Source: Natronospirillum sp.
Lineage (GTDB): Bacteria; Pseudomonadota; Gammaproteobacteria; Pseudomonadales; Natronospirillaceae
Assembly: GCF_022565775.1 (NCBI RefSeq)
Contig: NZ_JAIUMC010000002.1
Coordinates: 62,001 to 126,000, forward strand
Direction: 5' to 3'
Length of the DNA stretch: 64,000 bases
The position numbers were made by a program, and so were the translations under genes. The first letter of the stretch is position 1. Each line of letters begins with the position of its first letter. This document shows, piece after piece, positions 1 to 64,000 of the stretch. Below the pieces are notes generated by a model. That model did not search any database. It was not told the origin of the DNA and saw nothing but the letters and a program-made list of their open reading frames with translations.

Positions 1-790
1 TCAATATCTGTCGAATGCGCGCTTCATCTGCCAGCAAGCGAACGGGGAATTTTTCAGCCAGTTGGTAGCGGAAGTCGAGCCCTTTTTCTTCGGCCAGATC
101 ACGCATCAGAATCACGACATCATCCAGCGTCGGGCGCAGGTCACCCAGAGAGGGCGTTATGCGCAGGCTGTTGTTTTCAATCTTGGACAGATCGAGTATG
201 TCCTCGACCAGTCGGTTCATTGCATCGGCAGAGCGCACGATCAGATCCAGTTGCCCGGTGGTTTCCGCACTCTCCTTCTGTTTCTGGCGCAGCAGGGAGG
301 CGGTGCCCATGATGCCGTTGAGTGGCGTACGCAATTCGTGGCTCATATTGGCCAGAAACAGGGTCTTTGCCGCATTGGCCGCTTCGGCTTCATCCCGTGC
401 GTATTCCAGGCGCCGTTCGGTTTCCTTCAGGTCCGTGATGTCACGCGAGGAACCGAACAGAAAGTCCTTGCCCTCATATTCCAGCGGCACCAGCATGGTG
501 TGCCAGAATTTGCTCGATCCATCCGGCGCGATGCCTTCTTCTTCATAGTAGATGGTACGCCCAGACTGCAAACAGTCCCGGTAGTGACTCAGAACCGTGT
601 CCGGAGCGGGCAGCAGGTCAATCAGCCGGGTGCCTTGCAGGTCGGCACTTTTGGCGCCAATGAAATCTTCCAGTACATGGTTGATGCCTTCTATGTAGAA
701 GTCGTCATCCCTGACCCGAATCAAGAACATCGAGTCCAGGGAGTTTTGCCACATGCCATGAAAGAGAAGTTGCTCGATGACGGTTTTCAT
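1..790 (-). CDS. PAS-domain sensor histidine kinase, partial (3' end beyond window)
   Basis: The reading frame starts with ATG at 790 and runs off the left edge, giving about 263 residues. An N-terminal PAS-like sensor region (about 10-120) is followed by a short coiled linker and a HisKA dimerisation domain with the H-box MSHELRTP; the phospho-accepting His is about residue 151. The ATPase domain begins near the edge. No membrane segment is seen, so this part looks cytoplasmic. It starts 8 bases after the stop of the DUF917 gene, so the two are probably cotranscribed. Ligand and partner regulator cannot be told from this fragment; it may be a hybrid kinase. Confidence 0.88.
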   Translation of the reverse strand, partial: MKTVIEQLLFHGMWQNSLDSMFLIRVRDDDFYIEGINHVLEDFIGAKSADLQGTRLIDLLPAPDTVLSHYRDCLQSGRTIYYEEEGIAPDGSSKFWHTMLVPLEYEGKDFLFGSSRDITDLKETERRLEYARDEAEAANAAKTLFLANMSHELRTPLNGIMGTASLLRQKQKESAETTGQLDLIVRSADAMNRLVEDILDLSKIENNSLRITPSLGDLRPTLDDVVILMRDLAEEKGLDFRYQLAEKFPVRLLADEARIRQIL

Positions 791-798
791 TGGTCGGC

Positions 799-1929
799 TC
801 AGGCCCCCTGCTCGGCGGACAGCGGCTGATAGCAACCGGCATAGCCCAGCTGCGCCAGCACCGTTGCATAGGCTCGCAAGATGGACGGCTTTTTCAGGGC
901 CTGGTCGGCAACGAGGCCTATCACGTGAACGGTCTTACCCTGTTTCATTATGTCTTCCACCGAGGCGTTGGAGAAAGCATGGCCGTCTGTGGTGACATAG
1001 CAGATGCTGTCCGGCCCCATGCAGACTGGAGAGCTGGCGCTGTCTGACCATGCAATCATGTTTTCATTGAGCCCCATGATGGTCAGTTGGGAGGGCTTCT
1101 TGCCCAAACGAACGGTCATGCGATCAAAGCCGCCGGTTGTATCGACATCAACCCCGGTAATCGGGCCGCTGAACAACACTCTCAGTCGCGGCTTGAGTTC
1201 CGGCTGTTCGGCGAGTGCCGGCAAAGGGTCTATGCCAGCCGCCTGGGACTGACGCAGGATGGTCCCGATACTGAAACACAGGCTGAGAGAACCATGCACC
1301 ACGACCTTGTTCAATGCTTCAACGGTAGAGGGCCAGGTTGAGAAAGCTCCGGCTGAATCAAACGCGGGGGAACTGACGATGGATCGGCTCATGGCGTCTG
1401 CCTGGGACGGATCGTTCAGGGTCAACTGGGCTGTTATCGGTGTCTCGCCTTCGGAGGCCTCATTGCCGATCACGAAGGGGTGCACCGGGGCTGTTTCATT
1501 GAAGGTACTCATGCCCAGCGTGGACATGGCGCGCCCGGCCCCATCCGCATCCAGAATGGGAATGCCACGCTGAGCGCCGGCAAGGAGTGGAATCAGGCTG
1601 TTCATGGGCCCGGTCTCGCCGGGAATGAGGCAGCGGAAAGAACTGCCCGTCAATTGTTCCATCAGTCTGACCATGCGCACGGGCGCTCGCGTAAACCCCA
1701 TATCACCGCCAGAGGCTGCCGCAGGGGAGCCGATACCCGCCACTGTGCCGACAGGGCCTGTCTTGATCTGGTCAAAGCTGGCCACCGTGGGCCAGAGTGA
1801 CTGATTGGCCATGTAGTCGATGAGCGGGCGGGCCAGACTCAGTGGCCCACCGCCGCCGCTGCCCAGAAAGGCGGCCCCTTCGATGATACATTCCAGCTGC
1901 TCTCGGTTCAGGGGCTGGTTCAATTGCAT
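799..1929 (-). CDS. DUF917 family protein (hydantoinase/thiohydantoin-desulfurase-like)
   Basis: A 376-residue protein recognisable as DUF917 by its N-terminal glycine-rich FLGSGGGGP motif (about residue 21), the central GETGP segment and the DADGAGRA motif near 125-132. Family members are linked to hydantoin or S-methyl-thiohydantoin turnover; the substrate here is unknown. No signal peptide is seen, so it is probably cytosolic. An AGGATAA ribosome site lies just upstream of the ATG. It is followed at once by a PAS histidine kinase on the same strand, an unusual partner. Family confidence is good; function is inferred from the family only. Confidence 0.8.
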   Translation of the reverse strand: MQLNQPLNREQLECIIEGAAFLGSGGGGPLSLARPLIDYMANQSLWPTVASFDQIKTGPVGTVAGIGSPAAASGGDMGFTRAPVRMVRLMEQLTGSSFRCLIPGETGPMNSLIPLLAGAQRGIPILDADGAGRAMSTLGMSTFNETAPVHPFVIGNEASEGETPITAQLTLNDPSQADAMSRSIVSSPAFDSAGAFSTWPSTVEALNKVVVHGSLSLCFSIGTILRQSQAAGIDPLPALAEQPELKPRLRVLFSGPITGVDVDTTGGFDRMTVRLGKKPSQLTIMGLNENMIAWSDSASSPVCMGPDSICYVTTDGHAFSNASVEDIMKQGKTVHVIGLVADQALKKPSILRAYATVLAQLGYAGCYQPLSAEQGA

Positions 1930-2060
1930 AGGATTATCCTGTCAGCTTATATATGCAGTATAGCCTGCCATAGCCAGCCGAATCAGGGTAGAGCAGGGCA
2001 GGTGCACAGAAAAGCAGAGTCGGTTGACTACAGGGAGGATTGTCTGTGTCCCGAAAACAG

Positions 2061-2085
2061 AAAACCCGGCCATAAGCCGGGTTTT
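2061..2085 (-). terminator. Intrinsic terminator downstream of tRNA-Phe
   Basis: A perfect 10-bp stem (2061-2070 with 2076-2085) and a 5-base loop. Read on the minus strand, the right arm ends in a T run followed by a second T-rich stretch. It lies 9 bases after the tRNA 3' end and would end the tRNA-Phe transcript before the DUF917 gene. Confidence 0.85.
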
Positions 2086-2094
2086 CAGAATGCT

Positions 2095-2170
2095 TGGTGC
2101 CCAGAGACAGAATCGAACTGCCGACACAGGGATTTTCAATCCCTTGCTCTACCGACTGAGCTATCTGGGC
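2095..2170 (-). tRNA. tRNA-Phe (anticodon GAA)
   Basis: Read on the minus strand, this 76-nt sequence folds as a full cloverleaf. The acceptor stem begins GCCCAGA, the D-loop is standard, the anticodon GAA falls at positions 34-36 with flanking U33 and A37, the T-arm contains GTTCGATTC, and CCA is encoded at 2095-2097. It sits downstream of yggX/mutY on the same strand with its own promoter and terminator. No integrase or attachment-site duplication is seen beside it. Confidence 0.97.
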
Positions 2171-2191
2171 CTCGCGTCAGCGACGTCGCGT

Positions 2192-2220
2192 ATTAAACGG
2201 TTTTTTCCGCCAAGCGTCAA
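2192..2220 (-). promoter_or_regulatory. Sigma70-type promoter of tRNA-Phe
   Basis: On the minus strand, TTGACG (2215-2220) is followed by exactly 17 bases and TTTAAT (2192-2197), ending 21 bases before the tRNA 5' end. The stretch from here to the DUF917 start holds only the tRNA and its terminator. Confidence 0.75.
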
Positions 2221-2278
2221 TAGTTTTCTGGCTAACTCACTGATTTTTTTCAGCAATTCCGGGTGATTGTGCAGCAGC

Positions 2279-2548
2279 TCAATCCTCGGGAACATAGCCT
2301 TCTGCCTGATCAAAGTCCTCGCCGGAGAGAAAACGATCCATCTGCTCCATCAGGTAGCGACGAGCCTTGAAGTCGGTCATGCTCAGGTGCTTCTCATTGA
2401 TCAGCCGCGTCTGATGAGCCTGCCAGTCTTCCCAGGCGGCACGCGAGACGTGCTGAAAAATGTCTTCCCCCTTGGCGCCGGGAAACGGCGGTCGCTCCAG
2501 TCCGGGGAGGTCTTTCTGGTATTTGCGGCAGAAGACGGTTCTGGTCAT
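2279..2548 (-). CDS. yggX: Fe(2+)-trafficking protein YggX
   Basis: An 89-residue cytosolic protein that protects Fe-S proteins from oxidative damage and handles labile iron. It shows the family hallmarks: MTRTVFC start, a conserved Cys at residue 7, FPG, WxxWQxxQTxLINEKxL in the middle and EGYxPED near the C-terminus. I chose the ATG at 2548 rather than the upstream ATG at 2578 because it matches the family start. It lies 65 bases downstream of mutY in the conserved mutY-yggX order; MutY is itself an Fe-S enzyme. Confidence 0.95.
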
Positions 2549-2613
2549 CAGTGCTGCTCCTTGTTTGGGGCTGTGCAAAGCCCTGATTGGTCTTGCCTGG
2601 GCGGTATCATTCT

Positions 2614-3675
2614 TTACACCAGCTTGTTCAGCAACTGGCGCGTCGGTGCGGCCAGACCGACGGTTTCTTCCAGTGCCGGTTGCACCCAGCGGCCTGTTTC
2701 GGCGACGTGGTCCGGCGCGGAGACTGGCACATGCACCGGATGTATGTCCAGATGAAAGTGGGTGAAGGTATGGCGGAAGGGCGCCCAGCTATCGCGCTCA
2801 GCTCGGCCCAGCCCTTGCGTGGTCAGCCAGTGCTCAAGGTCTTCACGGCATGCGAATTCGGGAAAACAGAACAGCCCACCCCAAAGGCCAGCCGGAGCCC
2901 GTTGCTGCAGCAGGCAGCGCTGATCGGGCAGTTGCAAAAGCAGCCACCAGGCCTGTCGCTGCGGCTTGTTTTTTTTCGGTTTGGACTCGGGATAGCGTTC
3001 AGGTTCACCTGAGCGGAAGGCCTGACAGTCTGCGGCCAGAGGGCAGTGTTGGCAATCCGGGTTGCGGCGCGTGCAAAGGGTTGCGCCGAGGTCCATCATG
3101 GCCTGGGTGTAATTGCGCGCCTCTCGATAGGGGGTGTATTGCTCGGCCAGCTGCCAGAGCCGGCGTGCCGGGGCGGTATGCCCGGGCCATCCGGGTACCG
3201 CATGATAACGGGCCAGCACGCGTTTCACGTTGCCATCCAGAATGGGGGCAGGGCGATTCAGCGCCAGGCTGACGATGGCACCGGCGGTTGAGCGGCCAAT
3301 GCCGGGCAGTGCCGCCAGTGAGTCGACGTCCTCGGGGAACTGTCCTCCATGCTGAGCAACAATCTGCTGGGCGCATTGGTGCAGGTTGCGCGCGCGTGCA
3401 TAGTAGCCGAGGCCTGTCCAGAGATGGAGTACTTCATCCTGCTCGCCTTTTGCCAGATGCTCGACGGTAGGGAATCGGGCCATGAAACGCTCGAAATAGG
3501 GGATGACGGTGGCTACCTGGGTCTGTTGCAGCATGATTTCCGACACCCAGACCCGGTAGGGGGTCTGCTTCTGTTGCCAGGGCAGGTGAGTGCGCCCGGA
3601 ATGACCGAACCAGTCCAGTACTGCTTGCTGAAATCGGGGAACGGACCGGCTATCGGATGACGGCTTATCAGTCAC
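2614..3675 (-). CDS. mutY: A/G-specific adenine DNA glycosylase MutY
   Basis: A 353-residue base-excision repair enzyme that removes adenine mispaired with 8-oxoguanine. Visible are the catalytic Glu in [11 protein letters not shown] (E46), the helix-hairpin-helix [10 protein letters not shown] followed by the catalytic Asp in [10 protein letters not shown] (D147), and a [4Fe-4S] loop with Cys at 201, 208, 211 and 217. A C-terminal NUDIX-like domain recognises 8-oxoG. Its start overlaps the end of the AsmA-like gene by 8 bases, so translation is probably coupled. Nothing looks degraded. Confidence 0.97.
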
Positions 3676-5128
3676 TTTCTGCAGGCTCCGTGCATTGCGT
3701 GACGACTACGATCAGGAAAGGGGACCAGTCGCCCCAGCAGGATACCCATTCTTCCAGGCTCGACTGTCGTTCCGTGGATGAGCCACGCAGCGTGCCGGAC
3801 ATATCACTCAATGTCATTCCCTGAGGCGTGATTTCGAAGTCGCCATAGAGCCACAGGGTGTCTCCTTCCTGACGCTGCTCACTGAATTCACCTCCGGTAA
3901 TCGACAGCTCTGCGGCACCCACATCACTGCTGACGCTGCCCCACCCGGTCATTGACTGGGTCATGTCGGCACTCAGAACGCTGAGTGTTACTTCGGCACT
4001 GTCTGCTTCCCAGCGATCGAGTGACGGTGCCCGTCCACCGGCCTGAATCATCTGCGCGCGCACCTGATTGACCGGTTGCCCGGCCAGGTTCATTTCCCAG
4101 GTCAGTTGTGTCCGACCGACCTGATCGGAACCACCGGTGCGCCATTGGTCGCTGTCGAGCAGCCAGCGAACATCGCGAATATTGCTGTGATGGGGCTGCA
4201 AGGCCACAGCGCGCTGTACATTGTCGGCGCGCCAGTTCGTCTCATCATCACGCCAGACCAGGCTATTGATGGCAGTTCGCTCGCCATACTCGGCGGCCTC
4301 GGCCAGTTCGGTTCCATCACTGCGACCGGTGCCCAATACCAGATAGTCGGCGCGGATGGTGCCTCCCTCGGGATTGAAACGCAGGTTTTCGGCATCAGCC
4401 GACCATTGATACAGGCCGTATTCACGCGTCAGACTGGTGAACTCCAGATGTGCATCAACCGACTGCAGCAGCAGAGGCGCGGCGAATTGTTCGGCCGGAG
4501 TCCAGCGTCCATGCAGGCGCAGAAAACCGTGGTCAACCCAGCCATCGCCCGAGAGGTCGGTAATGCTCTGCAGTTCCACGCCACCCATGGTGCGGCGCAG
4601 TTCGCCGGCAACCCTGAGATCGAGAACATTCTCTGTATCCGGATCAAACAGCGTAATGCTCAATTCTTCGACCTCAAGTGCCTGGAAGTCACCCAGTACA
4701 TCACGAGCCTGATGAAAATGTCTGACCAGCGGCCATAGCTCATCCAGACTCTCGGGTCCGGCGAGTGAGGCGTCCTGCAACAGTTGTCCATTGCGCACGA
4801 TAAAGCGCTCAGGCAGCCACTGAAAAACCCACGGGCTGTACCAGCGTGAGCGCCAGGTCGCGTGCGCCAGCCGCACAGGCTCGCTCAGTCCTTCAACATG
4901 CAGGCGTGCATTGTAGAGCTCGATTGCCGGTACGGGAAAGAAGCGCAGATGAGTTCGGCCCGGTTCGAGCTGAACGTCCTTGCCTTCGATGGTGAATGTT
5001 GTCAGAAATCTGTCGGCTGCGGTCTGCCGCTCATACTGACTGTAGAGAGCCAGCCAGCCGATCAGCGGCCAGACGACAACAACCAGAGCTATGGTGATGA
5101 GAGTGTGAAACAGTGTTTTGAGAGTCAT
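3668..5128 (-). CDS. AsmA-like envelope protein
   Basis: A 486-residue protein with one N-terminal membrane segment (about residues 9-29) and a long beta-rich periplasmic part, as in AsmA-type proteins. It occupies the position of asmA directly before mutY in related gammaproteobacteria. AsmA-like proteins are thought to help move phospholipids between membranes or influence outer-membrane assembly. It is shorter than classical AsmA and the similarity I can see is mainly topology and gene order. It overlaps the PilZ gene upstream by 4 bases and mutY downstream by 8. Confidence 0.68.
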
Positions 5129-5514
5129 TGACTGCGGTTTGGCCGATTCCTGTTGTCCCAGAGCATACCCAATTCACGCTGCAGAACATCGTCTAGCCCA
5201 AGGTTCAGCTCGACCATCCGGCGCAGATGGGAAATGGTGTCGATATCCATTTCAGTAAATTCCAGCCCGATGTAGTGGTCTTCCAGATGCGCCACGCGAA
5301 CGGCCATAGCCAGCACCAGTTCACCGTCGTTCAGGTCAAGTTTCAGTGCGCCTGGGTGACCGATCGAGTCGGGTGGCAGCGGGTCACCCAGGGCCAGCAT
5401 CAGGGCGCCCTTCAGGCTGACATCATGCAGTTCACCCTCCAGCACCTGATCGGCGAAGGTCAGTCTGGCCTGCAGCGTGATCGGCAGGCGGGTAAACCGC
5501 CGTGTGTCTTCCAT
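5125..5514 (-). CDS. PilZ-domain protein (c-di-GMP binding)
   Basis: A 129-residue single-domain protein. The N-terminal RRFTRLPI gives the arginine motif of PilZ and DVSLKG gives the D/NxSxxG motif, both of which contact cyclic di-GMP. It probably acts as a cytosolic c-di-GMP receptor; its target is unknown. It is the first gene of a tightly overlapped PilZ-AsmA-mutY-yggX run and is divergent from msrA, with only 77 bases between the two starts. Confidence 0.88.
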   Translation of the reverse strand: MEDTRRFTRLPITLQARLTFADQVLEGELHDVSLKGALMLALGDPLPPDSIGHPGALKLDLNDGELVLAMAVRVAHLEDHYIGLEFTEMDIDTISHLRRMVELNLGLDDVLQRELGMLWDNRNRPNRSQ

Positions 5515-5591
5515 ACTTGTTATACTCGACTGGGTCTGTGACTACTATAGATGGGTGGTCGGACACCGGCAACCAGCAAAAGGGGGTGAAC

Positions 5592-6236
5592 ATGGCAAAG
5601 TTTTTCAACAAATCCGGATTATCGGTAAGTGCAGAAAATGCCTTGCCGGGACGAAACGAGCCAATGCCCATGCAACAGACGGTACATTCAGTACTGGGAA
5701 CCCGCCTGACACCGCCCTTCCCTGAAGGAACGCACGAGTTGGTGGTTGGCATGGGGTGTTTCTGGGGGGCCGAGCGGCTGTTCTGGCAGTTGTCCGGGGT
5801 GCATTCAACCGCGGTCGGTTATGCAGGGGGGTTCACACCCAACCCGACCTATGACGAAGTATGTTCCGGCCGCACTGGCCATGCCGAAGTGGTGCGTATT
5901 GTTTACAACCCGAACCGGATCGAGCTGTCCGCTTTGCTCAAGGTTTTCTGGGAATCTCATGACCCGACGCAGGGCATGCGCCAGGGCAATGATGTAGGCA
6001 GTCAGTACCGGTCGGCTCTCTACCTGCCTGATGAGGCGGCAGAAGATTTGGCGCGCCAGTCCGCCGACGCAATGACCGAGAATCTCCAGCGCTCAGGCTA
6101 TGGCGAGGTTACTACTGAAATAGGCGGTGGCAAGACGTTCTACTATGCCGAAGACTATCATCAGCAGTATCTGCACAAGAATCCCATGGGCTATTGTGGC
6201 ATCAAGGGTACTGGTGTGACTTGTCCGATCGACTGA
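5592..6236 (+). CDS. msrA: Peptide-methionine (S)-S-oxide reductase MsrA
   Basis: A 214-residue cytosolic enzyme that reduces methionine-S-sulfoxide in proteins and free methionine. It carries the active-site GCFWGAE (catalytic C56), GYAGG, GHAEVV, and a C-terminal GYCGIKGTGVTC with candidate resolving cysteines. The start at 5592 has an AGGGGGTGAA ribosome site; the longer frame from 5502 has no support. The N-terminal extension before the catalytic domain is like that of E. coli MsrA. It is a single-gene unit ended by a bidirectional terminator. Confidence 0.96.
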   Translation: MAKFFNKSGLSVSAENALPGRNEPMPMQQTVHSVLGTRLTPPFPEGTHELVVGMGCFWGAERLFWQLSGVHSTAVGYAGGFTPNPTYDEVCSGRTGHAEVVRIVYNPNRIELSALLKVFWESHDPTQGMRQGNDVGSQYRSALYLPDEAAEDLARQSADAMTENLQRSGYGEVTTEIGGGKTFYYAEDYHQQYLHKNPMGYCGIKGTGVTCPID

Positions 6237-6252
6237 CTGATCGAACAGACAC

Positions 6253-6290
6253 AAAAAAGCCCACTCAGAGTAGTGGGCTTTGCTGCTTTT
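6253..6290. terminator. Bidirectional intrinsic terminator between msrA and a convergent gene
   Basis: An 8-bp perfect stem (6257-6264 with 6273-6280) with an 8-base loop, flanked by an A run on the left and T-rich sequence on the right. It works on paper in both directions, ending msrA on plus and the exported-protein gene on minus. Confidence 0.85.
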
Positions 6291-6329
6291 CAATTCAGCC
6301 CATCAAGGGCTGACAAGCTGATCGGGAGA

Positions 6330-6707
6330 TCAGTCCTCGTTGTGGTAACGCAGGCCCAGCAGTTGCGCCCGATTGTCCTGAACGGTAAAGCGGATGCTCT
6401 GGATTTCACCGGAGGCCATACGCTGCCCTTTGACGCTGTAGGTGCCGTCATCCAGGTCTACCAGCAGCCAGGGGCCTTCCGTCATGCCTTCCAGCACGCT
6501 TTCACCACTGCTGTCATACAGGGTGAACCAGATTTCTGACAGGTAGGAGCCATCCTGCCCGAAGAACTGGATGGCCGTGTTGTACTCGGGTGCCATCTCA
6601 CGAGATTCTACACCCGCACCACCTGTCCAGTAGTCAATGGCTTGGGCGCTGGTTGCAAGACCGGCAGCCACAACCGAGGCAAGAATAAAACGTCCTAGCT
6701 TTTTCAT
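6330..6707 (-). CDS. Small exported protein of unknown function
   Basis: A 125-residue protein starting MKKLGRF with a clear signal peptide ending near TSAQA (about residue 23), so it is predicted to be periplasmic or secreted. The mature part is beta-rich and short, with segments such as GPWLLVDLDDGTYSVKG that resemble small Ig-like or carboxypeptidase-regulatory-type folds. I do not recognise a named family. The start at 6707 is fixed by a strong GGAGGA ribosome site; the upstream ATG at 6740 lacks one. It is a single gene convergent with msrA. Confidence 0.75.
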   Translation of the reverse strand: MKKLGRFILASVVAAGLATSAQAIDYWTGGAGVESREMAPEYNTAIQFFGQDGSYLSEIWFTLYDSSGESVLEGMTEGPWLLVDLDDGTYSVKGQRMASGEIQSIRFTVQDNRAQLLGLRYHNED

Positions 6708-6852
6708 CGTGCTTTCCTCCGCAGAGTGTATTGTTGTCATTCACAGTATAGAGGGGTTCTGCCACAGGGCAAGAGAACCAACCTGTCCAAACCGCTGAAA
6801 GCATGTTGCCACAATTATTCCTGTGTGGCACCCAATTCGCGGAAGGATCCGT

Positions 6853-7680
6853 TCACTGCTGACGGAAACGGTTCGCCAGATCGCGCAGGGCCTGTGCTTC
6901 ACTGCGTGCGGCGAGGGCAAAATCGTCTGCCTGGCTGGCATACAGTATGCCCCGAGACGAGTTGATGATCAGCCCGTCACCGTGCTCTGTCAGGCCTGCC
7001 TTGAGCACCGCCTCAGCATCGCCTCCCTGTGCACCGAGTCCAGGTACCAGAATGGGCATGTCACCTATCAGGTCGCGCACCCGCGCCAGTTCGGCAGGCG
7101 CCGTGGCACCCACCACCAGTGCCAGGTTCTGTCGCCCGTTCCATTGGCGGGCCGCCAGCCGGGCGACCTGCGCAAACAGCGTTTCACCACTGGCCAGTTC
7201 AAGGTTCTGCAGCTCTGCTGCAGAAGGGTTGGACGTGCGACATAGCACAACAACACCCTTGCTGCTGTAGCGGGCAAAGGGCTCTATGGTATCGGCACCC
7301 ATGTAGGGATTGACGGTGACTGCATCGGCCCCGTAGCGGTCAAATGCTTCGCGGGCGTACTGCTCGGCGGTGGAGCCTATATCGCCCCGCTTGCTGTCCA
7401 GTATCACCGGGATATCCGGGTACTGACTGCGCAGATAGTCCATGGTCTGCTGCAACTGATCTTCTGCCGCCAGTGCAGCATAGTGCGCGATCTGGGGTTT
7501 GTAGGCGCACACCAGGTCATGGGTGGCGTCGATGATGGCCCGATTGAAGGCAAACACCGCATCCGGCCGCTGTGCTATCGAACCGGGGAAACGCTCCGGC
7601 AGCGGATCCAGGCCGACACAGATCAGGGTGTTGTGCTTGTGCCAGCGGGCTTTCAGGCTCTCATAAAAGGTGGTGCTCAA
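6853..7680 (-). CDS. pyrF: Orotidine 5'-phosphate decarboxylase, type 2
   Basis: A 275-residue enzyme making UMP from OMP, the last step of de novo pyrimidine synthesis. It belongs to the longer type-2 family: an early CVGLDP motif, the catalytic DSKRGDIGSTAEQYA segment, VNPYMGADT, and a LVPGLGAQGG phosphate-binding loop. It is 33 bases downstream of argA on the same strand, suggesting a two-gene unit linking arginine and pyrimidine supply. All visible catalytic residues are intact. Confidence 0.95.
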   Translation of the reverse strand: MSTTFYESLKARWHKHNTLICVGLDPLPERFPGSIAQRPDAVFAFNRAIIDATHDLVCAYKPQIAHYAALAAEDQLQQTMDYLRSQYPDIPVILDSKRGDIGSTAEQYAREAFDRYGADAVTVNPYMGADTIEPFARYSSKGVVVLCRTSNPSAAELQNLELASGETLFAQVARLAARQWNGRQNLALVVGATAPAELARVRDLIGDMPILVPGLGAQGGDAEAVLKAGLTEHGDGLIINSSRGILYASQADDFALAARSEAQALRDLANRFRQQ

Positions 7681-7713
7681 TGCTTTACTCCTGATCGTGA
7701 TCAGTGTGCATCA

Positions 7714-9039
7714 TCACAACCGCCCCGGTGGCAACGGCTTGATCAGCACACGCGAATTGCGCTGGAAATTGTACAGGGCTTTGCGCTCTTCCGGCAGGTC
7801 GCTGATATCACCCTGCACAAAGCCGTGTTCTCGAAACCAGTGGGTGGTGCGTGTGGTCAGGGCAAACAATTGGCGGATACCATGTGCCCGGGCCTGGCGC
7901 TCCACCTGCTCCAGCAGCCGCGCCCCTCGGCCATGGGTGCGATAGTCGGTATGCACGGCAACACAGGCCAGTTCGGCCTGACGACCGGCCTGGGTATCAA
8001 AAGGATGCAGGGCGGCGCAGCCGATGATCATGCCGTCGCGCTCATTGACCACAAACTCGCCAATGTCTCTTTCCAGTTGCTCGCGCGACCGTCTGACCAG
8101 CACGCCCTCGTCTTCCAGCGGGCGCAGCAGTTCCAGAATGCCGCCGATATCTTCCGCCGTTGCAGAGCGGAATCGATCATAGTCATCCCGCGACACCATG
8201 ATGCCGCAGCCATCCCGCGTGTAGAGCTCACGCAGCAATCCGCCGGGTTCCGTGGCGGACAGTACATGCACCCGGGAAATGCCCTGCTGGCTGGCTGACA
8301 GGGCGGCTCTGGCTTCTGCCAGGCCGGCCAGGTCGGGCGCCAGCGTCTCCAGATGCTGGCGCAATTCATGCGGTGTCATCTGGCTTTGCGCGGCAGGCTC
8401 GGGCAAAGCGTCCATGGCGCCCACGATCACCAGCTTGTCGGCCCGGGTTGCCACGGCTGCTGATACGGCGACTTCAGGCGCGCTGAGGTTGAAAACCTCC
8501 CCGGTGACCGAAAAACCGAAGGGCGGCAACAGCACTATGTTGCCGGCATCGAGTTGTTGCCGAATACCCTCGGCACCGATACGGCGAACGGTACCGGTGA
8601 ACTGGAGATCGACACCATTGATGATGCCTCTGGGCATGGCATGCACAAAGTTGCCGTTCACCACACCGATGCCGGCACCATGCATGGGACTGTTCACCAG
8701 ACCCGTGGAGAACTCGGCCTGCAGGCGCACCATAAGCTGCTGGGCGACGCCGGTGGCGACTTTCAGCGTGGCCGCATCGGTAATTCTGAGGCCGTCATCA
8801 AATGCCTCGGTGACACCCTCGTCCTGACAGGCCGCTGTGACCTGAGGTCGCGTGCCATAGGCAATGATCAGGCGCAGACCGAGGCTGCGCAGCAGCGCCA
8901 GATCATGAATCAGCGCCGTGCTGTCATGCGCCAGTGCCTCACCTGACAGGTAGACCACCAGGGTCTTGCCCCGATGGGCATGGATATAGGGGCTCGAGGC
9001 CCGAAAAAAGCTTAGAAAGTCGTCACTGTAGGAGGACAT
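7714..9039 (-). CDS. argA: Amino-acid N-acetyltransferase (N-acetylglutamate synthase)
   Basis: A 441-residue enzyme catalysing the first step of arginine biosynthesis, acetyl-CoA plus glutamate to N-acetylglutamate. An N-terminal amino-acid-kinase-like domain (about 1-280) binds arginine and a C-terminal GNAT domain (about 290-440) carries the acetyl-CoA loop in THGRGARLLEQ. The start MSSYSDDFLSFFR at 9039 matches the family and has an AGGGAA site; the longer frame to 9144 is unlikely. It is divergent from the CYTH gene and followed by pyrF. Confidence 0.95.
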   Translation of the reverse strand: MSSYSDDFLSFFRASSPYIHAHRGKTLVVYLSGEALAHDSTALIHDLALLRSLGLRLIIAYGTRPQVTAACQDEGVTEAFDDGLRITDAATLKVATGVAQQLMVRLQAEFSTGLVNSPMHGAGIGVVNGNFVHAMPRGIINGVDLQFTGTVRRIGAEGIRQQLDAGNIVLLPPFGFSVTGEVFNLSAPEVAVSAAVATRADKLVIVGAMDALPEPAAQSQMTPHELRQHLETLAPDLAGLAEARAALSASQQGISRVHVLSATEPGGLLRELYTRDGCGIMVSRDDYDRFRSATAEDIGGILELLRPLEDEGVLVRRSREQLERDIGEFVVNERDGMIIGCAALHPFDTQAGRQAELACVAVHTDYRTHGRGARLLEQVERQARAHGIRQLFALTTRTTHWFREHGFVQGDISDLPEERKALYNFQRNSRVLIKPLPPGRL

Positions 9040-9157
9040 GGCATATTCCCTGAAACAGGCGCTTATTACAGCAGATGCGGTGACCAGATTAAAGTCGAAT
9101 GCGGCCGGAGCGCCTGCAGCGTATCCGTTGCCGCCTTTTTCCACCGCCTTGCTGTCG

Positions 9158-9185
9158 TTGACTCAGCGACCTCAGACACTAGAGT
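9158..9185 (+). promoter_or_regulatory. Candidate promoter of the CYTH gene
   Basis: TTGACT at 9158-9163 and TAGAGT at 9180-9185 with a 16-base spacer, 28 bases before the CYTH start codon. The -35 is good and the -10 moderate. Confidence 0.45.
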
Positions 9186-9213
9186 ATGCAGTGAACTTCC
9201 CTGGGACACGCGA

Positions 9214-10098
9214 ATGTCTGAAGAAATCGAGCTCAAGCTGCTGGTACCAGAGTCTCCCGATATTGAAGTGCAGGACCTTTCGGTGCTGAAGCCGGTCCAG
9301 CGGCGCACTTTCAGGCTGATCAACCGCTACTTCGACACCCCCGATCATCAATTGACCAGCGCGGGCATCGCCTTGCGCCTGCGTTATCATGAAGGCCAGT
9401 GGCTGCAGACCCTGAAAGGCAAAGACAGCTCAGGTGGCGGTGGCCTGCACAAGCGACGAGAGTCGGAGATGCCGGTCGCCGGTGAAGCACTGGAACTGGA
9501 CCGGTTTCCGGCCGGTGCGCTCCCGGATGATATTGACCTGAAGGCGCTGCGACCACTCTTTGAAACCAATTTTGAGCGTCATGAATGGGGCCTGTATTAC
9601 GGTACAGCAGCTGTTGAACTGGTCTGGGATCAGGGGCACGTGATCACGAATGACGGCCGAGTGCCTCTGTCAGAAGTGGAACTGGAACTGAAAACCGGGC
9701 CGGCAAATGCCCTGTTCGATCTGGCAGAAGAACTGGCGCGGGATATGCCCATGCTGCCCTCGGACATCAGCAAGGCCGAACGTGGCTTTCGACTGTTGCG
9801 CCAGCAGCGCGACTGGCCGCCTACACCAGCACGGGATGCGCCACTGGCCGATTGGCTGAATGCGGTCTGCCGACAACTGGAAGCGCTGCCGGCAAGCAGC
9901 AGCGATCTGGCGGCCAGCCTGCAGGGACTGACCCGTGTAGCGCCCGAAGGCAAGAACCAATTGGGCCTTGTCCAGAGCCTTACCGCCGGTCTTGCGGCAG
10001 ACACGCGGGTATGGCACGAACTGCCTGGCAGCAAGGCGCTGGGGCTTTGGCTGATCAGCCAGAGCCGGGCTGTCTGGGAGCATTCCGAGGCGGCCTGA
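9214..10098 (+). CDS. CYTH-domain triphosphatase, YgiF-like without full CHAD domain
   Basis: A 294-residue protein with the CYTH signature EIELKLL at the N-terminus and alternating charged beta strands (RYFDTPDHQL, ALRLRYHEG, QTLKGKDS, EVELELKTG) forming the triphosphate tunnel (about residues 1-200). E. coli YgiF is an inorganic triphosphatase with a CYTH domain plus a CHAD domain and about 433 residues. Here only about 90 residues follow the CYTH part, so the CHAD domain is missing or heavily reduced. It is probably cytosolic. Substrate preference for tripolyphosphate is inferred from the family. Confidence 0.85.
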   Translation: MSEEIELKLLVPESPDIEVQDLSVLKPVQRRTFRLINRYFDTPDHQLTSAGIALRLRYHEGQWLQTLKGKDSSGGGGLHKRRESEMPVAGEALELDRFPAGALPDDIDLKALRPLFETNFERHEWGLYYGTAAVELVWDQGHVITNDGRVPLSEVELELKTGPANALFDLAEELARDMPMLPSDISKAERGFRLLRQQRDWPPTPARDAPLADWLNAVCRQLEALPASSSDLAASLQGLTRVAPEGKNQLGLVQSLTAGLAADTRVWHELPGSKALGLWLISQSRAVWEHSEAA

Positions 10099-10116
10099 AC
10101 GAGCAGTCGGCCAGGT

Positions 10117-11226
10117 TTACCAGCCGGCCTGCCAGTCCTTGAAGACAGGTTCGTAGCCATTGCTCCGGATGGCAGCAAGCACGTCCTCCAGCGGACGACT
10201 GTCATCGATCTCGAATTGCTCCAGCGCCGCATCGGCCTCGGCACTGTAGCCGCCGGGCTGGGTCTGTGATTCAGCGCTCAGGCTGGTGATACCGAGCGTC
10301 ATCAGGTGATCGCGGAACACGGCGCGCTCACGCGTGGACAGGCTCAGCTCCACATCCGGGCTGAACAGGCGCCAGGCGCAGATCAGTTGCACCAGATCGG
10401 CATCACTGATCGGCGCCCGGGCCTGGTAGTCTCCGGCGGCAGGCCGCAGGCGCGGAAAGGACACACTGAAGCGGCTGCGCCAGTAGCGCTGCTCCAGATA
10501 GCGCAGATGATGCGCCATCATCAGGCTGTCGGTGCGCCAGTCGGTGAGCCCGAGCAGCACCCCGAGACCCATGCGGTGAATACCGGCACGCCCGAGCCGG
10601 TCCATGGTGTCGAGGCGATAGCCGAAATCGGCTTTGTTGCCCCTGCGGTGATGCTCGGCATAGGTCGGGCGGTGATAGGTTTCCTGATAGACCAGCACCG
10701 AGTGCAGACCCAGTGCCTGCAGGCGTTCATAGTCCGCCTGCTCCAGCGGCTGTACTTCCAGGCTGACCTGGGCAAAGTGCCTCTGCAGTTCCGTCAGAGC
10801 CTCGGCAAAGTAGTCGACCCCGACTACCTTGGGCGCCTCGCCGGTAACGATCAGCACATGCCGGAAGCCTCGGGTTTTCAGAGCTACCGCCTCGCGGCGA
10901 ATCTCATCGGCATTCAGTACCTTGCGCCGCAGCCGGTTCTCCATCGAAAAACCGCAGTAGGTGCAGATGTTGGCGCAGGCATTACTCAGGTACAGTGGCG
11001 CAAACAACTGCTGCGTGCGCCCGAAGCGCTGCTGCGTCAGTTGCTGGCTCAACTGTGCCATGGGCTCCAGATAGGTCCGGGCCGCCGGGCTGATCAGGGC
11101 CTTGAAGTCTTCTGTATCGCGCTGCGGGCGTGCCAGGGCACGTTCCACGTCTGCGGCCGTCTTGCCATGCAAGGAAAATTTTTCACTGTCCCAGTCCAGA
11201 CTGTTCAGTTGATCGGCAAAGCTCAT
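10117..11226 (-). CDS. thiH: 2-iminoacetate synthase ThiH
   Basis: A 369-residue radical-SAM enzyme that cleaves tyrosine to give dehydroglycine for the thiazole ring of thiamine. The [4Fe-4S] motif CANICTYC (Cys 84, 88, 91) is followed by GF as in the family, and later blocks such as HRMGLGVLLGL match ThiH. It is the last gene of the thiamine operon, separated from thiG by a 296-base non-coding spacer with a cloverleaf-like palindrome, so its expression may differ from the upstream genes. Use of ThiH rather than glycine oxidase ThiO implies a tyrosine-dependent route. Confidence 0.95.
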   Translation of the reverse strand: MSFADQLNSLDWDSEKFSLHGKTAADVERALARPQRDTEDFKALISPAARTYLEPMAQLSQQLTQQRFGRTQQLFAPLYLSNACANICTYCGFSMENRLRRKVLNADEIRREAVALKTRGFRHVLIVTGEAPKVVGVDYFAEALTELQRHFAQVSLEVQPLEQADYERLQALGLHSVLVYQETYHRPTYAEHHRRGNKADFGYRLDTMDRLGRAGIHRMGLGVLLGLTDWRTDSLMMAHHLRYLEQRYWRSRFSVSFPRLRPAAGDYQARAPISDADLVQLICAWRLFSPDVELSLSTRERAVFRDHLMTLGITSLSAESQTQPGGYSAEADAALEQFEIDDSRPLEDVLAAIRSNGYEPVFKDWQAGW

Positions 11227-11338
11227 TCAATTGACCTGTCTACTATTGATTGTATTGGGGTGGTGGGGCGCTGCATCCAATGAGCCAAATGGGAGGAGGC
11301 TCCGTGAATAGCCGGGTGTCGCCTGCCGGGTGCATGCA

Positions 11339-11411
11339 CTGTGAGACCGTCTCCGCACAGGGATGTGCGGAGTCGAGCTGTCATGGATGACGTTTTTTGC
11401 GTGTCTCACAG
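11339..11411. repeat. Palindromic three-way-junction element between thiG and thiH
   Basis: A 9-bp outer stem (11339-11347 with 11403-11411) encloses two perfect hairpins: a 9-bp stem with a 4-base loop (11351-11372) and a 5-bp stem with a 2-base loop (11380-11391). A 10-bp direct repeat CGAGCTTGGC follows at 11421-11430 and 11468-11477. The 296-base spacer around it (11227-11522) has no supported gene. It looks like an intergenic palindromic repeat rather than a plain terminator; whether it is multicopy cannot be seen here. Confidence 0.7.
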
Positions 11412-11522
11412 GCATGTACCCGAGCTTGGCGGCAAACCCGCCACCAATCCCGCAAGCAACCCTCACTCGAGCTTGGCACTTAGTTCAGTCGAAGACCCGT
11501 GGGCGTGACTCGACAGCAGCCC

Positions 11523-12305
11523 CTACACACCCAGAAATTCAGTCAGCGGGCTGGAGGCTGCCGCCTGCGGGCTGGCGGCGGCTAGCCCGGCAAGATAGGC
11601 CGCCCGCCCCGCACTGACCGCATCGCGAAACGCCCGCGCCATCACCACTGGGTCGCGTGCCGTCGCAATGGCCGTATTCACCAGCACCGCATCCGCCCCC
11701 ATCTCCATCGCCGCCATCGCATCGCTCGGTCGCCCGATCCCGGCATCCACAATCACCGGCACCTGTGCCTGCTCGATGATGATGCGCAGAAAAGTCCGCG
11801 TCTCCAGGCCCAGATTCGAGCCGATCGGCGCCCCCAGCGGCATCACGGCGGCACAGCCGACTTCCTCCAGTCGCTTGCACAGCACCGGATCGGCATGCAC
11901 ATAGGGCAGCACGGTAAAACCCTGCTGCACCAGTTGCTCGGCTGCTTTCAGTGTTTCAACCGGGTCTGGCATCAGATAACGCGGGTCCGGATGAATTTCC
12001 AGCTTCAGCCAGGACGTCCCCATGGCCTCGCGCGCCAGCTGGGCCGCAAAGACCGCCTCCTCTGCCGTGCGCGCCCCCGAGGTGTTGGGCAGCAGGCGAT
12101 AGCCGGTCTGCTGGAGCGGGCCGAATAGATTGTCGTTTTGTCCGTCAGTCTCGACCCGGCGCAGCGCCAGAGTGACCAGTTCGGTGCCAGCCGCTTCGAG
12201 CGCCGCCAGCATGGTGTCCGGATGGCCGAACTTGCCGGTGCCGGTCAGCAGACGTGACTGCCAGCGTTCATTGCCCAGATGCAAGGGGTCATCGGTATCT
12301 TGCAT
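11523..12305 (-). CDS. thiG: Thiazole synthase ThiG
   Basis: A 260-residue TIM-barrel enzyme forming the thiazole phosphate of thiamine from deoxyxylulose 5-phosphate, dehydroglycine and ThiS thiocarboxylate. The Schiff-base lysine is in WLKLEIHPD (K101). The phosphate site appears in [11 protein letters not shown], and the block [15 protein letters not shown] is typical. It starts 2 bases after thiS, so the two are translationally coupled, which fits the physical ThiS-ThiG complex. The C-terminal tail is alanine-rich. Confidence 0.96.
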
Positions 12306-12307
12306 GT

Positions 12308-12543
12308 TCAGCCTCCCGCTATGGCCTGAAAAAGTTGAATGTAGTCACCATCCGAGATACTGCGCAGCGGCCAGTCGCTGGCCGGCACCACCTCCTGATT
12401 GACCGCCAGTGCCAAGCCAGTGGCCTTGCCATCGGGCGAGATCAGCCCTAGTGCTGTGAGCACCTCGCTCAGGCTCTGTCCGGCGGCCAGATACCGGACT
12501 TTCCCCTGCACAGTCACCGTGATAGTGGTCTGCTGTTCAGTCT

Positions 12544-12547
<4 letters not shown>
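12308..12547 (-). CDS. thiS: Sulfur carrier protein ThiS
   Basis: A 79-residue ubiquitin-like sulfur carrier. It ends in the diagnostic GlyGly (QAIAGG), which is adenylated and converted to a thiocarboxylate. The N-terminus is about 12 residues longer than the usual 66, so an internal start is possible, but the ATG at 12547 overlaps the thiD-thiE stop by 4 bases as ATGA, which favours it. It feeds sulfur to ThiG. No thiF is present in this operon, so the adenylating enzyme must be encoded elsewhere. Confidence 0.93.
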
Positions 12548-16208
<3,661 letters not shown>

Positions 16209-16450
16209 TTAATCGTTTAAGATCAAATGGTATCGATTTCAGCGCTTTTCGGCGCCTTTCATTGCACGATTTGGCGGGCAGGGCGCTAGTGGGACAAGGG
16301 GGTTTCAGTGTAAAGTAGGGCTCTGAGCAACAAGTTCGGTCCGACCGTGTCGGGCCCGCGGCTGAGTGGCTCAAAAAGTGGATCGCCAGAATCCACCAAA
16401 GCGACACTACATGGACTGAAATCTATCAAATACATCAGGACTGCACTTCA

Positions 16451-17464
16451 ATGACCAAACTGACGACCCTCGGTGAGTACGTCATACTCAAACAGCACGA
16501 ATATCCTCATGCCACGGGCGAGCTGAGCCAGCTTTTCGGCGCACTGCGCCTGGCGGCAAAAGTCGTCAATCGGGAAATCAACAAAGCCGGGCTGGTGGAC
16601 ATCACGGGTGCCTCCGGTTTGGAGAATATCCAGGGCGAACAGCAGCAGAAGCTGGATGTTTACGCCAACGATACTTTCAAGGCCGCCTTGCTGGCGCGCG
16701 GGCTGGTGGCCGGAATGGCGTCAGAGGAGGAAGTGGACTTTGTGGCGTTCAACGAAGCCCACACGGCAGGCGGCAAATATGTTGTGCTGATCGACCCGCT
16801 GGACGGGTCGTCCAATATCGACGTCAACGTGTCGATTGGTGCCATCTTCTCCATTTATCGCCGCGTCTCGTCCCCTGACGGGCCGGTTCAACTCGAGGAT
16901 TTTTTGCAGCCGGGCAATCGTCAAGTGGCTGCCGGGTACGTCATTTTCGGCTCTTCCACCATGATGGTCTATACCACGGGCAATGGGGTTCACGGGTTCA
17001 CCTTTGACCCGTCGATTGGCGTCTTCTACCTGTCGCACGAGAATATCCGCACTCCGGAAGAAGGCCTTATCTATTCGGTGAACGAAGGCAACTATGTGAA
17101 GTTCCCGGAAGGCGTCAAGAAGTACATCAAGTACTGTCAGGAAATGGACCCCGACAGCAAGCGTCCCTACACCTCTCGTTATATCGGTTCGCTGGTGGCA
17201 GACTTTCACCGCAACCTGCTCAAGGGCGGCATCTACATGTATCCCTCCTACGCCAATGCCCCCACCGGCAAGCTGCGCCTGTTGTATGAATGCAATCCGC
17301 TGGCCTGGCTGGTAGAGCAGGCGGGCGGCAAGGCAACAGACGGCAACCGGCGGATTCTGGACATAGAGCCCACTGAGCTGCATCAGCGTACGCCCTTCTA
17401 TATTGGCTCAAAAGCCATGGTCGACAAGGTAGAATGGTTTCTGCATGAATACCCGCAGCAATAA
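16451..17464 (+). CDS. fbp: Fructose-1,6-bisphosphatase class 1
   Basis: A 337-residue gluconeogenic enzyme hydrolysing fructose 1,6-bisphosphate to fructose 6-phosphate. The metal-binding motif [10 protein letters not shown] (D115, D118) and the substrate loop around [15 protein letters not shown] are intact, and the length matches the family. It is divergent from the thiamine operon. The ribosome site is weak. Being an isolated fbp beside a CBS-domain gene, its neighbours say little about regulation. Confidence 0.96.
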
Positions 17465-17493
17465 TCCGAAAACAGGCAGAGGCATTTAGTCCA

Positions 17494-17907
17494 GTGACTG
17501 TAGAGCGCCTGATGAGCCATCCCGTGGTGACCGTGGAACCGGATGATACGCTGGAGGAAGTGCAGCACATCTTCAGCAAGACGCGGTTCCATCATTTGCT
17601 GGTTGTCGAGCGCAACAAACTGGTGGGTGTGGTGTCGGATCGTGACCTGCTCAGGGCGCTCAGCCCCTACCTGAATACTGCGGCAGAGACCGGTCGTGAC
17701 CTGGCGACGCTGAACAAGCGCGTGCATCAGATCATGACACGCAAGCCACACACGGTGAATGAGTCAGCCAGCCTGCATGAGGCCGTCGCAGTGATTCACG
17801 ATCACAATGTGTCCTGTGTACCGGTGGTCGCGTCAGGTGGCAGGGTGGTCGGGATTCTGACCTGGCGAGATATTTTGCGTGCCCTTATGCGGGTCCGCCG
17901 GAACTGA
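17494..17907 (+). CDS. Tandem CBS-domain protein
   Basis: A 137-residue protein made of two CBS motifs (about 1-58 and 75-135), recognisable by MSHPVVTVEPDDTLEEV, LVGVVSDRDLLRAL, and the second copy MTRKPHTVNESASL with VVGILTWRDILRAL. Paired CBS domains bind adenosine nucleotides and act as energy or ligand sensors. No other domain is attached. A GTG start is used. It lies 29 bases after fbp on the same strand and may share its transcript; its target is unknown. Confidence 0.9.
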   Translation: MTVERLMSHPVVTVEPDDTLEEVQHIFSKTRFHHLLVVERNKLVGVVSDRDLLRALSPYLNTAAETGRDLATLNKRVHQIMTRKPHTVNESASLHEAVAVIHDHNVSCVPVVASGGRVVGILTWRDILRALMRVRRN

Positions 17908-18016
17908 TGCCGCAGAACGCGGAAAGCAGGTCACTGCGCCGAGCACTGTTTCCCTTTATTCACAGTAGCCGAGAAAAAGTGTCTCTGACTGGCAAGCAGA
18001 GTTGAATGAGACTAGA

Positions 18017-18034
18017 TTCAAACAACTGTTTGAA
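18017..18034 (+). promoter_or_regulatory. Palindromic operator upstream of fadE, PsrA-like
   Basis: A perfect inverted repeat of two 8-base arms around AC, 27 bases before the fadE start. It contains CAAAC-4 bases-GTTTG, matching the operator I know for PsrA, the TetR-family fatty-acid sensor of Pseudomonas. Binding here would link fadE to acyl-CoA or fatty-acid levels. The regulator gene is not in the window. Confidence 0.6.
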
Positions 18035-18061
18035 ATCTGTCGATGATAATGGACTGACACT

Positions 18062-20506
18062 ATGAATCATTTGCTTGTGGCCATTGTGGCTATTGTTGTG
18101 ATGTTTGCCGTGCTGCGGCGTCAACTGGGAGCGGTCGCATCCATCATCGCATTGGTGGCCCTGACCGTGTTTGCTTTCTATCTTCGGTCACCGCTGATTG
18201 GGCTTGTGCTGATGATCGGCGCCATTGGTGTCGTTCTGGCAGGGCTGCCGATGTTCCGCCAGAGCTGGCTCACGCCAAAGATATTTTCAGTTTTCAAGCA
18301 GGTGGCGCCGCGCGTGTCACCGACAGAGCAGATGGCACTTGACGCGGGCACCGTCGGCTGGGATGGAGAGCTTTTCTCCGGTCGCCCAGACTGGGCCGTG
18401 TTGTTGTCCAATCGCTATGAAGGACTGTCCGGGGAAGAGCAGGCCTTTCTGGACAACCAGTGTGAAGTGGCCACCAGCATGTGCAATGACTGGGATATCT
18501 CGGTTGAGCGGGCAGACCTGCCGCAGGCTGTCTGGGATTATCTCAAGCAGGAACGTTTCTTCGGGATGATCATTCCCAAGGCGTATGGCGGCCTGGAGTT
18601 CTCCGCCAAGGCCCAGTCTGCCGTGCTGCAGAAACTGTCGGTCAATGTCACGCTGGGTGTCACCGTCGGGGTGCCCAACTCTCTGGGGCCGGGTGAGCTG
18701 CTGCTCAAGTACGGTACCGAAGAACAGAAAGACTACTATCTACCGCGTCTTGCCGATGGGCGGGAGATTCCCTGCTTCGGCCTGACGGGACCACGCGCCG
18801 GCTCCGATGCCACATCGATCCCCGATACAGGTATCGTGTGCAAGCAGAAGATCAACGGAAAGGAAGTGGTGGGCCTGCGCCTCAATTTCGAAAAGCGCTG
18901 GATAACGCTGGCGCCGGTCGCAACTGTAGTCGGCCTGGCATTCAGGTTGTTTGACCCGGATGGTCTGCTGGGTGACGAAGCAGACCGGGGTATCACGCTG
19001 GCTCTGTTGCCGCGCGATACCAAGGGTATGGAAATAGGGCGTCGCCATCATCCGATTGGCAGTCCGTTCATGAACGGGCCGATCAAGGGCAAGGATGTGT
19101 TCATCCCGCTCGACTACATTATTGGTGGCGAGGCCATGATCGGCCAGGGCTGGCGCATGCTGGTCGAGTGTCTCTCGGTTGGCCGTTGTATTACTCTGCC
19201 CTCCAGTGCCAGTGGCGCTGGCCGCTATGTCCCGGCACTGACCGGTGGCTTCGCGCGCATCCGCCGGCAGTTCAACCTGCCTGTGGCCGATATGGAAGGG
19301 GTGCAGGACCCGCTGGCTCGCATGACCAGCCTGGCCTACATATCGCGTGCTACCGTGGACCACACGGCCAACATGATAGATCGGGGCGAAAAGCCCTCTG
19401 TGCCATCTGCCATCCTGAAGAGCCAGCTGACAGAGTTTCAGCGGGTGATCATGATGGACGCTATGGATGTCCATGGTGGTCGCGCCGTGACGCTGGGGCC
19501 GCGCAATTATCTGGGGCTGTCGTTTTCCGCCACTCCGGTAGCGATCACGGTCGAAGGCGCCAATATCATGACCCGCAGCCTGATGATCTTCGGTCAGGGG
19601 GCCATTCGCTGCCATCCCTATGTCCTGGCAGAACTGGAGGCCAAGAACGCAGACGACGTCAAGGCGTTTGACAAGGCTTTCTTTGGCCATTTGGGCCTGA
19701 TTGCCGGCAATGTGGCACGCTCAATCAGTGCAGGGCTATTCGTACCCACAGGGCGCAACCCGTTTGGCGCCGCCGCAGCGCCCTATGCGCGTGCGGTGAA
19801 CCGGTTCAGTGCGGCGTTCGGTCTGTTGAGTGATGTCGCCATGACCAGTCTTGGCTCGACCCTCAAGCAGCGTGAAATGCTGTCGGCCCGTTTGGGTGAC
19901 ATCCTGTCTAACCTGTATCTGCTGACCATGGTGCTCAAGCAGTGGCACGAGGGTCAGCGCCTGCCCGGCGAGGAGGAGCTGATGAGGCACAGTGCCGAAT
20001 TCCTCCTGATGCGGATAGAAGATGCCATCATCGGTCTGCTCGACAATCTGCCTAACCGCATGCTGGCGCTGGCCTTGAAGCCGATAATCATGCCGCTGGG
20101 GCGCAAGTGGAGAGGGCCGACTGATGATCTCAAGCGGTCTGTGGCAAAGGGGATCTCGACAGACAGCCCGTTGCGCAGCTTCATGATGCAAGGTACCTGG
20201 CAGACCTGGCAGGAAGGCCAGCAGGACAATCCGCTGGCGCGATATAATGCCCTCCTGAAGGACAATGCCCGGGCGCATGCACTGTACAAAACGGTCGACA
20301 AGGCTTATGCCAAGGGTGAATTGCCGATGACGGCACTGCATCCGGAGCAGCGGTTCGAGGCAGCCGCCAGTGCCGGCCTGATTTCTGCAGACGATGCGGC
20401 ATTCATGAAAACCTACGAGAAAGAAGTGCTGGAGATGCTGACTGTGGACGACTTTGCCTTCGAAGAGCCGGCGAAAGACAAGTCATTGGTCATTCAGCAC
20501 AACTGA
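18062..20506 (+). CDS. fadE: Acyl-CoA dehydrogenase FadE
   Basis: An 814-residue flavoenzyme starting fatty-acid beta-oxidation by making trans-2-enoyl-CoA. It has the same length as E. coli FadE. Two or three N-terminal membrane helices (about 1-62) are followed by the dehydrogenase core with blocks AYGGLEFSAKAQ, GVPNSLGPGELL, PRAGSDATSIPDTGIVC, GQGWRMLVECLSVGR and VEGANIMTRSLMIFGQGAIRCHPYV. It is probably attached to the inner membrane. A PsrA-like palindrome precedes it and an intrinsic terminator follows, so it is a single-gene unit. Confidence 0.95.
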   Translation: MNHLLVAIVAIVVMFAVLRRQLGAVASIIALVALTVFAFYLRSPLIGLVLMIGAIGVVLAGLPMFRQSWLTPKIFSVFKQVAPRVSPTEQMALDAGTVGWDGELFSGRPDWAVLLSNRYEGLSGEEQAFLDNQCEVATSMCNDWDISVERADLPQAVWDYLKQERFFGMIIPKAYGGLEFSAKAQSAVLQKLSVNVTLGVTVGVPNSLGPGELLLKYGTEEQKDYYLPRLADGREIPCFGLTGPRAGSDATSIPDTGIVCKQKINGKEVVGLRLNFEKRWITLAPVATVVGLAFRLFDPDGLLGDEADRGITLALLPRDTKGMEIGRRHHPIGSPFMNGPIKGKDVFIPLDYIIGGEAMIGQGWRMLVECLSVGRCITLPSSASGAGRYVPALTGGFARIRRQFNLPVADMEGVQDPLARMTSLAYISRATVDHTANMIDRGEKPSVPSAILKSQLTEFQRVIMMDAMDVHGGRAVTLGPRNYLGLSFSATPVAITVEGANIMTRSLMIFGQGAIRCHPYVLAELEAKNADDVKAFDKAFFGHLGLIAGNVARSISAGLFVPTGRNPFGAAAAPYARAVNRFSAAFGLLSDVAMTSLGSTLKQREMLSARLGDILSNLYLLTMVLKQWHEGQRLPGEEELMRHSAEFLLMRIEDAIIGLLDNLPNRMLALALKPIIMPLGRKWRGPTDDLKRSVAKGISTDSPLRSFMMQGTWQTWQEGQQDNPLARYNALLKDNARAHALYKTVDKAYAKGELPMTALHPEQRFEAAASAGLISADDAAFMKTYEKEVLEMLTVDDFAFEEPAKDKSLVIQHN

Positions 20507-20578
20507 GATTGGTGGCTTCGCGGCTGCTCTGCAGGCGCATGCCCCAGCGGTGTTGACAGGAATGAATGCGAAATAGTG

Positions 20579-20604
20579 AAGGGGCCGGCAGGCCCCTTTT
20601 GTTT
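20579..20604 (+). terminator. Intrinsic terminator of fadE
   Basis: An 8-bp GC-rich stem (20579-20586 with 20591-20598) and a GGCA loop, ending in a T run and further T-rich sequence. It lies between fadE and the convergent exported-protein gene; on the minus strand the T tract is poor. Confidence 0.85.
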
Positions 20605-20617
20605 ATCTGGACAAGTA

Positions 20618-21070
20618 TCAGAAGCGCAGGCCGACACCCAGGTAGTTGTTGCTGCCCGGGTGAGCACCGGCTTCGAAAAAGACTCGGGTACCATCCAGGT
20701 TGAGATTGAGTCCGACCTGACCGCCGGCGCCAATGTTGGTATCCGGCAGCAATTCAGAGCCCACACCCAGGCCACCATAAATGTCAGTGGTGCGATTCAG
20801 AACGAAGACGAGCTTGGCCCCGACCATGGTGGCCATACCGAACTTGTCATCGCCGATGCCTCCACCGAGCTGCCCCTCGGCCACGATACCCAGGCCGCTG
20901 CGCGCCAGTCCGTCGACATTGAGCGGGATACTGTAGCTGAAAATACCACCAATGCCCGGCCCGTAGGCGCCGACCATGGCAGAGGTAGAGTGATTGCTTC
21001 CGTATTGTCCGGCTGCGCTGGCACCGGCCGCAAGGCCGAGGCTCAAAAGCGCAATGAGCAGATGTTTCAT
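20618..21070 (-). CDS. Small exported, glycine-rich beta-barrel-like protein
   Basis: A 150-residue protein with a signal peptide ending near GASA (about residue 19). The mature part is rich in Gly and alternating hydrophobic residues and ends in a phenylalanine (GVGLRF), like small outer-membrane barrels or YfaZ-like proteins. No family is securely recognised. A strong AAGGAG site precedes the ATG. It stands alone, convergent with fadE and divergent from queA. Confidence 0.7.
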   Translation of the reverse strand: MKHLLIALLSLGLAAGASAAGQYGSNHSTSAMVGAYGPGIGGIFSYSIPLNVDGLARSGLGIVAEGQLGGGIGDDKFGMATMVGAKLVFVLNRTTDIYGGLGVGSELLPDTNIGAGGQVGLNLNLDGTRVFFEAGAHPGSNNYLGVGLRF

Positions 21071-21263
21071 GTGATATTCTCCTTAATATTCATTTCCTCC
21101 TCATGATACCCGCAAAGCGGCAACTGGCGGTAGTGGGCGTACTATCTCATTACTCTGAACAGGGCATGATGCCCGGACAGCAGTTGGGCAGCATTCCGGG
21201 GTGGCACCTGAAAACAGGGCTAGGTAAACTAGCGCCCCTTCATTCATAGGGCATTTGTGCGCG

Positions 21264-23454
<2,191 letters not shown>

Positions 23455-23486
23455 TCGCAAGAGACCAAACCAAGGAGTACACGTCA

Positions 23487-23840
23487 ATGAAAGCCCTGTC
23501 TCTTATGCTGCTTTCCCTGGGTCTGATGATGCCCGCAAGCGCCCTGGCCGCTGGTGGTGGCCCGAGCCCCATTCCTTCGTTCATCATGCTGGGTCTGTTT
23601 GTCCTGATCTTCTACTTCATGCTGTGGCGGCCGCAGGCCAAGAAGCAGAAGGAACACCGGGCATTGATGGAAAGCCTCAACAAGGGTGATGAAGTTGTCA
23701 CTGTTGGCGGTGTCGCTGGCAAGATCAGCAAGGTGACCGATGACTTCATCGTGATGGAGGCTGCAGAAGGCGTTGAGCTGAAGGTGCAGAAGTCGTCTGT
23801 CGCAGCCACCCTGGTCAAGGGAACGCTGAAACAGCTGTAA
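23487..23840 (+). CDS. yajC: Preprotein translocase subunit YajC
   Basis: A 117-residue inner-membrane protein associated with SecDF. It has an N-terminal hydrophobic segment, then the main membrane helix (about 33-50, FIMLGLFVLIFYFMLWRPQ) followed by KKQKEHRALMESLNKGDEVVT, the typical YajC signature. An AAGGAG site lies before the ATG. It sits between tgt and secD in the conserved order; a 107-base spacer with several hairpins separates it from secD. Confidence 0.94.
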   Translation: MKALSLMLLSLGLMMPASALAAGGGPSPIPSFIMLGLFVLIFYFMLWRPQAKKQKEHRALMESLNKGDEVVTVGGVAGKISKVTDDFIVMEAAEGVELKVQKSSVAATLVKGTLKQL

Positions 23841-23852
23841 TCATGGCATAGG

Positions 23853-23924
23853 CCGGGTAAGGGCAACCCTCTGTTTTGCCCATGCCCGGTCATATTGCCG
23901 GTTAACCGGTCCGCCTTGCGGACC
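23853..23924 (+). other. Hairpin cluster in the yajC-secD gap
   Basis: Three structures in series: an imperfect stem (CCGGG and GGGCAA arms, 23853-23889), a 12-base palindrome (23898-23909), and a 7-bp stem with a 3-base loop (23908-23924) that competes with the palindrome. None is followed by a T run, so they look like processing or attenuation structures rather than a full terminator. Confidence 0.45.
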
Positions 23925-23947
23925 GCCTGTCGTTATGGGATCGCACT

Positions 23948-25831
23948 ATGCTGAACCGCTTTCCGCTCTGGAAGTACCTGATGGTGGCCATCGTGGTGCT
24001 GCTGGGGCTTGTCTACAGTCTGCCCAACCTGTACACCGCAGACTATGCGCTGCAGATTTCCCCCAGTACGGCCACGGGCACACTGACCTCGGATGTCGAG
24101 CAGCAGGCACTGGACCTTCTTGAAGAAGGCGGGATACCGGTGCGGTTGGCGGAGCGGGATAACGGAACCCTGCTGATACGCCTGGAGAACCCGGAAGACC
24201 AGTTGGTTGCGCGCACGCTGGTCCAACAGAATGTCGGTGATGACTTTGTCGTCGCACTGAACCGCGCCGAAACCACCCCTGACTGGCTGCAGGCAATCGG
24301 GGCTCGACCCATGGCACTGGGGCTTGATCTCAGTGGTGGTGTCCACTTCCTGATGGAGGTGGATATGGAAGAGTATCTCAGTGACCGCATGTCGGACTAC
24401 TCCGCAACGCTGCGTCGTGAACTGCGTGATCGAAATGTCCGCTTTGCAACCATCGAGCAGACGGATGAGCGGGTGATCACGGCGAGTTTCCGTACCACTG
24501 AAGACCGCGCCGCTGCGGAAAGCCACATTCGCAATCAGTTTCCCGAATTCTCGCGCACCAGCCGAAGTGAAGGCGAGTTGCAGCAGTTGCGGCTGTTTCT
24601 GTCCGATGATCGCCTGGAGCAACTGCAGAGCAACGCCCTGCAGCAGAACCTGACCACGCTGAGCAACCGGGTCAATGAACTGGGTGTGGCTGAGCCTCTG
24701 GTGCAGCGCCAGGGCAGCAACCGTATCGTGGTAGAACTGCCGGGTATTCAGGACACCGCTGCAGCCAAGCGCATCATTGGCCGCGCGGCAGAGCTGGAAT
24801 TCCGGCTTGAAGCCCGTTCGGATGCATCGCCTCTCGACAAGGAATCTTTCCCGTTCCGTGAGGGCAGCGGTCGCAGCGGCACTGCAGAACTCAACACTGA
24901 AGTGATCGCCACCGGCGAAAATGTGACGGGTGCGAACTTCGAATATGATGAGAACAATCGCCCGCAGGTATCGGTCAATCTGAATAGTGCGGGCGGGTCC
25001 CGCATGATGCAGGCGACCCGGCAGAATGTCGGGCGCAATATGGGTGTGCTGTTCATCGAGTACAACACCCTGACCACCTATTCCACGGTGGATGGTGAGC
25101 TGGTCGCCGAATACGAGAATGTGGTCGACAAGGGCATTATCAGTCTGGCCACAATTCAAAGCGCTTTTGGGCCTTCCTTCAGGATTACCGGTTTGAATTC
25201 GGCGGCGGAAGCCTCCGAGTTGGCGCTGCTGTTGCGGGCCGGTGCTCTGGCTGCACCCATGTATTTCGTGGAGGAGCGTACCATCGGGCCAAGCCTGGGG
25301 GCTGACAATATCCGCATGGGTGTGACCTCGGTCATTGTCGGTTTCATGCTGGTGATCGCTTTCATGATCTTCTGGTACCGCACCTTTGGTCTGTTTGCCA
25401 ACATCGCACTGGGTGTCAATCTGCTGCTGATTGTCGCCATCATGTCGACCATAGGGGCAACGCTGACCCTGCCCGGTATTGCCGGTATCGTGCTGACGGT
25501 GGGTATGGCCGTGGATGCCAATGTGCTGATCTTCTCGCGAATACGAGAAGAACTGGTCAACGGTCTGTCGCCACAGCAGGCGATCAAGGCCGGGTTTGAC
25601 CGCGCCTTTGTCACCATTCTGGATGCGAATATCACCACCTTGATTGTCGCCGTGATTCTGTTTGCCGTGGGCACGGGTGCGGTGCGCGGCTTTGCCGTGA
25701 CGCTCACTGTAGGCATTCTGACATCCTTGTTTACGGCCATTCTCGGTACTCGGAGTCTGGTCAATCTGTTTTACGGTGGGCGTGACCTCAAGCGCGTACC
25801 GATCTGGGAGGTTTGGGCATGGCGCAAATGA
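23948..25831 (+). CDS. secD: Protein translocase subunit SecD
   Basis: A 627-residue inner-membrane protein using the proton gradient to pull exported proteins through SecYEG. It has a first membrane helix (about 10-28), a large periplasmic domain with the GLDLSGGVHF motif (about residue 123), and five C-terminal helices containing GMAVDANVLIFSRIREEL. The length is typical. secF follows with a 13-base overlap. No damage is seen. Confidence 0.96.
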   Translation: MLNRFPLWKYLMVAIVVLLGLVYSLPNLYTADYALQISPSTATGTLTSDVEQQALDLLEEGGIPVRLAERDNGTLLIRLENPEDQLVARTLVQQNVGDDFVVALNRAETTPDWLQAIGARPMALGLDLSGGVHFLMEVDMEEYLSDRMSDYSATLRRELRDRNVRFATIEQTDERVITASFRTTEDRAAAESHIRNQFPEFSRTSRSEGELQQLRLFLSDDRLEQLQSNALQQNLTTLSNRVNELGVAEPLVQRQGSNRIVVELPGIQDTAAAKRIIGRAAELEFRLEARSDASPLDKESFPFREGSGRSGTAELNTEVIATGENVTGANFEYDENNRPQVSVNLNSAGGSRMMQATRQNVGRNMGVLFIEYNTLTTYSTVDGELVAEYENVVDKGIISLATIQSAFGPSFRITGLNSAAEASELALLLRAGALAAPMYFVEERTIGPSLGADNIRMGVTSVIVGFMLVIAFMIFWYRTFGLFANIALGVNLLLIVAIMSTIGATLTLPGIAGIVLTVGMAVDANVLIFSRIREELVNGLSPQQAIKAGFDRAFVTILDANITTLIVAVILFAVGTGAVRGFAVTLTVGILTSLFTAILGTRSLVNLFYGGRDLKRVPIWEVWAWRK

Positions 25832-26760
25832 AAGTTATTCCATTCATGTCCAAGCGGCTGCTGGCCGCTGCCTTTTCAGGCCTGGTCATTCTCGCTTCTC
25901 TTGGGTCGCTGGCCTTTCAGGGGTTGAATCTGGGTCTGGACTTTACCGGCGGCACCCTGGTGGAAATCGGCTATGACGAAGCGGCAGACCTCTCCGTGGT
26001 GCGGGGTCAGCTGCGTGATCTTGGCTTCCCGGAAGCCCGGGTGCAGTTTTTCGGTTCCGAGCGTGATGTGGTGATTCGCCTGCAGCAGGACGACAACCCC
26101 GAGCTGGGTGACGAGCTGGTGCAGCAGTTGCGCGGTGAAACCGATGCCCAGCTCACCTTGCGGCGCAGCGAGTTTGTCGGGCCCCAGGTAGGCGAAGAGC
26201 TGCGTGACCGAGGCGGGCTGGGGCTCATCATTGCCCTGTTTGCCATCATGGTTTACGTGGCCATGCGCTTCCAGTTCAAGTTCGGCCTCGGGGCCGTGGG
26301 TGCCTTGATCCACGATATCGTAGTAGTGGTGGGCATATTCTCCATCTTCCAGCTCGATTTCGACCTCACGGTACTGGCGGCGCTGCTGGCTACCATAGGT
26401 TATTCGCTGAACGACTCGATCGTGGTGTCCGACCGGATCAGGGAGAATTTCCGCAATATCCGGCGTGATGATGTCAATTACCTGATTGATCTGTCGCTGA
26501 CCCAGATGCTGGGTCGTACGCTGGTCACATCCGGTACCACCATGCTGGTGCTGCTCTCGCTGCTGATTTTCGGCGGCGAGATGATCCGCATGTTCGCGCT
26601 GGCATTGCTGATTGGTGTGATTGTGGGCACCTACTCGTCGATTTACGTCACGTCCAACATCCTGGTGCAGTTGCATCTGTCCAAGCAGGATCTGGCAAGG
26701 CCGGAGAAGAAGGAAGATGACGAGCCGGAGGACATTCCGGACTGGCTGGAGCGCGAGTGA
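25819..26760 (+). CDS. secF: Protein translocase subunit SecF
   Basis: A 313-residue partner of SecD with six membrane helices. It shows GLDFTGGTLVEIGY in the periplasmic loop and the conserved TIGYSLNDSIVVSDRIREN block. The ATG at 25819 is chosen because GGGAGG lies 7 bases upstream; other in-frame starts exist at 25813 (TTG) and 25828 (ATG overlapping the secD stop). The acidic C-terminal tail is cytoplasmic. A strong hairpin follows. Confidence 0.95.
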   Translation: MAQMKVIPFMSKRLLAAAFSGLVILASLGSLAFQGLNLGLDFTGGTLVEIGYDEAADLSVVRGQLRDLGFPEARVQFFGSERDVVIRLQQDDNPELGDELVQQLRGETDAQLTLRRSEFVGPQVGEELRDRGGLGLIIALFAIMVYVAMRFQFKFGLGAVGALIHDIVVVVGIFSIFQLDFDLTVLAALLATIGYSLNDSIVVSDRIRENFRNIRRDDVNYLIDLSLTQMLGRTLVTSGTTMLVLLSLLIFGGEMIRMFALALLIGVIVGTYSSIYVTSNILVQLHLSKQDLARPEKKEDDEPEDIPDWLERE

Positions 26761-26772
26761 CGCGATGAACCT

Positions 26773-26803
26773 CACGGGTTGGCGACTGGTCGCGCAACCC
26801 GTG
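26773..26803. terminator. Stem-loop between secF and the convergent patatin gene
   Basis: A 9-bp outer stem (26773-26781 with 26795-26803) stacks, with one bulged G, on a 5-bp inner stem (26782-26786 with 26789-26793). The following sequence is only moderately T-rich, so termination may be factor-assisted. Confidence 0.5.
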
Positions 26804-26812
26804 GGTTAGTCT

Positions 26813-27874
26813 TTAGAACTGAGCGGGATCGAAAGGCTTGACCATGGAGCCGGTGCCGCCACCATGCAACCAGTCGTGAAATTCATCAGCCAGCCTTTCA
26901 CCCGCCTGAATTGACCGTCTCCAGTAGGCGATGCGATCCGCATCGCTCATGCGCTGGAAATCCTGCCGATCCGGTATCTTGCCCTGCGGCAGTTTTTCGA
27001 TAAAGGCTGAAGTTGGCGTCAGCAACAACACATCCTGATAGTGTTCTGCTTTGACCCGGCGCCACTTGAGCCGCTTGTCAAACCAGCCTGGCTTGAGCTG
27101 GGGCGCAAAGTGGGGATACAGAATCAGGCCGTCCGGCGTGTCGAACGGCAGGTCAAAGTGGTAGTCGACCATGCCGCCATCTCGATAGAGCCCCGTTGAT
27201 GACCCCGGAATATCCCTGACGCCTGCCATGGCCACTGGAATGGCCGCACTGGCCAACAGGGCCGGGAACAGATTGTCATCATCGAGTTGACTGCCGGTGG
27301 TCCGGAAGTCGGGAAACCCCCTTACAGGCAGGGAGCCGGGGCGGCTTTGCACGATATGGCGGTCGAAATGCAGGCGCAGGGAGCGGCGCGTCACCGCATT
27401 GGTGCCGGCTACTAGCATGAACGCGGACAGTTGCTTCCAGTACGTCTCGTGGGTCGTAACCCCGGTACAGCGTGCAGTAATGATGTGCAGCAGGCGATTG
27501 GCCTGCGGCACATAGGCGTCGCCCAAAACCTGCTGCAGCATTTCAGCGCACTGGGCACTGACGGCTTCAGGCGTCATGCCGGGAGCGAACGACTGGTTTA
27601 GATAGTGCTGCTCCAGGCGCTGCAGGGCAGACTCCGGGTCCTCGGACGCATAGCAGGCCATGCGCCAGGCACCAATGGATGAGCCGGCCAGATGCACGGG
27701 CTGACTCATGGCGGGCAGCAGCTCGCGCGCAATCAAGCGGTCCAGGTGACTGAGCACAAACCATTTGGGACCACCGGAGGCGCCGAGTATCAGTCGCACG
27801 TCTTCGGGCCGGAAGTGATGCTCACGGATTCTCTGGTACGCTCGTTTGCCGGCCATGATCTGTAGAGCGTGCAT
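26813..27874 (-). CDS. Patatin-like phospholipase/acyl hydrolase
   Basis: A 353-residue protein with the patatin Ser-Asp dyad: the nucleophile elbow GSSIG (S66) and DGG (D232). The glycine-rich oxyanion loop GASGGPKW lies near residues 31-38. No signal peptide or membrane helix is visible, so it is probably cytosolic or peripheral. Such enzymes release fatty acids from lipids; the substrate here is unknown. It is 86 bases downstream of the SuhB-like gene on the same strand, so they may share a transcript. Confidence 0.85.
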   Translation of the reverse strand: MHALQIMAGKRAYQRIREHHFRPEDVRLILGASGGPKWFVLSHLDRLIARELLPAMSQPVHLAGSSIGAWRMACYASEDPESALQRLEQHYLNQSFAPGMTPEAVSAQCAEMLQQVLGDAYVPQANRLLHIITARCTGVTTHETYWKQLSAFMLVAGTNAVTRRSLRLHFDRHIVQSRPGSLPVRGFPDFRTTGSQLDDDNLFPALLASAAIPVAMAGVRDIPGSSTGLYRDGGMVDYHFDLPFDTPDGLILYPHFAPQLKPGWFDKRLKWRRVKAEHYQDVLLLTPTSAFIEKLPQGKIPDRQDFQRMSDADRIAYWRRSIQAGERLADEFHDWLHGGGTGSMVKPFDPAQF

Positions 27875-27960
27875 TCTGCGATGACTCCGTTATTCGTGAT
27901 ACTCGAAGGGGCAGGGTGCCGCTGACCGTTATTGCAGTTTCGGCCCGCCGCACATCCTCT

Positions 27961-28719
27961 TCAGGCCTGACGCAGCAGGGTTATGGTGGCCTTGAACAGC
28001 TTCGGATTGGCGCACACGACTGATTTTGACCGACTGTCTAGCGGGGCGCCGCTGATATCTCCGGTTACCGCGCCCGCTTCTGTCGCCAGCAGCTGAGTTG
28101 CTGCATATTCCAGCGGGGGCAGATCATGATGCAGCGCCAGGTCCAACTGACCGGCGGCAGTGCGCACCAGGTCCAGCAGCGCGCAACCACTGACACGTAA
28201 TTCAGCGCCCGCAGTGAGCAGCCGACTGCAGGGTTCGGCACTGACCAGATCGGTCGCCATGAAAACACCGGACAGCTTGCTCTGATTGGCGGTGCGCACT
28301 CGGCGTCCGTTGATCTGCATGCCACGCCCTCGCGAGGCGATGACTTCCAGATTCATGAACGGGAAAACCAGTGTTAGATGCTCCATGCGCTGTTTCTGCC
28401 ATTGGCTGACCAGCACGCCGCATTCTCCGAGCCCGCGGCGGAAATTGGTTTCACCCAACAGTATGTCGGTTTGCCAGGACACATCTTCCTGCGGCTTTTC
28501 CGGTTCGTACCGACCTTCGCGGGTGCACTCCAGTGCCTGGTCAGGGTGGGATTTGCGCAGCGTGTTGTGAACACGGCGTGAGGCGCCCGGATAAAGCTGG
28601 GCCATGATGTCCTCTTGCGGACTTTCCTCGATCAAGCGCGACCAGTGTTCGCGGGTATAAACCAGTTTTTCGGCGGCAGCGTGAGCCGCCCTCAAAGCAA
28701 TTGTCAGCGTTGGGTGCAT
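27961..28719 (-). CDS. suhB: SuhB-like inositol-monophosphatase fold protein with lost catalytic residues
   Basis: A 252-residue protein recognisable as SuhB by MHPTLTIALRAA at the start, the RGRGMQINGRRVR block, the length and its place beside trmJ-cysE-iscR. The catalytic signature is degraded: E. coli DPLDGTTNF reads DILLGETNF here, WDFAAGELL reads LEYAATQLL, and the TNVD and TEESG metal-binding segments are not recognisable. It is very likely inactive as a phosphatase. E. coli SuhB also works with Nus factors in rRNA antitermination, a role that does not need catalysis. Start chosen by homology; an ATG at 28740 is possible. Confidence 0.8.
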   Translation of the reverse strand: MHPTLTIALRAAHAAAEKLVYTREHWSRLIEESPQEDIMAQLYPGASRRVHNTLRKSHPDQALECTREGRYEPEKPQEDVSWQTDILLGETNFRRGLGECGVLVSQWQKQRMEHLTLVFPFMNLEVIASRGRGMQINGRRVRTANQSKLSGVFMATDLVSAEPCSRLLTAGAELRVSGCALLDLVRTAAGQLDLALHHDLPPLEYAATQLLATEAGAVTGDISGAPLDSRSKSVVCANPKLFKATITLLRQA

Positions 28720-28851
28720 AGCAGCGAAGGGCCTGAGCATGTTAAAAAGCTGTTTCAGGCGCGGGATTCTAGCAGAATCTGGCGCCCGTGCATCCCCGAG
28801 ACTGTGTTAATCTTGGCATTTTCCACACTGTTCTATTGTCTGGAGGCGACA

Positions 28852-29670
28852 TTGTCGGACCCTGCCCTTCCCGAAGACACGCTGGTGACGGCTTCTGTAT
28901 TGCAGCGCATCAAAATCGTGATGGTCGAGACCTCGCTGGCGGCCAATCTCGGTGCTGCAGCCCGGGCCATGAAAACCATGGGCTTGGCGCAATTGGTGGC
29001 GGTCAGTCCGCGTGAACCTCTTGACAACGAAAGCGCCATTGCACGCGCCTCGGGGGCGCAGGAGCTGCTGCTGAATGCCGTTTGTTGCGACTCGCTGGAT
29101 GAGGCGCTGCAGGGGTGCTCACTGGTCATAGGGACCAGTGCACGCAGCCGCAATTTGCCCTGGCCCATGCTTTCGCCGGTTGAGCTTCCACCAATCGTAC
29201 AGGGTGTGCCGGAGCCCGGCGAGATCGCGATACTATTCGGGCGGGAACGCAGTGGCCTCACCAACGAAGAGCTGGCCCGCTGTCATTATCATCTGCACAT
29301 TCCGTCGAATCCGGACTACAGCTCACTCAACATCGCGGCGGCCGTTCAGGTCGTGGCGTACGAACTGCGCCGGCAGTTGGTTGGCGGCGATTTGGACAAT
29401 GAACCGCACCCGTCTGTTCCGCTGGCCACCGCCGAAGATCTGGAAGGCTATTTCGACCATCTGCAGAGGGTGCTGGTTGATATCGGTTTTGCCGACCCCA
29501 ATAATTTGCGTCAGCTGATGCTGAAACTGCGCCGTTTTTATATGCGGGCACAGCCTGAGCCCGTGGAACTCAATATTCTGCGTGGCATCATAAGTCAGAC
29601 CGAAAAATCACTCATTCGAGCTCGCTCCGGACAGGACCGGGCGCCAGATCGCAGCCAGGACAGCCACTGA
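28852..29670 (+). CDS. trmJ: tRNA (cytidine/uridine-2'-O-)-methyltransferase TrmJ
   Basis: A 272-residue SPOUT methyltransferase that methylates the 2'-O of position 32 in tRNAs. Motifs seen are the N-terminal [22 protein letters not shown], the SAM-binding [12 protein letters not shown] and the C-terminal knot [17 protein letters not shown]. The frame is open upstream to 28615, but only the TTG at 28852 has a good GGAGG site and family alignment. It is divergent from suhB and overlaps the cysE ATG by one base. Confidence 0.93.
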
Positions 29671-30530
29671 TGTTCAAGACCATCCGCGAAGATATCAGCA
29701 GTGTATTTCACCGAGACCCTGCAGCGCGCAACAGCTTCGAGGTGCTCACCAATTATCCGGGTCTGCATGCGCTCATGTTCCATCGCCTGACTCACCGGCT
29801 GTGGAATCTGAAGCTAAAGTGGCTGGCTCGTTTCATTTCCACCATTGCACGCTGGCTGACCGGTATCGAGATCCATCCTGGCGCCCGCATCGGGCGGCGC
29901 TTCTTTATTGACCACGGTATGGGTGTGGTGATTGGTGAAACTGCGGAAGTTGGCGATGACGTGACCATCTACCATGGCGTGACACTGGGCGGTACCTCCT
30001 GGAAAGACGGCAAGCGCCATCCGACTCTGGGCAATGGCGTGGTGGTGGGTGCCGGTGCCAAGGTGCTCGGGCCCTTTACCGTGGGAGAGGGTGCCCGAAT
30101 CGGTTCCAATGCGGTGGTTACCAAGGAGGTCCCGGCGGGTGCCACTGTGGTCGGGGTTCCGGGGCGGGTCATTCGGCAACGCGTTGCCGGCAATGCAGAA
30201 GAAGAGTCGCGGCGGGCGGAGCTGGCGGAGAAGCTTGGCTTCGATGCCTATGGCGTTTCAGATATGCCAGACCCTATAGCCCACTCCATCAAAAGCCTGC
30301 TCGACCACATGCATGCGGTTGATGAGCGGGTAGACAGCATGTGCCGCACCCTGAACAGACTGGACTCAGGGTTCAAAAGTGGCCAATTGCCGCCGCTGGA
30401 CGATGATGATTTTTCCGTGGTCTCGGATGCCGATCGAGCCTGTGGTGGCATCAATTCCGAGCTGGATACCCGTCATCAGGAACCGGCGGAGAAACCGGAA
30501 AATCCTGAACCTCCGCATAAGGACCCTTGA
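29670..30530 (+). CDS. cysE: Serine O-acetyltransferase CysE
   Basis: A 286-residue enzyme making O-acetylserine, the precursor of cysteine. An alpha-helical N-terminus is followed by left-handed beta-helix hexapeptide repeats, with [30 protein letters not shown] and [19 protein letters not shown] diagnostic. It is the shorter, EpsC/NifP-type form. The last 100 residues are an extra, acidic and proline-rich tail. It lies directly upstream of regulatory and Fe-S genes that need cysteine sulfur. Confidence 0.95.
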
Positions 30531-30612
30531 TAACCTGACATTTTTGCTACCCCATTTTGGTCACCTTGTGCACTAATGCCCTCGATCCTGGGTTGCTAGA
30601 CTGTTCACCAGT

Positions 30613-30641
30613 GACCTGATCCTCAGGCAAGAGGTCAGGTC
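30613..30641 (+). other. Hairpin in the leader of the LuxR-type gene
   Basis: Arms of 7 bp and 4 bp (30613-30619 plus 30621-30624 with 30631-30641), one bulged T and a 6-base loop. No T run follows. It lies 56 bases before the start codon and could be a leader structure or a weak cysE terminator. Confidence 0.45.
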
Positions 30642-30697
30642 ATGCGTCGATCACACTCTATCAATGCAAATCAGGATCATGGAAAAGGAGGGTAGCC

Positions 30698-31114
30698 GTG
30701 ACAACTTCAAACCACGCCGTCAAAGCCAGGGAAGCCTGTCTGACTCATCCCATCAGTGCCAACCTGACAGCCCGTCAGCGCTTCGTTCTGCGGGGGCTTA
30801 TTGCCGGGCACAGCAATCTTGAAATGGCTGAGCAGCTTTGCCTGACGGAGTACACCATCAAATACCACTGCCGGGCTCTTTACCAGCACTTCGGTGTGGC
30901 CAATCGAGTCGAGTTGGTCAGCGAACTGTTGCGCCGTTTCGGCAGCGATCTGCTGGCCTTCGCTCAGACCGAGGAACAGGGGCAGTCCCGTTCGACCAGG
31001 GCCTCCTGCAACAGGGTGCGGTCGGTCGCTGATCGACGTCCTCGGGGTTATGCGCGGCCATCCCAGCCTCGAGGCTTCACTGCGCACAGCCAATACCTCG
31101 GACAGCGCCTCTGA
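30698..31114 (+). CDS. Stand-alone LuxR-type helix-turn-helix regulator
   Basis: A 138-residue protein with a single LuxR-type DNA-binding domain (about 20-82): LTARQRFVLRGLIAGHSNLEMAEQL, then TIKYHCRALYQHFGVANRVEL. No receiver or autoinducer domain is present, as in GerE-like regulators. A GTG start is supported by a strong AAAGGAGG site. The last 50 residues are Arg/Ser/Pro-rich and unlike a folded domain; they may be a species-specific tail or the product of a shifted end. Target genes are unknown. Confidence 0.75.
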   Translation: MTTSNHAVKAREACLTHPISANLTARQRFVLRGLIAGHSNLEMAEQLCLTEYTIKYHCRALYQHFGVANRVELVSELLRRFGSDLLAFAQTEEQGQSRSTRASCNRVRSVADRRPRGYARPSQPRGFTAHSQYLGQRL

Positions 31115-31136
31115 CCGGTTGTTTACTGTCTCGAGG

Positions 31137-31177
31137 CGGGCAGCTTCGAGCTATCTATCTTGAGCTGCCCGTCCTTT
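31137..31177 (+). terminator. Possible terminator after the LuxR-type gene
   Basis: A perfect 9-bp inverted repeat (31137-31145 with 31163-31171), 17-base loop, followed by TCCTTT. The loop is long and the T tract short. It abuts a candidate -10 TATACT (31180-31185) for trhO. Confidence 0.4.
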
Positions 31178-31272
31178 GCTATACTGCGCGCCAGAATGGG
31201 TGACGCGGCTTCGGGCTGTGTCACTGGCACCGGAATTACGCTCCGATCAGCCTGGCGAGAATCAGTTTAATC

Positions 31273-32274
31273 ATGTCCCAATATGTTGTCTGTGCGCTAT
31301 ACCGTTTTGTCAGTCTTGATGATCACCGGTCCCTGCGCGAACCACTGAAGACCTTTCTTGAAACCCACCAGATTCGTGGCACCCTGCTGCTGGCCAGTGA
31401 AGGCATCAATGGCACCGTGGCCGGTTCCAGAGAAGCCATCGACAGTCTGAAGGACTGGTTCTCCCGCGACTCACGTTTCAACGGTATCGACTACAAGGAA
31501 TCCCTGTCTGACACCCAGCCGTTTTATCGCACCAAGGTAAAGCTCAAAAAAGAGATTGTGACACTGGGTGTAGAAGGCATCGACCCGCAACGGGTTGTCG
31601 GTACCTATGTCGAGCCTGCCGACTGGAATCGCCTGATCACTGACCCGGATGTGGTCGTCGTCGACACCCGCAATGAGTATGAAGTTGGCATTGGTACCTT
31701 CAAGGGCGCCCTGAATCCCCATACCGAGAGTTTTCGCGAGTTTCCCGAGTTTGTCGCACAGAACCTCGATCCGAGAAAGCACCGCAAGGTCGCCATGTTC
31801 TGCACCGGTGGCATTCGCTGTGAAAAAAGCACCGCCTATCTCAAGGAGCAGGGGTTTGATGAAGTCTATCACCTTCATGGCGGCATATTGCGCTACCTCG
31901 AAGAAGTGTCGGAGTCCGAATCACTCTGGGAAGGCGAGTGCTTTGTATTCGACAACCGTGTGACCGTCAATCACGCGCTTCTGCCGGGTGATTATCAGTT
32001 GTGCGGTGCCTGTCGGGCACCACTGTCGGCGGAGGACCGCAAAAGTTCCCACTTCGTGCGCGGCATCAGCTGTCCGCACTGCATCGACGTCAAGACGCCG
32101 GAGCAGCGGCGTCGCTATGCTGAACGGGAAAAGCAGTTGCAACTGGCCAGCAAGCGGGGCCAGGCTCATATCGGCGCGGATGCCGTGCTCCAGATCGAGC
32201 AGCAGCGCGCTGAAAAGCAGGCCCGACGTCGCCGTCAGGCAGAGCGTGATCAGCAGGCAGTGCGCGGTCGGTAG
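31273..32274 (+). CDS. trhO: tRNA uridine(34) hydroxylase TrhO (YceA), rhodanese family
   Basis: A 333-residue protein with an N-terminal acylphosphatase-like part ([13 protein letters not shown]), a rhodanese domain with the active-site Cys in [12 protein letters not shown], and a C-terminal segment with paired Cys ([13 protein letters not shown]). The family hydroxylates U34 of certain tRNAs in an oxygen-dependent route to 5-hydroxyuridine. The C-terminal 40 residues are Arg/Gln-rich. It is a single gene, convergent with the exported nuclease 15 bases away. Confidence 0.93.
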
Positions 32275-32289
32275 CACCGACTTCAGTCC

Positions 32290-33954
32290 TTACCACTGCA
32301 GAATAACCGGGTTGTGGTCCGAGGCACCCCAGGGGGACTGCGGCTCATACAGGTCATGCAGGAACGGAATGGGTGGCATCTCCGCGTGGCCGGGTTGGAC
32401 CGCACCCTGTAGGTTTGCCGGAGCATTCTGCATCCAGAAGTGGTCTATTTGCTGGGCTCGTCCGCGAAACCAGTAGGTTGGCCCTTCGACCGCCAGTCTT
32501 TCCCAGGCATTCTCCAGCAGCGGTTCCCACAAGGACTCATCCGTCAGTGTATTGAAATCGCCGCCCAGCAGCCGAAAACCGTTATCAGGCCTGCCTTCGA
32601 ACCATGCCAGGATCTGCTCCAGCTCTTCTGCTCGGTCGGCCTTGCAGAGGTCGATACAGCCTCTGCCCCGGGATTTCATGTGGACATTGATGACCTTCAG
32701 TTCAGCATCCGTGTCCAGACGGCGAAATCGCTGCGCCAGGGCCGGGCGCGGATGGGTGTCGACCAGGTGCAGGTCGCCTGCCGGCTGCAGAACTTCCGGG
32801 TCAAAGAGATAGGCATTGGTGATGGCGTCATCACCGGGGCGTGGCTCGGGCGCCAGTATCGAGTAGTGACGCCCATCCAGTTGGCGCAGCGTTTCGGTCA
32901 GTTCGATCAATACCGGGTTGTCACTGTCCCAGTCGTGCTCCATTTCCTGAAGCAGCAGAAGGTCGGCATCCAGTTCGATCAGGGCCTGCGCGACCTTGTC
33001 CCGCTGACGCTGCCATTCTGCCTCTGAGCCTGGTCCGCGCGAGTGGCTGAAGTCGCCGTCCAGACCGTTGAACAGATTCTCGATATTGAAAGAGACAATG
33101 CGCAGCCTCTCGGTGTCCCGAGGGTTCAGGGTCCAGTCTGCCGGTGTGATGTCAGGCGTCTCGTCGGGCAGCACTACCCAGCGATTCCAGCGCCAGGTCA
33201 GTACACCCGTCAGTGGTTCGACAGAGTTGCCATTGCCCAGCAGGGCCGCATTTTGTGGCAAGCCCCAGGGTATGGCATCGAGTCGGCGCTGATTGCTGGC
33301 ATCTTCCAGTGTCCACTGGTGATCACCGTCGGACAGAATGATCTCTCCGACATCCAGCAGGCGATAGTTGTCGATGATTCGAGTGGCCGGCAGGCTGACC
33401 CGCATGTTTTCCAGTGGTTCGCCGGCCCGGTTGCCGGATTCCGCTCCAAGCGCCACTGGGTCGGGCAGTTCGCCCGGGCCGCAGTCGACCACCTGGCTGA
33501 CGCGGGTCAGTTCGGTCAGGCCGTGAAACTCCTTCACTTGACCGGTGACGGCGACGCGGCGTTCAGTCTGCATACTGTGCCCCGGAGCGAAAATGAACAG
33601 GGCCTCGGAGGTGCGCGGGTCACCGTCCGTGTCGCCCTGTACGAAGAAACCGCGCAGGTCCGGAGTCACCTGGGTCACCACGCCGGCCACGGTGACGGTC
33701 TCGCCTTCGAGCGGGCTGGCCTCTCCCGGACCCTGCACAGTGTAGGGTTGCATCGCGTCCGAGCAGTCTGCTACCGCGGCCCCTGACAGCAGTCCGCCGA
33801 GGAATAACACCGCCAGACAAGTGCGCCAGTGCGCACGGCGCTGGCCACTGTCTGTCGGCCTGCTATACTGCGCGCGTTTCGGATTCGGGGTGTCTGCAGC
33901 GCGGGTCTTGTCACTGCTGGGGTAATACTTGACTAAATTACTCGGATTTTCCAT
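32290..33954 (-). CDS. Exported endonuclease/exonuclease/phosphatase-fold nuclease, ExeM/NucH-like
   Basis: A protein of about 550 residues with a hydrophobic export signal (CLAVLFLGGLLSGAAVA), an OB-like domain (VAGVVTQVTPDLRGFFVQ) and a C-terminal EEP nuclease domain: SFNIENLF, LLLQEMEHD, VHMKSRGRGC, LLGGDFNTL, ASDHNPVILQW with the catalytic Glu, Asp-Asn and Asp-His. It resembles extracellular DNases of the ExeM/NucH type. The start is uncertain: the ATG at 33954 puts a long charged region before the signal and lies inside the iscR promoter, so a later non-ATG start is possible. Confidence 0.8.
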   Translation of the reverse strand: MENPSNLVKYYPSSDKTRAADTPNPKRAQYSRPTDSGQRRAHWRTCLAVLFLGGLLSGAAVADCSDAMQPYTVQGPGEASPLEGETVTVAGVVTQVTPDLRGFFVQGDTDGDPRTSEALFIFAPGHSMQTERRVAVTGQVKEFHGLTELTRVSQVVDCGPGELPDPVALGAESGNRAGEPLENMRVSLPATRIIDNYRLLDVGEIILSDGDHQWTLEDASNQRRLDAIPWGLPQNAALLGNGNSVEPLTGVLTWRWNRWVVLPDETPDITPADWTLNPRDTERLRIVSFNIENLFNGLDGDFSHSRGPGSEAEWQRQRDKVAQALIELDADLLLLQEMEHDWDSDNPVLIELTETLRQLDGRHYSILAPEPRPGDDAITNAYLFDPEVLQPAGDLHLVDTHPRPALAQRFRRLDTDAELKVINVHMKSRGRGCIDLCKADRAEELEQILAWFEGRPDNGFRLLGGDFNTLTDESLWEPLLENAWERLAVEGPTYWFRGRAQQIDHFWMQNAPANLQGAVQPGHAEMPPIPFLHDLYEPQSPWGASDHNPVILQW

Positions 33955-33957
33955 AAT
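33925..33957 (+). promoter_or_regulatory. iscR promoter with overlapping type-1 IscR box
   Basis: TTGACT (33929-33934), 17 bases, then CATAAT (33952-33957) give a good sigma70 promoter. The 25 bases at 33925-33949 match the E. coli type-1 IscR site at 22 of 25 positions by my alignment. [2Fe-2S]-IscR bound here would block the promoter, giving autorepression of the whole isc/suf operon when clusters are plentiful. Confidence 0.85.
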
Positions 33958-33994
33958 CGAAGCCTGAATTTTCGGTGTCAGGGGCTGACTCACC

Positions 33995-34474
33995 ATGCGT
34001 TTGACCACCAAAGGCCGCTATGCGGTCACTGCCATGCTCGATCTGGCTTTGCACGAAGCTCAGGGTCCGATCAGCCTGGCGGATATTTCGGTTCGTCAGG
34101 GTATTTCGTTGTCATACCTTGAGCAACTGTTCTCGAGGCTAAGACGAGACCAACTGGTCAAGAGTGTGCGTGGCCCGGGCGGCGGTTACCAGTTGGCCAG
34201 GCCGGCTGCGGAGATCTCTGTAGCGAGCGTGGTCGATGCCGTCAGCGAATCAATGGATGCCACACGCTGCCAGGGCAAGGGCGACTGCCAGGGTGGTGAT
34301 ATCTGCCTGACCCACCATCTTTGGGAAGACCTGAGTGGGCAAATTCATCAGTTTCTCAGCGATATCAGTCTGGGCGACCTGGTGGCGCGTAAGGACATCC
34401 AGTCCGTGCGTCAGCGCCAGGATGAATACCAGTGGCATCAGGACAACCAGATTGAACTGAGTCGGATCAACTGA
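33995..34474 (+). CDS. iscR: Fe-S cluster-sensing transcription factor IscR
   Basis: A 159-residue Rrf2-family regulator with an N-terminal winged helix and the cluster ligands C92, C98, C104 and H107, at the same numbers as in E. coli Isc[19 protein letters not shown] and [12 protein letters not shown] are diagnostic. With a [2Fe-2S] cluster it should repress its own promoter. It heads an operon that continues with iscS and the suf genes, so it controls a SUF-type machine. Confidence 0.97.
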
Positions 34475-34514
34475 GCCGGCAATGATGACAGGTGGCAGAG
34501 GTCAAACAGCGGTC

Positions 34515-35666
34515 ATGCGCAAGCCCGTGTATCTCGATTATGCAGCAACCACGCCGGTTGATCCGGCTGTAGCCGAGCGCATGGCCGAGTGTCTGACGCT
34601 TGAAGGGCGGTTTGCCAACCCTGCGTCCCGCTCGCACCTTTACGGCTGGCAGGCAGAAGAAGCGGTCGAACTGGCCCGTCTGCAGGTGGCAGAGCTGATC
34701 AATGCCGAAGGTCGCGAACTGGTCTGGACCAGCGGCGCGACCGAGTCGGACAACTTGGCGCTGAAAGGCATGATGCAAGCCTCCGGCAGCGGCCATCTGG
34801 TGGTATCGGCGATTGAACACAAGGCCGTGCTGGATGCGGCAGATTGGCTGGAGAAGCAGGGTTATGCGGTGACCCGGCTGACGCCTGACAGTACTGGTCA
34901 GATCAGCGTTGATTCCGTGGCTGCAGCGCTGCGGGACGACACCCGTCTGGTCAGCATCATGCAGGTCAACAACGAGGTCGGCACGCTCAATGATGTGGCG
35001 GCCATCGGTGCTCTGTGTCGTGACCGAGGCGTGGCATTTCATGTGGATGCCGTCCAGGCCGCGGGCAGAGTCGCCATTGATGTGCAGGCGATGAACATTG
35101 ATCTGTTGTCACTGTCCGCGCACAAGATGTATGGCCCCAAAGGCATCGGGGTGCTCTATGTGCGTCGTGGTCTGTCTCCGCGCCCGGCCGCGCAGATCCA
35201 TGGCGGTGGCCATGAGCAGGGTTTGCGCTCCGGTACCCTGGCGACCCATCAGTGTGTGGGCATGGGAGCGGCTGCCGAGTTGGCGCGACAGCGCCTGGTC
35301 AACGAGCCGGCTGCGATAGCGGCCCTGCGGGACCGGCTCTGGGACGGTATTCGTGATCTGCCCGGTGTGCGCCTGAATGGTCATCCTGAATACAGGTCCT
35401 GCAGTCATCTGAATGTGGGTTTTGCCGGGCAGGATGGTGAGACTCTGCTGATGGCCCTGAGGGAACTGGCAGTATCAACCGGTTCTGCCTGTACCTCGGC
35501 CACGTTGGAACCGAGTTTCGTGCTGCGTGCCATGGGTGTGCCTGATGCGCTGGCGCATTCATCCCTGCGCTTCAGTCTGGGGCGGTTTACCACTGAAGAA
35601 GAAATTGATCACGCCATCGGACATGTCTGTCAGGTGGTGACGAGTCTGAGTCAAGCGACAGCCTGA
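34515..35666 (+). CDS. iscS: Cysteine desulfurase IscS, short C-terminus
   Basis: A 383-residue PLP enzyme taking sulfur from cysteine. It begins [17 protein letters not shown], has the PLP lysine in [11 protein letters not shown] (K204) and the catalytic cysteine in STGSACTSA (C326). E. coli IscS has 404 residues and ends in a tail that docks IscU; here the protein stops about 20 residues earlier. iscU, hscAB and fdx are absent and sufB follows. Start chosen by homology; an in-frame ATG at 34482 is possible. Confidence 0.93.
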
Positions 35667-35688
35667 GCGCTGTCAGAGTGAGGAAAAC

Positions 35689-37125
35689 ATGTCCGAACAG
35701 GTCGACAATCTGATCAGGAAAGAATATGCCGCGGGCTTCCATACCCTGATCGACGCGGATACATTGCCACCGGGTCTCAACGAAGACGTGGTGCGCTTCA
35801 TCTCGGCCAAGAAGGGCGAGCCGGACTGGATGACGGAATGGCGTTTGAAAGCCTACCGGGCCTGGACAGAGATGGCAGAACCCGACTGGGCCAAGGTCAA
35901 GTATCCGCCGATAGATTTCCAGAAGATCTCCTACTACTCGGCGCCCAAGAGCATGGATGACAAGCCCCAGAGTCTGGACGAGGTTGATCCGGAGCTGTTG
36001 GCCACTTATGAAAAGCTCGGCATCCCCTTGCACGAACAGGAAATGCTGGCTGGCGTCGCGGTCGATGCGGTGTTCGATTCTGTCTCGGTGGTGACTACCT
36101 TCCGCAAGAAACTGTGGGAAGCCGGAGTGATCTTCTGTCCGATCAGTGAAGCGGTGCACGACTACCCGGAACTGGTGAAAAAGTATCTGGGCTCGGTCGT
36201 CCCGCAGAAAGACAACTATTTCGCGGCCCTGAACTCGGCAGTCTTTTCGGATGGTTCCTTCGTCTACATTCCCAAAGGCGTGCGGTGCCCGATGGAATTG
36301 TCGACTTATTTCCGCATCAACGAGATGAACACCGGCCAGTTCGAGCGCACCTTGATTGTGGCCGAAGAGGGCAGCCACGTCAGCTATCTGGAAGGCTGTA
36401 CCGCACCCATGCGGGATGAAAATCAGCTGCATGCCGCCGTTGTTGAACTGGTTGCGCTGGACAATGCCGAGATCAAGTATTCAACCGTGCAGAACTGGTA
36501 TCCCGGCGATGCCGAAGGCAAAGGCGGGATCTACAACTTTGTGACCAAGCGTGGCATCTGCCATACCAACGCCAAGATATCCTGGACCCAGGTAGAGACC
36601 GGCTCTGCCGTCACCTGGAAATACCCGAGCTGCATTCTGAAGGGTGATAACAGTGTCGGCGAGTTCTACTCGGTGGCACTGACCAACAACTACCAGCAGG
36701 CAGACACCGGCACCAAGATGATCCATCTGGGCAAGAACACCCGCTCGACGATCATTGCCAAGGGTATTTCCGCCGGCAAGAGCGACAGCTCTTATCGTGG
36801 TCTTGTGCGCATCAACGCAGGGGCTGAAGGCGCCCGCAACTTCACCCAGTGTGATTCACTGCTGATTGGCGACCAGTGTGGCGCCCATACTTTCCCTTAT
36901 ATCGAAAGCCGCAACCCATCGGCCATTGTCGAGCACGAGGCAACAACATCCCGGGTCAGTGATGACCAGATGTTCCTCTGCCAGCAACGGGGTCTGGATG
37001 CGGAAAAAGCGGTCTCGATGATCGTGAACGGTTTCTGTCGAGAAGTATTCCGGGAGCTGCCGATGGAGTTTGCTGTCGAGGCTGGCAAATTGCTGGAAGT
37101 GAGCCTTGAGGGCAGCGTCGGCTGA
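35689..37125 (+). CDS. sufB: Fe-S cluster scaffold subunit SufB
   Basis: A 478-residue member of the SufBCD scaffold on which [4Fe-4S] clusters form. Blocks such as [36 protein letters not shown] and [20 protein letters not shown] are diagnostic of SufB rather than SufD. A GTGAGGAAAAC ribosome site precedes the ATG, 22 bases after iscS. It is the first SUF gene of the hybrid operon. Confidence 0.97.
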
Positions 37126-37160
37126 TCCTGATCAAGAATTGTATTACTGGAATAGAGTTT

Positions 37161-37910
<750 letters not shown>

Positions 37911-37913
37911 GTC

Positions 37914-39239
37914 ATGAGCGAATTTCAGCAACAGGCCCTGGAGTTGGCCCGACAGCAGCAGGCGCCCGACTGGCTAGCGCCGCTGCGCACCTCGGGTGCC
38001 GATCAGTGGGCACAAGCAGCCTGGCCAACGCGGCGCACGGAACAGTGGAAATATACGCCACTGATTCCGCTGCAGAAGACTTGGTTCAACCGCTGGGGCG
38101 AGCCTGATCTGGCGCAGGCCGGCAGTATCGACTGGATAGATCCGGAGGCCAGTCGCCTGGTCTTCGTCAATGGTCGCTTTGCTGCAGACCTGTCGTCGAA
38201 TGACCTGCCGGCAGAAGTGGTTCGCTTTGCCGAAGCGGGTCCCGAGCAACGGGCCCTGATCGAGCAGCATCTTGGACAGGTCGTGGACAGTGAGCGGCAT
38301 CTGTTTGCAGCCTTGAGCAATGCCTGGACAGATGATGGCGTGCTGCTGCATGTGCCGGCTGGGCAGCAGCTCTCCGGGCCCTTGTATGTGGTGCATGTGT
38401 CAACGCCGGAAGCCGAGCCGACGCCGGCTGGCCAACGCCTGCTGATTGTGCTGGACAGCGGCGCGCAAGCCAGCGTTGTCGAGCACTTTGCCTCGACGGC
38501 CGACAGCCAAAGCGGCTTCGTGAACAGCCTGACTGAAGTGGTGGTGGGCGATAATGCCCGTTTCCGGCACTGCCGTGTGCACCTGGAGCAGGAAGACCTG
38601 ATTCATGTCGGTGGCGTGCACGTCAATCTGGGGCGGGCTTCGCACATGAACGGCTTTACCCTGGCGCAGGGCAGCCGACTGAAGCGTATCGACTATCAGA
38701 TCAATCATCGGGGTGAAGGTGCCGAACTGGTGCTCAATGGCATCTACCTGCCGCGCAACCGGCAACTGGTCGACTACCACACCAATGTCGAGCACTGTGT
38801 GCCGCACTGCACCACCAGCGAAACCTTCCGTGGCATCATTGGCGATTCGTCCCGGGCTGTCTTCAACGGTCGCATCCATATTCACCCGGATGCCCAGAAG
38901 ACGTTGGCGGAACTCAGCAACAAGAACCTGCTGACCTCGGATCGGGCCGAAGTGGACACCAAACCGGAACTGGAAATCTATGCCGATGATGTGCGCTGTG
39001 CGCACGGTGCCACAGTCAGTCAGCTTGATCCAACGGCGCTCTACTATCTGCAGAGCCGGGGCATTTCCCGACTGGAAGCGGAAGTCATGCTCAGTTTCGG
39101 TTTTATCAACGAATTGCTGCGCGAGGCGCCGGAGCCCGCGCTGCAGGCCTGGTTGCGTCGTCATCTGAATGTGCTGCTGGGTCGCCCGGAACAACTGACG
39201 CGGCATCTGGACACCGGCATCGAGGATTCTCTGTCATGA
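37914..39239 (+). CDS. sufD: Fe-S cluster scaffold subunit SufD
   Basis: A 441-residue SufB paralogue that pairs with SufB in the SufBC2D complex. The N-terminal part contains RRTEQWKYTPL, the core a right-handed beta-helix, and the C-terminal DDVRCAHGATVSQLDPTAL block with the conserved Cys and His. Its stop overlaps the sufS start by 4 bases. Confidence 0.95.
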   Translation: MSEFQQQALELARQQQAPDWLAPLRTSGADQWAQAAWPTRRTEQWKYTPLIPLQKTWFNRWGEPDLAQAGSIDWIDPEASRLVFVNGRFAADLSSNDLPAEVVRFAEAGPEQRALIEQHLGQVVDSERHLFAALSNAWTDDGVLLHVPAGQQLSGPLYVVHVSTPEAEPTPAGQRLLIVLDSGAQASVVEHFASTADSQSGFVNSLTEVVVGDNARFRHCRVHLEQEDLIHVGGVHVNLGRASHMNGFTLAQGSRLKRIDYQINHRGEGAELVLNGIYLPRNRQLVDYHTNVEHCVPHCTTSETFRGIIGDSSRAVFNGRIHIHPDAQKTLAELSNKNLLTSDRAEVDTKPELEIYADDVRCAHGATVSQLDPTALYYLQSRGISRLEAEVMLSFGFINELLREAPEPALQAWLRRHLNVLLGRPEQLTRHLDTGIEDSLS

Positions 39240-40498
39240 CCCAGGCAGCCACTCGAGACACAGCCGCTGCGCCGAACAAGGCGCCATTCGATGTCGAGAA
39301 GGTGCGGCTGGACTTCCCCATTCTGCAACAGCAGGTGCACGGGCAGCCTCTGGTCTATCTTGATAACGCCGCCACCACGCAGAAGCCGCGGGCGGTGATT
39401 CAGGCACTGGTGGACTATTATGAAGGCTACAACAGCAATGTGCATCGTGCCGCGCATGCGCTGAGTGACCGGGCGACGCAGGCGTTTGAAGGCGCCCGCG
39501 ACAAGGTCGGCCGGTTCCTGCAGGTGGCCGACCGCCGGGAGATCATCTGGACCAGTGGTGTCACCGAGGGCATCAACCTGGTGGCGCAAAGCTGGGGCCG
39601 GCAGAATCTCCGCGCTGGCGACCGGGTACTGGTGTCTGCCATGGAGCATCACTCCAATATCGTGCCCTGGCAGATGGTAGCCGAACCTCTGGGCGCCACA
39701 GTGGAGCCCATTCCGGTCGACGAAACCGGTACCCTTGACCTCGAAGCCTTCCATGCCATGCTGGATGATCGGGTACGCATGGTGTCGGTTGGCCATGTAT
39801 CCAATGCGCTGGGCTCGGTCAATCCGGTAGCAGAGATCATTGAAGCCGCCCACCGAGTCGGCGCGCTGACACTGATCGACGGCGCTCAGGCCGTGGGACA
39901 TTTTCCGGTTGACGTGCAGACACTGGGCTGTGACTTCTACGCCGTGTCGGCGCACAAGTTGTTCGGCCCTACCGGCATCGGTGCCCTTTACGGACGCCTG
40001 AGCCTGCTGGAAAGCATGACACCCTGGCAAGGCGGCGGAGAAATGATCGAGACCGTGAGTTTTGCCGGGACTACCTACGGCGGTGTGCCGCACAAGTTCG
40101 AAGCCGGTACGCCCAATATTGCCGATGCCATCGCCTTCGGTGCGGCGATCGACTATCTGAATGCGCTGGATCGTGCCGGCGCGCAACGCCACGAAGATGA
40201 GCTGCTGGCCTATGCCGAGCAGCGCGCTGCAGGCACGGAAGGGCTGCGCCTGGTGGGCACCGCGATCGACAAAACCGGCGTCATGAGTTTTCTGGTTGAG
40301 GGTACGCATCCTGCAGACCTGGGTTTCCTGCTGGATCAGCAGGGTGTAGCCGTGCGCACTGGCCATCACTGTGCCCAGCCGATCATGGATCAGTTTGGCA
40401 TTCCGGGGACGGTAAGGGCCAGTCTGGCCTTCTACAATACCCGGGATGATATAGATCGCCTGTTCGCGGCCCTGGACAAGGCCCGGCAGTTGTTTTGA
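39236..40498 (+). CDS. sufS: Cysteine desulfurase SufS
   Basis: A 420-residue class-II cysteine desulfurase supplying sulfur to SufE and SufBCD. The PLP lysine is in VSAHKLFGPTGIG (K241) and the active-site cysteine in RTGHHCAQPIM (C379). It is the second desulfurase in this operon besides iscS. The first 20 residues are an Ala/Thr-rich extension. Confidence 0.96.
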   Translation: MTQAATRDTAAAPNKAPFDVEKVRLDFPILQQQVHGQPLVYLDNAATTQKPRAVIQALVDYYEGYNSNVHRAAHALSDRATQAFEGARDKVGRFLQVADRREIIWTSGVTEGINLVAQSWGRQNLRAGDRVLVSAMEHHSNIVPWQMVAEPLGATVEPIPVDETGTLDLEAFHAMLDDRVRMVSVGHVSNALGSVNPVAEIIEAAHRVGALTLIDGAQAVGHFPVDVQTLGCDFYAVSAHKLFGPTGIGALYGRLSLLESMTPWQGGGEMIETVSFAGTTYGGVPHKFEAGTPNIADAIAFGAAIDYLNALDRAGAQRHEDELLAYAEQRAAGTEGLRLVGTAIDKTGVMSFLVEGTHPADLGFLLDQQGVAVRTGHHCAQPIMDQFGIPGTVRASLAFYNTRDDIDRLFAALDKARQLF

Positions 40499-40520
40499 TA
40501 ACCGAAAAGAGGAGGTTGTC

Positions 40521-40889
40521 ATGAGTGTGGAATCATTCAGCCCGGCCACGCAGGTGGTGCGGGTTACCTCGGCGGCAGTGGCGCATTTCCAGCGTCAGCT
40601 GGCCACCGCAGAGGATGCTCGGGCAGTCCGCCTGAGTGTCAAGGAGAGCGGCTGTACCGGGTTCATGTATGTGGTTGACCTGGTCAACGAAGGTGCGGCA
40701 GACGATCTTCATTTCGCGCTGGACGAGGGCGTCACGCTCTACGTGGACAGCAAGCACCTGGCCATTCTGGCCGGCACCGAGGTGGACTATGTGCAGGAGG
40801 GGGTCAATCGCCAGTTGCGGTTCAACAATCCCAATGCACAGGACTACTGCGGCTGCGGCGAAAGTTTCAACGTAGCCAGTGCCGGCTGA
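40521..40889 (+). CDS. sufA: A-type Fe-S carrier (SufA/IscA family)
   Basis: A 122-residue A-type carrier with the three cluster cysteines in SGCTGF (C45) and CGCGESF (C110, C112). Such proteins accept clusters from SufBCD and pass them to target enzymes. Whether it should be called SufA or IscA cannot be settled by motifs; the position after sufS favours the SUF role. An AGAGGAGG ribosome site precedes it. Confidence 0.9.
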   Translation: MSVESFSPATQVVRVTSAAVAHFQRQLATAEDARAVRLSVKESGCTGFMYVVDLVNEGAADDLHFALDEGVTLYVDSKHLAILAGTEVDYVQEGVNRQLRFNNPNAQDYCGCGESFNVASAG

Positions 40890-40920
40890 CCGCCGTCCGA
40901 ATCATCATTGAGGGTTTCCC

Positions 40921-41454
40921 ATGGAAAGACGTATGGTCGCCGTGCTGGAAGACTGTCCGGCCCGCCGTGTGCCGGACGGTACTCCGCTGACCATTCCGAA
41001 AGACACATTCGTGACCATAACGCAGTCGCTGGGCGGCAACTACACTCTGACCTGGAACGGTCAGATGGTTCGGGTGGATGGCACCGATGCCGCCGCCATC
41101 GGCCAGCAGCCGGCCAAACTCGAGTTCACGCCGCCAGCAGACGGGCAGATCAGTGAAGCTCAGGTATGGGAGGCGCTGGGGACCGTGTATGATCCGGAAA
41201 TCCCGGTTGATCTGGTCAATCTGGGCCTGATCTATCGAGTCGACATTGATCAGGCAACCCGGCGCGTCACCATCGACATGACGCTGACCGCCCCCGGGTG
41301 CGGCATGGGCCCGGTGCTGGTCGGCGATGTGGAGTATCGGGTGGCCATGGTTCCGCATGTGGAGCAGGTAGCGGTTGAGCTGGTTTTCGACCCGCCCTGG
41401 AATCGGGACATGATGAGTGAAGAAGCCCAGCTCGAGACGGGCATGTTCTTCTGA
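40921..41454 (+). CDS. sufT: Fe-S assembly factor SufT (DUF59/MIP18 family)
   Basis: A 177-residue protein with a unique N-terminal part (about 1-70, with GGNYTLTWNGQMVRVDG) and a C-terminal MIP18/DUF59 domain: YDPEIPVDLVNLGLIY and APGCGMGPVL with the conserved Cys. SufT helps mature Fe-S proteins in bacteria that rely on SUF. It lies between the A-type carrier and sufE, 20 bases before the latter. Confidence 0.92.
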   Translation: MERRMVAVLEDCPARRVPDGTPLTIPKDTFVTITQSLGGNYTLTWNGQMVRVDGTDAAAIGQQPAKLEFTPPADGQISEAQVWEALGTVYDPEIPVDLVNLGLIYRVDIDQATRRVTIDMTLTAPGCGMGPVLVGDVEYRVAMVPHVEQVAVELVFDPPWNRDMMSEEAQLETGMFF

Positions 41455-41474
41455 ACAGAGCAAAGAGACAGGCA

Positions 41475-41894
41475 ATGGCAGAGTTTGGCAAAGACATTAC
41501 CGCAGAAGATATCATCGAGACCCTGTCGTTCTTTGACAGCTGGGAGGAGCGGTACAAGTATATCATCGACCTGGGCCGCGAACTGCCGCCGCTGGCAGAC
41601 GCGCATCGTACCGAGTCCAACCTGGTACGAGGTTGTCAGAGCCAGGTCTGGCTGGTGCATGAGCTGGCCGATGAACGGCTGCAGTTTGCTGCTGACAGCG
41701 ATGCACACATAGTGCGTGGCCTGCTGGGCGTTGTACTGGCGGCCTACAATGACAAGACACCGGCGGAAATCCGCCAGTTCGACATTGATGCCTATTTTGA
41801 TGAGCTCAACCTGCTCAAGCACCTCAGTCCAACCCGTGGCAATGGCCTGCGGGCCATGGTGGGGCGCATCAGAGCCACTGCCGAGGCGGCTTGA
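41475..41894 (+). CDS. sufE: Sulfur transfer protein SufE
   Basis: A 139-residue partner of SufS that accepts persulfide on the conserved Cys in VRGCQSQVWL (C54) and hands it to SufB. Residues WEERYKYIIDLGRELPP and the C-terminal LSPTRGNGLRAM match the family. It shows that SufS here uses a SufE-type rather than SufU-type acceptor. Confidence 0.95.
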   Translation: MAEFGKDITAEDIIETLSFFDSWEERYKYIIDLGRELPPLADAHRTESNLVRGCQSQVWLVHELADERLQFAADSDAHIVRGLLGVVLAAYNDKTPAEIRQFDIDAYFDELNLLKHLSPTRGNGLRAMVGRIRATAEAA

Positions 41895-41906
41895 CAGCAC
41901 TTCACT

Positions 41907-42947
41907 ATGGCACAGGATCCCATTCAATCAGTGCAGGCCAACCTGCTGCTCGGCTTTCTGGGGGTCGGTAAGACCTCAGCCATCCGGCACCTGATTGGTC
42001 ATCGCCCTCAGGATGAGCGCTGGGCCGTGCTGGTCAACGAGTTTGGCGAAATCGGCGTCGATGCGACACTGATCGGCGATACCGGCATTGCCGTTAAACA
42101 GATACCCGGCGGGTGCATGTGCTGTGCGGCCGGCCCGGTCACTCGTGTTGCCCTCAATGCGCTGCTGCGCCAGGAGCGTCCGGACCGGTTGCTGATCGAG
42201 CCCAGTGGCCTGGGCCACCCTGCCGACATTATCCGACTGCTGCAGGCTCCCGAGTATCAGACAGTGCTTGAACTGGGTGCAGTCATAACGCTGCTCGATC
42301 CGCGTCATGTGATACAGAAACGGTATCAGGACCACCCGTTGTTCAACGATCAGATCAGGGTGGCCGATCATTGGCTGTTCAACAAGACAGACCTGTGTTC
42401 ACCGGAGATTCTGGACCAGGCTGAGGCCTGGGTTCGCGGTCACTCAGGGGCGCAAGCCGCGGCTGACCGTGCTCCACTGCCTCGTATTACACAGGGGCAG
42501 ATGCCGGTCCAGTTGCTGTATTCTCCGCGTTTACCAAGTACCATCGAGTCCGACGCTCTCGGGCCAGCTGCGACGAGGCCAGCGCCCCTGGCGCTGCCAA
42601 CCCTTGATTGGCGCTCGGTACCCCAGGCACCGGAGCCCGGGCACTGGGTTGCCGCAAGTCACAGCGCGGATGGCTTCCACAGTCTGGGCTGGCGCATCAG
42701 TGCCCGTGAGCACTGGCAGTCTGAGCAGTTGCTGGAGGCCCTTTACAGCCTCGATTGCCTGCGCATCAAGGGTGTTGTAAAGAGTGAATCCGGCTGGCTC
42801 TGGTTCAATCTGGCCGAAGGCGAATTGTCCGCCGGGAATTGCGGCGAGCAAACCGAAAGCATCATTGAACTGATCCATGACGAACCGCTCAACTGCGACC
42901 GCATCCGTGCGCAGCTCGAATCCTGCCGGCGAGCCATGGCACTGTGA
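41907..42947 (+). CDS. CobW/P47K-family GTPase (YjiA-like metal chaperone)
   Basis: A 346-residue GTPase with Walker A GFLGVGKT (16-23), the metal-binding CMCC (C70, C72, C73), EPSGLGHP, and the guanine-specificity NKTD. A C-terminal CobW_C-type domain follows. The family moves Zn, Co or other metals to target proteins; the metal here is unknown. It starts 12 bases after sufE on the same strand, so it appears to be part of the isc/suf transcript. Confidence 0.88.
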   Translation: MAQDPIQSVQANLLLGFLGVGKTSAIRHLIGHRPQDERWAVLVNEFGEIGVDATLIGDTGIAVKQIPGGCMCCAAGPVTRVALNALLRQERPDRLLIEPSGLGHPADIIRLLQAPEYQTVLELGAVITLLDPRHVIQKRYQDHPLFNDQIRVADHWLFNKTDLCSPEILDQAEAWVRGHSGAQAAADRAPLPRITQGQMPVQLLYSPRLPSTIESDALGPAATRPAPLALPTLDWRSVPQAPEPGHWVAASHSADGFHSLGWRISAREHWQSEQLLEALYSLDCLRIKGVVKSESGWLWFNLAEGELSAGNCGEQTESIIELIHDEPLNCDRIRAQLESCRRAMAL

Positions 42948-43062
42948 AGCCGTTGGCCATCGTTTTTGTCTGGCGGGTTTAAACAGGGGGCGACAAACGC
43001 CGAGCCAAGATATAAAATGCGCGCCCCATTTTGAAAAGTGCCCGCAACAGGGCAGGTTGTGC

Positions 43063-43485
43063 ATGCAGGTAGCCATTCAGAATCTTACTGCGCAAGAGAC
43101 ACTGCCGATACGGCAGACGGTTTTTGCGCCGGACCAGCCACAGAGTCAGAGTGTGGTGCCGGATGATGAGTCCGGACAGCATTTCGGGTTGCTTGTTGAT
43201 GGGCGACTGGTGGGCGTGGCATCACTGTTTATCGATGGTGATCGGGCCCGGCTGCGCAAGCTGGCCGTACTGGGCGACTTCCGGCAGTTGGGGCTTGGCA
43301 CCCGCCTGATAAGGCAGGTCATGGACAAAGCTCTGGAAGCGAAGGTGCAGACCCTTTGGTGTCGCATTCGCGAACCATCGCTGCCGTTCTATGAGCGGTT
43401 CGGTTTCACCATGGTGCCGGAATCCCGGCATCAGAAGGGCAGCCTGACCTACTGCCATATAGAACTTTCCCTGGGCAAAAAATAA
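43063..43485 (+). CDS. GNAT-family N-acetyltransferase
   Basis: A 140-residue single-domain GNAT protein. The acetyl-CoA loop is in KLAVLGDFRQLGLGTRLIRQVM, and the C-terminal FYERFGFTMVPE is typical. The ATG at 43063 is preferred; the frame is open further upstream into the CobW gene without support. The substrate is unknown. It lies 115 bases after the CobW gene and may have its own promoter. Confidence 0.82.
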   Translation: MQVAIQNLTAQETLPIRQTVFAPDQPQSQSVVPDDESGQHFGLLVDGRLVGVASLFIDGDRARLRKLAVLGDFRQLGLGTRLIRQVMDKALEAKVQTLWCRIREPSLPFYERFGFTMVPESRHQKGSLTYCHIELSLGKK

Positions 43486-43558
43486 CCAGATTGACTGATC
43501 TACCGGCGGATTCACACGTACAATCAACAGTGTGGGTTATCCCCGGGAGGGTGGTCTG

Positions 43559-43972
43559 ATGTCTGTGTTCAAGCGCTGCCTCTTACTGTGTGTCGTCTGT
43601 CTGGCCACACCATGGGTGATGGCCCAGTCTCTGGCCGATGCCGAAGTTGTGATTCGAGACCAGATTGAAGCTTTTGGCGACGGCGATGCCGAGCGCGCCT
43701 ACTCCCATGCATCGGACGGCATCCGAGCGCAGTTTGATACGCCTGAATTTTTTGTCGCCATGGTACGCAGTCAGTACGACGCACTCTACAACCCACGCCA
43801 ACTGTCTTTTGCCGAACCGATGCGCGTGTCCGATGAGCGGATGCATCAGGAGGTTCTGGTTCTGGACCGCAGCGGTCAGAACTGGCGAGCTGTGTACAGT
43901 CTGGTGGCGGTTGAGGGGCGCTGGCGCATAGAGGGCGTGGTAATGCGTTCGGCGTCGAGACAGGCGGTCTGA
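43559..43972 (+). CDS. DUF4864 exported protein
   Basis: A 137-residue protein with a signal peptide (MSVFKRCLLLCVVCLATPWVMA) and a DUF4864-type body: ADAEVVIRDQIEAFGDGDAERAYSHAS, GIRAQFDTPEFFVAMVR. The fold resembles small NTF2-like proteins, but no function is known. A GGGAGGG site fixes the start. A strong terminator follows 83 bases after the stop. Confidence 0.82.
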   Translation: MSVFKRCLLLCVVCLATPWVMAQSLADAEVVIRDQIEAFGDGDAERAYSHASDGIRAQFDTPEFFVAMVRSQYDALYNPRQLSFAEPMRVSDERMHQEVLVLDRSGQNWRAVYSLVAVEGRWRIEGVVMRSASRQAV

Positions 43973-44055
43973 GAGCCAGTGACGGCGTGCTGCGCAACAA
44001 CCAGTTTTCCTGGACCAAGAGCGATCAGAAGCAAGGCTTTTTGTTCAGGTTCCCC

Positions 44056-44082
44056 AGCCAGCCTCCCCGGCTGGCTTTTTTT
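44056..44082 (+). terminator. Intrinsic terminator after the DUF4864 gene
   Basis: A perfect 8-bp stem (44056-44063 with 44069-44076), 5-base loop, and a run of six T. One of the clearest terminators in the window. Confidence 0.92.
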
Positions 44083-44163
44083 GGCCAGCAGCTCAGGTTT
44101 TCACCACGGAGACCCATTCGTGCTATAAGTGTTGAGAGGTTCCTTCAATAGAGGGCTGAGTGT

Positions 44164-44760
44164 ATGAGTTTTCGGGTAATGCGACTGACCAAGAGTGGCC
44201 TGCCAGTGGCCTGGATTCCATGGCAGGAAGCTGCGGTGCTTTATGTGCGCGGCCAGGTACTCTGGACTCTTGGCGAAAACCCGCTGACGGTCCACGGTGG
44301 GTTCAACCGCCTGGGCGAGCAGTCCGTGCTCGATATAGCGCCCATTGTCGCTTGCGACGGAGATCACCCTACCGATGGCATTGTACCGGCCCTGACCAAC
44401 CCGATTCTGTTCCGACGCGATCAGCAACGTTGTCTCTACTGCGGTAACCGTTTCCCGGTCAGAGAGTTGACGCGGGATCATGTAGTACCCCGCGTGCAGG
44501 GTGGCCGGGATGTCTGGACCAATGTGGTGACCGCCTGCCGGCGCTGCAATCAGGCCAAAGGGGGGCGCACGCCCGAACAGGCCAGCCTCAAGCTGCTGGC
44601 GGTGCCTTTCCGGCCCAATATCTTCGAGTTCATGTATCTGGCAAACCGCCATATACGGGGCGATCAGATGGACTATCTGAGCCGTCGTTTTGGCGATCAC
44701 CTGAAGCACCCTGCGAGGCAGCCGATGGATGCTCCGGATGACCTCTCACTGTCCGGATGA
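44164..44760 (+). CDS. HNH endonuclease-domain protein
   Basis: A 198-residue protein with an HNH zinc-finger nuclease domain in the middle: Cys 90 and 93, LTRDHVVPR with H106, N120, and Cys 125 and 128 in TACRRCNQAKGGRTP. The N-terminal 80 residues are conserved-looking but unassigned. Such chromosomal HNH proteins occur as single genes and their targets are unknown; there is no phage or restriction partner beside it. Its 3' end overlaps the convergent gene by 15 bases. Confidence 0.88.
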   Translation: MSFRVMRLTKSGLPVAWIPWQEAAVLYVRGQVLWTLGENPLTVHGGFNRLGEQSVLDIAPIVACDGDHPTDGIVPALTNPILFRRDQQRCLYCGNRFPVRELTRDHVVPRVQGGRDVWTNVVTACRRCNQAKGGRTPEQASLKLLAVPFRPNIFEFMYLANRHIRGDQMDYLSRRFGDHLKHPARQPMDAPDDLSLSG

Positions 44761-46152
44761 AATCAGCGTAATACCGACACTGATGTTGAGTCCGCTCAGT
44801 GCCTCATCCTGTGACACCATATACCCCACTTCAGTGTTCAGGCGCAGGTTTTGATGCAGCGGGGTAGGCGCATTGACCGACATGAAGAGGTTGGTGCCCA
44901 GCGCGTCGGTCCAGACCGCGTCGACCCCGTAGAAAAAGCTTTCCGAACGGTTGACCGCGCCCATCAGGCCGGCAGCAAACCAGGCGGTATCCAGGTAGCC
45001 CATGGTAACCCGGTAATACACATCGAAGTTCTGCTGGCTGGCAAAACGCAGCCCAAGTGTATAAGCCTGCGTGGTTTCATTGTCGGTCAGGCCCAGTGAA
45101 TTGAAACCCAGGTTCACCATTACATCGCCACGCCTGCTGACCTCTTCGATGGCATCTCCGGGCTCTATCAGACCGCGCGCCAGATCGAAATGGTCGGAGC
45201 GCAGCACACGGCCCCGGGCATGGTTTTCACTGACCTGGGTAATGCGCACCCGGCCGATCTCTACCCTGAAGGCATCACTGTCGCCGATCTCTTCCAGGTC
45301 CTTGTAGACAGCGAACTCGTCGCCGACGCTGATGCCGGCACGATAACCCAGGCTAATGGCCACCTCGTCATTGAGCTTGGCCAGAATCTGTCCCTGATAG
45401 TCATCTGCACTGCCGGGCAGTCTCTCCGCCCACTGGTCTTCGGCGATGCTGCGCTGGCCGAGCAGAATATCGGCCACCGCATAGACATTGGTGACTTCGC
45501 GCACCACCACAATACCCGTGTGGTCGTCCAGGTAGCCATACTGGTCACCGCTGCTGGTGGAGAGGGGCTCGCCTTGTCCGAAAATCCGATAGACATCACC
45601 CGGACGCACATTGGCACTGCGGCCCAGGTCAAACCAGACCCGCTGGCCGCTGATCCGCACCACGCGGCCCAGTTCGCCGAAATGACGTTTCAGGTCCCGT
45701 TCCAGCTCATACTCGATCTGCGCCAGCAGACCTTCCGACGTCTGATAGTCAAACTCCAGCGTGCGGGCCAGGGTCACCTCACCACCGACGGCATTGATGA
45801 ACTCGACGTGCAGCCGGGCGGTGCGCGTGCTGGACAGGCGGCGGCGTTCTGTCGTCGTCAACTCTGCCGTCACGACCACCGGCAGCCTTGATGAAGCCGA
45901 GCTGGACAGCATCTGGCGGCGCTTGTCCGGGTCCGTCCAGTCCAGGTCCGGGCGGATCCAACTGACCTCGAAGTCATCAAGGGCATCAATCGCGGATTGC
46001 GTGACTCGGCGGAAGGTCGCTTCCTGCTGGCGCAGGTCTCCGCTTGCCCGGGTGGCCAACAGGACATTGGCGTCATCATCAGCTGCAGCAGGAGCGGACA
46101 GTGCCAGAAGCAGAGTGAAAAAAAGAAGCGTACTGGATACTACTGGGCGCAT
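44746..46152 (-). CDS. Exported protein of unknown function with SH3-like repeats and a barrel-like C-terminus
   Basis: A 468-residue protein with a signal peptide ending near SAPAAA. Residues about 25-160 look like a nucleotide-free, CsgG/FlgT-like N-terminal region. Two repeats follow of the form V-x-F/I-x-L-G ... G-x-x-GD-x-x-x-V/I (about 170-195 and 255-300), resembling FlgT C-terminal SH3-like modules. The last 130 residues alternate polar and hydrophobic with many aromatic residues, like an outer-membrane barrel. I do not recognise the full-length family. An AAGGATG site precedes the start. Confidence 0.65.
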   Translation of the reverse strand: MRPVVSSTLLFFTLLLALSAPAAADDDANVLLATRASGDLRQQEATFRRVTQSAIDALDDFEVSWIRPDLDWTDPDKRRQMLSSSASSRLPVVVTAELTTTERRRLSSTRTARLHVEFINAVGGEVTLARTLEFDYQTSEGLLAQIEYELERDLKRHFGELGRVVRISGQRVWFDLGRSANVRPGDVYRIFGQGEPLSTSSGDQYGYLDDHTGIVVVREVTNVYAVADILLGQRSIAEDQWAERLPGSADDYQGQILAKLNDEVAISLGYRAGISVGDEFAVYKDLEEIGDSDAFRVEIGRVRITQVSENHARGRVLRSDHFDLARGLIEPGDAIEEVSRRGDVMVNLGFNSLGLTDNETTQAYTLGLRFASQQNFDVYYRVTMGYLDTAWFAAGLMGAVNRSESFFYGVDAVWTDALGTNLFMSVNAPTPLHQNLRLNTEVGYMVSQDEALSGLNISVGITLISSGQ

Positions 46153-46287
46153 GGGCGCTTCATCCTTATATCGGATTTACAGGTTCATGACCTTTATTTA
46201 GTCGATGGGTTGCTGTCTGGCAAGGCAAACTGCCGCGCAGGCTGCAAAAAACCTGCAATCCGCATGGAGTCGGGGCGACCTGAACGG

Positions 46288-46293
46288 TATAAT
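46288..46293 (+). promoter_or_regulatory. Candidate -10 element of the ndk operon
   Basis: A perfect TATAAT 42 bases before the ndk ATG. The matching -35 at 17 bases (TGGAGT) is weak, so activation or another spacing may be involved. Confidence 0.45.
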
Positions 46294-46335
46294 TCGCGCT
46301 CTCGATTTTTTACTTACCCCAAGGACTAGACAGAT

Positions 46336-46764
46336 ATGGCGATTGAGCAGACATTTTCCATCGTTAAACCCGACGCAGTCGGCAAAAACGTCATCGGCGA
46401 AATCTACAGCCGCTTTGAAAAAGCGGGTCTGAAAATTGTTGCAGCCAAAATGCTTTATCTCAGTGAAGAAAAGGCTGGCGAATTCTATGCCGAACACCGT
46501 GAGCGCCCGTTCTTCAAGGACCTGGTGTCCTTCATGACCTCTGGCCCGATCATGGTACAGGTGCTGGAAGGCGAGAATGCCGTTGCACTCAACCGCGACA
46601 TCATGGGTGCGACCAACCCCAAAGAAGCGGCACCGGGTACGATCCGCGCGGATTTTGCTGAAGAAGTGTCCGCCAACGCGGTCCATGGTTCCGATGCCCC
46701 TGAATCGGCGCGCCGGGAAATCGGCATCTTCTTCACTGCGGACGAAATTTTCAGTCGCAGCTGA
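46336..46764 (+). CDS. ndk: Nucleoside diphosphate kinase
   Basis: A 142-residue housekeeping kinase balancing nucleoside triphosphates. The catalytic His is in NAVHGSD (H117) and the N-terminus [13 protein letters not shown] is typical. It is the first gene of the conserved ndk-rlmN-pilF-ispG-hisS-yfgM-bamB-der run. A 9-bp hairpin follows. Confidence 0.97.
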
Positions 46765-46776
46765 TCTGGCCCCAGT

Positions 46777-46797
46777 CCCGGAGCCAAAGGCTCCGGG
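46777..46797 (+). other. Hairpin between ndk and rlmN
   Basis: A perfect 9-bp GC-rich stem with an AAA loop and no T run afterwards. It may protect the abundant ndk message or partly terminate before rlmN. Confidence 0.5.
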
Positions 46798-46827
46798 CCG
46801 ACTCATTGATAACGAACGGTATTTGAC

Positions 46828-47973
46828 GTGGACAATAGTGGCATCAATCTGCTGGGCATGACCCGCAGCCAACTGGAAACCCTGTTTTCCGATATGGGTG
46901 AGAAGCCATTTCGTGCGCGTCAGGTACTCAAGTGGGTGCATGCCCGCGGCGTCAATGACATTGATCAGATGACCGACCTGTCCAAAGCGTTGCGCCAGCG
47001 TCTGCGCAGCGCTGCCGTGCTGGATGTGCCGGAGATCCTGTATGACAAGACCGCCAAAGACGGCACCCGCAAATGGCTGATGAAGATGGCCGGCGGGTCA
47101 GCGGTCGAGACCGTCTTTATCCCCGAGGCCAACCGCGGCACGCTCTGTGTTTCGTCTCAGATAGGCTGTGCACTGGACTGCTCTTTCTGCTCTACCGGCA
47201 AGCAGGGCTTCAACCGAGACCTGTCAGCGGCCGAGATCATCAGCCAGGTCTGGGTGGCTGCGAAGGCGCTGGAAGGCACAGAAGAGCGGCGTGAACGGCG
47301 CATCACCAATGTCGTGTTCATGGGCATGGGCGAGCCCCTGCTCAATTACGATGCTGTAATGGCCGCGATCAATCTGATGCTGGAGGACAACGCCTACGGC
47401 CTGTCCAAGCGCCGGGTGACATTGAGCACCTCAGGCGTTGTGCCGGCCATTCGGCAGATGGCAGAAGACACGGACTGCAGTCTCGCGCTCTCATTGCATG
47501 CCCCGAATGATGCCCTGCGTGACGAAATCGTCCCGCTGAACAAGAAGTACGGTATCGCCGAAACTCTGGCAGCCTGTAACGACTACCTGAGTCGGCTGGC
47601 TGACAAGCGCCGGCTGACGGTTGAATACACGCTGATCAATGGTGTCAATGATCACGCAGATCATGCCCGCGAGCTTGCAGATCTGCTGCGCCAGACGCCC
47701 TGCAAGATCAATCTTATTCCGTTCAACCCCTTCCCCAATTCCGGGTATGAGCGGCCGAGCAATAACCGCTGTCACCATTTCCGCGACCTGTTGCTGGCGG
47801 CCGGTTACAATGTCACCATTCGCAAAACACGCGGCGACGACATAGATGCTGCCTGTGGCCAGTTGGTGGGTCAGGTGCAGGACAAGACGCGACGTAGTGA
47901 ACGTTTTATCAAGGCCGTTCAGATAGGCAGTACAGCGGCCGAAATTGCCAGTGCACGAACAGGAAGACTCTGA
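46828..47973 (+). CDS. rlmN: Dual-specificity rRNA/tRNA adenine C2-methyltransferase RlmN
   Basis: A 381-residue radical-SAM enzyme that methylates A2503 of 23S rRNA and A37 of some tRNAs. The cluster motif is CALDCSFC (Cys 114, 118, 121) and the C-terminal catalytic Cys is in [13 protein letters not shown] start is used. It is followed 3 bases later by pilF. Confidence 0.95.
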
Positions 47974-47976
47974 GCG

Positions 47977-48741
47977 ATGAAGCACTCCCTGCAATCTCTG
48001 CTAGCCGGTTTGATGTTGATGGCGCTGATGGCTGGCTGTGCCAGTGTGGGCACTCAGGCCAGTCCTGAAGATTCGGAAACCGCACAACGCTACGTTGATA
48101 TCGGGTTCAGGCATATTGAATTCGACAATCGACAGCAGGCCAGGCGCGCTTTTCGCGAGGCCATGTCACTGGACAGCAATGTGAGCGGATCCTATCTGGG
48201 TATGGCCATGGTCTATCAGGCAGAAGGTGAGCCGGAACTGGCTGAAGACTATTACCAACGCGCCCTGTCGATGAGTGATCAAACCGAATACCGGCACGCC
48301 TATGCGCAGTTCCTGTTTCGCCAGGGCCGGATTGAAGAGTCCGAGCAACGCTATCGGGAGGTAACCGGCGATCCGGACTATGTGAACCGGGGTGCCGCCT
48401 TCGAGGACCTCGCCGTGCTGAACCTCTTTCAGGGTGACCGGGAGTCAGCCAAGATACACTTTGATCGCGCCATTGTGCTGAACCGTATGCTGCCGATGCC
48501 CTATTGGCACCTGGCCAACCTGCACCTGTCGGAAGGCAATTACGATCGGGCCATGCAGTACTACGAAGGGTTCGAGAGTCTGGTCAGTGCCGATGTCATG
48601 GATCATACCGAAGACAGCCTTATTTTGGGCCTGCGGGTAACCGAAGCGGTGGAGCGCGAGGAAACCTATTCAGGGTTGCTGGAAATACTGCAGGATCGCT
48701 TCCCCGAGAGCCGATACCTCCGGAGTCGTGGGAATGAATAA
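47977..48741 (+). CDS. pilF: Type IV pilus lipoprotein PilF (PilW)
   Basis: A 254-residue lipoprotein with the lipobox MAGC (about residue 21) followed by TPR repeats (about 40-240), including [24 protein letters not shown]-type units. PilF helps place the secretin PilQ in the outer membrane. Its stop lies inside the ispG start region. In Pseudomonas a rodZ gene lies between pilF and ispG; it is missing here. Confidence 0.88.
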
Positions 48742-49864
48742 ACGGACGGTCTCTCCGATAAAACGCCGACCATCCCGACAGATCATGGTAGGTGATGTGC
48801 CTGTGGGTGGCGATGCACCCATTTCCGTGCAGAGCATGACCAACACTGAAACCACTGATGTTGCCGCCACTGTGGCCCAGATTCAGCGCCTTGAAGAAGC
48901 CGGTGCTGATCTGGTGCGCGTGTCCGTTCCCAGCATGGAGGCGGCCGAGGCGTTCGGCAAGATTCGCCAGCAGGTCGCGGTGCCGTTGATTGCCGATATT
49001 CATTTCGACCACAAGATTGCTCTGCGCGTTGCGGACCTTGGGGTGGACTGCCTGCGTATCAACCCAGGCAATATCGGCAAGGAAGAGCGGGTGCGTGCGG
49101 TGGTCGACAAGGCCCGCGACAAAGGCATACCCATTCGTATTGGTGTCAATGCCGGATCACTGGAAAAGCGTCTGCAGCGCAAGTACGGCGAGCCGACACC
49201 CGAGGCGCTGGTCGAGTCGGCACTCGACCATATCAATATTCTGGAGCGCCTCAACTTTCGCGACTTCAAGCTCAGTCTCAAGGCTTCGGATGTGTTCATG
49301 GCGGTGGCAGCCTATCGACTGATTGCCGACCAGATCGAGCAGCCACTGCACCTCGGCATTACCGAGGCGGGTGGATTGCGCTCAGGGACCGTCAAGTCAT
49401 CGGTCGGGCTTGGCATGCTACTGATGGACGGCATTGGCGATACACTGCGCGTGTCTCTCGCCGCTGACCCCGTGGAAGAGGTCAAAGTCGGTTTCGACAT
49501 ACTGAAGAGTCTGCGTTTACGCAGTCGAGGCATTAATTTCATTGCCTGCCCCAGTTGCTCACGGCAGAATTTCGACGTCATAGGGACGATGAATCAGCTT
49601 GAAGAGCGCCTGGAAGATATACGTACGCCGTTGGATGTGGCCGTTATCGGTTGTATCGTCAACGGGCCCGGCGAAGCCAAAGAGGCTGACCTGGGGATCA
49701 CCGGCGGCTCTCCCGCCAATCTGATCTATCTCAATGGACGGCCCAGCCGCAAGCTCAGCAATGACGATCTGCTCGATGAGTTCGAGCGCATGATCCGCGA
49801 GCGTGTTGCGCAGCAGCAGGCTGCAGACGAAGATGTCATCGTGCGCAGCGGGCAGGCGGACTAA
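48734..49864 (+). CDS. ispG: 4-hydroxy-3-methylbut-2-enyl diphosphate synthase IspG (GcpE)
   Basis: A 376-residue [4Fe-4S] enzyme of the MEP isoprenoid pathway. The cluster cysteines are in ACPSCSRQ and [14 protein letters not shown]. The ATG at 48734 has CGGAG at 8 bases and overlaps pilF by 8; a GTG at 48728 is possible. Dxs of the same pathway is at the right end of the window. Confidence 0.96.
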
Positions 49865-49882
49865 CGAAATCAGGGAACCATT

Positions 49883-51160
49883 TTGAAGACACTGCAAGCC
49901 ATACGTGGCATGAATGATGTGCTGCCGGACCGCTCTCCGGCCTGGCAGTATCTGGAAAACCAGATGCGGATCCTGTTTGATCGCTATGGCTATCGCGAAG
50001 TGCGGACACCGGTGGTCGAAGAAACGGCGCTGTTCAAGCGGTCCATAGGCGAAGTCACCGACATTGTCGAAAAGGAAATGTATACCTTCGCCGATCGGAA
50101 TGACGAGAGCCTGACGCTGCGCCCGGAAGGCACCGCGGGTGTCGTGAGGGCGGCTATACAGCATGGGTTACTGCACAACCAGATACAGAAAGTCTGGTAT
50201 CACGGCCCCATGTTCCGCTATGAGCGGCCGCAGAAAGGACGGTATCGGCAGTTTCACCAGTTCGGGGCGGAAATATTCGGTCTGGAAGGCCCGGACATCG
50301 ATGCCGAGTTGATTCTGATGACCGCACGCCTCTGGCAGCAACTGGGTATTGCAGAACATATCACGCTGCAACTGAACACGTTGGGCACTCAGGACAGCCG
50401 CAACCGCTATCGAGCGGATCTGGTGACCTTCCTCAGGGCTCATGAAGACCGGCTTGATGACGATTCACGGCGACGTTTGGAGACCAATCCGCTGCGTATA
50501 CTGGATGCCAAGCATCCGCAGACGCAGCAACTGCTCAATGATGCCCCTGATTTCTTCGCTTATCTCGATACCGAGAGTGCCGAGCATTTTGCGGTGTTGC
50601 GGGCCGAGCTTGACAAGGCCGGGGTGAGCTACGAAGTGAACCCGCGGCTGGTGCGCGGGCTGGATTATTACGGCCGTACCGTTTTCGAATGGGTGACCGA
50701 CCAGTTGGGTGCCCAGGGTACCGTGCTGGGTGGCGGGCGTTATGATGCGCTGGTCGAGCAGTTGGGCGGCAAGCCGGTGCCCGCGATAGGATTTGGTATG
50801 GGGGTAGAACGTCTGCTCTTGTTGCTGGAGACTCTCGAAGTGATTCCGCCAGCGGCGTTCAATACAGTGGATACTTACCTTATGAGCATGGGTGAGGAGG
50901 CTGATGGCCGCTTGCTACAAATTGCCGAGCAGGTGCGCGATGCCAATCCGGGCCTGCGGGTGCAGACGCACCTGGGTGGCGGCAGCTTCAAATCGAAAAT
51001 GAAAAAGGCGGACCGCAGTGGCGCCCGTTTTGCGTTGATTCTGGGTGCCGAGGAACTGCAAAGTGAGACTCTGGCCGTCAAGGATCTGCGCACTGACAGC
51101 GAGCAATTCAATCTGGACTGGTCCGCCCTTGACAGGCTGACGGGTCTGGTCACCGAATAA
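49883..51160 (+). CDS. hisS: Histidyl-tRNA synthetase
   Basis: A 425-residue class-II aminoacyl-tRNA synthetase. Motif 2 is [16 protein letters not shown], the histidine loops are [15 protein letters not shown], and motif 3 is GFGMGVERL. It begins with a TTG codon; the N-terminus [16 protein letters not shown] aligns with the family. The C-terminal anticodon-binding domain is complete. Confidence 0.96.
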
Positions 51161-51180
51161 ACGAAAGCAAGGAGTCTGAA

Positions 51181-51825
51181 GTGTACGAAACTGATGAAGA
51201 ACAGATAGAGGCGATCAAAAAATGGTTCGCCCGTTGGGGTAACCTGCTGATCGGCGGTCTGCTGGCCATTATCGTGGGCTATGGCGGGTTCTGGTTTTAT
51301 CAGGATCGTCAGGAGCAGGCGCGGCTGGATGCTTCAGATCGATACCAGCAGATTCTGCAGTTGGTCGGCAATGAAAATGTTTTGAGTTCCGAGCAGATGT
51401 CCGAGTTGGACAGCCTTTTCGCTGATCTGGTCGAGGCGCATCCGAACAGCACCTATACGGTTTACACGGCTCTGATGCAGGCCCGGTTTGCCGCTGCTGC
51501 AGAGGATCTGGAGCAGGCTGAAGAGCGCCTGCGCTGGGCGCTGGAACAGGCCCGGGACGACTCTTTGAAGCGGTTGGTGAACCTGCGCCTGGCGCGGGTG
51601 CAGTTCGCACAGGGTGATCATGATGCCGTGCTGGCGACGCTGGACGCCATGGACCCGGGCAGCCAGAGGGTCGGCTATGCCGAGCTTCGGGGTGATGTGC
51701 ATGCCTCTCTGGGTGACCGTCAGGCGGCCCGGGAAGCCTACAGCGAAGCCTGGGAACTGGCGCAGTCGCAGGGCCTGAACCGTCCGCTGCTGCAGGCAAA
51801 AGCAGAAACCTATGGTGTACTCTAG
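51181..51825 (+). CDS. yfgM: YfgM, SecYEG-associated TPR protein
   Basis: A 214-residue inner-membrane protein with a short cytoplasmic start (YETDEEQIEAIKKWFARWG), one membrane helix (about 19-40) and periplasmic TPR-like repeats. YfgM interacts with SecYEG and periplasmic chaperones. A GTG start follows an AAGGAGT site. It sits between hisS and bamB in the conserved order. Confidence 0.92.
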   Translation: MYETDEEQIEAIKKWFARWGNLLIGGLLAIIVGYGGFWFYQDRQEQARLDASDRYQQILQLVGNENVLSSEQMSELDSLFADLVEAHPNSTYTVYTALMQARFAAAAEDLEQAEERLRWALEQARDDSLKRLVNLRLARVQFAQGDHDAVLATLDAMDPGSQRVGYAELRGDVHASLGDRQAAREAYSEAWELAQSQGLNRPLLQAKAETYGVL

Positions 51826-51826
51826 T

Positions 51827-52990
51827 ATGACTTTGCGTCGTGCTCACTGGGCAGCTCTTCTGGTACTGGCCACTCTGGTCGTACTTGCCGGCTGCAGCGG
51901 CCTTGGGCGCTCCGCCCCGCCGGAACCGCCTGCGCTGGACAATGATCGTGTCGCGCTGGGCTGGCATTTCCGGTTTGTGAGTGAGTGGCAGCCGGGGCAG
52001 GGGCCGGAGCGTTTGCGCCCGGCGCTGGCCGATGGCGTGCTTTATGCGGCTTACAGCAACGGCGATGTGGTGGCGCTGGACCGCAATGATGGCCGTGTGC
52101 TCTGGCGCGCTGAATACGAGCCCTGGCAGGCAGGTGTGACCGCTTACGAAGGGCAGCTTTATCTGGTGAGCAAAACCGGTGATCTGAAGATACTGGATGC
52201 CAGCGATGGCAGTCTGGTGCAGAGCTCGGACCTCAATCTGTCGACTTTGGCGGCGCCTAGCGTATCTGACGGGCAGGTAGCGCTCCTTGGGCGTGACGGG
52301 TCATTGCGCCTCTGGGATACCAGCAGTGAGACCTGGGTATGGATTTATGACAGTGAACAGCCTGGTCTGACGCTGCATGGCCAGGCACAGCCTCTGATCG
52401 TCGGAGACCAGGTAATAGCCGGCTTTGCCAATGGCCGCCTGGCTGCGTTCAGTCTGCGCAACGGTGATCTGCTGTGGGCGCACCGCCTGTCTGACCCGCG
52501 TGGCAGCACAGACCTGCAGCGGCTGGTGGATGTGGATATGCAACCCCTGCTGGTCGACGGTCGGTTGTATGCCGGTGGTTATGAAGGCCGCCTGGTCGAG
52601 GTTTCGGCGCAGTCAGGGGAAATCGGCTGGCAACAGCAGAAGTCGGTGACGGCGAGCATGGCGACTGATGGCCGATCATTGTTTGTCGCAGACCAGTCGG
52701 GCGAGATCATTGCTTTCGACCTGTCCAACAAGGGCGAAAGATGGCGTCAGCAGGGGTATCGCGGCCGGCCAATTACCGGGCTGGGCGTGACCGATGGTCG
52801 CCTGATCGTGACTGATCGCCGCGGTTATGTGCACGTTCTGGACACCAATGATGGTGAAACGGTAGGTCGACTGGATTTCTCCGGGCGTGACTATTTTACC
52901 GTGCCACCGGTGACCGACAGTGAGCGATTCTATGTTCAGTCAATGCGTGGGCTGATTGTTACCGGACGCGAGCGTCCGGCCCAGAGGTGA
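51827..52990 (+). CDS. bamB: Outer membrane assembly lipoprotein BamB
   Basis: A 387-residue lipoprotein of the BAM complex with lipobox LAGC (about residue 24) and an eight-bladed PQQ-type beta-propeller (repeats such as [35 protein letters not shown]). The start at 51827 lies just after the yfgM stop; an upstream ATG at 51812 would add five residues. It precedes der. Confidence 0.95.
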
Positions 52991-52994
52991 TCAA

Positions 52995-54365
52995 TTGACC
53001 CCCGTAATTGCTCTGGTTGGTCGGCCCAATGTCGGCAAATCAACTCTGTTCAACTGCCTGACCCGAACCCGGGATGCGCTGGTGGCAGACTGGCCCGGCC
53101 TTACGCGCGATCGCAAGTATGGTGAGGGTCAGTTGGGTGACCACCCCTATATTGTCGTTGATACCGGCGGCGTCAGCGGTTACGAGCAGGGCCTTGATTC
53201 GGAGATGGCCGAACAATCCTACGCGGCCATCGCAGAGGCGGATTTTGTGGTGTTCATGGTAGATGCACGCGAAGGCGTGACAGCCAGTGATCACGGTCTG
53301 GCCCGGCATCTGCGTGCCTCGGGCAAACCCATGCAGCTGGTAGTCAACAAGACGGATGGCCTCAACGAGGACACCGTACTGGGTGACTTCTATGAACTGG
53401 GCATGGGCGAGCCCTTCCCGCTGGCGGCCTCGCACAACCGGGGTGTGACCAGCCTGATTACCGAGGTGCTGGAGCAGTTTCCGCAAGCGGAGCCGGTCGA
53501 TGCCGAGGCACTGTTCGGCCAGGGTATACGTCTGGCCGTCGTCGGCCGGCCCAATGTGGGCAAGTCGACACTGATCAACCGCATGCTGGGTGAAGACCGC
53601 GTTGTGGTCTACGACCACCCGGGTACCACCATGGACAGCATCAGTATCCCTTTCCATCGCGAGGGGATCGACTACACCCTGATTGACACGGCAGGCGTAC
53701 GACGGCGCAAGAGCATCACCGAGGCGGTGGAGAAGTTCTCCATCATCAAGACACTGCAGGCCATTCAGAGCGCCAATGTGGTGGTGGTATTGCTGGATGC
53801 GCGTGACAGCGTGGTCGAACAGGATCTGCACATGCTGCACCATGTGTTGAAGTCCGGGCGTTCAGTGGTGCTGGCCGTCAACAAATGGGACGGCATGACC
53901 GAAGAGCAGAAGGATCAGGTACGCAAGGACCTCAACCGGCGGCTCGATTTCATGGGCTGGGCCGATCTGCACTTTATCTCGGCGCTGCATGGCACCAATG
54001 TGGGCCACCTGTTCAAGTCGGCCCAGCGCGCTTATGAAGCCGCCACATCACAATGGTCGACCAACTTCCTGACCGAGTTGATGCAGGGTATCGTGCAGGA
54101 GCATCAGCCACCGATGGTGAACGGGCGCCGCATCAAGCTGCGCTATGCACATCTCGGCGGCCGCAATCCGCCGGTCATCGTGGTGCACGGGAATCAGGTC
54201 GACAAGTTGCCCGGCAGCTACAAGCGCTACATGGAGAATACCTTTCGTGAGGTGCTTGAGCTGCGGGGTACTCCGGTACGCATGGAGTTCCGCTCCGGCG
54301 ACAATCCCTATGCGCCATCCAAGGGCAGGGTTAAAGATAAAGACAAAGGCAAAGGTAAGCGTTAG
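52995..54365 (+). CDS. der: Ribosome-associated GTPase Der (EngA)
   Basis: A 456-residue essential GTPase in 50S ribosome assembly, with two tandem G domains, each having GRPNVGKS, plus DTGG / DTAG, NKTD / NKWD, and a C-terminal KH-like domain ending in a Lys-rich tail. The TTG at 52995 is chosen because it begins [11 protein letters not shown] and has an AGAGGTGA site; the frame is open upstream into bamB. Its end overlaps convergent xseA by 4 bases. Confidence 0.96.
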
Positions 54366-55720
54366 CCTTTCTGATCCCGAGCCACGTCAATCCGTTCCAC
54401 GCGTCCGGCAATCTGGCCATCGGCCAGCCGGACGCTGATGGGCTGCCCCTGTTCCACCTGGGTAACCGAGCGGATGAGCTTTTGTTCACTGTCCAGTGTA
54501 ATGCTGTAACCGCGCTGGAGCGTGGCCAGCGGGCTGGACAGGTGCAGCGCATGCCCCTGCTGCTCGAGACGATTGCGCCAGGCCCGCAGCAGGCGCTGCA
54601 TCACACCCGGCAGACGCTCTCTCAGGCTGCGCAGGCGGTCTTGCTGATGGTGCAGGCGATTGATCGGGGATACGCCCTGCAGCCGGCTCTGTGCGGCTGT
54701 GAGGCGCTGACGCCGACTGCGTACCAGAACCGCCCAGGCACGCTCCAGACGAGCGCTGCGGTCATCGAGACGCTGCTGCTGTTCGCGAATGCGCTCACTC
54801 GGATGACGGAGCCTTTGGCGCAGGTGCGCGACCTGCTGGCGGCGCTGATCCAACAGACGCAGTGCACTCTGCTGCAATTGACCTTCGATGCGCGAGAACT
54901 GCTGGCGCCAGACCTGCTGGTCCTGCGACAGCAACTCAGCCCCGGCAGAAGGCGTCGGAGCCCGAACATCGGCGACAAAATCGGCGATGGTAAAGTCCGT
55001 TTCATGGCCCACTGCGCTGACGACCGGCAAGGGGCTGGCCGCCAGATCACGCGCCAGTTGCTCATCATTGAAGCACCACAGGTCTTCGGCTGTACCGCCG
55101 CCCCGGGCGACCAGCAGTGCATCCACGGCATTGTCGCGAACGGCTCTGGCCAGTGCCGCTCTGATATCGGCGGCGGCGGCCCGACCCTGCACCAGACAGG
55201 CATAAACCCAGACTTCCATCCCCGGGTCGCGGCGCTGCAGCACCTGCAGAATGTCCTGCAGGGCCGCGCCGGTCGACGAGGTGATGACTCCCAGTCTGGT
55301 GACTCGCTCGGGCAGAGGTCGCTTGCGTTCAGGGTTGAAGAGCCCTTCGTCTGCCAGCTTCTTTTTCAGCGCTTCGAATTCAAGTTGCAACGCGCCTTCG
55401 CCTGCGGCCATCACGCCTGAAACAATAATCTGATAGTCGCCACGGCCTTCGAACAGACTCAGCCGACCGCGCACCAGCACTGAGTCGCCTTCCTGCAGAG
55501 GTGCGCGCTGGCGAGCCGCCTGGCCGCGAAAAAAGGCGCACCTTACCTGGGCTTCACTGTCCTTGAGGCTGAAATAGATATGGCCGGAGCGCGGCCGCGC
55601 CAGGTTGGATATCTCGCCCTTGACCAGCACGGTCGGAAAGTGCTGTTCCAGGATGAACTTGGCCTGGCGGTTCAGCTGCGCAACGGAAACGGGTGTGTTG
55701 TCGGTCGCGACGGTCATCAT
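54362..55720 (-). CDS. xseA: Exodeoxyribonuclease VII large subunit
   Basis: A 452-residue subunit of the single-strand exonuclease ExoVII. An N-terminal OB fold ([24 protein letters not shown]) is followed by the catalytic core ([48 protein letters not shown]) and a long coiled-coil C-terminus rich in Arg and Gln. Two adjacent ATGs (55720 and 55717) are possible. It follows hlyU by one base. The small subunit xseB is not in the window. Confidence 0.95.
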
Positions 55721-55721
55721 C

Positions 55722-56018
55722 TCAAGGCGACTGAGCAAACATGCGGTCACCCAACTGGTCGACGGTCTGGCGTGCCTTGGTCAGTGTCTGATCCACTGCG
55801 ATGTCCAGCGTCGGGCAGAGGTCGGCGCGGATCAGGTTGTAACGCTGCTCCGGATTGTCGAGCCGCGTGATGGTGCCGGCAATGCGGTACTGACCCCCGA
55901 CCTTGATAGGGCTGATCGCAAGGTGGTAGCCACGATACTCTTCTTCATGCTGGACCGCCGATTTGGGGCCTTTCGCGTCACTGCTGCCACTCACTAGGGA
56001 TTTCAGCCATTGCAACAT
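55722..56018 (-). CDS. hlyU: HlyU-family regulator
   Basis: A 98-residue protein of the HlyU type (PF10115-like): MLQWLKSLV start, EYRGYHLAISPIKVGGQYRIAG, and a C-terminal helix. The name comes from the Vibrio haemolysin regulator, but most members are small proteins of unknown role. It is the first gene of a two-gene unit with xseA. It is not the ArsR-type HlyU. Confidence 0.85.
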   Translation of the reverse strand: MLQWLKSLVSGSSDAKGPKSAVQHEEEYRGYHLAISPIKVGGQYRIAGTITRLDNPEQRYNLIRADLCPTLDIAVDQTLTKARQTVDQLGDRMFAQSP

Positions 56019-56469
56019 AGCGCTCGGTTCCTTTCTTTTTCTCTGACGTTACGTCGTTACTGTGCATCGCCTTGTTCAGCCGCTCATTGTAGCGACTCAC
56101 TGGGTGGTCTGCGAGCCTTGAATACCATGCCCGAGGTGTAGTGGGCCCCCGGAGCAGTCTTCCACAGATACTGTGGATAACATTGTGGTTAACAATTTGA
56201 AAACAGGCTCGGGGCCCATGATGGCAGGGGGTTTCTTAGGGTGATCATAAAATAGACAGTCCCAAAAAATAAACAAAAACAATGGGTTATGTTTTTGTTG
56301 ACAAGGTTTCTCAACTCTGGCAACCCAATGAGACTGTTACCTTCCAGTGCCGAGCAATGTGCATAACCTCAGAAGATTTTCCAGACGGGCAAGAACATTG
56401 TTGCTCTAAGGTAGGCAAGTGGCGCCCGGGTCGGTAAAATCGCCCCACGAAAATCAGGCCTCCATTGCT
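56019..56469. other. Gene-free 451-base region between hlyU and nrdR
   Basis: No supported gene. It contains the structured element at 56142-56218, three DnaA-box-like sites, and a 9-bp hairpin (56273-56281 with 56290-56298) overlapping a perfect TTGACA (56298-56303) that has no -10 at the right distance. The stretch around 56260-56300 is clearly A/T-richer than its surroundings. Confidence 0.6.
56142..56218. promoter_or_regulatory. Cruciform-like element with DnaA-box matches upstream of nrdR
   Basis: A 12-bp outer stem with a 2-base bulge (56142-56155 with 56207-56218) encloses a 7-bp hairpin (56161-56177, loop ATA) and a 5-bp hairpin (56182-56196). TGTGGATAA at 56172-56180 is an exact DnaA box (TTATNCACA complement) and TGTGGTTAA at 56184-56192 is one mismatch away. 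A third, exact box TGTGCATAA lies at 56358-56366. All have the same orientation. Confidence 0.5.
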
Positions 56470-56928
56470 ATGCACTGTCCATTCTGTGGTCAACCCGACT
56501 CCAAGGTGATCGATTCGCGACTGGTAGCCGAAGGCCAGCAGGTTCGCCGGCGCCGTGAATGTGTTCACTGTGGTGAGCGCTTCACGTCCTATGAGACTGC
56601 TGAGCTGGTGATGCCCAAGGTAATAAAGCAGGACGGCACCCGCGAGCCCTACAATGCCGACAAGCTGCGCGCCGGCATGATGCGAGCGCTTGAGAAGCGC
56701 CCCGTGTCCATGGAAGACATTGAATCCGCCATCACCCATATAGAACATCAGCTGCGCGCCCGCGGAGAGCGGGAGGTGCCCTCGCGCGCGGTCGGGGAGG
56801 CAGTCATGCAGGCCCTGAAACAACTCGATCAGGTGGCCTATGTGCGCTTTGCTTCCGTCTACATGAGCTTTCAGGATATTGCTGAATTTCGCGCCGAAAT
56901 CGAGCGTCTGGAGAAGCTGCGTCCATGA
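56470..56928 (+). CDS. nrdR: Ribonucleotide reductase repressor NrdR
   Basis: A 152-residue repressor with a zinc ribbon (CPFC and CVHC at about 3-34) and an ATP-cone (about 49-139). It senses ATP/dATP and represses nrd operons. The ATG at 56470 matches the family start MHCPFC; the upstream extension to 56419 is not supported. It overlaps ribD by 4 bases, the usual nrdR-ribD arrangement. Confidence 0.96.
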
Positions 56929-58061
56929 TGGCAGGGCAGGATGAGCACTGGATGCAGCGCGCCATCCGGCTGGCCGAACGAGGCCTCTTCTCGGCAGCGC
57001 CAAACCCTCGTGTCGGTTGCACCATCGTCAAGTCGGGCGTGGAGATCGGATCTGGCTGGCACCCGGGAACCGGAGAGCCGCATGCCGAAGTATTTGCCCT
57101 GCGCGAGGCGGGCAAGGCGGCGCGAGGCGCCACTGCCTATGTGAATCTGGAACCGTGCAGTCATTTTGGCCGCACACCGCCGTGTGCCGATGCCCTGCTG
57201 GAAGCTGGTGTTGCCCGGGTGGTGGTTGGCCATATCGACCCCAATCCGCAGGTTGCCGGGCAGGGAATAGAGCGGCTGCGAGCTGCCGGGGTGGCGGTTA
57301 CCGTTGGTGTGCTGGAAGAAGCCTGTGACGCCCTGAACAAGGGGTTCTTCAAGCGCATGCAGCAGGGAGTTCCCTGGGTGCGGGTGAAGATTGCGCACAG
57401 TCTGGATGGGCGAACGGCCATGGCCAGTGGCGAAAGCCAGTGGATTACCGGCGAAGAAGCCCGTGCGGATGTCCAGTACTGGCGGGCCCGCAGTTGCGCC
57501 GTACTGACCGGTGCCGATACCCTGCTGCACGATCAGGCTCGCCTGAAAGTCCGGCGGGATCTGTTGGTCCGGCGCTGGCCGGAGCATCCACCGGTAGAAA
57601 ACCCTTTGCGTATTCTGATCGACAGCCAGCTCCGGGTATCACCGGATCACCCTTTTTTCTCCGACCTGAGTGATGTCATGGTATGCACCTCTGCAGACCA
57701 GGAAGGAGATGCCTTGGCAGCGCTGCACCACCGCGGTATTCCCGTTCTCTGCCTGCCGCGCCGAGGCGATCATCTCGACCTGAACGAATTGCTGCAGGCT
57801 CTCGGTGAGCGTGGAATCAATGAACTGATGGTGGAAAGCGGGCCGCGTCTCAGCGGGGCCTTCATACAGCAGCAACTGGTTGATGAACTGGTGCTCTATT
57901 GCGCGCCGCGCTGGCTGGGCAGCAAGGGCCTGCCGGTGGTGGATCTGCCGCTGACCCGCATGGCCAAGAGTGTTTTGCTAGACGTGCAGGACCAACGACA
58001 ATTCGGGGCTGACTGGCGTATAATCGCCGTGCCGGAATACACGACAGAATCAGCCCTTTGA
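56925..58061 (+). CDS. ribD: Bifunctional riboflavin deaminase/reductase RibD
   Basis: A 378-residue enzyme for the second and third steps of riboflavin synthesis. The N-terminal deaminase carries HAE (H53, E55) and [11 protein letters not shown] (C78, C87), and the C-terminal reductase has [13 protein letters not shown] and [13 protein letters not shown]. It is followed after 27 bases by the ribB-type gene, without the riboflavin synthase gene that lies between them in Pseudomonas. Confidence 0.96.
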
Positions 58062-58088
58062 GGCTGGTGTTGATACGGGAGAAACGGT

Positions 58089-59216
58089 TTGGAGCTCAAT
58101 TCGGTAGAAGAAATCATTGAGGATATCCGCCAGGGCAAGATGGTGATCCTGATGGATGATGAAGACCGTGAAAATGAAGGCGATCTGATGGTGGCCGCCG
58201 AGTGCGTGACCCCCGAGATCATCAACTTCATGGCCCGCGAAGCCCGTGGTCTGATTTGTCTGCCGCTGACCGGTCAGCGCTGCGACGAACTGGAACTGCC
58301 GGCCATGGTGCAGTCGTCCAGCGAGAAGTTCGGCACTCATTTTACCGTGTCCATTGAAGCGGCGACAGGTGTGACCACGGGCATCAGTGCCGCCGACCGG
58401 TCGCGCACCATCCAGGTTGCCATCGATCCGTCCAGCGGCCCGCAGGATATTGTGCAGCCGGGTCATATCTTTCCCCTGCGGGCCGAGGCCGGCGGTGTAC
58501 TGAGTCGCGCCGGTCATACCGAGGCGGCCTGCGACCTGGCCCGGCTGGCGGGCCTGCAGCCGTCCTGTGTGATCGTGGAGATCATGAACGATGACGGCAC
58601 CATGTCTCGTCGCCCTGATCTGGAAAAGTTTGCCCAGAAGCACGACCTCAAGATCGGCACCATTGCGGACCTGATCCATTATCGGATGATGACCGAGCGC
58701 ACTATCCGGTTGCTGGAGCAGCGGCCAATCAGCACCCCCTGGGGGGATTTCGATCTCCGAGTCTATGAGGACCGGATTGAAGGCGGTCGTCACATGACGT
58801 TGTCCCAAGGTCAGTTTTCCGCCGGTGAGCCCGCGCTGGTGCGGGTCCACGGGGTACAAACCCTGCGCGACCTGCTGGGTGTGGAAACCGGTGGCTGGTC
58901 ATTGCATTCGGCGCTGGCCCAGGTCAACCGGGAAGGCAAGGGCGTGGTCGTGCTGATCGATCAGCATACTGGCGCCGACATCATTGACGAACTGCATCGC
59001 CTCGACAACCCGGAGCGCAAGCGCACCGGGTGGGGCGGCAACAGCTCCGGAGCCTATGTCACCATCGGCACCGGCGCCCAGATTCTGCGTGACCTGGGCA
59101 TCAGTCGCATGCGGCTGATGAGTTCACCCATTAAATTTGGCGGTATATCCGGCTTTGATCTCGAGATCGAAGAGTATCTTCAGGGGCCGACCGCACCCAA
59201 GCAAGAGGAAAACTGA
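58089..59216 (+). CDS. ribB: 3,4-dihydroxy-2-butanone-4-phosphate synthase with degraded GTP cyclohydrolase II domain
   Basis: A 375-residue protein. The N-terminal part (about 1-200) is Rib[24 protein letters not shown]-like block ([16 protein letters not shown]). The C-terminal 170 residues have the fold of GTP cyclohydrolase II, but the zinc-binding Cys motif of RibA (CxxxxxxxxxxCxC type) is absent, so only RibB activity is expected. Such RibBX-type fusions are known in related bacteria. A TTG start follows a GGGAG site. It overlaps ribH by one base. Confidence 0.92.
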
Positions 59217-59692
59217 TGAGTGACATCAAGACCCTGGAAGGGGATCTGCAACCGAACAGTGCGCGCTACGCCATCGTCGTGGCCCGCTGGAATGCCTTTG
59301 TTGTCGACAGCCTCGAGAAGGGGGCCATAGAAGCCCTGACGCGGCGCGGCATCGGCCGCGACCAGTTGACCCTGATCCGGGTGCCGGGCGCCTACGAGAT
59401 ACCTCTGGCGGTGCAGAAGGCCGCGGCTTCCGGTCACTATGACGCGGTCATTGCGTTGGGCGCCGTTATTCGCGGCGGAACGCCGCATTTCGATTTTGTG
59501 GCCGGTGAGTGTGTCAGTGGCATGAGTCGCGCCATGCTGACCCACAATGTGCCGGTTGCTTTCGGCGTGCTGACGGTCGATACCATAGAGCAGGCCATCG
59601 AGCGGGCCGGTACCAAGGCGGGCAACAAGGGTGAGGAGGCTGCCCTCAGCGCTCTGGAGATGGTCAACCTGCTGCAACAGTTGGAAAGCTGA
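59216..59692 (+). CDS. ribH: 6,7-dimethyl-8-ribityllumazine synthase
   Basis: A 158-residue lumazine synthase joining the RibB product with the pyrimidine from RibD. Motifs: [42 protein letters not shown], and [11 protein letters not shown]. Its start and stop share one base with ribB and nusB. The next enzyme, riboflavin synthase, is not in this operon. Confidence 0.96.
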
Positions 59693-60126
59693 TGAGTGAT
59701 TTTAAACCCGCCGCGCGCCGGAAAGCCCGCCATATGGCCATGCAGGCCCTGTATCAATGGCATATCGGCAAAGCCACGGCGAGTGAAATAGAAGCGCAGT
59801 TTCTGGCCGACCAGAACATGGAGAAGGTGGACAAGGTCTACTTCCATGAATTGCTTCACACCGTGACGCGCAAGGTCGGCGAGCTGGATGAACTGCTGTC
59901 CACGGTTCTGGATCGGCCGGTGAAGGATCTCACGCCGGTTGAGCTGTCGATTCTGCGCCTTGGGGCCTATGAACTGCGTGATCGTATCGATGTGCCTTAT
60001 CGAGTAGTCATCAACGAAGGGGTCGAACTGGCCAAGTCGTTTGGCGCGACGGAAGGCCACCGCTATGTCAACGGTGTGCTGGACAAGCTGGCTCGCTCCA
60101 CACGTCAGGCCGAGCGCTCTGGCTGA
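59692..60126 (+). CDS. nusB: Transcription antitermination factor NusB
   Basis: A 144-residue all-helical protein that binds boxA RNA with NusE in rRNA antitermination. [16 protein letters not shown] at the start and [47 protein letters not shown] at the end are typical. SuhB, a partner in the same complex in E. coli, is also in this window in a degraded form. It precedes thiL by 3 bases. Confidence 0.96.
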
Positions 60127-60129
60127 ACC

Positions 60130-61101
60130 ATGAAGAGCAGCGGCGAGTTTGAACGGATCAGTCGCTGGCTGTTGCCCCTGGCGGAGGCTGACTCGTCATT
60201 GCAGGACCTGCAGTCTTCCGTGCTGATTGCCAATGGAGACGACGCCCTCGCCATTCGCGCCCCCGCCCCTCTGGTGATGTCGGTTGATGTGGCGGTGGCC
60301 GATACCCACTTCCCGCTGAATGCTCAGCCAGCGGATATCGCCAGCAAGGCGCTGCGCGCTGCTCTGAGTGACCTGGGTGCCATGGGTGCCAGGCCCTGGT
60401 TCTATACTCTGGGTCTGGTCATGCCGCGTGACCTTTCCGACGACTGGTTGCAGGCTTTCGCCACCGCGCTCCGCGACGAAAACCAACGCTGGCATTGCCA
60501 GTGTCTGGGTGGCGACCTGACTCGTGGCAAGCAGCTCTCGATCGCAGTGCAGGTCCATGGGCTGTGTGACTACCCACTCGCGCGCCACGGGGCAAAAATC
60601 GGCGACCAGCTCTGGGTCACCGGCACTCTGGGTGGTGCGTCTGCCGGTCTGCCGATGGCCCTGGGTGAGCAGCTCGCCGACAGCCGGTTGCTGGACGCCT
60701 TCTATCGGCCATCCCTGCCACTCGAGTTCATGTCCGCGCTGGGTGGCAGCGCCACTGCCGCGATTGATGTCTCCGATGGACTTGTTGCAGACCTGAACCA
60801 CCTGTTGTCTGCCAGCCGGGTCGGTGCGTCGATTACGCTTGACGATTTGCCGCTGCATCCGGCGCTGTGCGATCATCCGCAACAGGGTCTCACCTTCGCG
60901 CTCTACGGCGGTGAGGACTATCAGGTGCTGTTCACCGCTCATCCCGACCAGGCTGAAACCGTTTTGCGGCTGGCCGGGGAACACAAGCAACCGGTAACCT
61001 GTATCGGAACCATTGAGCAGGCGGCCGGACTGCGCGCCAGTCTTGACGGTCAACCGCATGATTTGCGTGACCGGAACACAGGATTTGACCATTTTGACTG
61101 A
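60130..61101 (+). CDS. thiL: Thiamine-monophosphate kinase
   Basis: A 323-residue ATP-dependent kinase turning thiamine phosphate, the product of the thi operon at 12.5 kb, into thiamine diphosphate, the ligand of the TPP riboswitch. SVDVAVADTHFPL, ALSDLGAMGARP, GGDLTRG and AIDVSDGLVADL are diagnostic. It is unlinked from the thi operon, sitting between nusB and pgpA as in related genomes. Confidence 0.95.
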   Translation: MKSSGEFERISRWLLPLAEADSSLQDLQSSVLIANGDDALAIRAPAPLVMSVDVAVADTHFPLNAQPADIASKALRAALSDLGAMGARPWFYTLGLVMPRDLSDDWLQAFATALRDENQRWHCQCLGGDLTRGKQLSIAVQVHGLCDYPLARHGAKIGDQLWVTGTLGGASAGLPMALGEQLADSRLLDAFYRPSLPLEFMSALGGSATAAIDVSDGLVADLNHLLSASRVGASITLDDLPLHPALCDHPQQGLTFALYGGEDYQVLFTAHPDQAETVLRLAGEHKQPVTCIGTIEQAAGLRASLDGQPHDLRDRNTGFDHFD

Positions 61102-61609
61102 CACTTCACGCCACAAAACCCGTTACTCGACGCAACACCGCAGTTGGATTCACTGGCTGGCCTTTGGTCTGGGTACCGGCACTGCACCTCGTGCACCGGG
61201 CACGGTTGGCACCGCCGCTGCGCTGCTGTTTCTGCCGGTATTCGGCATGATGTCATGGCCGGTGCAGATCGTCTGGGTTGTGCTGACTGGCCTGGTGGGT
61301 ATCTGGCTGTGCGACAGAACGGCCCGCGATCTCAAAGTGCACGATCACCCGGGTATTGTCTGGGATGAGTTTGTCGGTCTGTGGATCGTGTTTATCGCGG
61401 TGCCGCTGACCTGGTTCAACGTTCTGCTCGGCTTCCTCCTGTTCCGTTTTTTTGATGTGCTGAAACCCTGGCCCATCAGTTGGCTGGACCGGCGAGTCAA
61501 AGGCGGTTTCGGCATCATGGTGGATGATGTTCTGGCCGGTTTGATGGCACTTGTCCTCATGCACCTCTGGTTAGTCAGCGGCTGGGCGTCTACACTGTCT
61601 GGTGTCTGA
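61094..61609 (+). CDS. pgpA: Phosphatidylglycerophosphatase A
   Basis: A 171-residue inner-membrane enzyme that dephosphorylates phosphatidylglycerol phosphate. Four hydrophobic segments are seen, and the catalytic blocks GTGTAPRAPGTVGT, IVWDEFVG and MVDDVLAG match the family. The TTG at 61094 overlaps thiL by 8 bases and gives the family length; the frame is open further upstream without support. Confidence 0.92.
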   Translation: MTDTSRHKTRYSTQHRSWIHWLAFGLGTGTAPRAPGTVGTAAALLFLPVFGMMSWPVQIVWVVLTGLVGIWLCDRTARDLKVHDHPGIVWDEFVGLWIVFIAVPLTWFNVLLGFLLFRFFDVLKPWPISWLDRRVKGGFGIMVDDVLAGLMALVLMHLWLVSGWASTLSGV

Positions 61610-61632
61610 AACTACAGCCATCCCGAACGGGG

Positions 61633-63255
61633 ATGCAGGATTTGGTAGGTAGTATGACCACGGCAGAAAACACCCTGGCCACCGGTCAGCAGCAGGAAGA
61701 CCTGCTGACCCGACTGGCCGCCAAGCACACACTGGCGTCATTGCTCGACTGTATCGTGTCAGAGGCCATGCAACTGACCAATGCGGACGGGGGCACCCTG
61801 TACCTAATGGACGGCGACGGGGAGAGCAGCGAGCTGCACTTTTCCGTTGTGCGTACCGATTCTCTGGGTATCCAGCTCAATGGCTATGATGGTGATGAGG
61901 TGCCGATGGCCCCCATCCCGCTGTATGAGGCGGGTGAGCCCAACCACCATAATGTCGCCAGTCATGCAGCGCTGAGCCGGAAGCCGGTGATCATAGATGA
62001 CGCCTATACGGTCAGTGAATTCGATTTTTCCGGTACCAAGAAATTCGACCAGTCGACCGGCTACCGGTCGCGCAGCTTTCTGACCCAGCCGCTGCTGGAC
62101 CATCAGGGTGAAGTGATCGGCGTTTTACAGCTGCTGAACTCGCGCAACCACAACAACGAGGTCGGCCCGTTTTCTCCCGAGATTCTGCCCTCCGTGCAGG
62201 CACTGGCCAAGTACGCCGCCATTTCCCTGAACAACCAGGTGCTTATCCACGGACACAAGGAACTGCTTGATTCTTTTATCAAGGCGCTGGCCAGTATTAC
62301 CGATGTACGATCACCACATACGTCACTGCATTGCCAGCGCATTCCCGAATTGACCGAGCTGATCGCGCGAGCCGCCTGTGAAGACAAGTCCGGGTATTTC
62401 AAGGATTTTCAACTCAACGATGAAGAGTGGTATGAGCTGAGCGTAGCTGCCTGGCTGCATGATTGCGGCAAGCTGGCAACACCGGACTATGTGGTCGACA
62501 AGGCCACCAAACTGCACATGCTCTGGGATGGCATTGATGCCATCCGGGCTCGTTTCAGCGCACTGAAGGCGCAGACAGAAGCGGGTTATCTGCGCGCCAT
62601 GCTGGCACCGAACGCGGATCGTGAAGCACTGGAAAAGAAGTTGGCCGATGAACTGGCGCAACTGGATGATGACTGCGACTTTGTGAGCCGGGCCAACACC
62701 GGCGGCGAGTTCATGAAGCCGGAAGATCAAGCCCGAATCCGTGAATTGTCCAAAACTCACTGGATCGATGCGGACGGTAACAGACAGCCCTTGCTGACCG
62801 AGGTCGAGGTGGACAACCTGTGTATCTCGCGGGGTACCCTGAACAATGAAGAGCGAGCCACGATCAATCGCCACATTGATATCACGATTGAGATCCTCGA
62901 GGCGTTGCCGTTTCCGCGAAATCTGCGCCGGGTGCCCGAATACGCGGGCGGTCACCACGAGAAGATGAATGGCAAGGGGTTTCCGCGCGGCCTGACCCGG
63001 GATCAATTGTCGATTCCTGCGCGCATGATGGGTGTCGCCGACATATTTGAAGCCCTGACGGCCAAGGAGCGGCCCTACAAGAAGCCCATGCCCCTGAGTC
63101 AGGCGTTCAGCATTCTGCGCAATATGCGCGACGAAGAGCATATTGATCCGGATGTGTTCGAGCTGTTTCTGCGCAGCGGCGTCTGGAAAGAATACGCAGA
63201 GCGCCATCTGTCGGAAGAGCAGAAGGATGTGACCGACGCCACCGAGTACCTGTAA
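61633..63255 (+). CDS. GAF plus HD-GYP-like phosphohydrolase with a variant motif
   Basis: A protein of up to 540 residues. An N-terminal GAF domain (about 20-205) is followed by an HD domain with WLHDCGK (H276, D277). The second signature reads HHEKMNGKGFP (441-451), versus the HHExxDGxGYP of classical HD-GYP enzymes. About 100 extra residues (about 300-405) separate the two halves. It may hydrolyse cyclic di-GMP, but the altered motif makes this uncertain. An ATG at 61654 is an alternative start. It stands alone between pgpA and dxs. Confidence 0.82.
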   Translation: MQDLVGSMTTAENTLATGQQQEDLLTRLAAKHTLASLLDCIVSEAMQLTNADGGTLYLMDGDGESSELHFSVVRTDSLGIQLNGYDGDEVPMAPIPLYEAGEPNHHNVASHAALSRKPVIIDDAYTVSEFDFSGTKKFDQSTGYRSRSFLTQPLLDHQGEVIGVLQLLNSRNHNNEVGPFSPEILPSVQALAKYAAISLNNQVLIHGHKELLDSFIKALASITDVRSPHTSLHCQRIPELTELIARAACEDKSGYFKDFQLNDEEWYELSVAAWLHDCGKLATPDYVVDKATKLHMLWDGIDAIRARFSALKAQTEAGYLRAMLAPNADREALEKKLADELAQLDDDCDFVSRANTGGEFMKPEDQARIRELSKTHWIDADGNRQPLLTEVEVDNLCISRGTLNNEERATINRHIDITIEILEALPFPRNLRRVPEYAGGHHEKMNGKGFPRGLTRDQLSIPARMMGVADIFEALTAKERPYKKPMPLSQAFSILRNMRDEEHIDPDVFELFLRSGVWKEYAERHLSEEQKDVTDATEYL

Positions 63256-63268
63256 CCGGGACTCTGTG

Positions 63269-64000
63269 TCAGCCTTGGCTGTCCTTTTGCCAGGCTCTGA
63301 TACGTGCTTCGAGGCTGGCGCTGTCGAGTCCCGCCTGCTGCAGTTGCTGTGCAGCGCTGGCATGGTCCAGATACTGGTCTGGCAGACCTATCTGCAGCAT
63401 TGGCTGGCGATGACCGTTCGCGGCCATCCACTCGGCAACCGCTGAGCCAGCCCCTCCGGCAACGACGTTTTCTTCCAATGTCACGATGGCCGCATGCCGA
63501 CCCATAAGTTCCGTCAGGCATTCGGTGTCCAGTGGCTTGATGAAACGCATGTCCACCAGTGTGGCCTGCAGTGCTTCGGCCACGGCGCGAGCCGGTTCCA
63601 CCAAGCTGCCGAACGCCAGCAGAGCCAAAGCATTCTTCTTGCGGCTGCGCCGCAGCACTTCAGCCTTGCCCAAGGGAATCGGCTCCAGGTCTTTCGCCGG
63701 CTCGGTACCCGGGCCAGTGCCCCTGGGGTAGCGCACGGCGGCCGGGCCTTCATGGTGATAGCCGGTACTGAGCAGGCGCCGCAACTCGGACTCATCTCGC
63801 GGTGTCATCACCACCATGTTGGGAATGCAGCGCAGGTAGGTCAGGTCGAAGCTGCCGGCATGAGTCGGGCCATCCTCACCCACCAGTCCGGCGCGATCAA
63901 TGGCAAACAGAACATCCAGGTTCTGCAGGGCCACGTCATGAATCAATTGGTCATAGCCACGCTGCAGAAAGGTTGAATAAATGGCCACCACAGGCTTGGC
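63269..64000 (-). CDS. dxs: 1-deoxy-D-xylulose-5-phosphate synthase, partial (5' end beyond window)
   Basis: The C-terminal 243 residues of DXS, first enzyme of the MEP pathway and source of the DXP used for thiazole by ThiG. Visible are [51 protein letters not shown], and the transketolase C-terminal domain with VTLEENV. The frame runs through the right edge. DXS needs thiamine diphosphate, so it depends on products of several genes in this window. Confidence 0.96.

Follow-up and report, generated by a model that had tools for sequence, protein, structure and literature searches.

The window, here the whole 64,000-nucleotide stretch of Natronospirillum sp. DNA that was analysed, carries a suhB orthologue encoding a protein without the phosphatase active site, a divergent trmJ for a SpoU-type RNA methyltransferase, and a cysE-like serine acetyltransferase gene (Table 1). 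The suhB open reading frame spans 27961-28740 on the minus strand, with the ATG at 28719 taken as the start from the homologues. The earlier sequence-only reading had placed suhB next to trmJ, cysE and iscR; trmJ and cysE are indeed adjacent, but iscR lies further on, beyond three other genes, of which one is LuxR-type, one UPF0176/rhodanese and one on the opposite strand. As a further feature of the region, the genes headed by iscR read as a SUF-type iron-sulphur operon under an IscR-type regulator. The suhB frame is also intact in relatives with 70% and 55% identity, so an assembly error does not account for it; a frameshift or assembly error as the cause of the active-site loss was rejected, as the relatives have the same loss. 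The closest relative compared was Natronospirillum operosum G-116, of the same genus, with a SuhB 70% identical to that of the window.

Table 1. Features of the suhB region, in window positions.
Feature	Position	Strand	Remark
Patatin-like phospholipase gene	26813-27874	-	Between secF and suhB
suhB orthologue	27961..28719	-	252 aa, stop codon included in coordinates; phosphatase active site lost
suhB codon 243 (K)	27991..27993	-	Equivalent of K251, NusA-AR2 contact in E. coli; kept
suhB codon 204 (E)	28108..28110	-	Replaces metal ligand D212; from alignments
suhB codons 85-90 (D I L L G E)	28450..28467	-	Replace D84-P-L-D87-G-T89 signature; from alignments
suhB codons 66-67 (T, R)	28519..28524	-	Replace metal ligand E67 and E68; from alignments
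trmJ (SpoU-type RNA methyltransferase)	28852..29670	+	Divergent neighbour marking orthology; TTG start inferred
cysE-like serine acetyltransferase gene (hexapeptide repeat)	29670..30530	+	Directly after trmJ
Gene for small LuxR-type HTH protein	30698-31114	+	138 aa; HTH is its sole Pfam domain; between cysE and UPF0176/rhodanese gene
iscR	33995-34474		3.5 kb further on from cysE; name from translation
iscR, nifS-like gene, then sufB, sufC, sufD, sufS	33995-40498		Names from translations

The window protein matches the Pfam family Inositol_P (PF00459) over residues 4-249 (E 5e-17), and its AlphaFold model (pLDDT 94.4, pTM 0.90) has as top Foldseek match the E. coli SuhB structure 2qfl (TM 0.90), with 6tqn, the rrn antitermination complex, and 6ib8, SuhB with NusA AR2, also among the high-ranking matches. 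The closest PDB sequence matches are SuhB proteins as well. The NCBIfam equivalog PRK10757 (cut-off 332 bits) was not reached by the window protein (100.6 bits), and an intact SuhB relative from the same order likewise stays under it with 321.6 bits; the gene was assigned to SuhB by descent and not by this model. By its fold, its N-terminus and its trmJ neighbourhood the window protein is to be read as the true SuhB of its lineage, and the earlier identification of a SuhB homologue with a full-length frame is borne out by the Pfam match, the fold, trmJ and the length of the chain. Proteins of this kind belong to the Inositol_P family and are easily mislabelled as inositol monophosphatases in annotation.

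Like its E. coli orthologue (2qfl, 6ib7, 6ib8, 6tqn), with which it shares the fold, the window SuhB has the N-terminal MHPxLxIAxRAA and the C-terminal K251 contact for NusA AR2; the trmJ neighbourhood is presumably common to E. coli suhB too. Unlike it, E. coli SuhB is an active inositol monophosphatase (IMPase) besides being a Nus factor, and the window chain is shorter (252 vs 267 aa). The SuhB of Pseudomonas aeruginosa (8wip, 8wdq, 9j90), which we take to be of the same order as the window organism in the GTDB sense, has the same fold but an intact motif in the aligned residues, and according to their titles its structures contain inositol-1-phosphate or gallic acid. Fold and sequence family PF00459 are also shared with the IMPases human IMPA1 and Mycobacterium tuberculosis SuhB, whose defining motifs GEE, DPxDGT and WDxA are not found in the window protein.

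Residue numbers follow E. coli SuhB (2qfl), the reference in the alignments, in which the columns are anchored by W81 (64/64) and N91 (58/64) of the inactive sequences described below and, for the window protein, by the AlphaFold/Foldseek model. Relative to E. coli SuhB, TEESG is changed to CTREG (E67 to T, E68 to R), DPLDGTTN to DILLGETN (D84 kept, D87 to L, T89 to E) and WDFAAG to LEYAAT (W211 to L, D212 to E), and K34 and D44 are replaced by P and Y. The metal ligands E67, D84, D87 and D212 thus read T, D, L and E, with three of the four side chains replaced, and the DPxDGT and WDxA motifs are absent from the window SuhB, which has DILLGE and LEYA instead. The alignment to 2qfl agrees with the two changes first noticed, DPLDG to DILLG and WDFAAG to LEYAAT; the further statement that the other acidic segments are gone is right as well, except that D84 is still there and position 212 has a Glu. 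In M. tuberculosis SuhB the metals are held by Glu83, Asp104, Asp107 and Asp235, and mutating those sites strongly reduces activity (PMC2080633); this numbering was mapped here to that of E. coli by motif. The window SuhB is thus predicted to be unable to hydrolyse inositol phosphates.

A PF00459 profile search of the genome, a 91%-complete draft, found three genes, the window suhB and two of CysQ type whose proteins exceed the NCBIfam CysQ cut-off. These belong to the same superfamily but, unlike the window SuhB, have intact catalytic motifs (DPLDGTKEF/DPLDGTREF). The second intact SuhB for which the sequence-only reading had proposed a search was not found among these matches, in a draft in which a SuhB gene may have been missed. 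In N. operosum, an IMPase-like paralogue with one in-frame TAA (G001:C1:381707-382375) lies near an intact paralogue at 390391.

The survey of the order comprised 137 readable SuhB sequences, five paralogous phosphatases (L138, L225, L227, L168, L169) and the truncated L163 being left out of the count. All four ligands are present in 65 of them and three in one, and two or more are missing in 71; as the survey is not random, having been enriched in genomes without an intact DPxDGTxN[FY] motif (43/390 genomes) and in their families, 71/137 is not a frequency. Within f1, the family to which the window organism belongs, two or more of the four ligands are missing from each of the 22 SuhB read, among them those of Natronospirillum operosum, Saccharospirillum impatiens, S. 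salsuginis, Reinekea blandensis, R. forsetii and a Gynuella MAG. Besides these 22, the inactive sequences come from f37 (17), f36 (11), f38 (10), f6 (2), f19 (1) and f26 (1), which gives 64 in seven families, and from f44 (2 of 3 read), f39 (4 of 14 read, all of genus g85) and f14 (1 of 1 read); Marinobacterium lacunae (L090) and Pseudohongiella nitratireducens (L064) also show ligand loss. The fetched locus contains trmJ in 70 of the 71 inactive cases (it is absent in L155), very divergent g85 included, which argues that these are orthologues and not another paralogue. The active-site loss, which the sequence-only reading had described for the window protein and missed as a property of the lineage, is, as judged from these sequences, common to the whole of f1 and to several other families of the order, and is old.

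Two individual cases were also noted. In L140 (G335:C37:3013-3792), which comes from the otherwise intact family f28 and is counted in the intact group, D84 is changed to Ala and E68 is changed as well; here the active-site loss may perhaps be seen near its beginning. The SuhB of genus g85 (L164, L165, L166, L226) is highly diverged and has lost K251, with trmJ still adjacent.

Outside the order, 55 of the 58 proteins read are intact, in two sets that were picked by score and not at random. The first set held the 29 best-scoring loci, L281 among them from the order of the window, and 28 were intact, L281 included; the remaining L277 was unaligned and read as intact in the second set, which consisted of L277 and 30 weak scorers. 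There, 28 of the 31 are intact on all four columns, the exceptions being the degenerate L328, L324 with one column different near the cut start, and the incomplete L321; as no more than 20 of the 31 loci contain trmJ, this second set may include paralogues. L328 (G643:C106) is a degenerate SuhB-like protein of a 1.5-Mb genome, with T, D, N and K in the ligand columns and no trmJ in the locus.

The SuhB tree (125 rows; quick method) was made with the catalytic segments excluded from the alignment, and without near-duplicates and truncated or paralogous rows. In this tree, which contains several long branches, a large inactive clade (54 rows; SH-aLRT 99) unites the seven families with the one sequence from f14, and f44 and f39-g85 are placed away from it, so that 3 state changes are needed. 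An AU test with 61 rows did not reject a single inactive clade (p 0.238), and gave p 0.351 for the main clade plus f44. As f39 and f44 each hold intact and inactive SuhB, the simplest reading would be three losses of the active site, which depends partly on the family codes as assigned in the genome database. Another possible case of loss may be present in f7, where the sequence (G344) is interrupted by a contig end and was left uncounted.

Comparison of the 64 inactive sequences of the seven families with 66 intact SuhB shows which positions were given up and which were kept. K34, D44, E67, E68, D84, T89 and W211 are each present in at least 90% of the intact and in 0-19% of the inactive sequences; further positions as conserved in the intact group, R184 for one, drop as well. 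Of the metal ligands, E67 is kept in 12 of the 64, D84 in 11, D87 in 30 and D212 in 30; D44 is kept in none, T89 in one, K34 in 3% and W211 in 5%. On the other side, among the positions with this conservation in the intact group, P3, W81, G132, R141, E222 and G224 are kept in all 64 and R139 in 63. The ligands that remain bear on the possibility of a changed enzyme, in which the remaining acids (D or E at 84, E or D at 212 and a new acid at 89) would bind one or two metals and another substrate would be hydrolysed. The sequences of f37 agree with such a remodelling in keeping D87 in 17/17, E67 in 12/17 and a carboxylate at 212 in 14/17, as does D84 in 10 of the 22 f1 sequences, the window included. 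However, no ligand set is constant across the inactive clade, the replacement letters vary by family, D44, K34, T89 and W211 are nearly all lost, and 14 of the 17 f37 genomes are without any DPxDGTxN[FY] motif (weaker family matches exist there), a sign that these organisms can do without the reaction; a changed enzyme is thus considered unlikely.

Pseudoenzymes often act as ligand sensors, and the retained overall fold would allow the dead pocket to bind an inositol- or sugar-phosphate and so to tune the rRNA transcription complex. Such a metabolite sensor is very unlikely, however, with pocket residues that vary by family and T89, at the phosphate site, lost in 63 of the 64 sequences.

Selection on the inactive proteins was estimated as dN/dS by Nei-Gojobori for within-family pairs with dS under 1, which are not independent of each other. 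The 37 inactive pairs range from 0.011 to 0.484 (median 0.20; 37/37 below 0.5), with low values such as 0.011 for L011/L012, 0.013 for L222/L223, 0.019 for L018/L020 and 0.032 for L159/L160, and 6 intact pairs range from 0.19 to 0.345 (median 0.25), two f8 paralogue pairs and L168/L169 being left out. The window and N. operosum sequences give 0.16 at a dS of 1.4, near saturation, and values reach 0.74 between f1 genera, at a dS of about 1.1. Inactive SuhB is under purifying selection, fast-changing over long times yet not decaying, the 37 pairs being the evidence, and the dN/dS across relatives that had been suggested as a check gave this answer. A decaying gene under relaxed selection, heading to a pseudogene, may be suspected from the long branches of the tree and the high values between f1 genera, but is hardly credible and already largely refuted by the lack of internal stops in any inactive SuhB sequence, the low dN/dS of all 37 pairs, the high-confidence fold and the retention beside trmJ across many families.

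As an orthologue of a Nus factor, the window SuhB may be compared with what is described for E. coli. There, SuhB binds an rRNA signal element and NusA AR2, suppresses termination and is needed for the stable integration of NusB/NusE (PMC6614801); the K251A/L254A change raises the Kd for NusA AR2 from 94 nM to 141 uM (over 1000-fold) and weakens antitermination (same paper). The SuhB dimer is a structural hub touching NusA, NusE and NusG (PMC10250234). At the K251 column the window protein has K243, and the equivalent is K in 62/64 inactive sequences of the seven families and in 64/71 of all inactive ones; at the L254 column it has I246, a conservative change, and the 64 sequences have L in 23 and V, I, M or F in 39, together 62/64. 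K251 is found in 0 of 12 paralogous intact phosphatases, and varies among the intact proteins outside the order, being K in 17/28 of the first set and 7/31 of the second. The equivalent of R184 is kept in 0 of the 64 inactive sequences, and the window protein has 23 residues in the region matching E. coli 152-183, which is 32 residues long in E. coli itself and 34 in the majority of intact relatives. With R184 lost and this stretch shortened, the dimer or the RNA polymerase (RNAP) contact must differ from that of E. coli, where, in work by Wang from 2007, SuhB with the change R184I reportedly neither binds RNAP nor complements.

The partners expected of such a factor are present. NusA has two TIGR01954 repeats above the cut-off in the own genome (G000:C69) and four relatives (5/5), and at least one acidic repeat above the cut-off in 30/30 further genomes. 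In g85 the acidic repeats of NusA score weakly, with one repeat in two genomes and the second under the cut-off in two, and two f39 genomes with an intact SuhB have a weak second repeat too. A loss of NusA AR2 in g85 was rejected, the NusA C-termini there retaining an AR2-like end (row G095 was disregarded in this comparison).

Sites were taken as boxA-like if they differed from E. coli boxA at no more than two positions, and the argument lies in the repeated position of these short matches. As the own assembly is without 16S, they were checked in relatives only: in three f1 relatives, 9 of 11 rRNA operons have a boxA-like site that precedes the 16S start mark by 181-229 bases (the leader match is missing in operons L242 and L246), and 11 of 11 have one after 16S. 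Several rRNA leaders also have a stretch, GTGTGGGC, that resembles what we take to be E. coli boxC.

Here it is proposed that the window SuhB is a natural pseudophosphatase that is probably (at roughly 80%) retained as a Nus factor. The collapse of the catalytic columns, the retention of K251 and the presence of NusA AR2 and of boxA-like sites fit retention for the antitermination role, and the same evidence supports the suggestion, made at the outset from the sequence, that a non-enzymatic function keeps the gene. Once catalysis had become dispensable, the pocket of the active site would have drifted and the binding surfaces would have stayed. As in E. coli, boxA RNA and NusA AR2 would bring SuhB into the rRNA transcription complex, where it would help NusB/NusE and S4 to join and, while rRNA is being made, would delay termination of both the Rho-dependent and the intrinsic kind. 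Counting against this reading are the loss of R184 in all 64 inactive sequences together with the shortened stretch before it, the replacement of L254 in 39 of the 64, the loss of K251 in the four g85 sequences, and the fast protein change between f1 genera. For the window protein itself, binding to NusA/RNAP and antitermination are predicted from its sequence.

Mutants of E. coli are the basis of the argument that phosphatase activity is not the main function of SuhB, and a natural, lineage-wide loss of the active site in a protein kept under selection is independent evolutionary evidence for it. With dispensability of the phosphatase in E. coli already known, the new part is this natural and lineage-wide loss. 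IMPase-defective E. coli mutants are without the growth defect of suhB loss (PMC4807359). In the titles and abstracts searched, with subscription journals mostly outside, no report was found of a natural SuhB without catalytic residues, and the available part of PMC5516325 does not mention one. The inactive SuhBs may serve as a set of natural separation-of-function proteins, in which the fixed P3, R139, R141 and K251 are candidates for residues that make contacts within the rRNA transcription complex.

A more far-reaching and rather doubtful proposal is that large parts of the order run rRNA antitermination with a non-enzyme SuhB, the activity having been lost perhaps at least three times, and that in some families the mouth of the former active site has become a new contact surface, with a wiring unlike that of E. 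coli. Examples are the G-E-x-N stretch present in 15 of the 22 f1 sequences and, in 11/11 sequences of f36, an R at the E67 column, an E at that of D84 and an H at that of D87.
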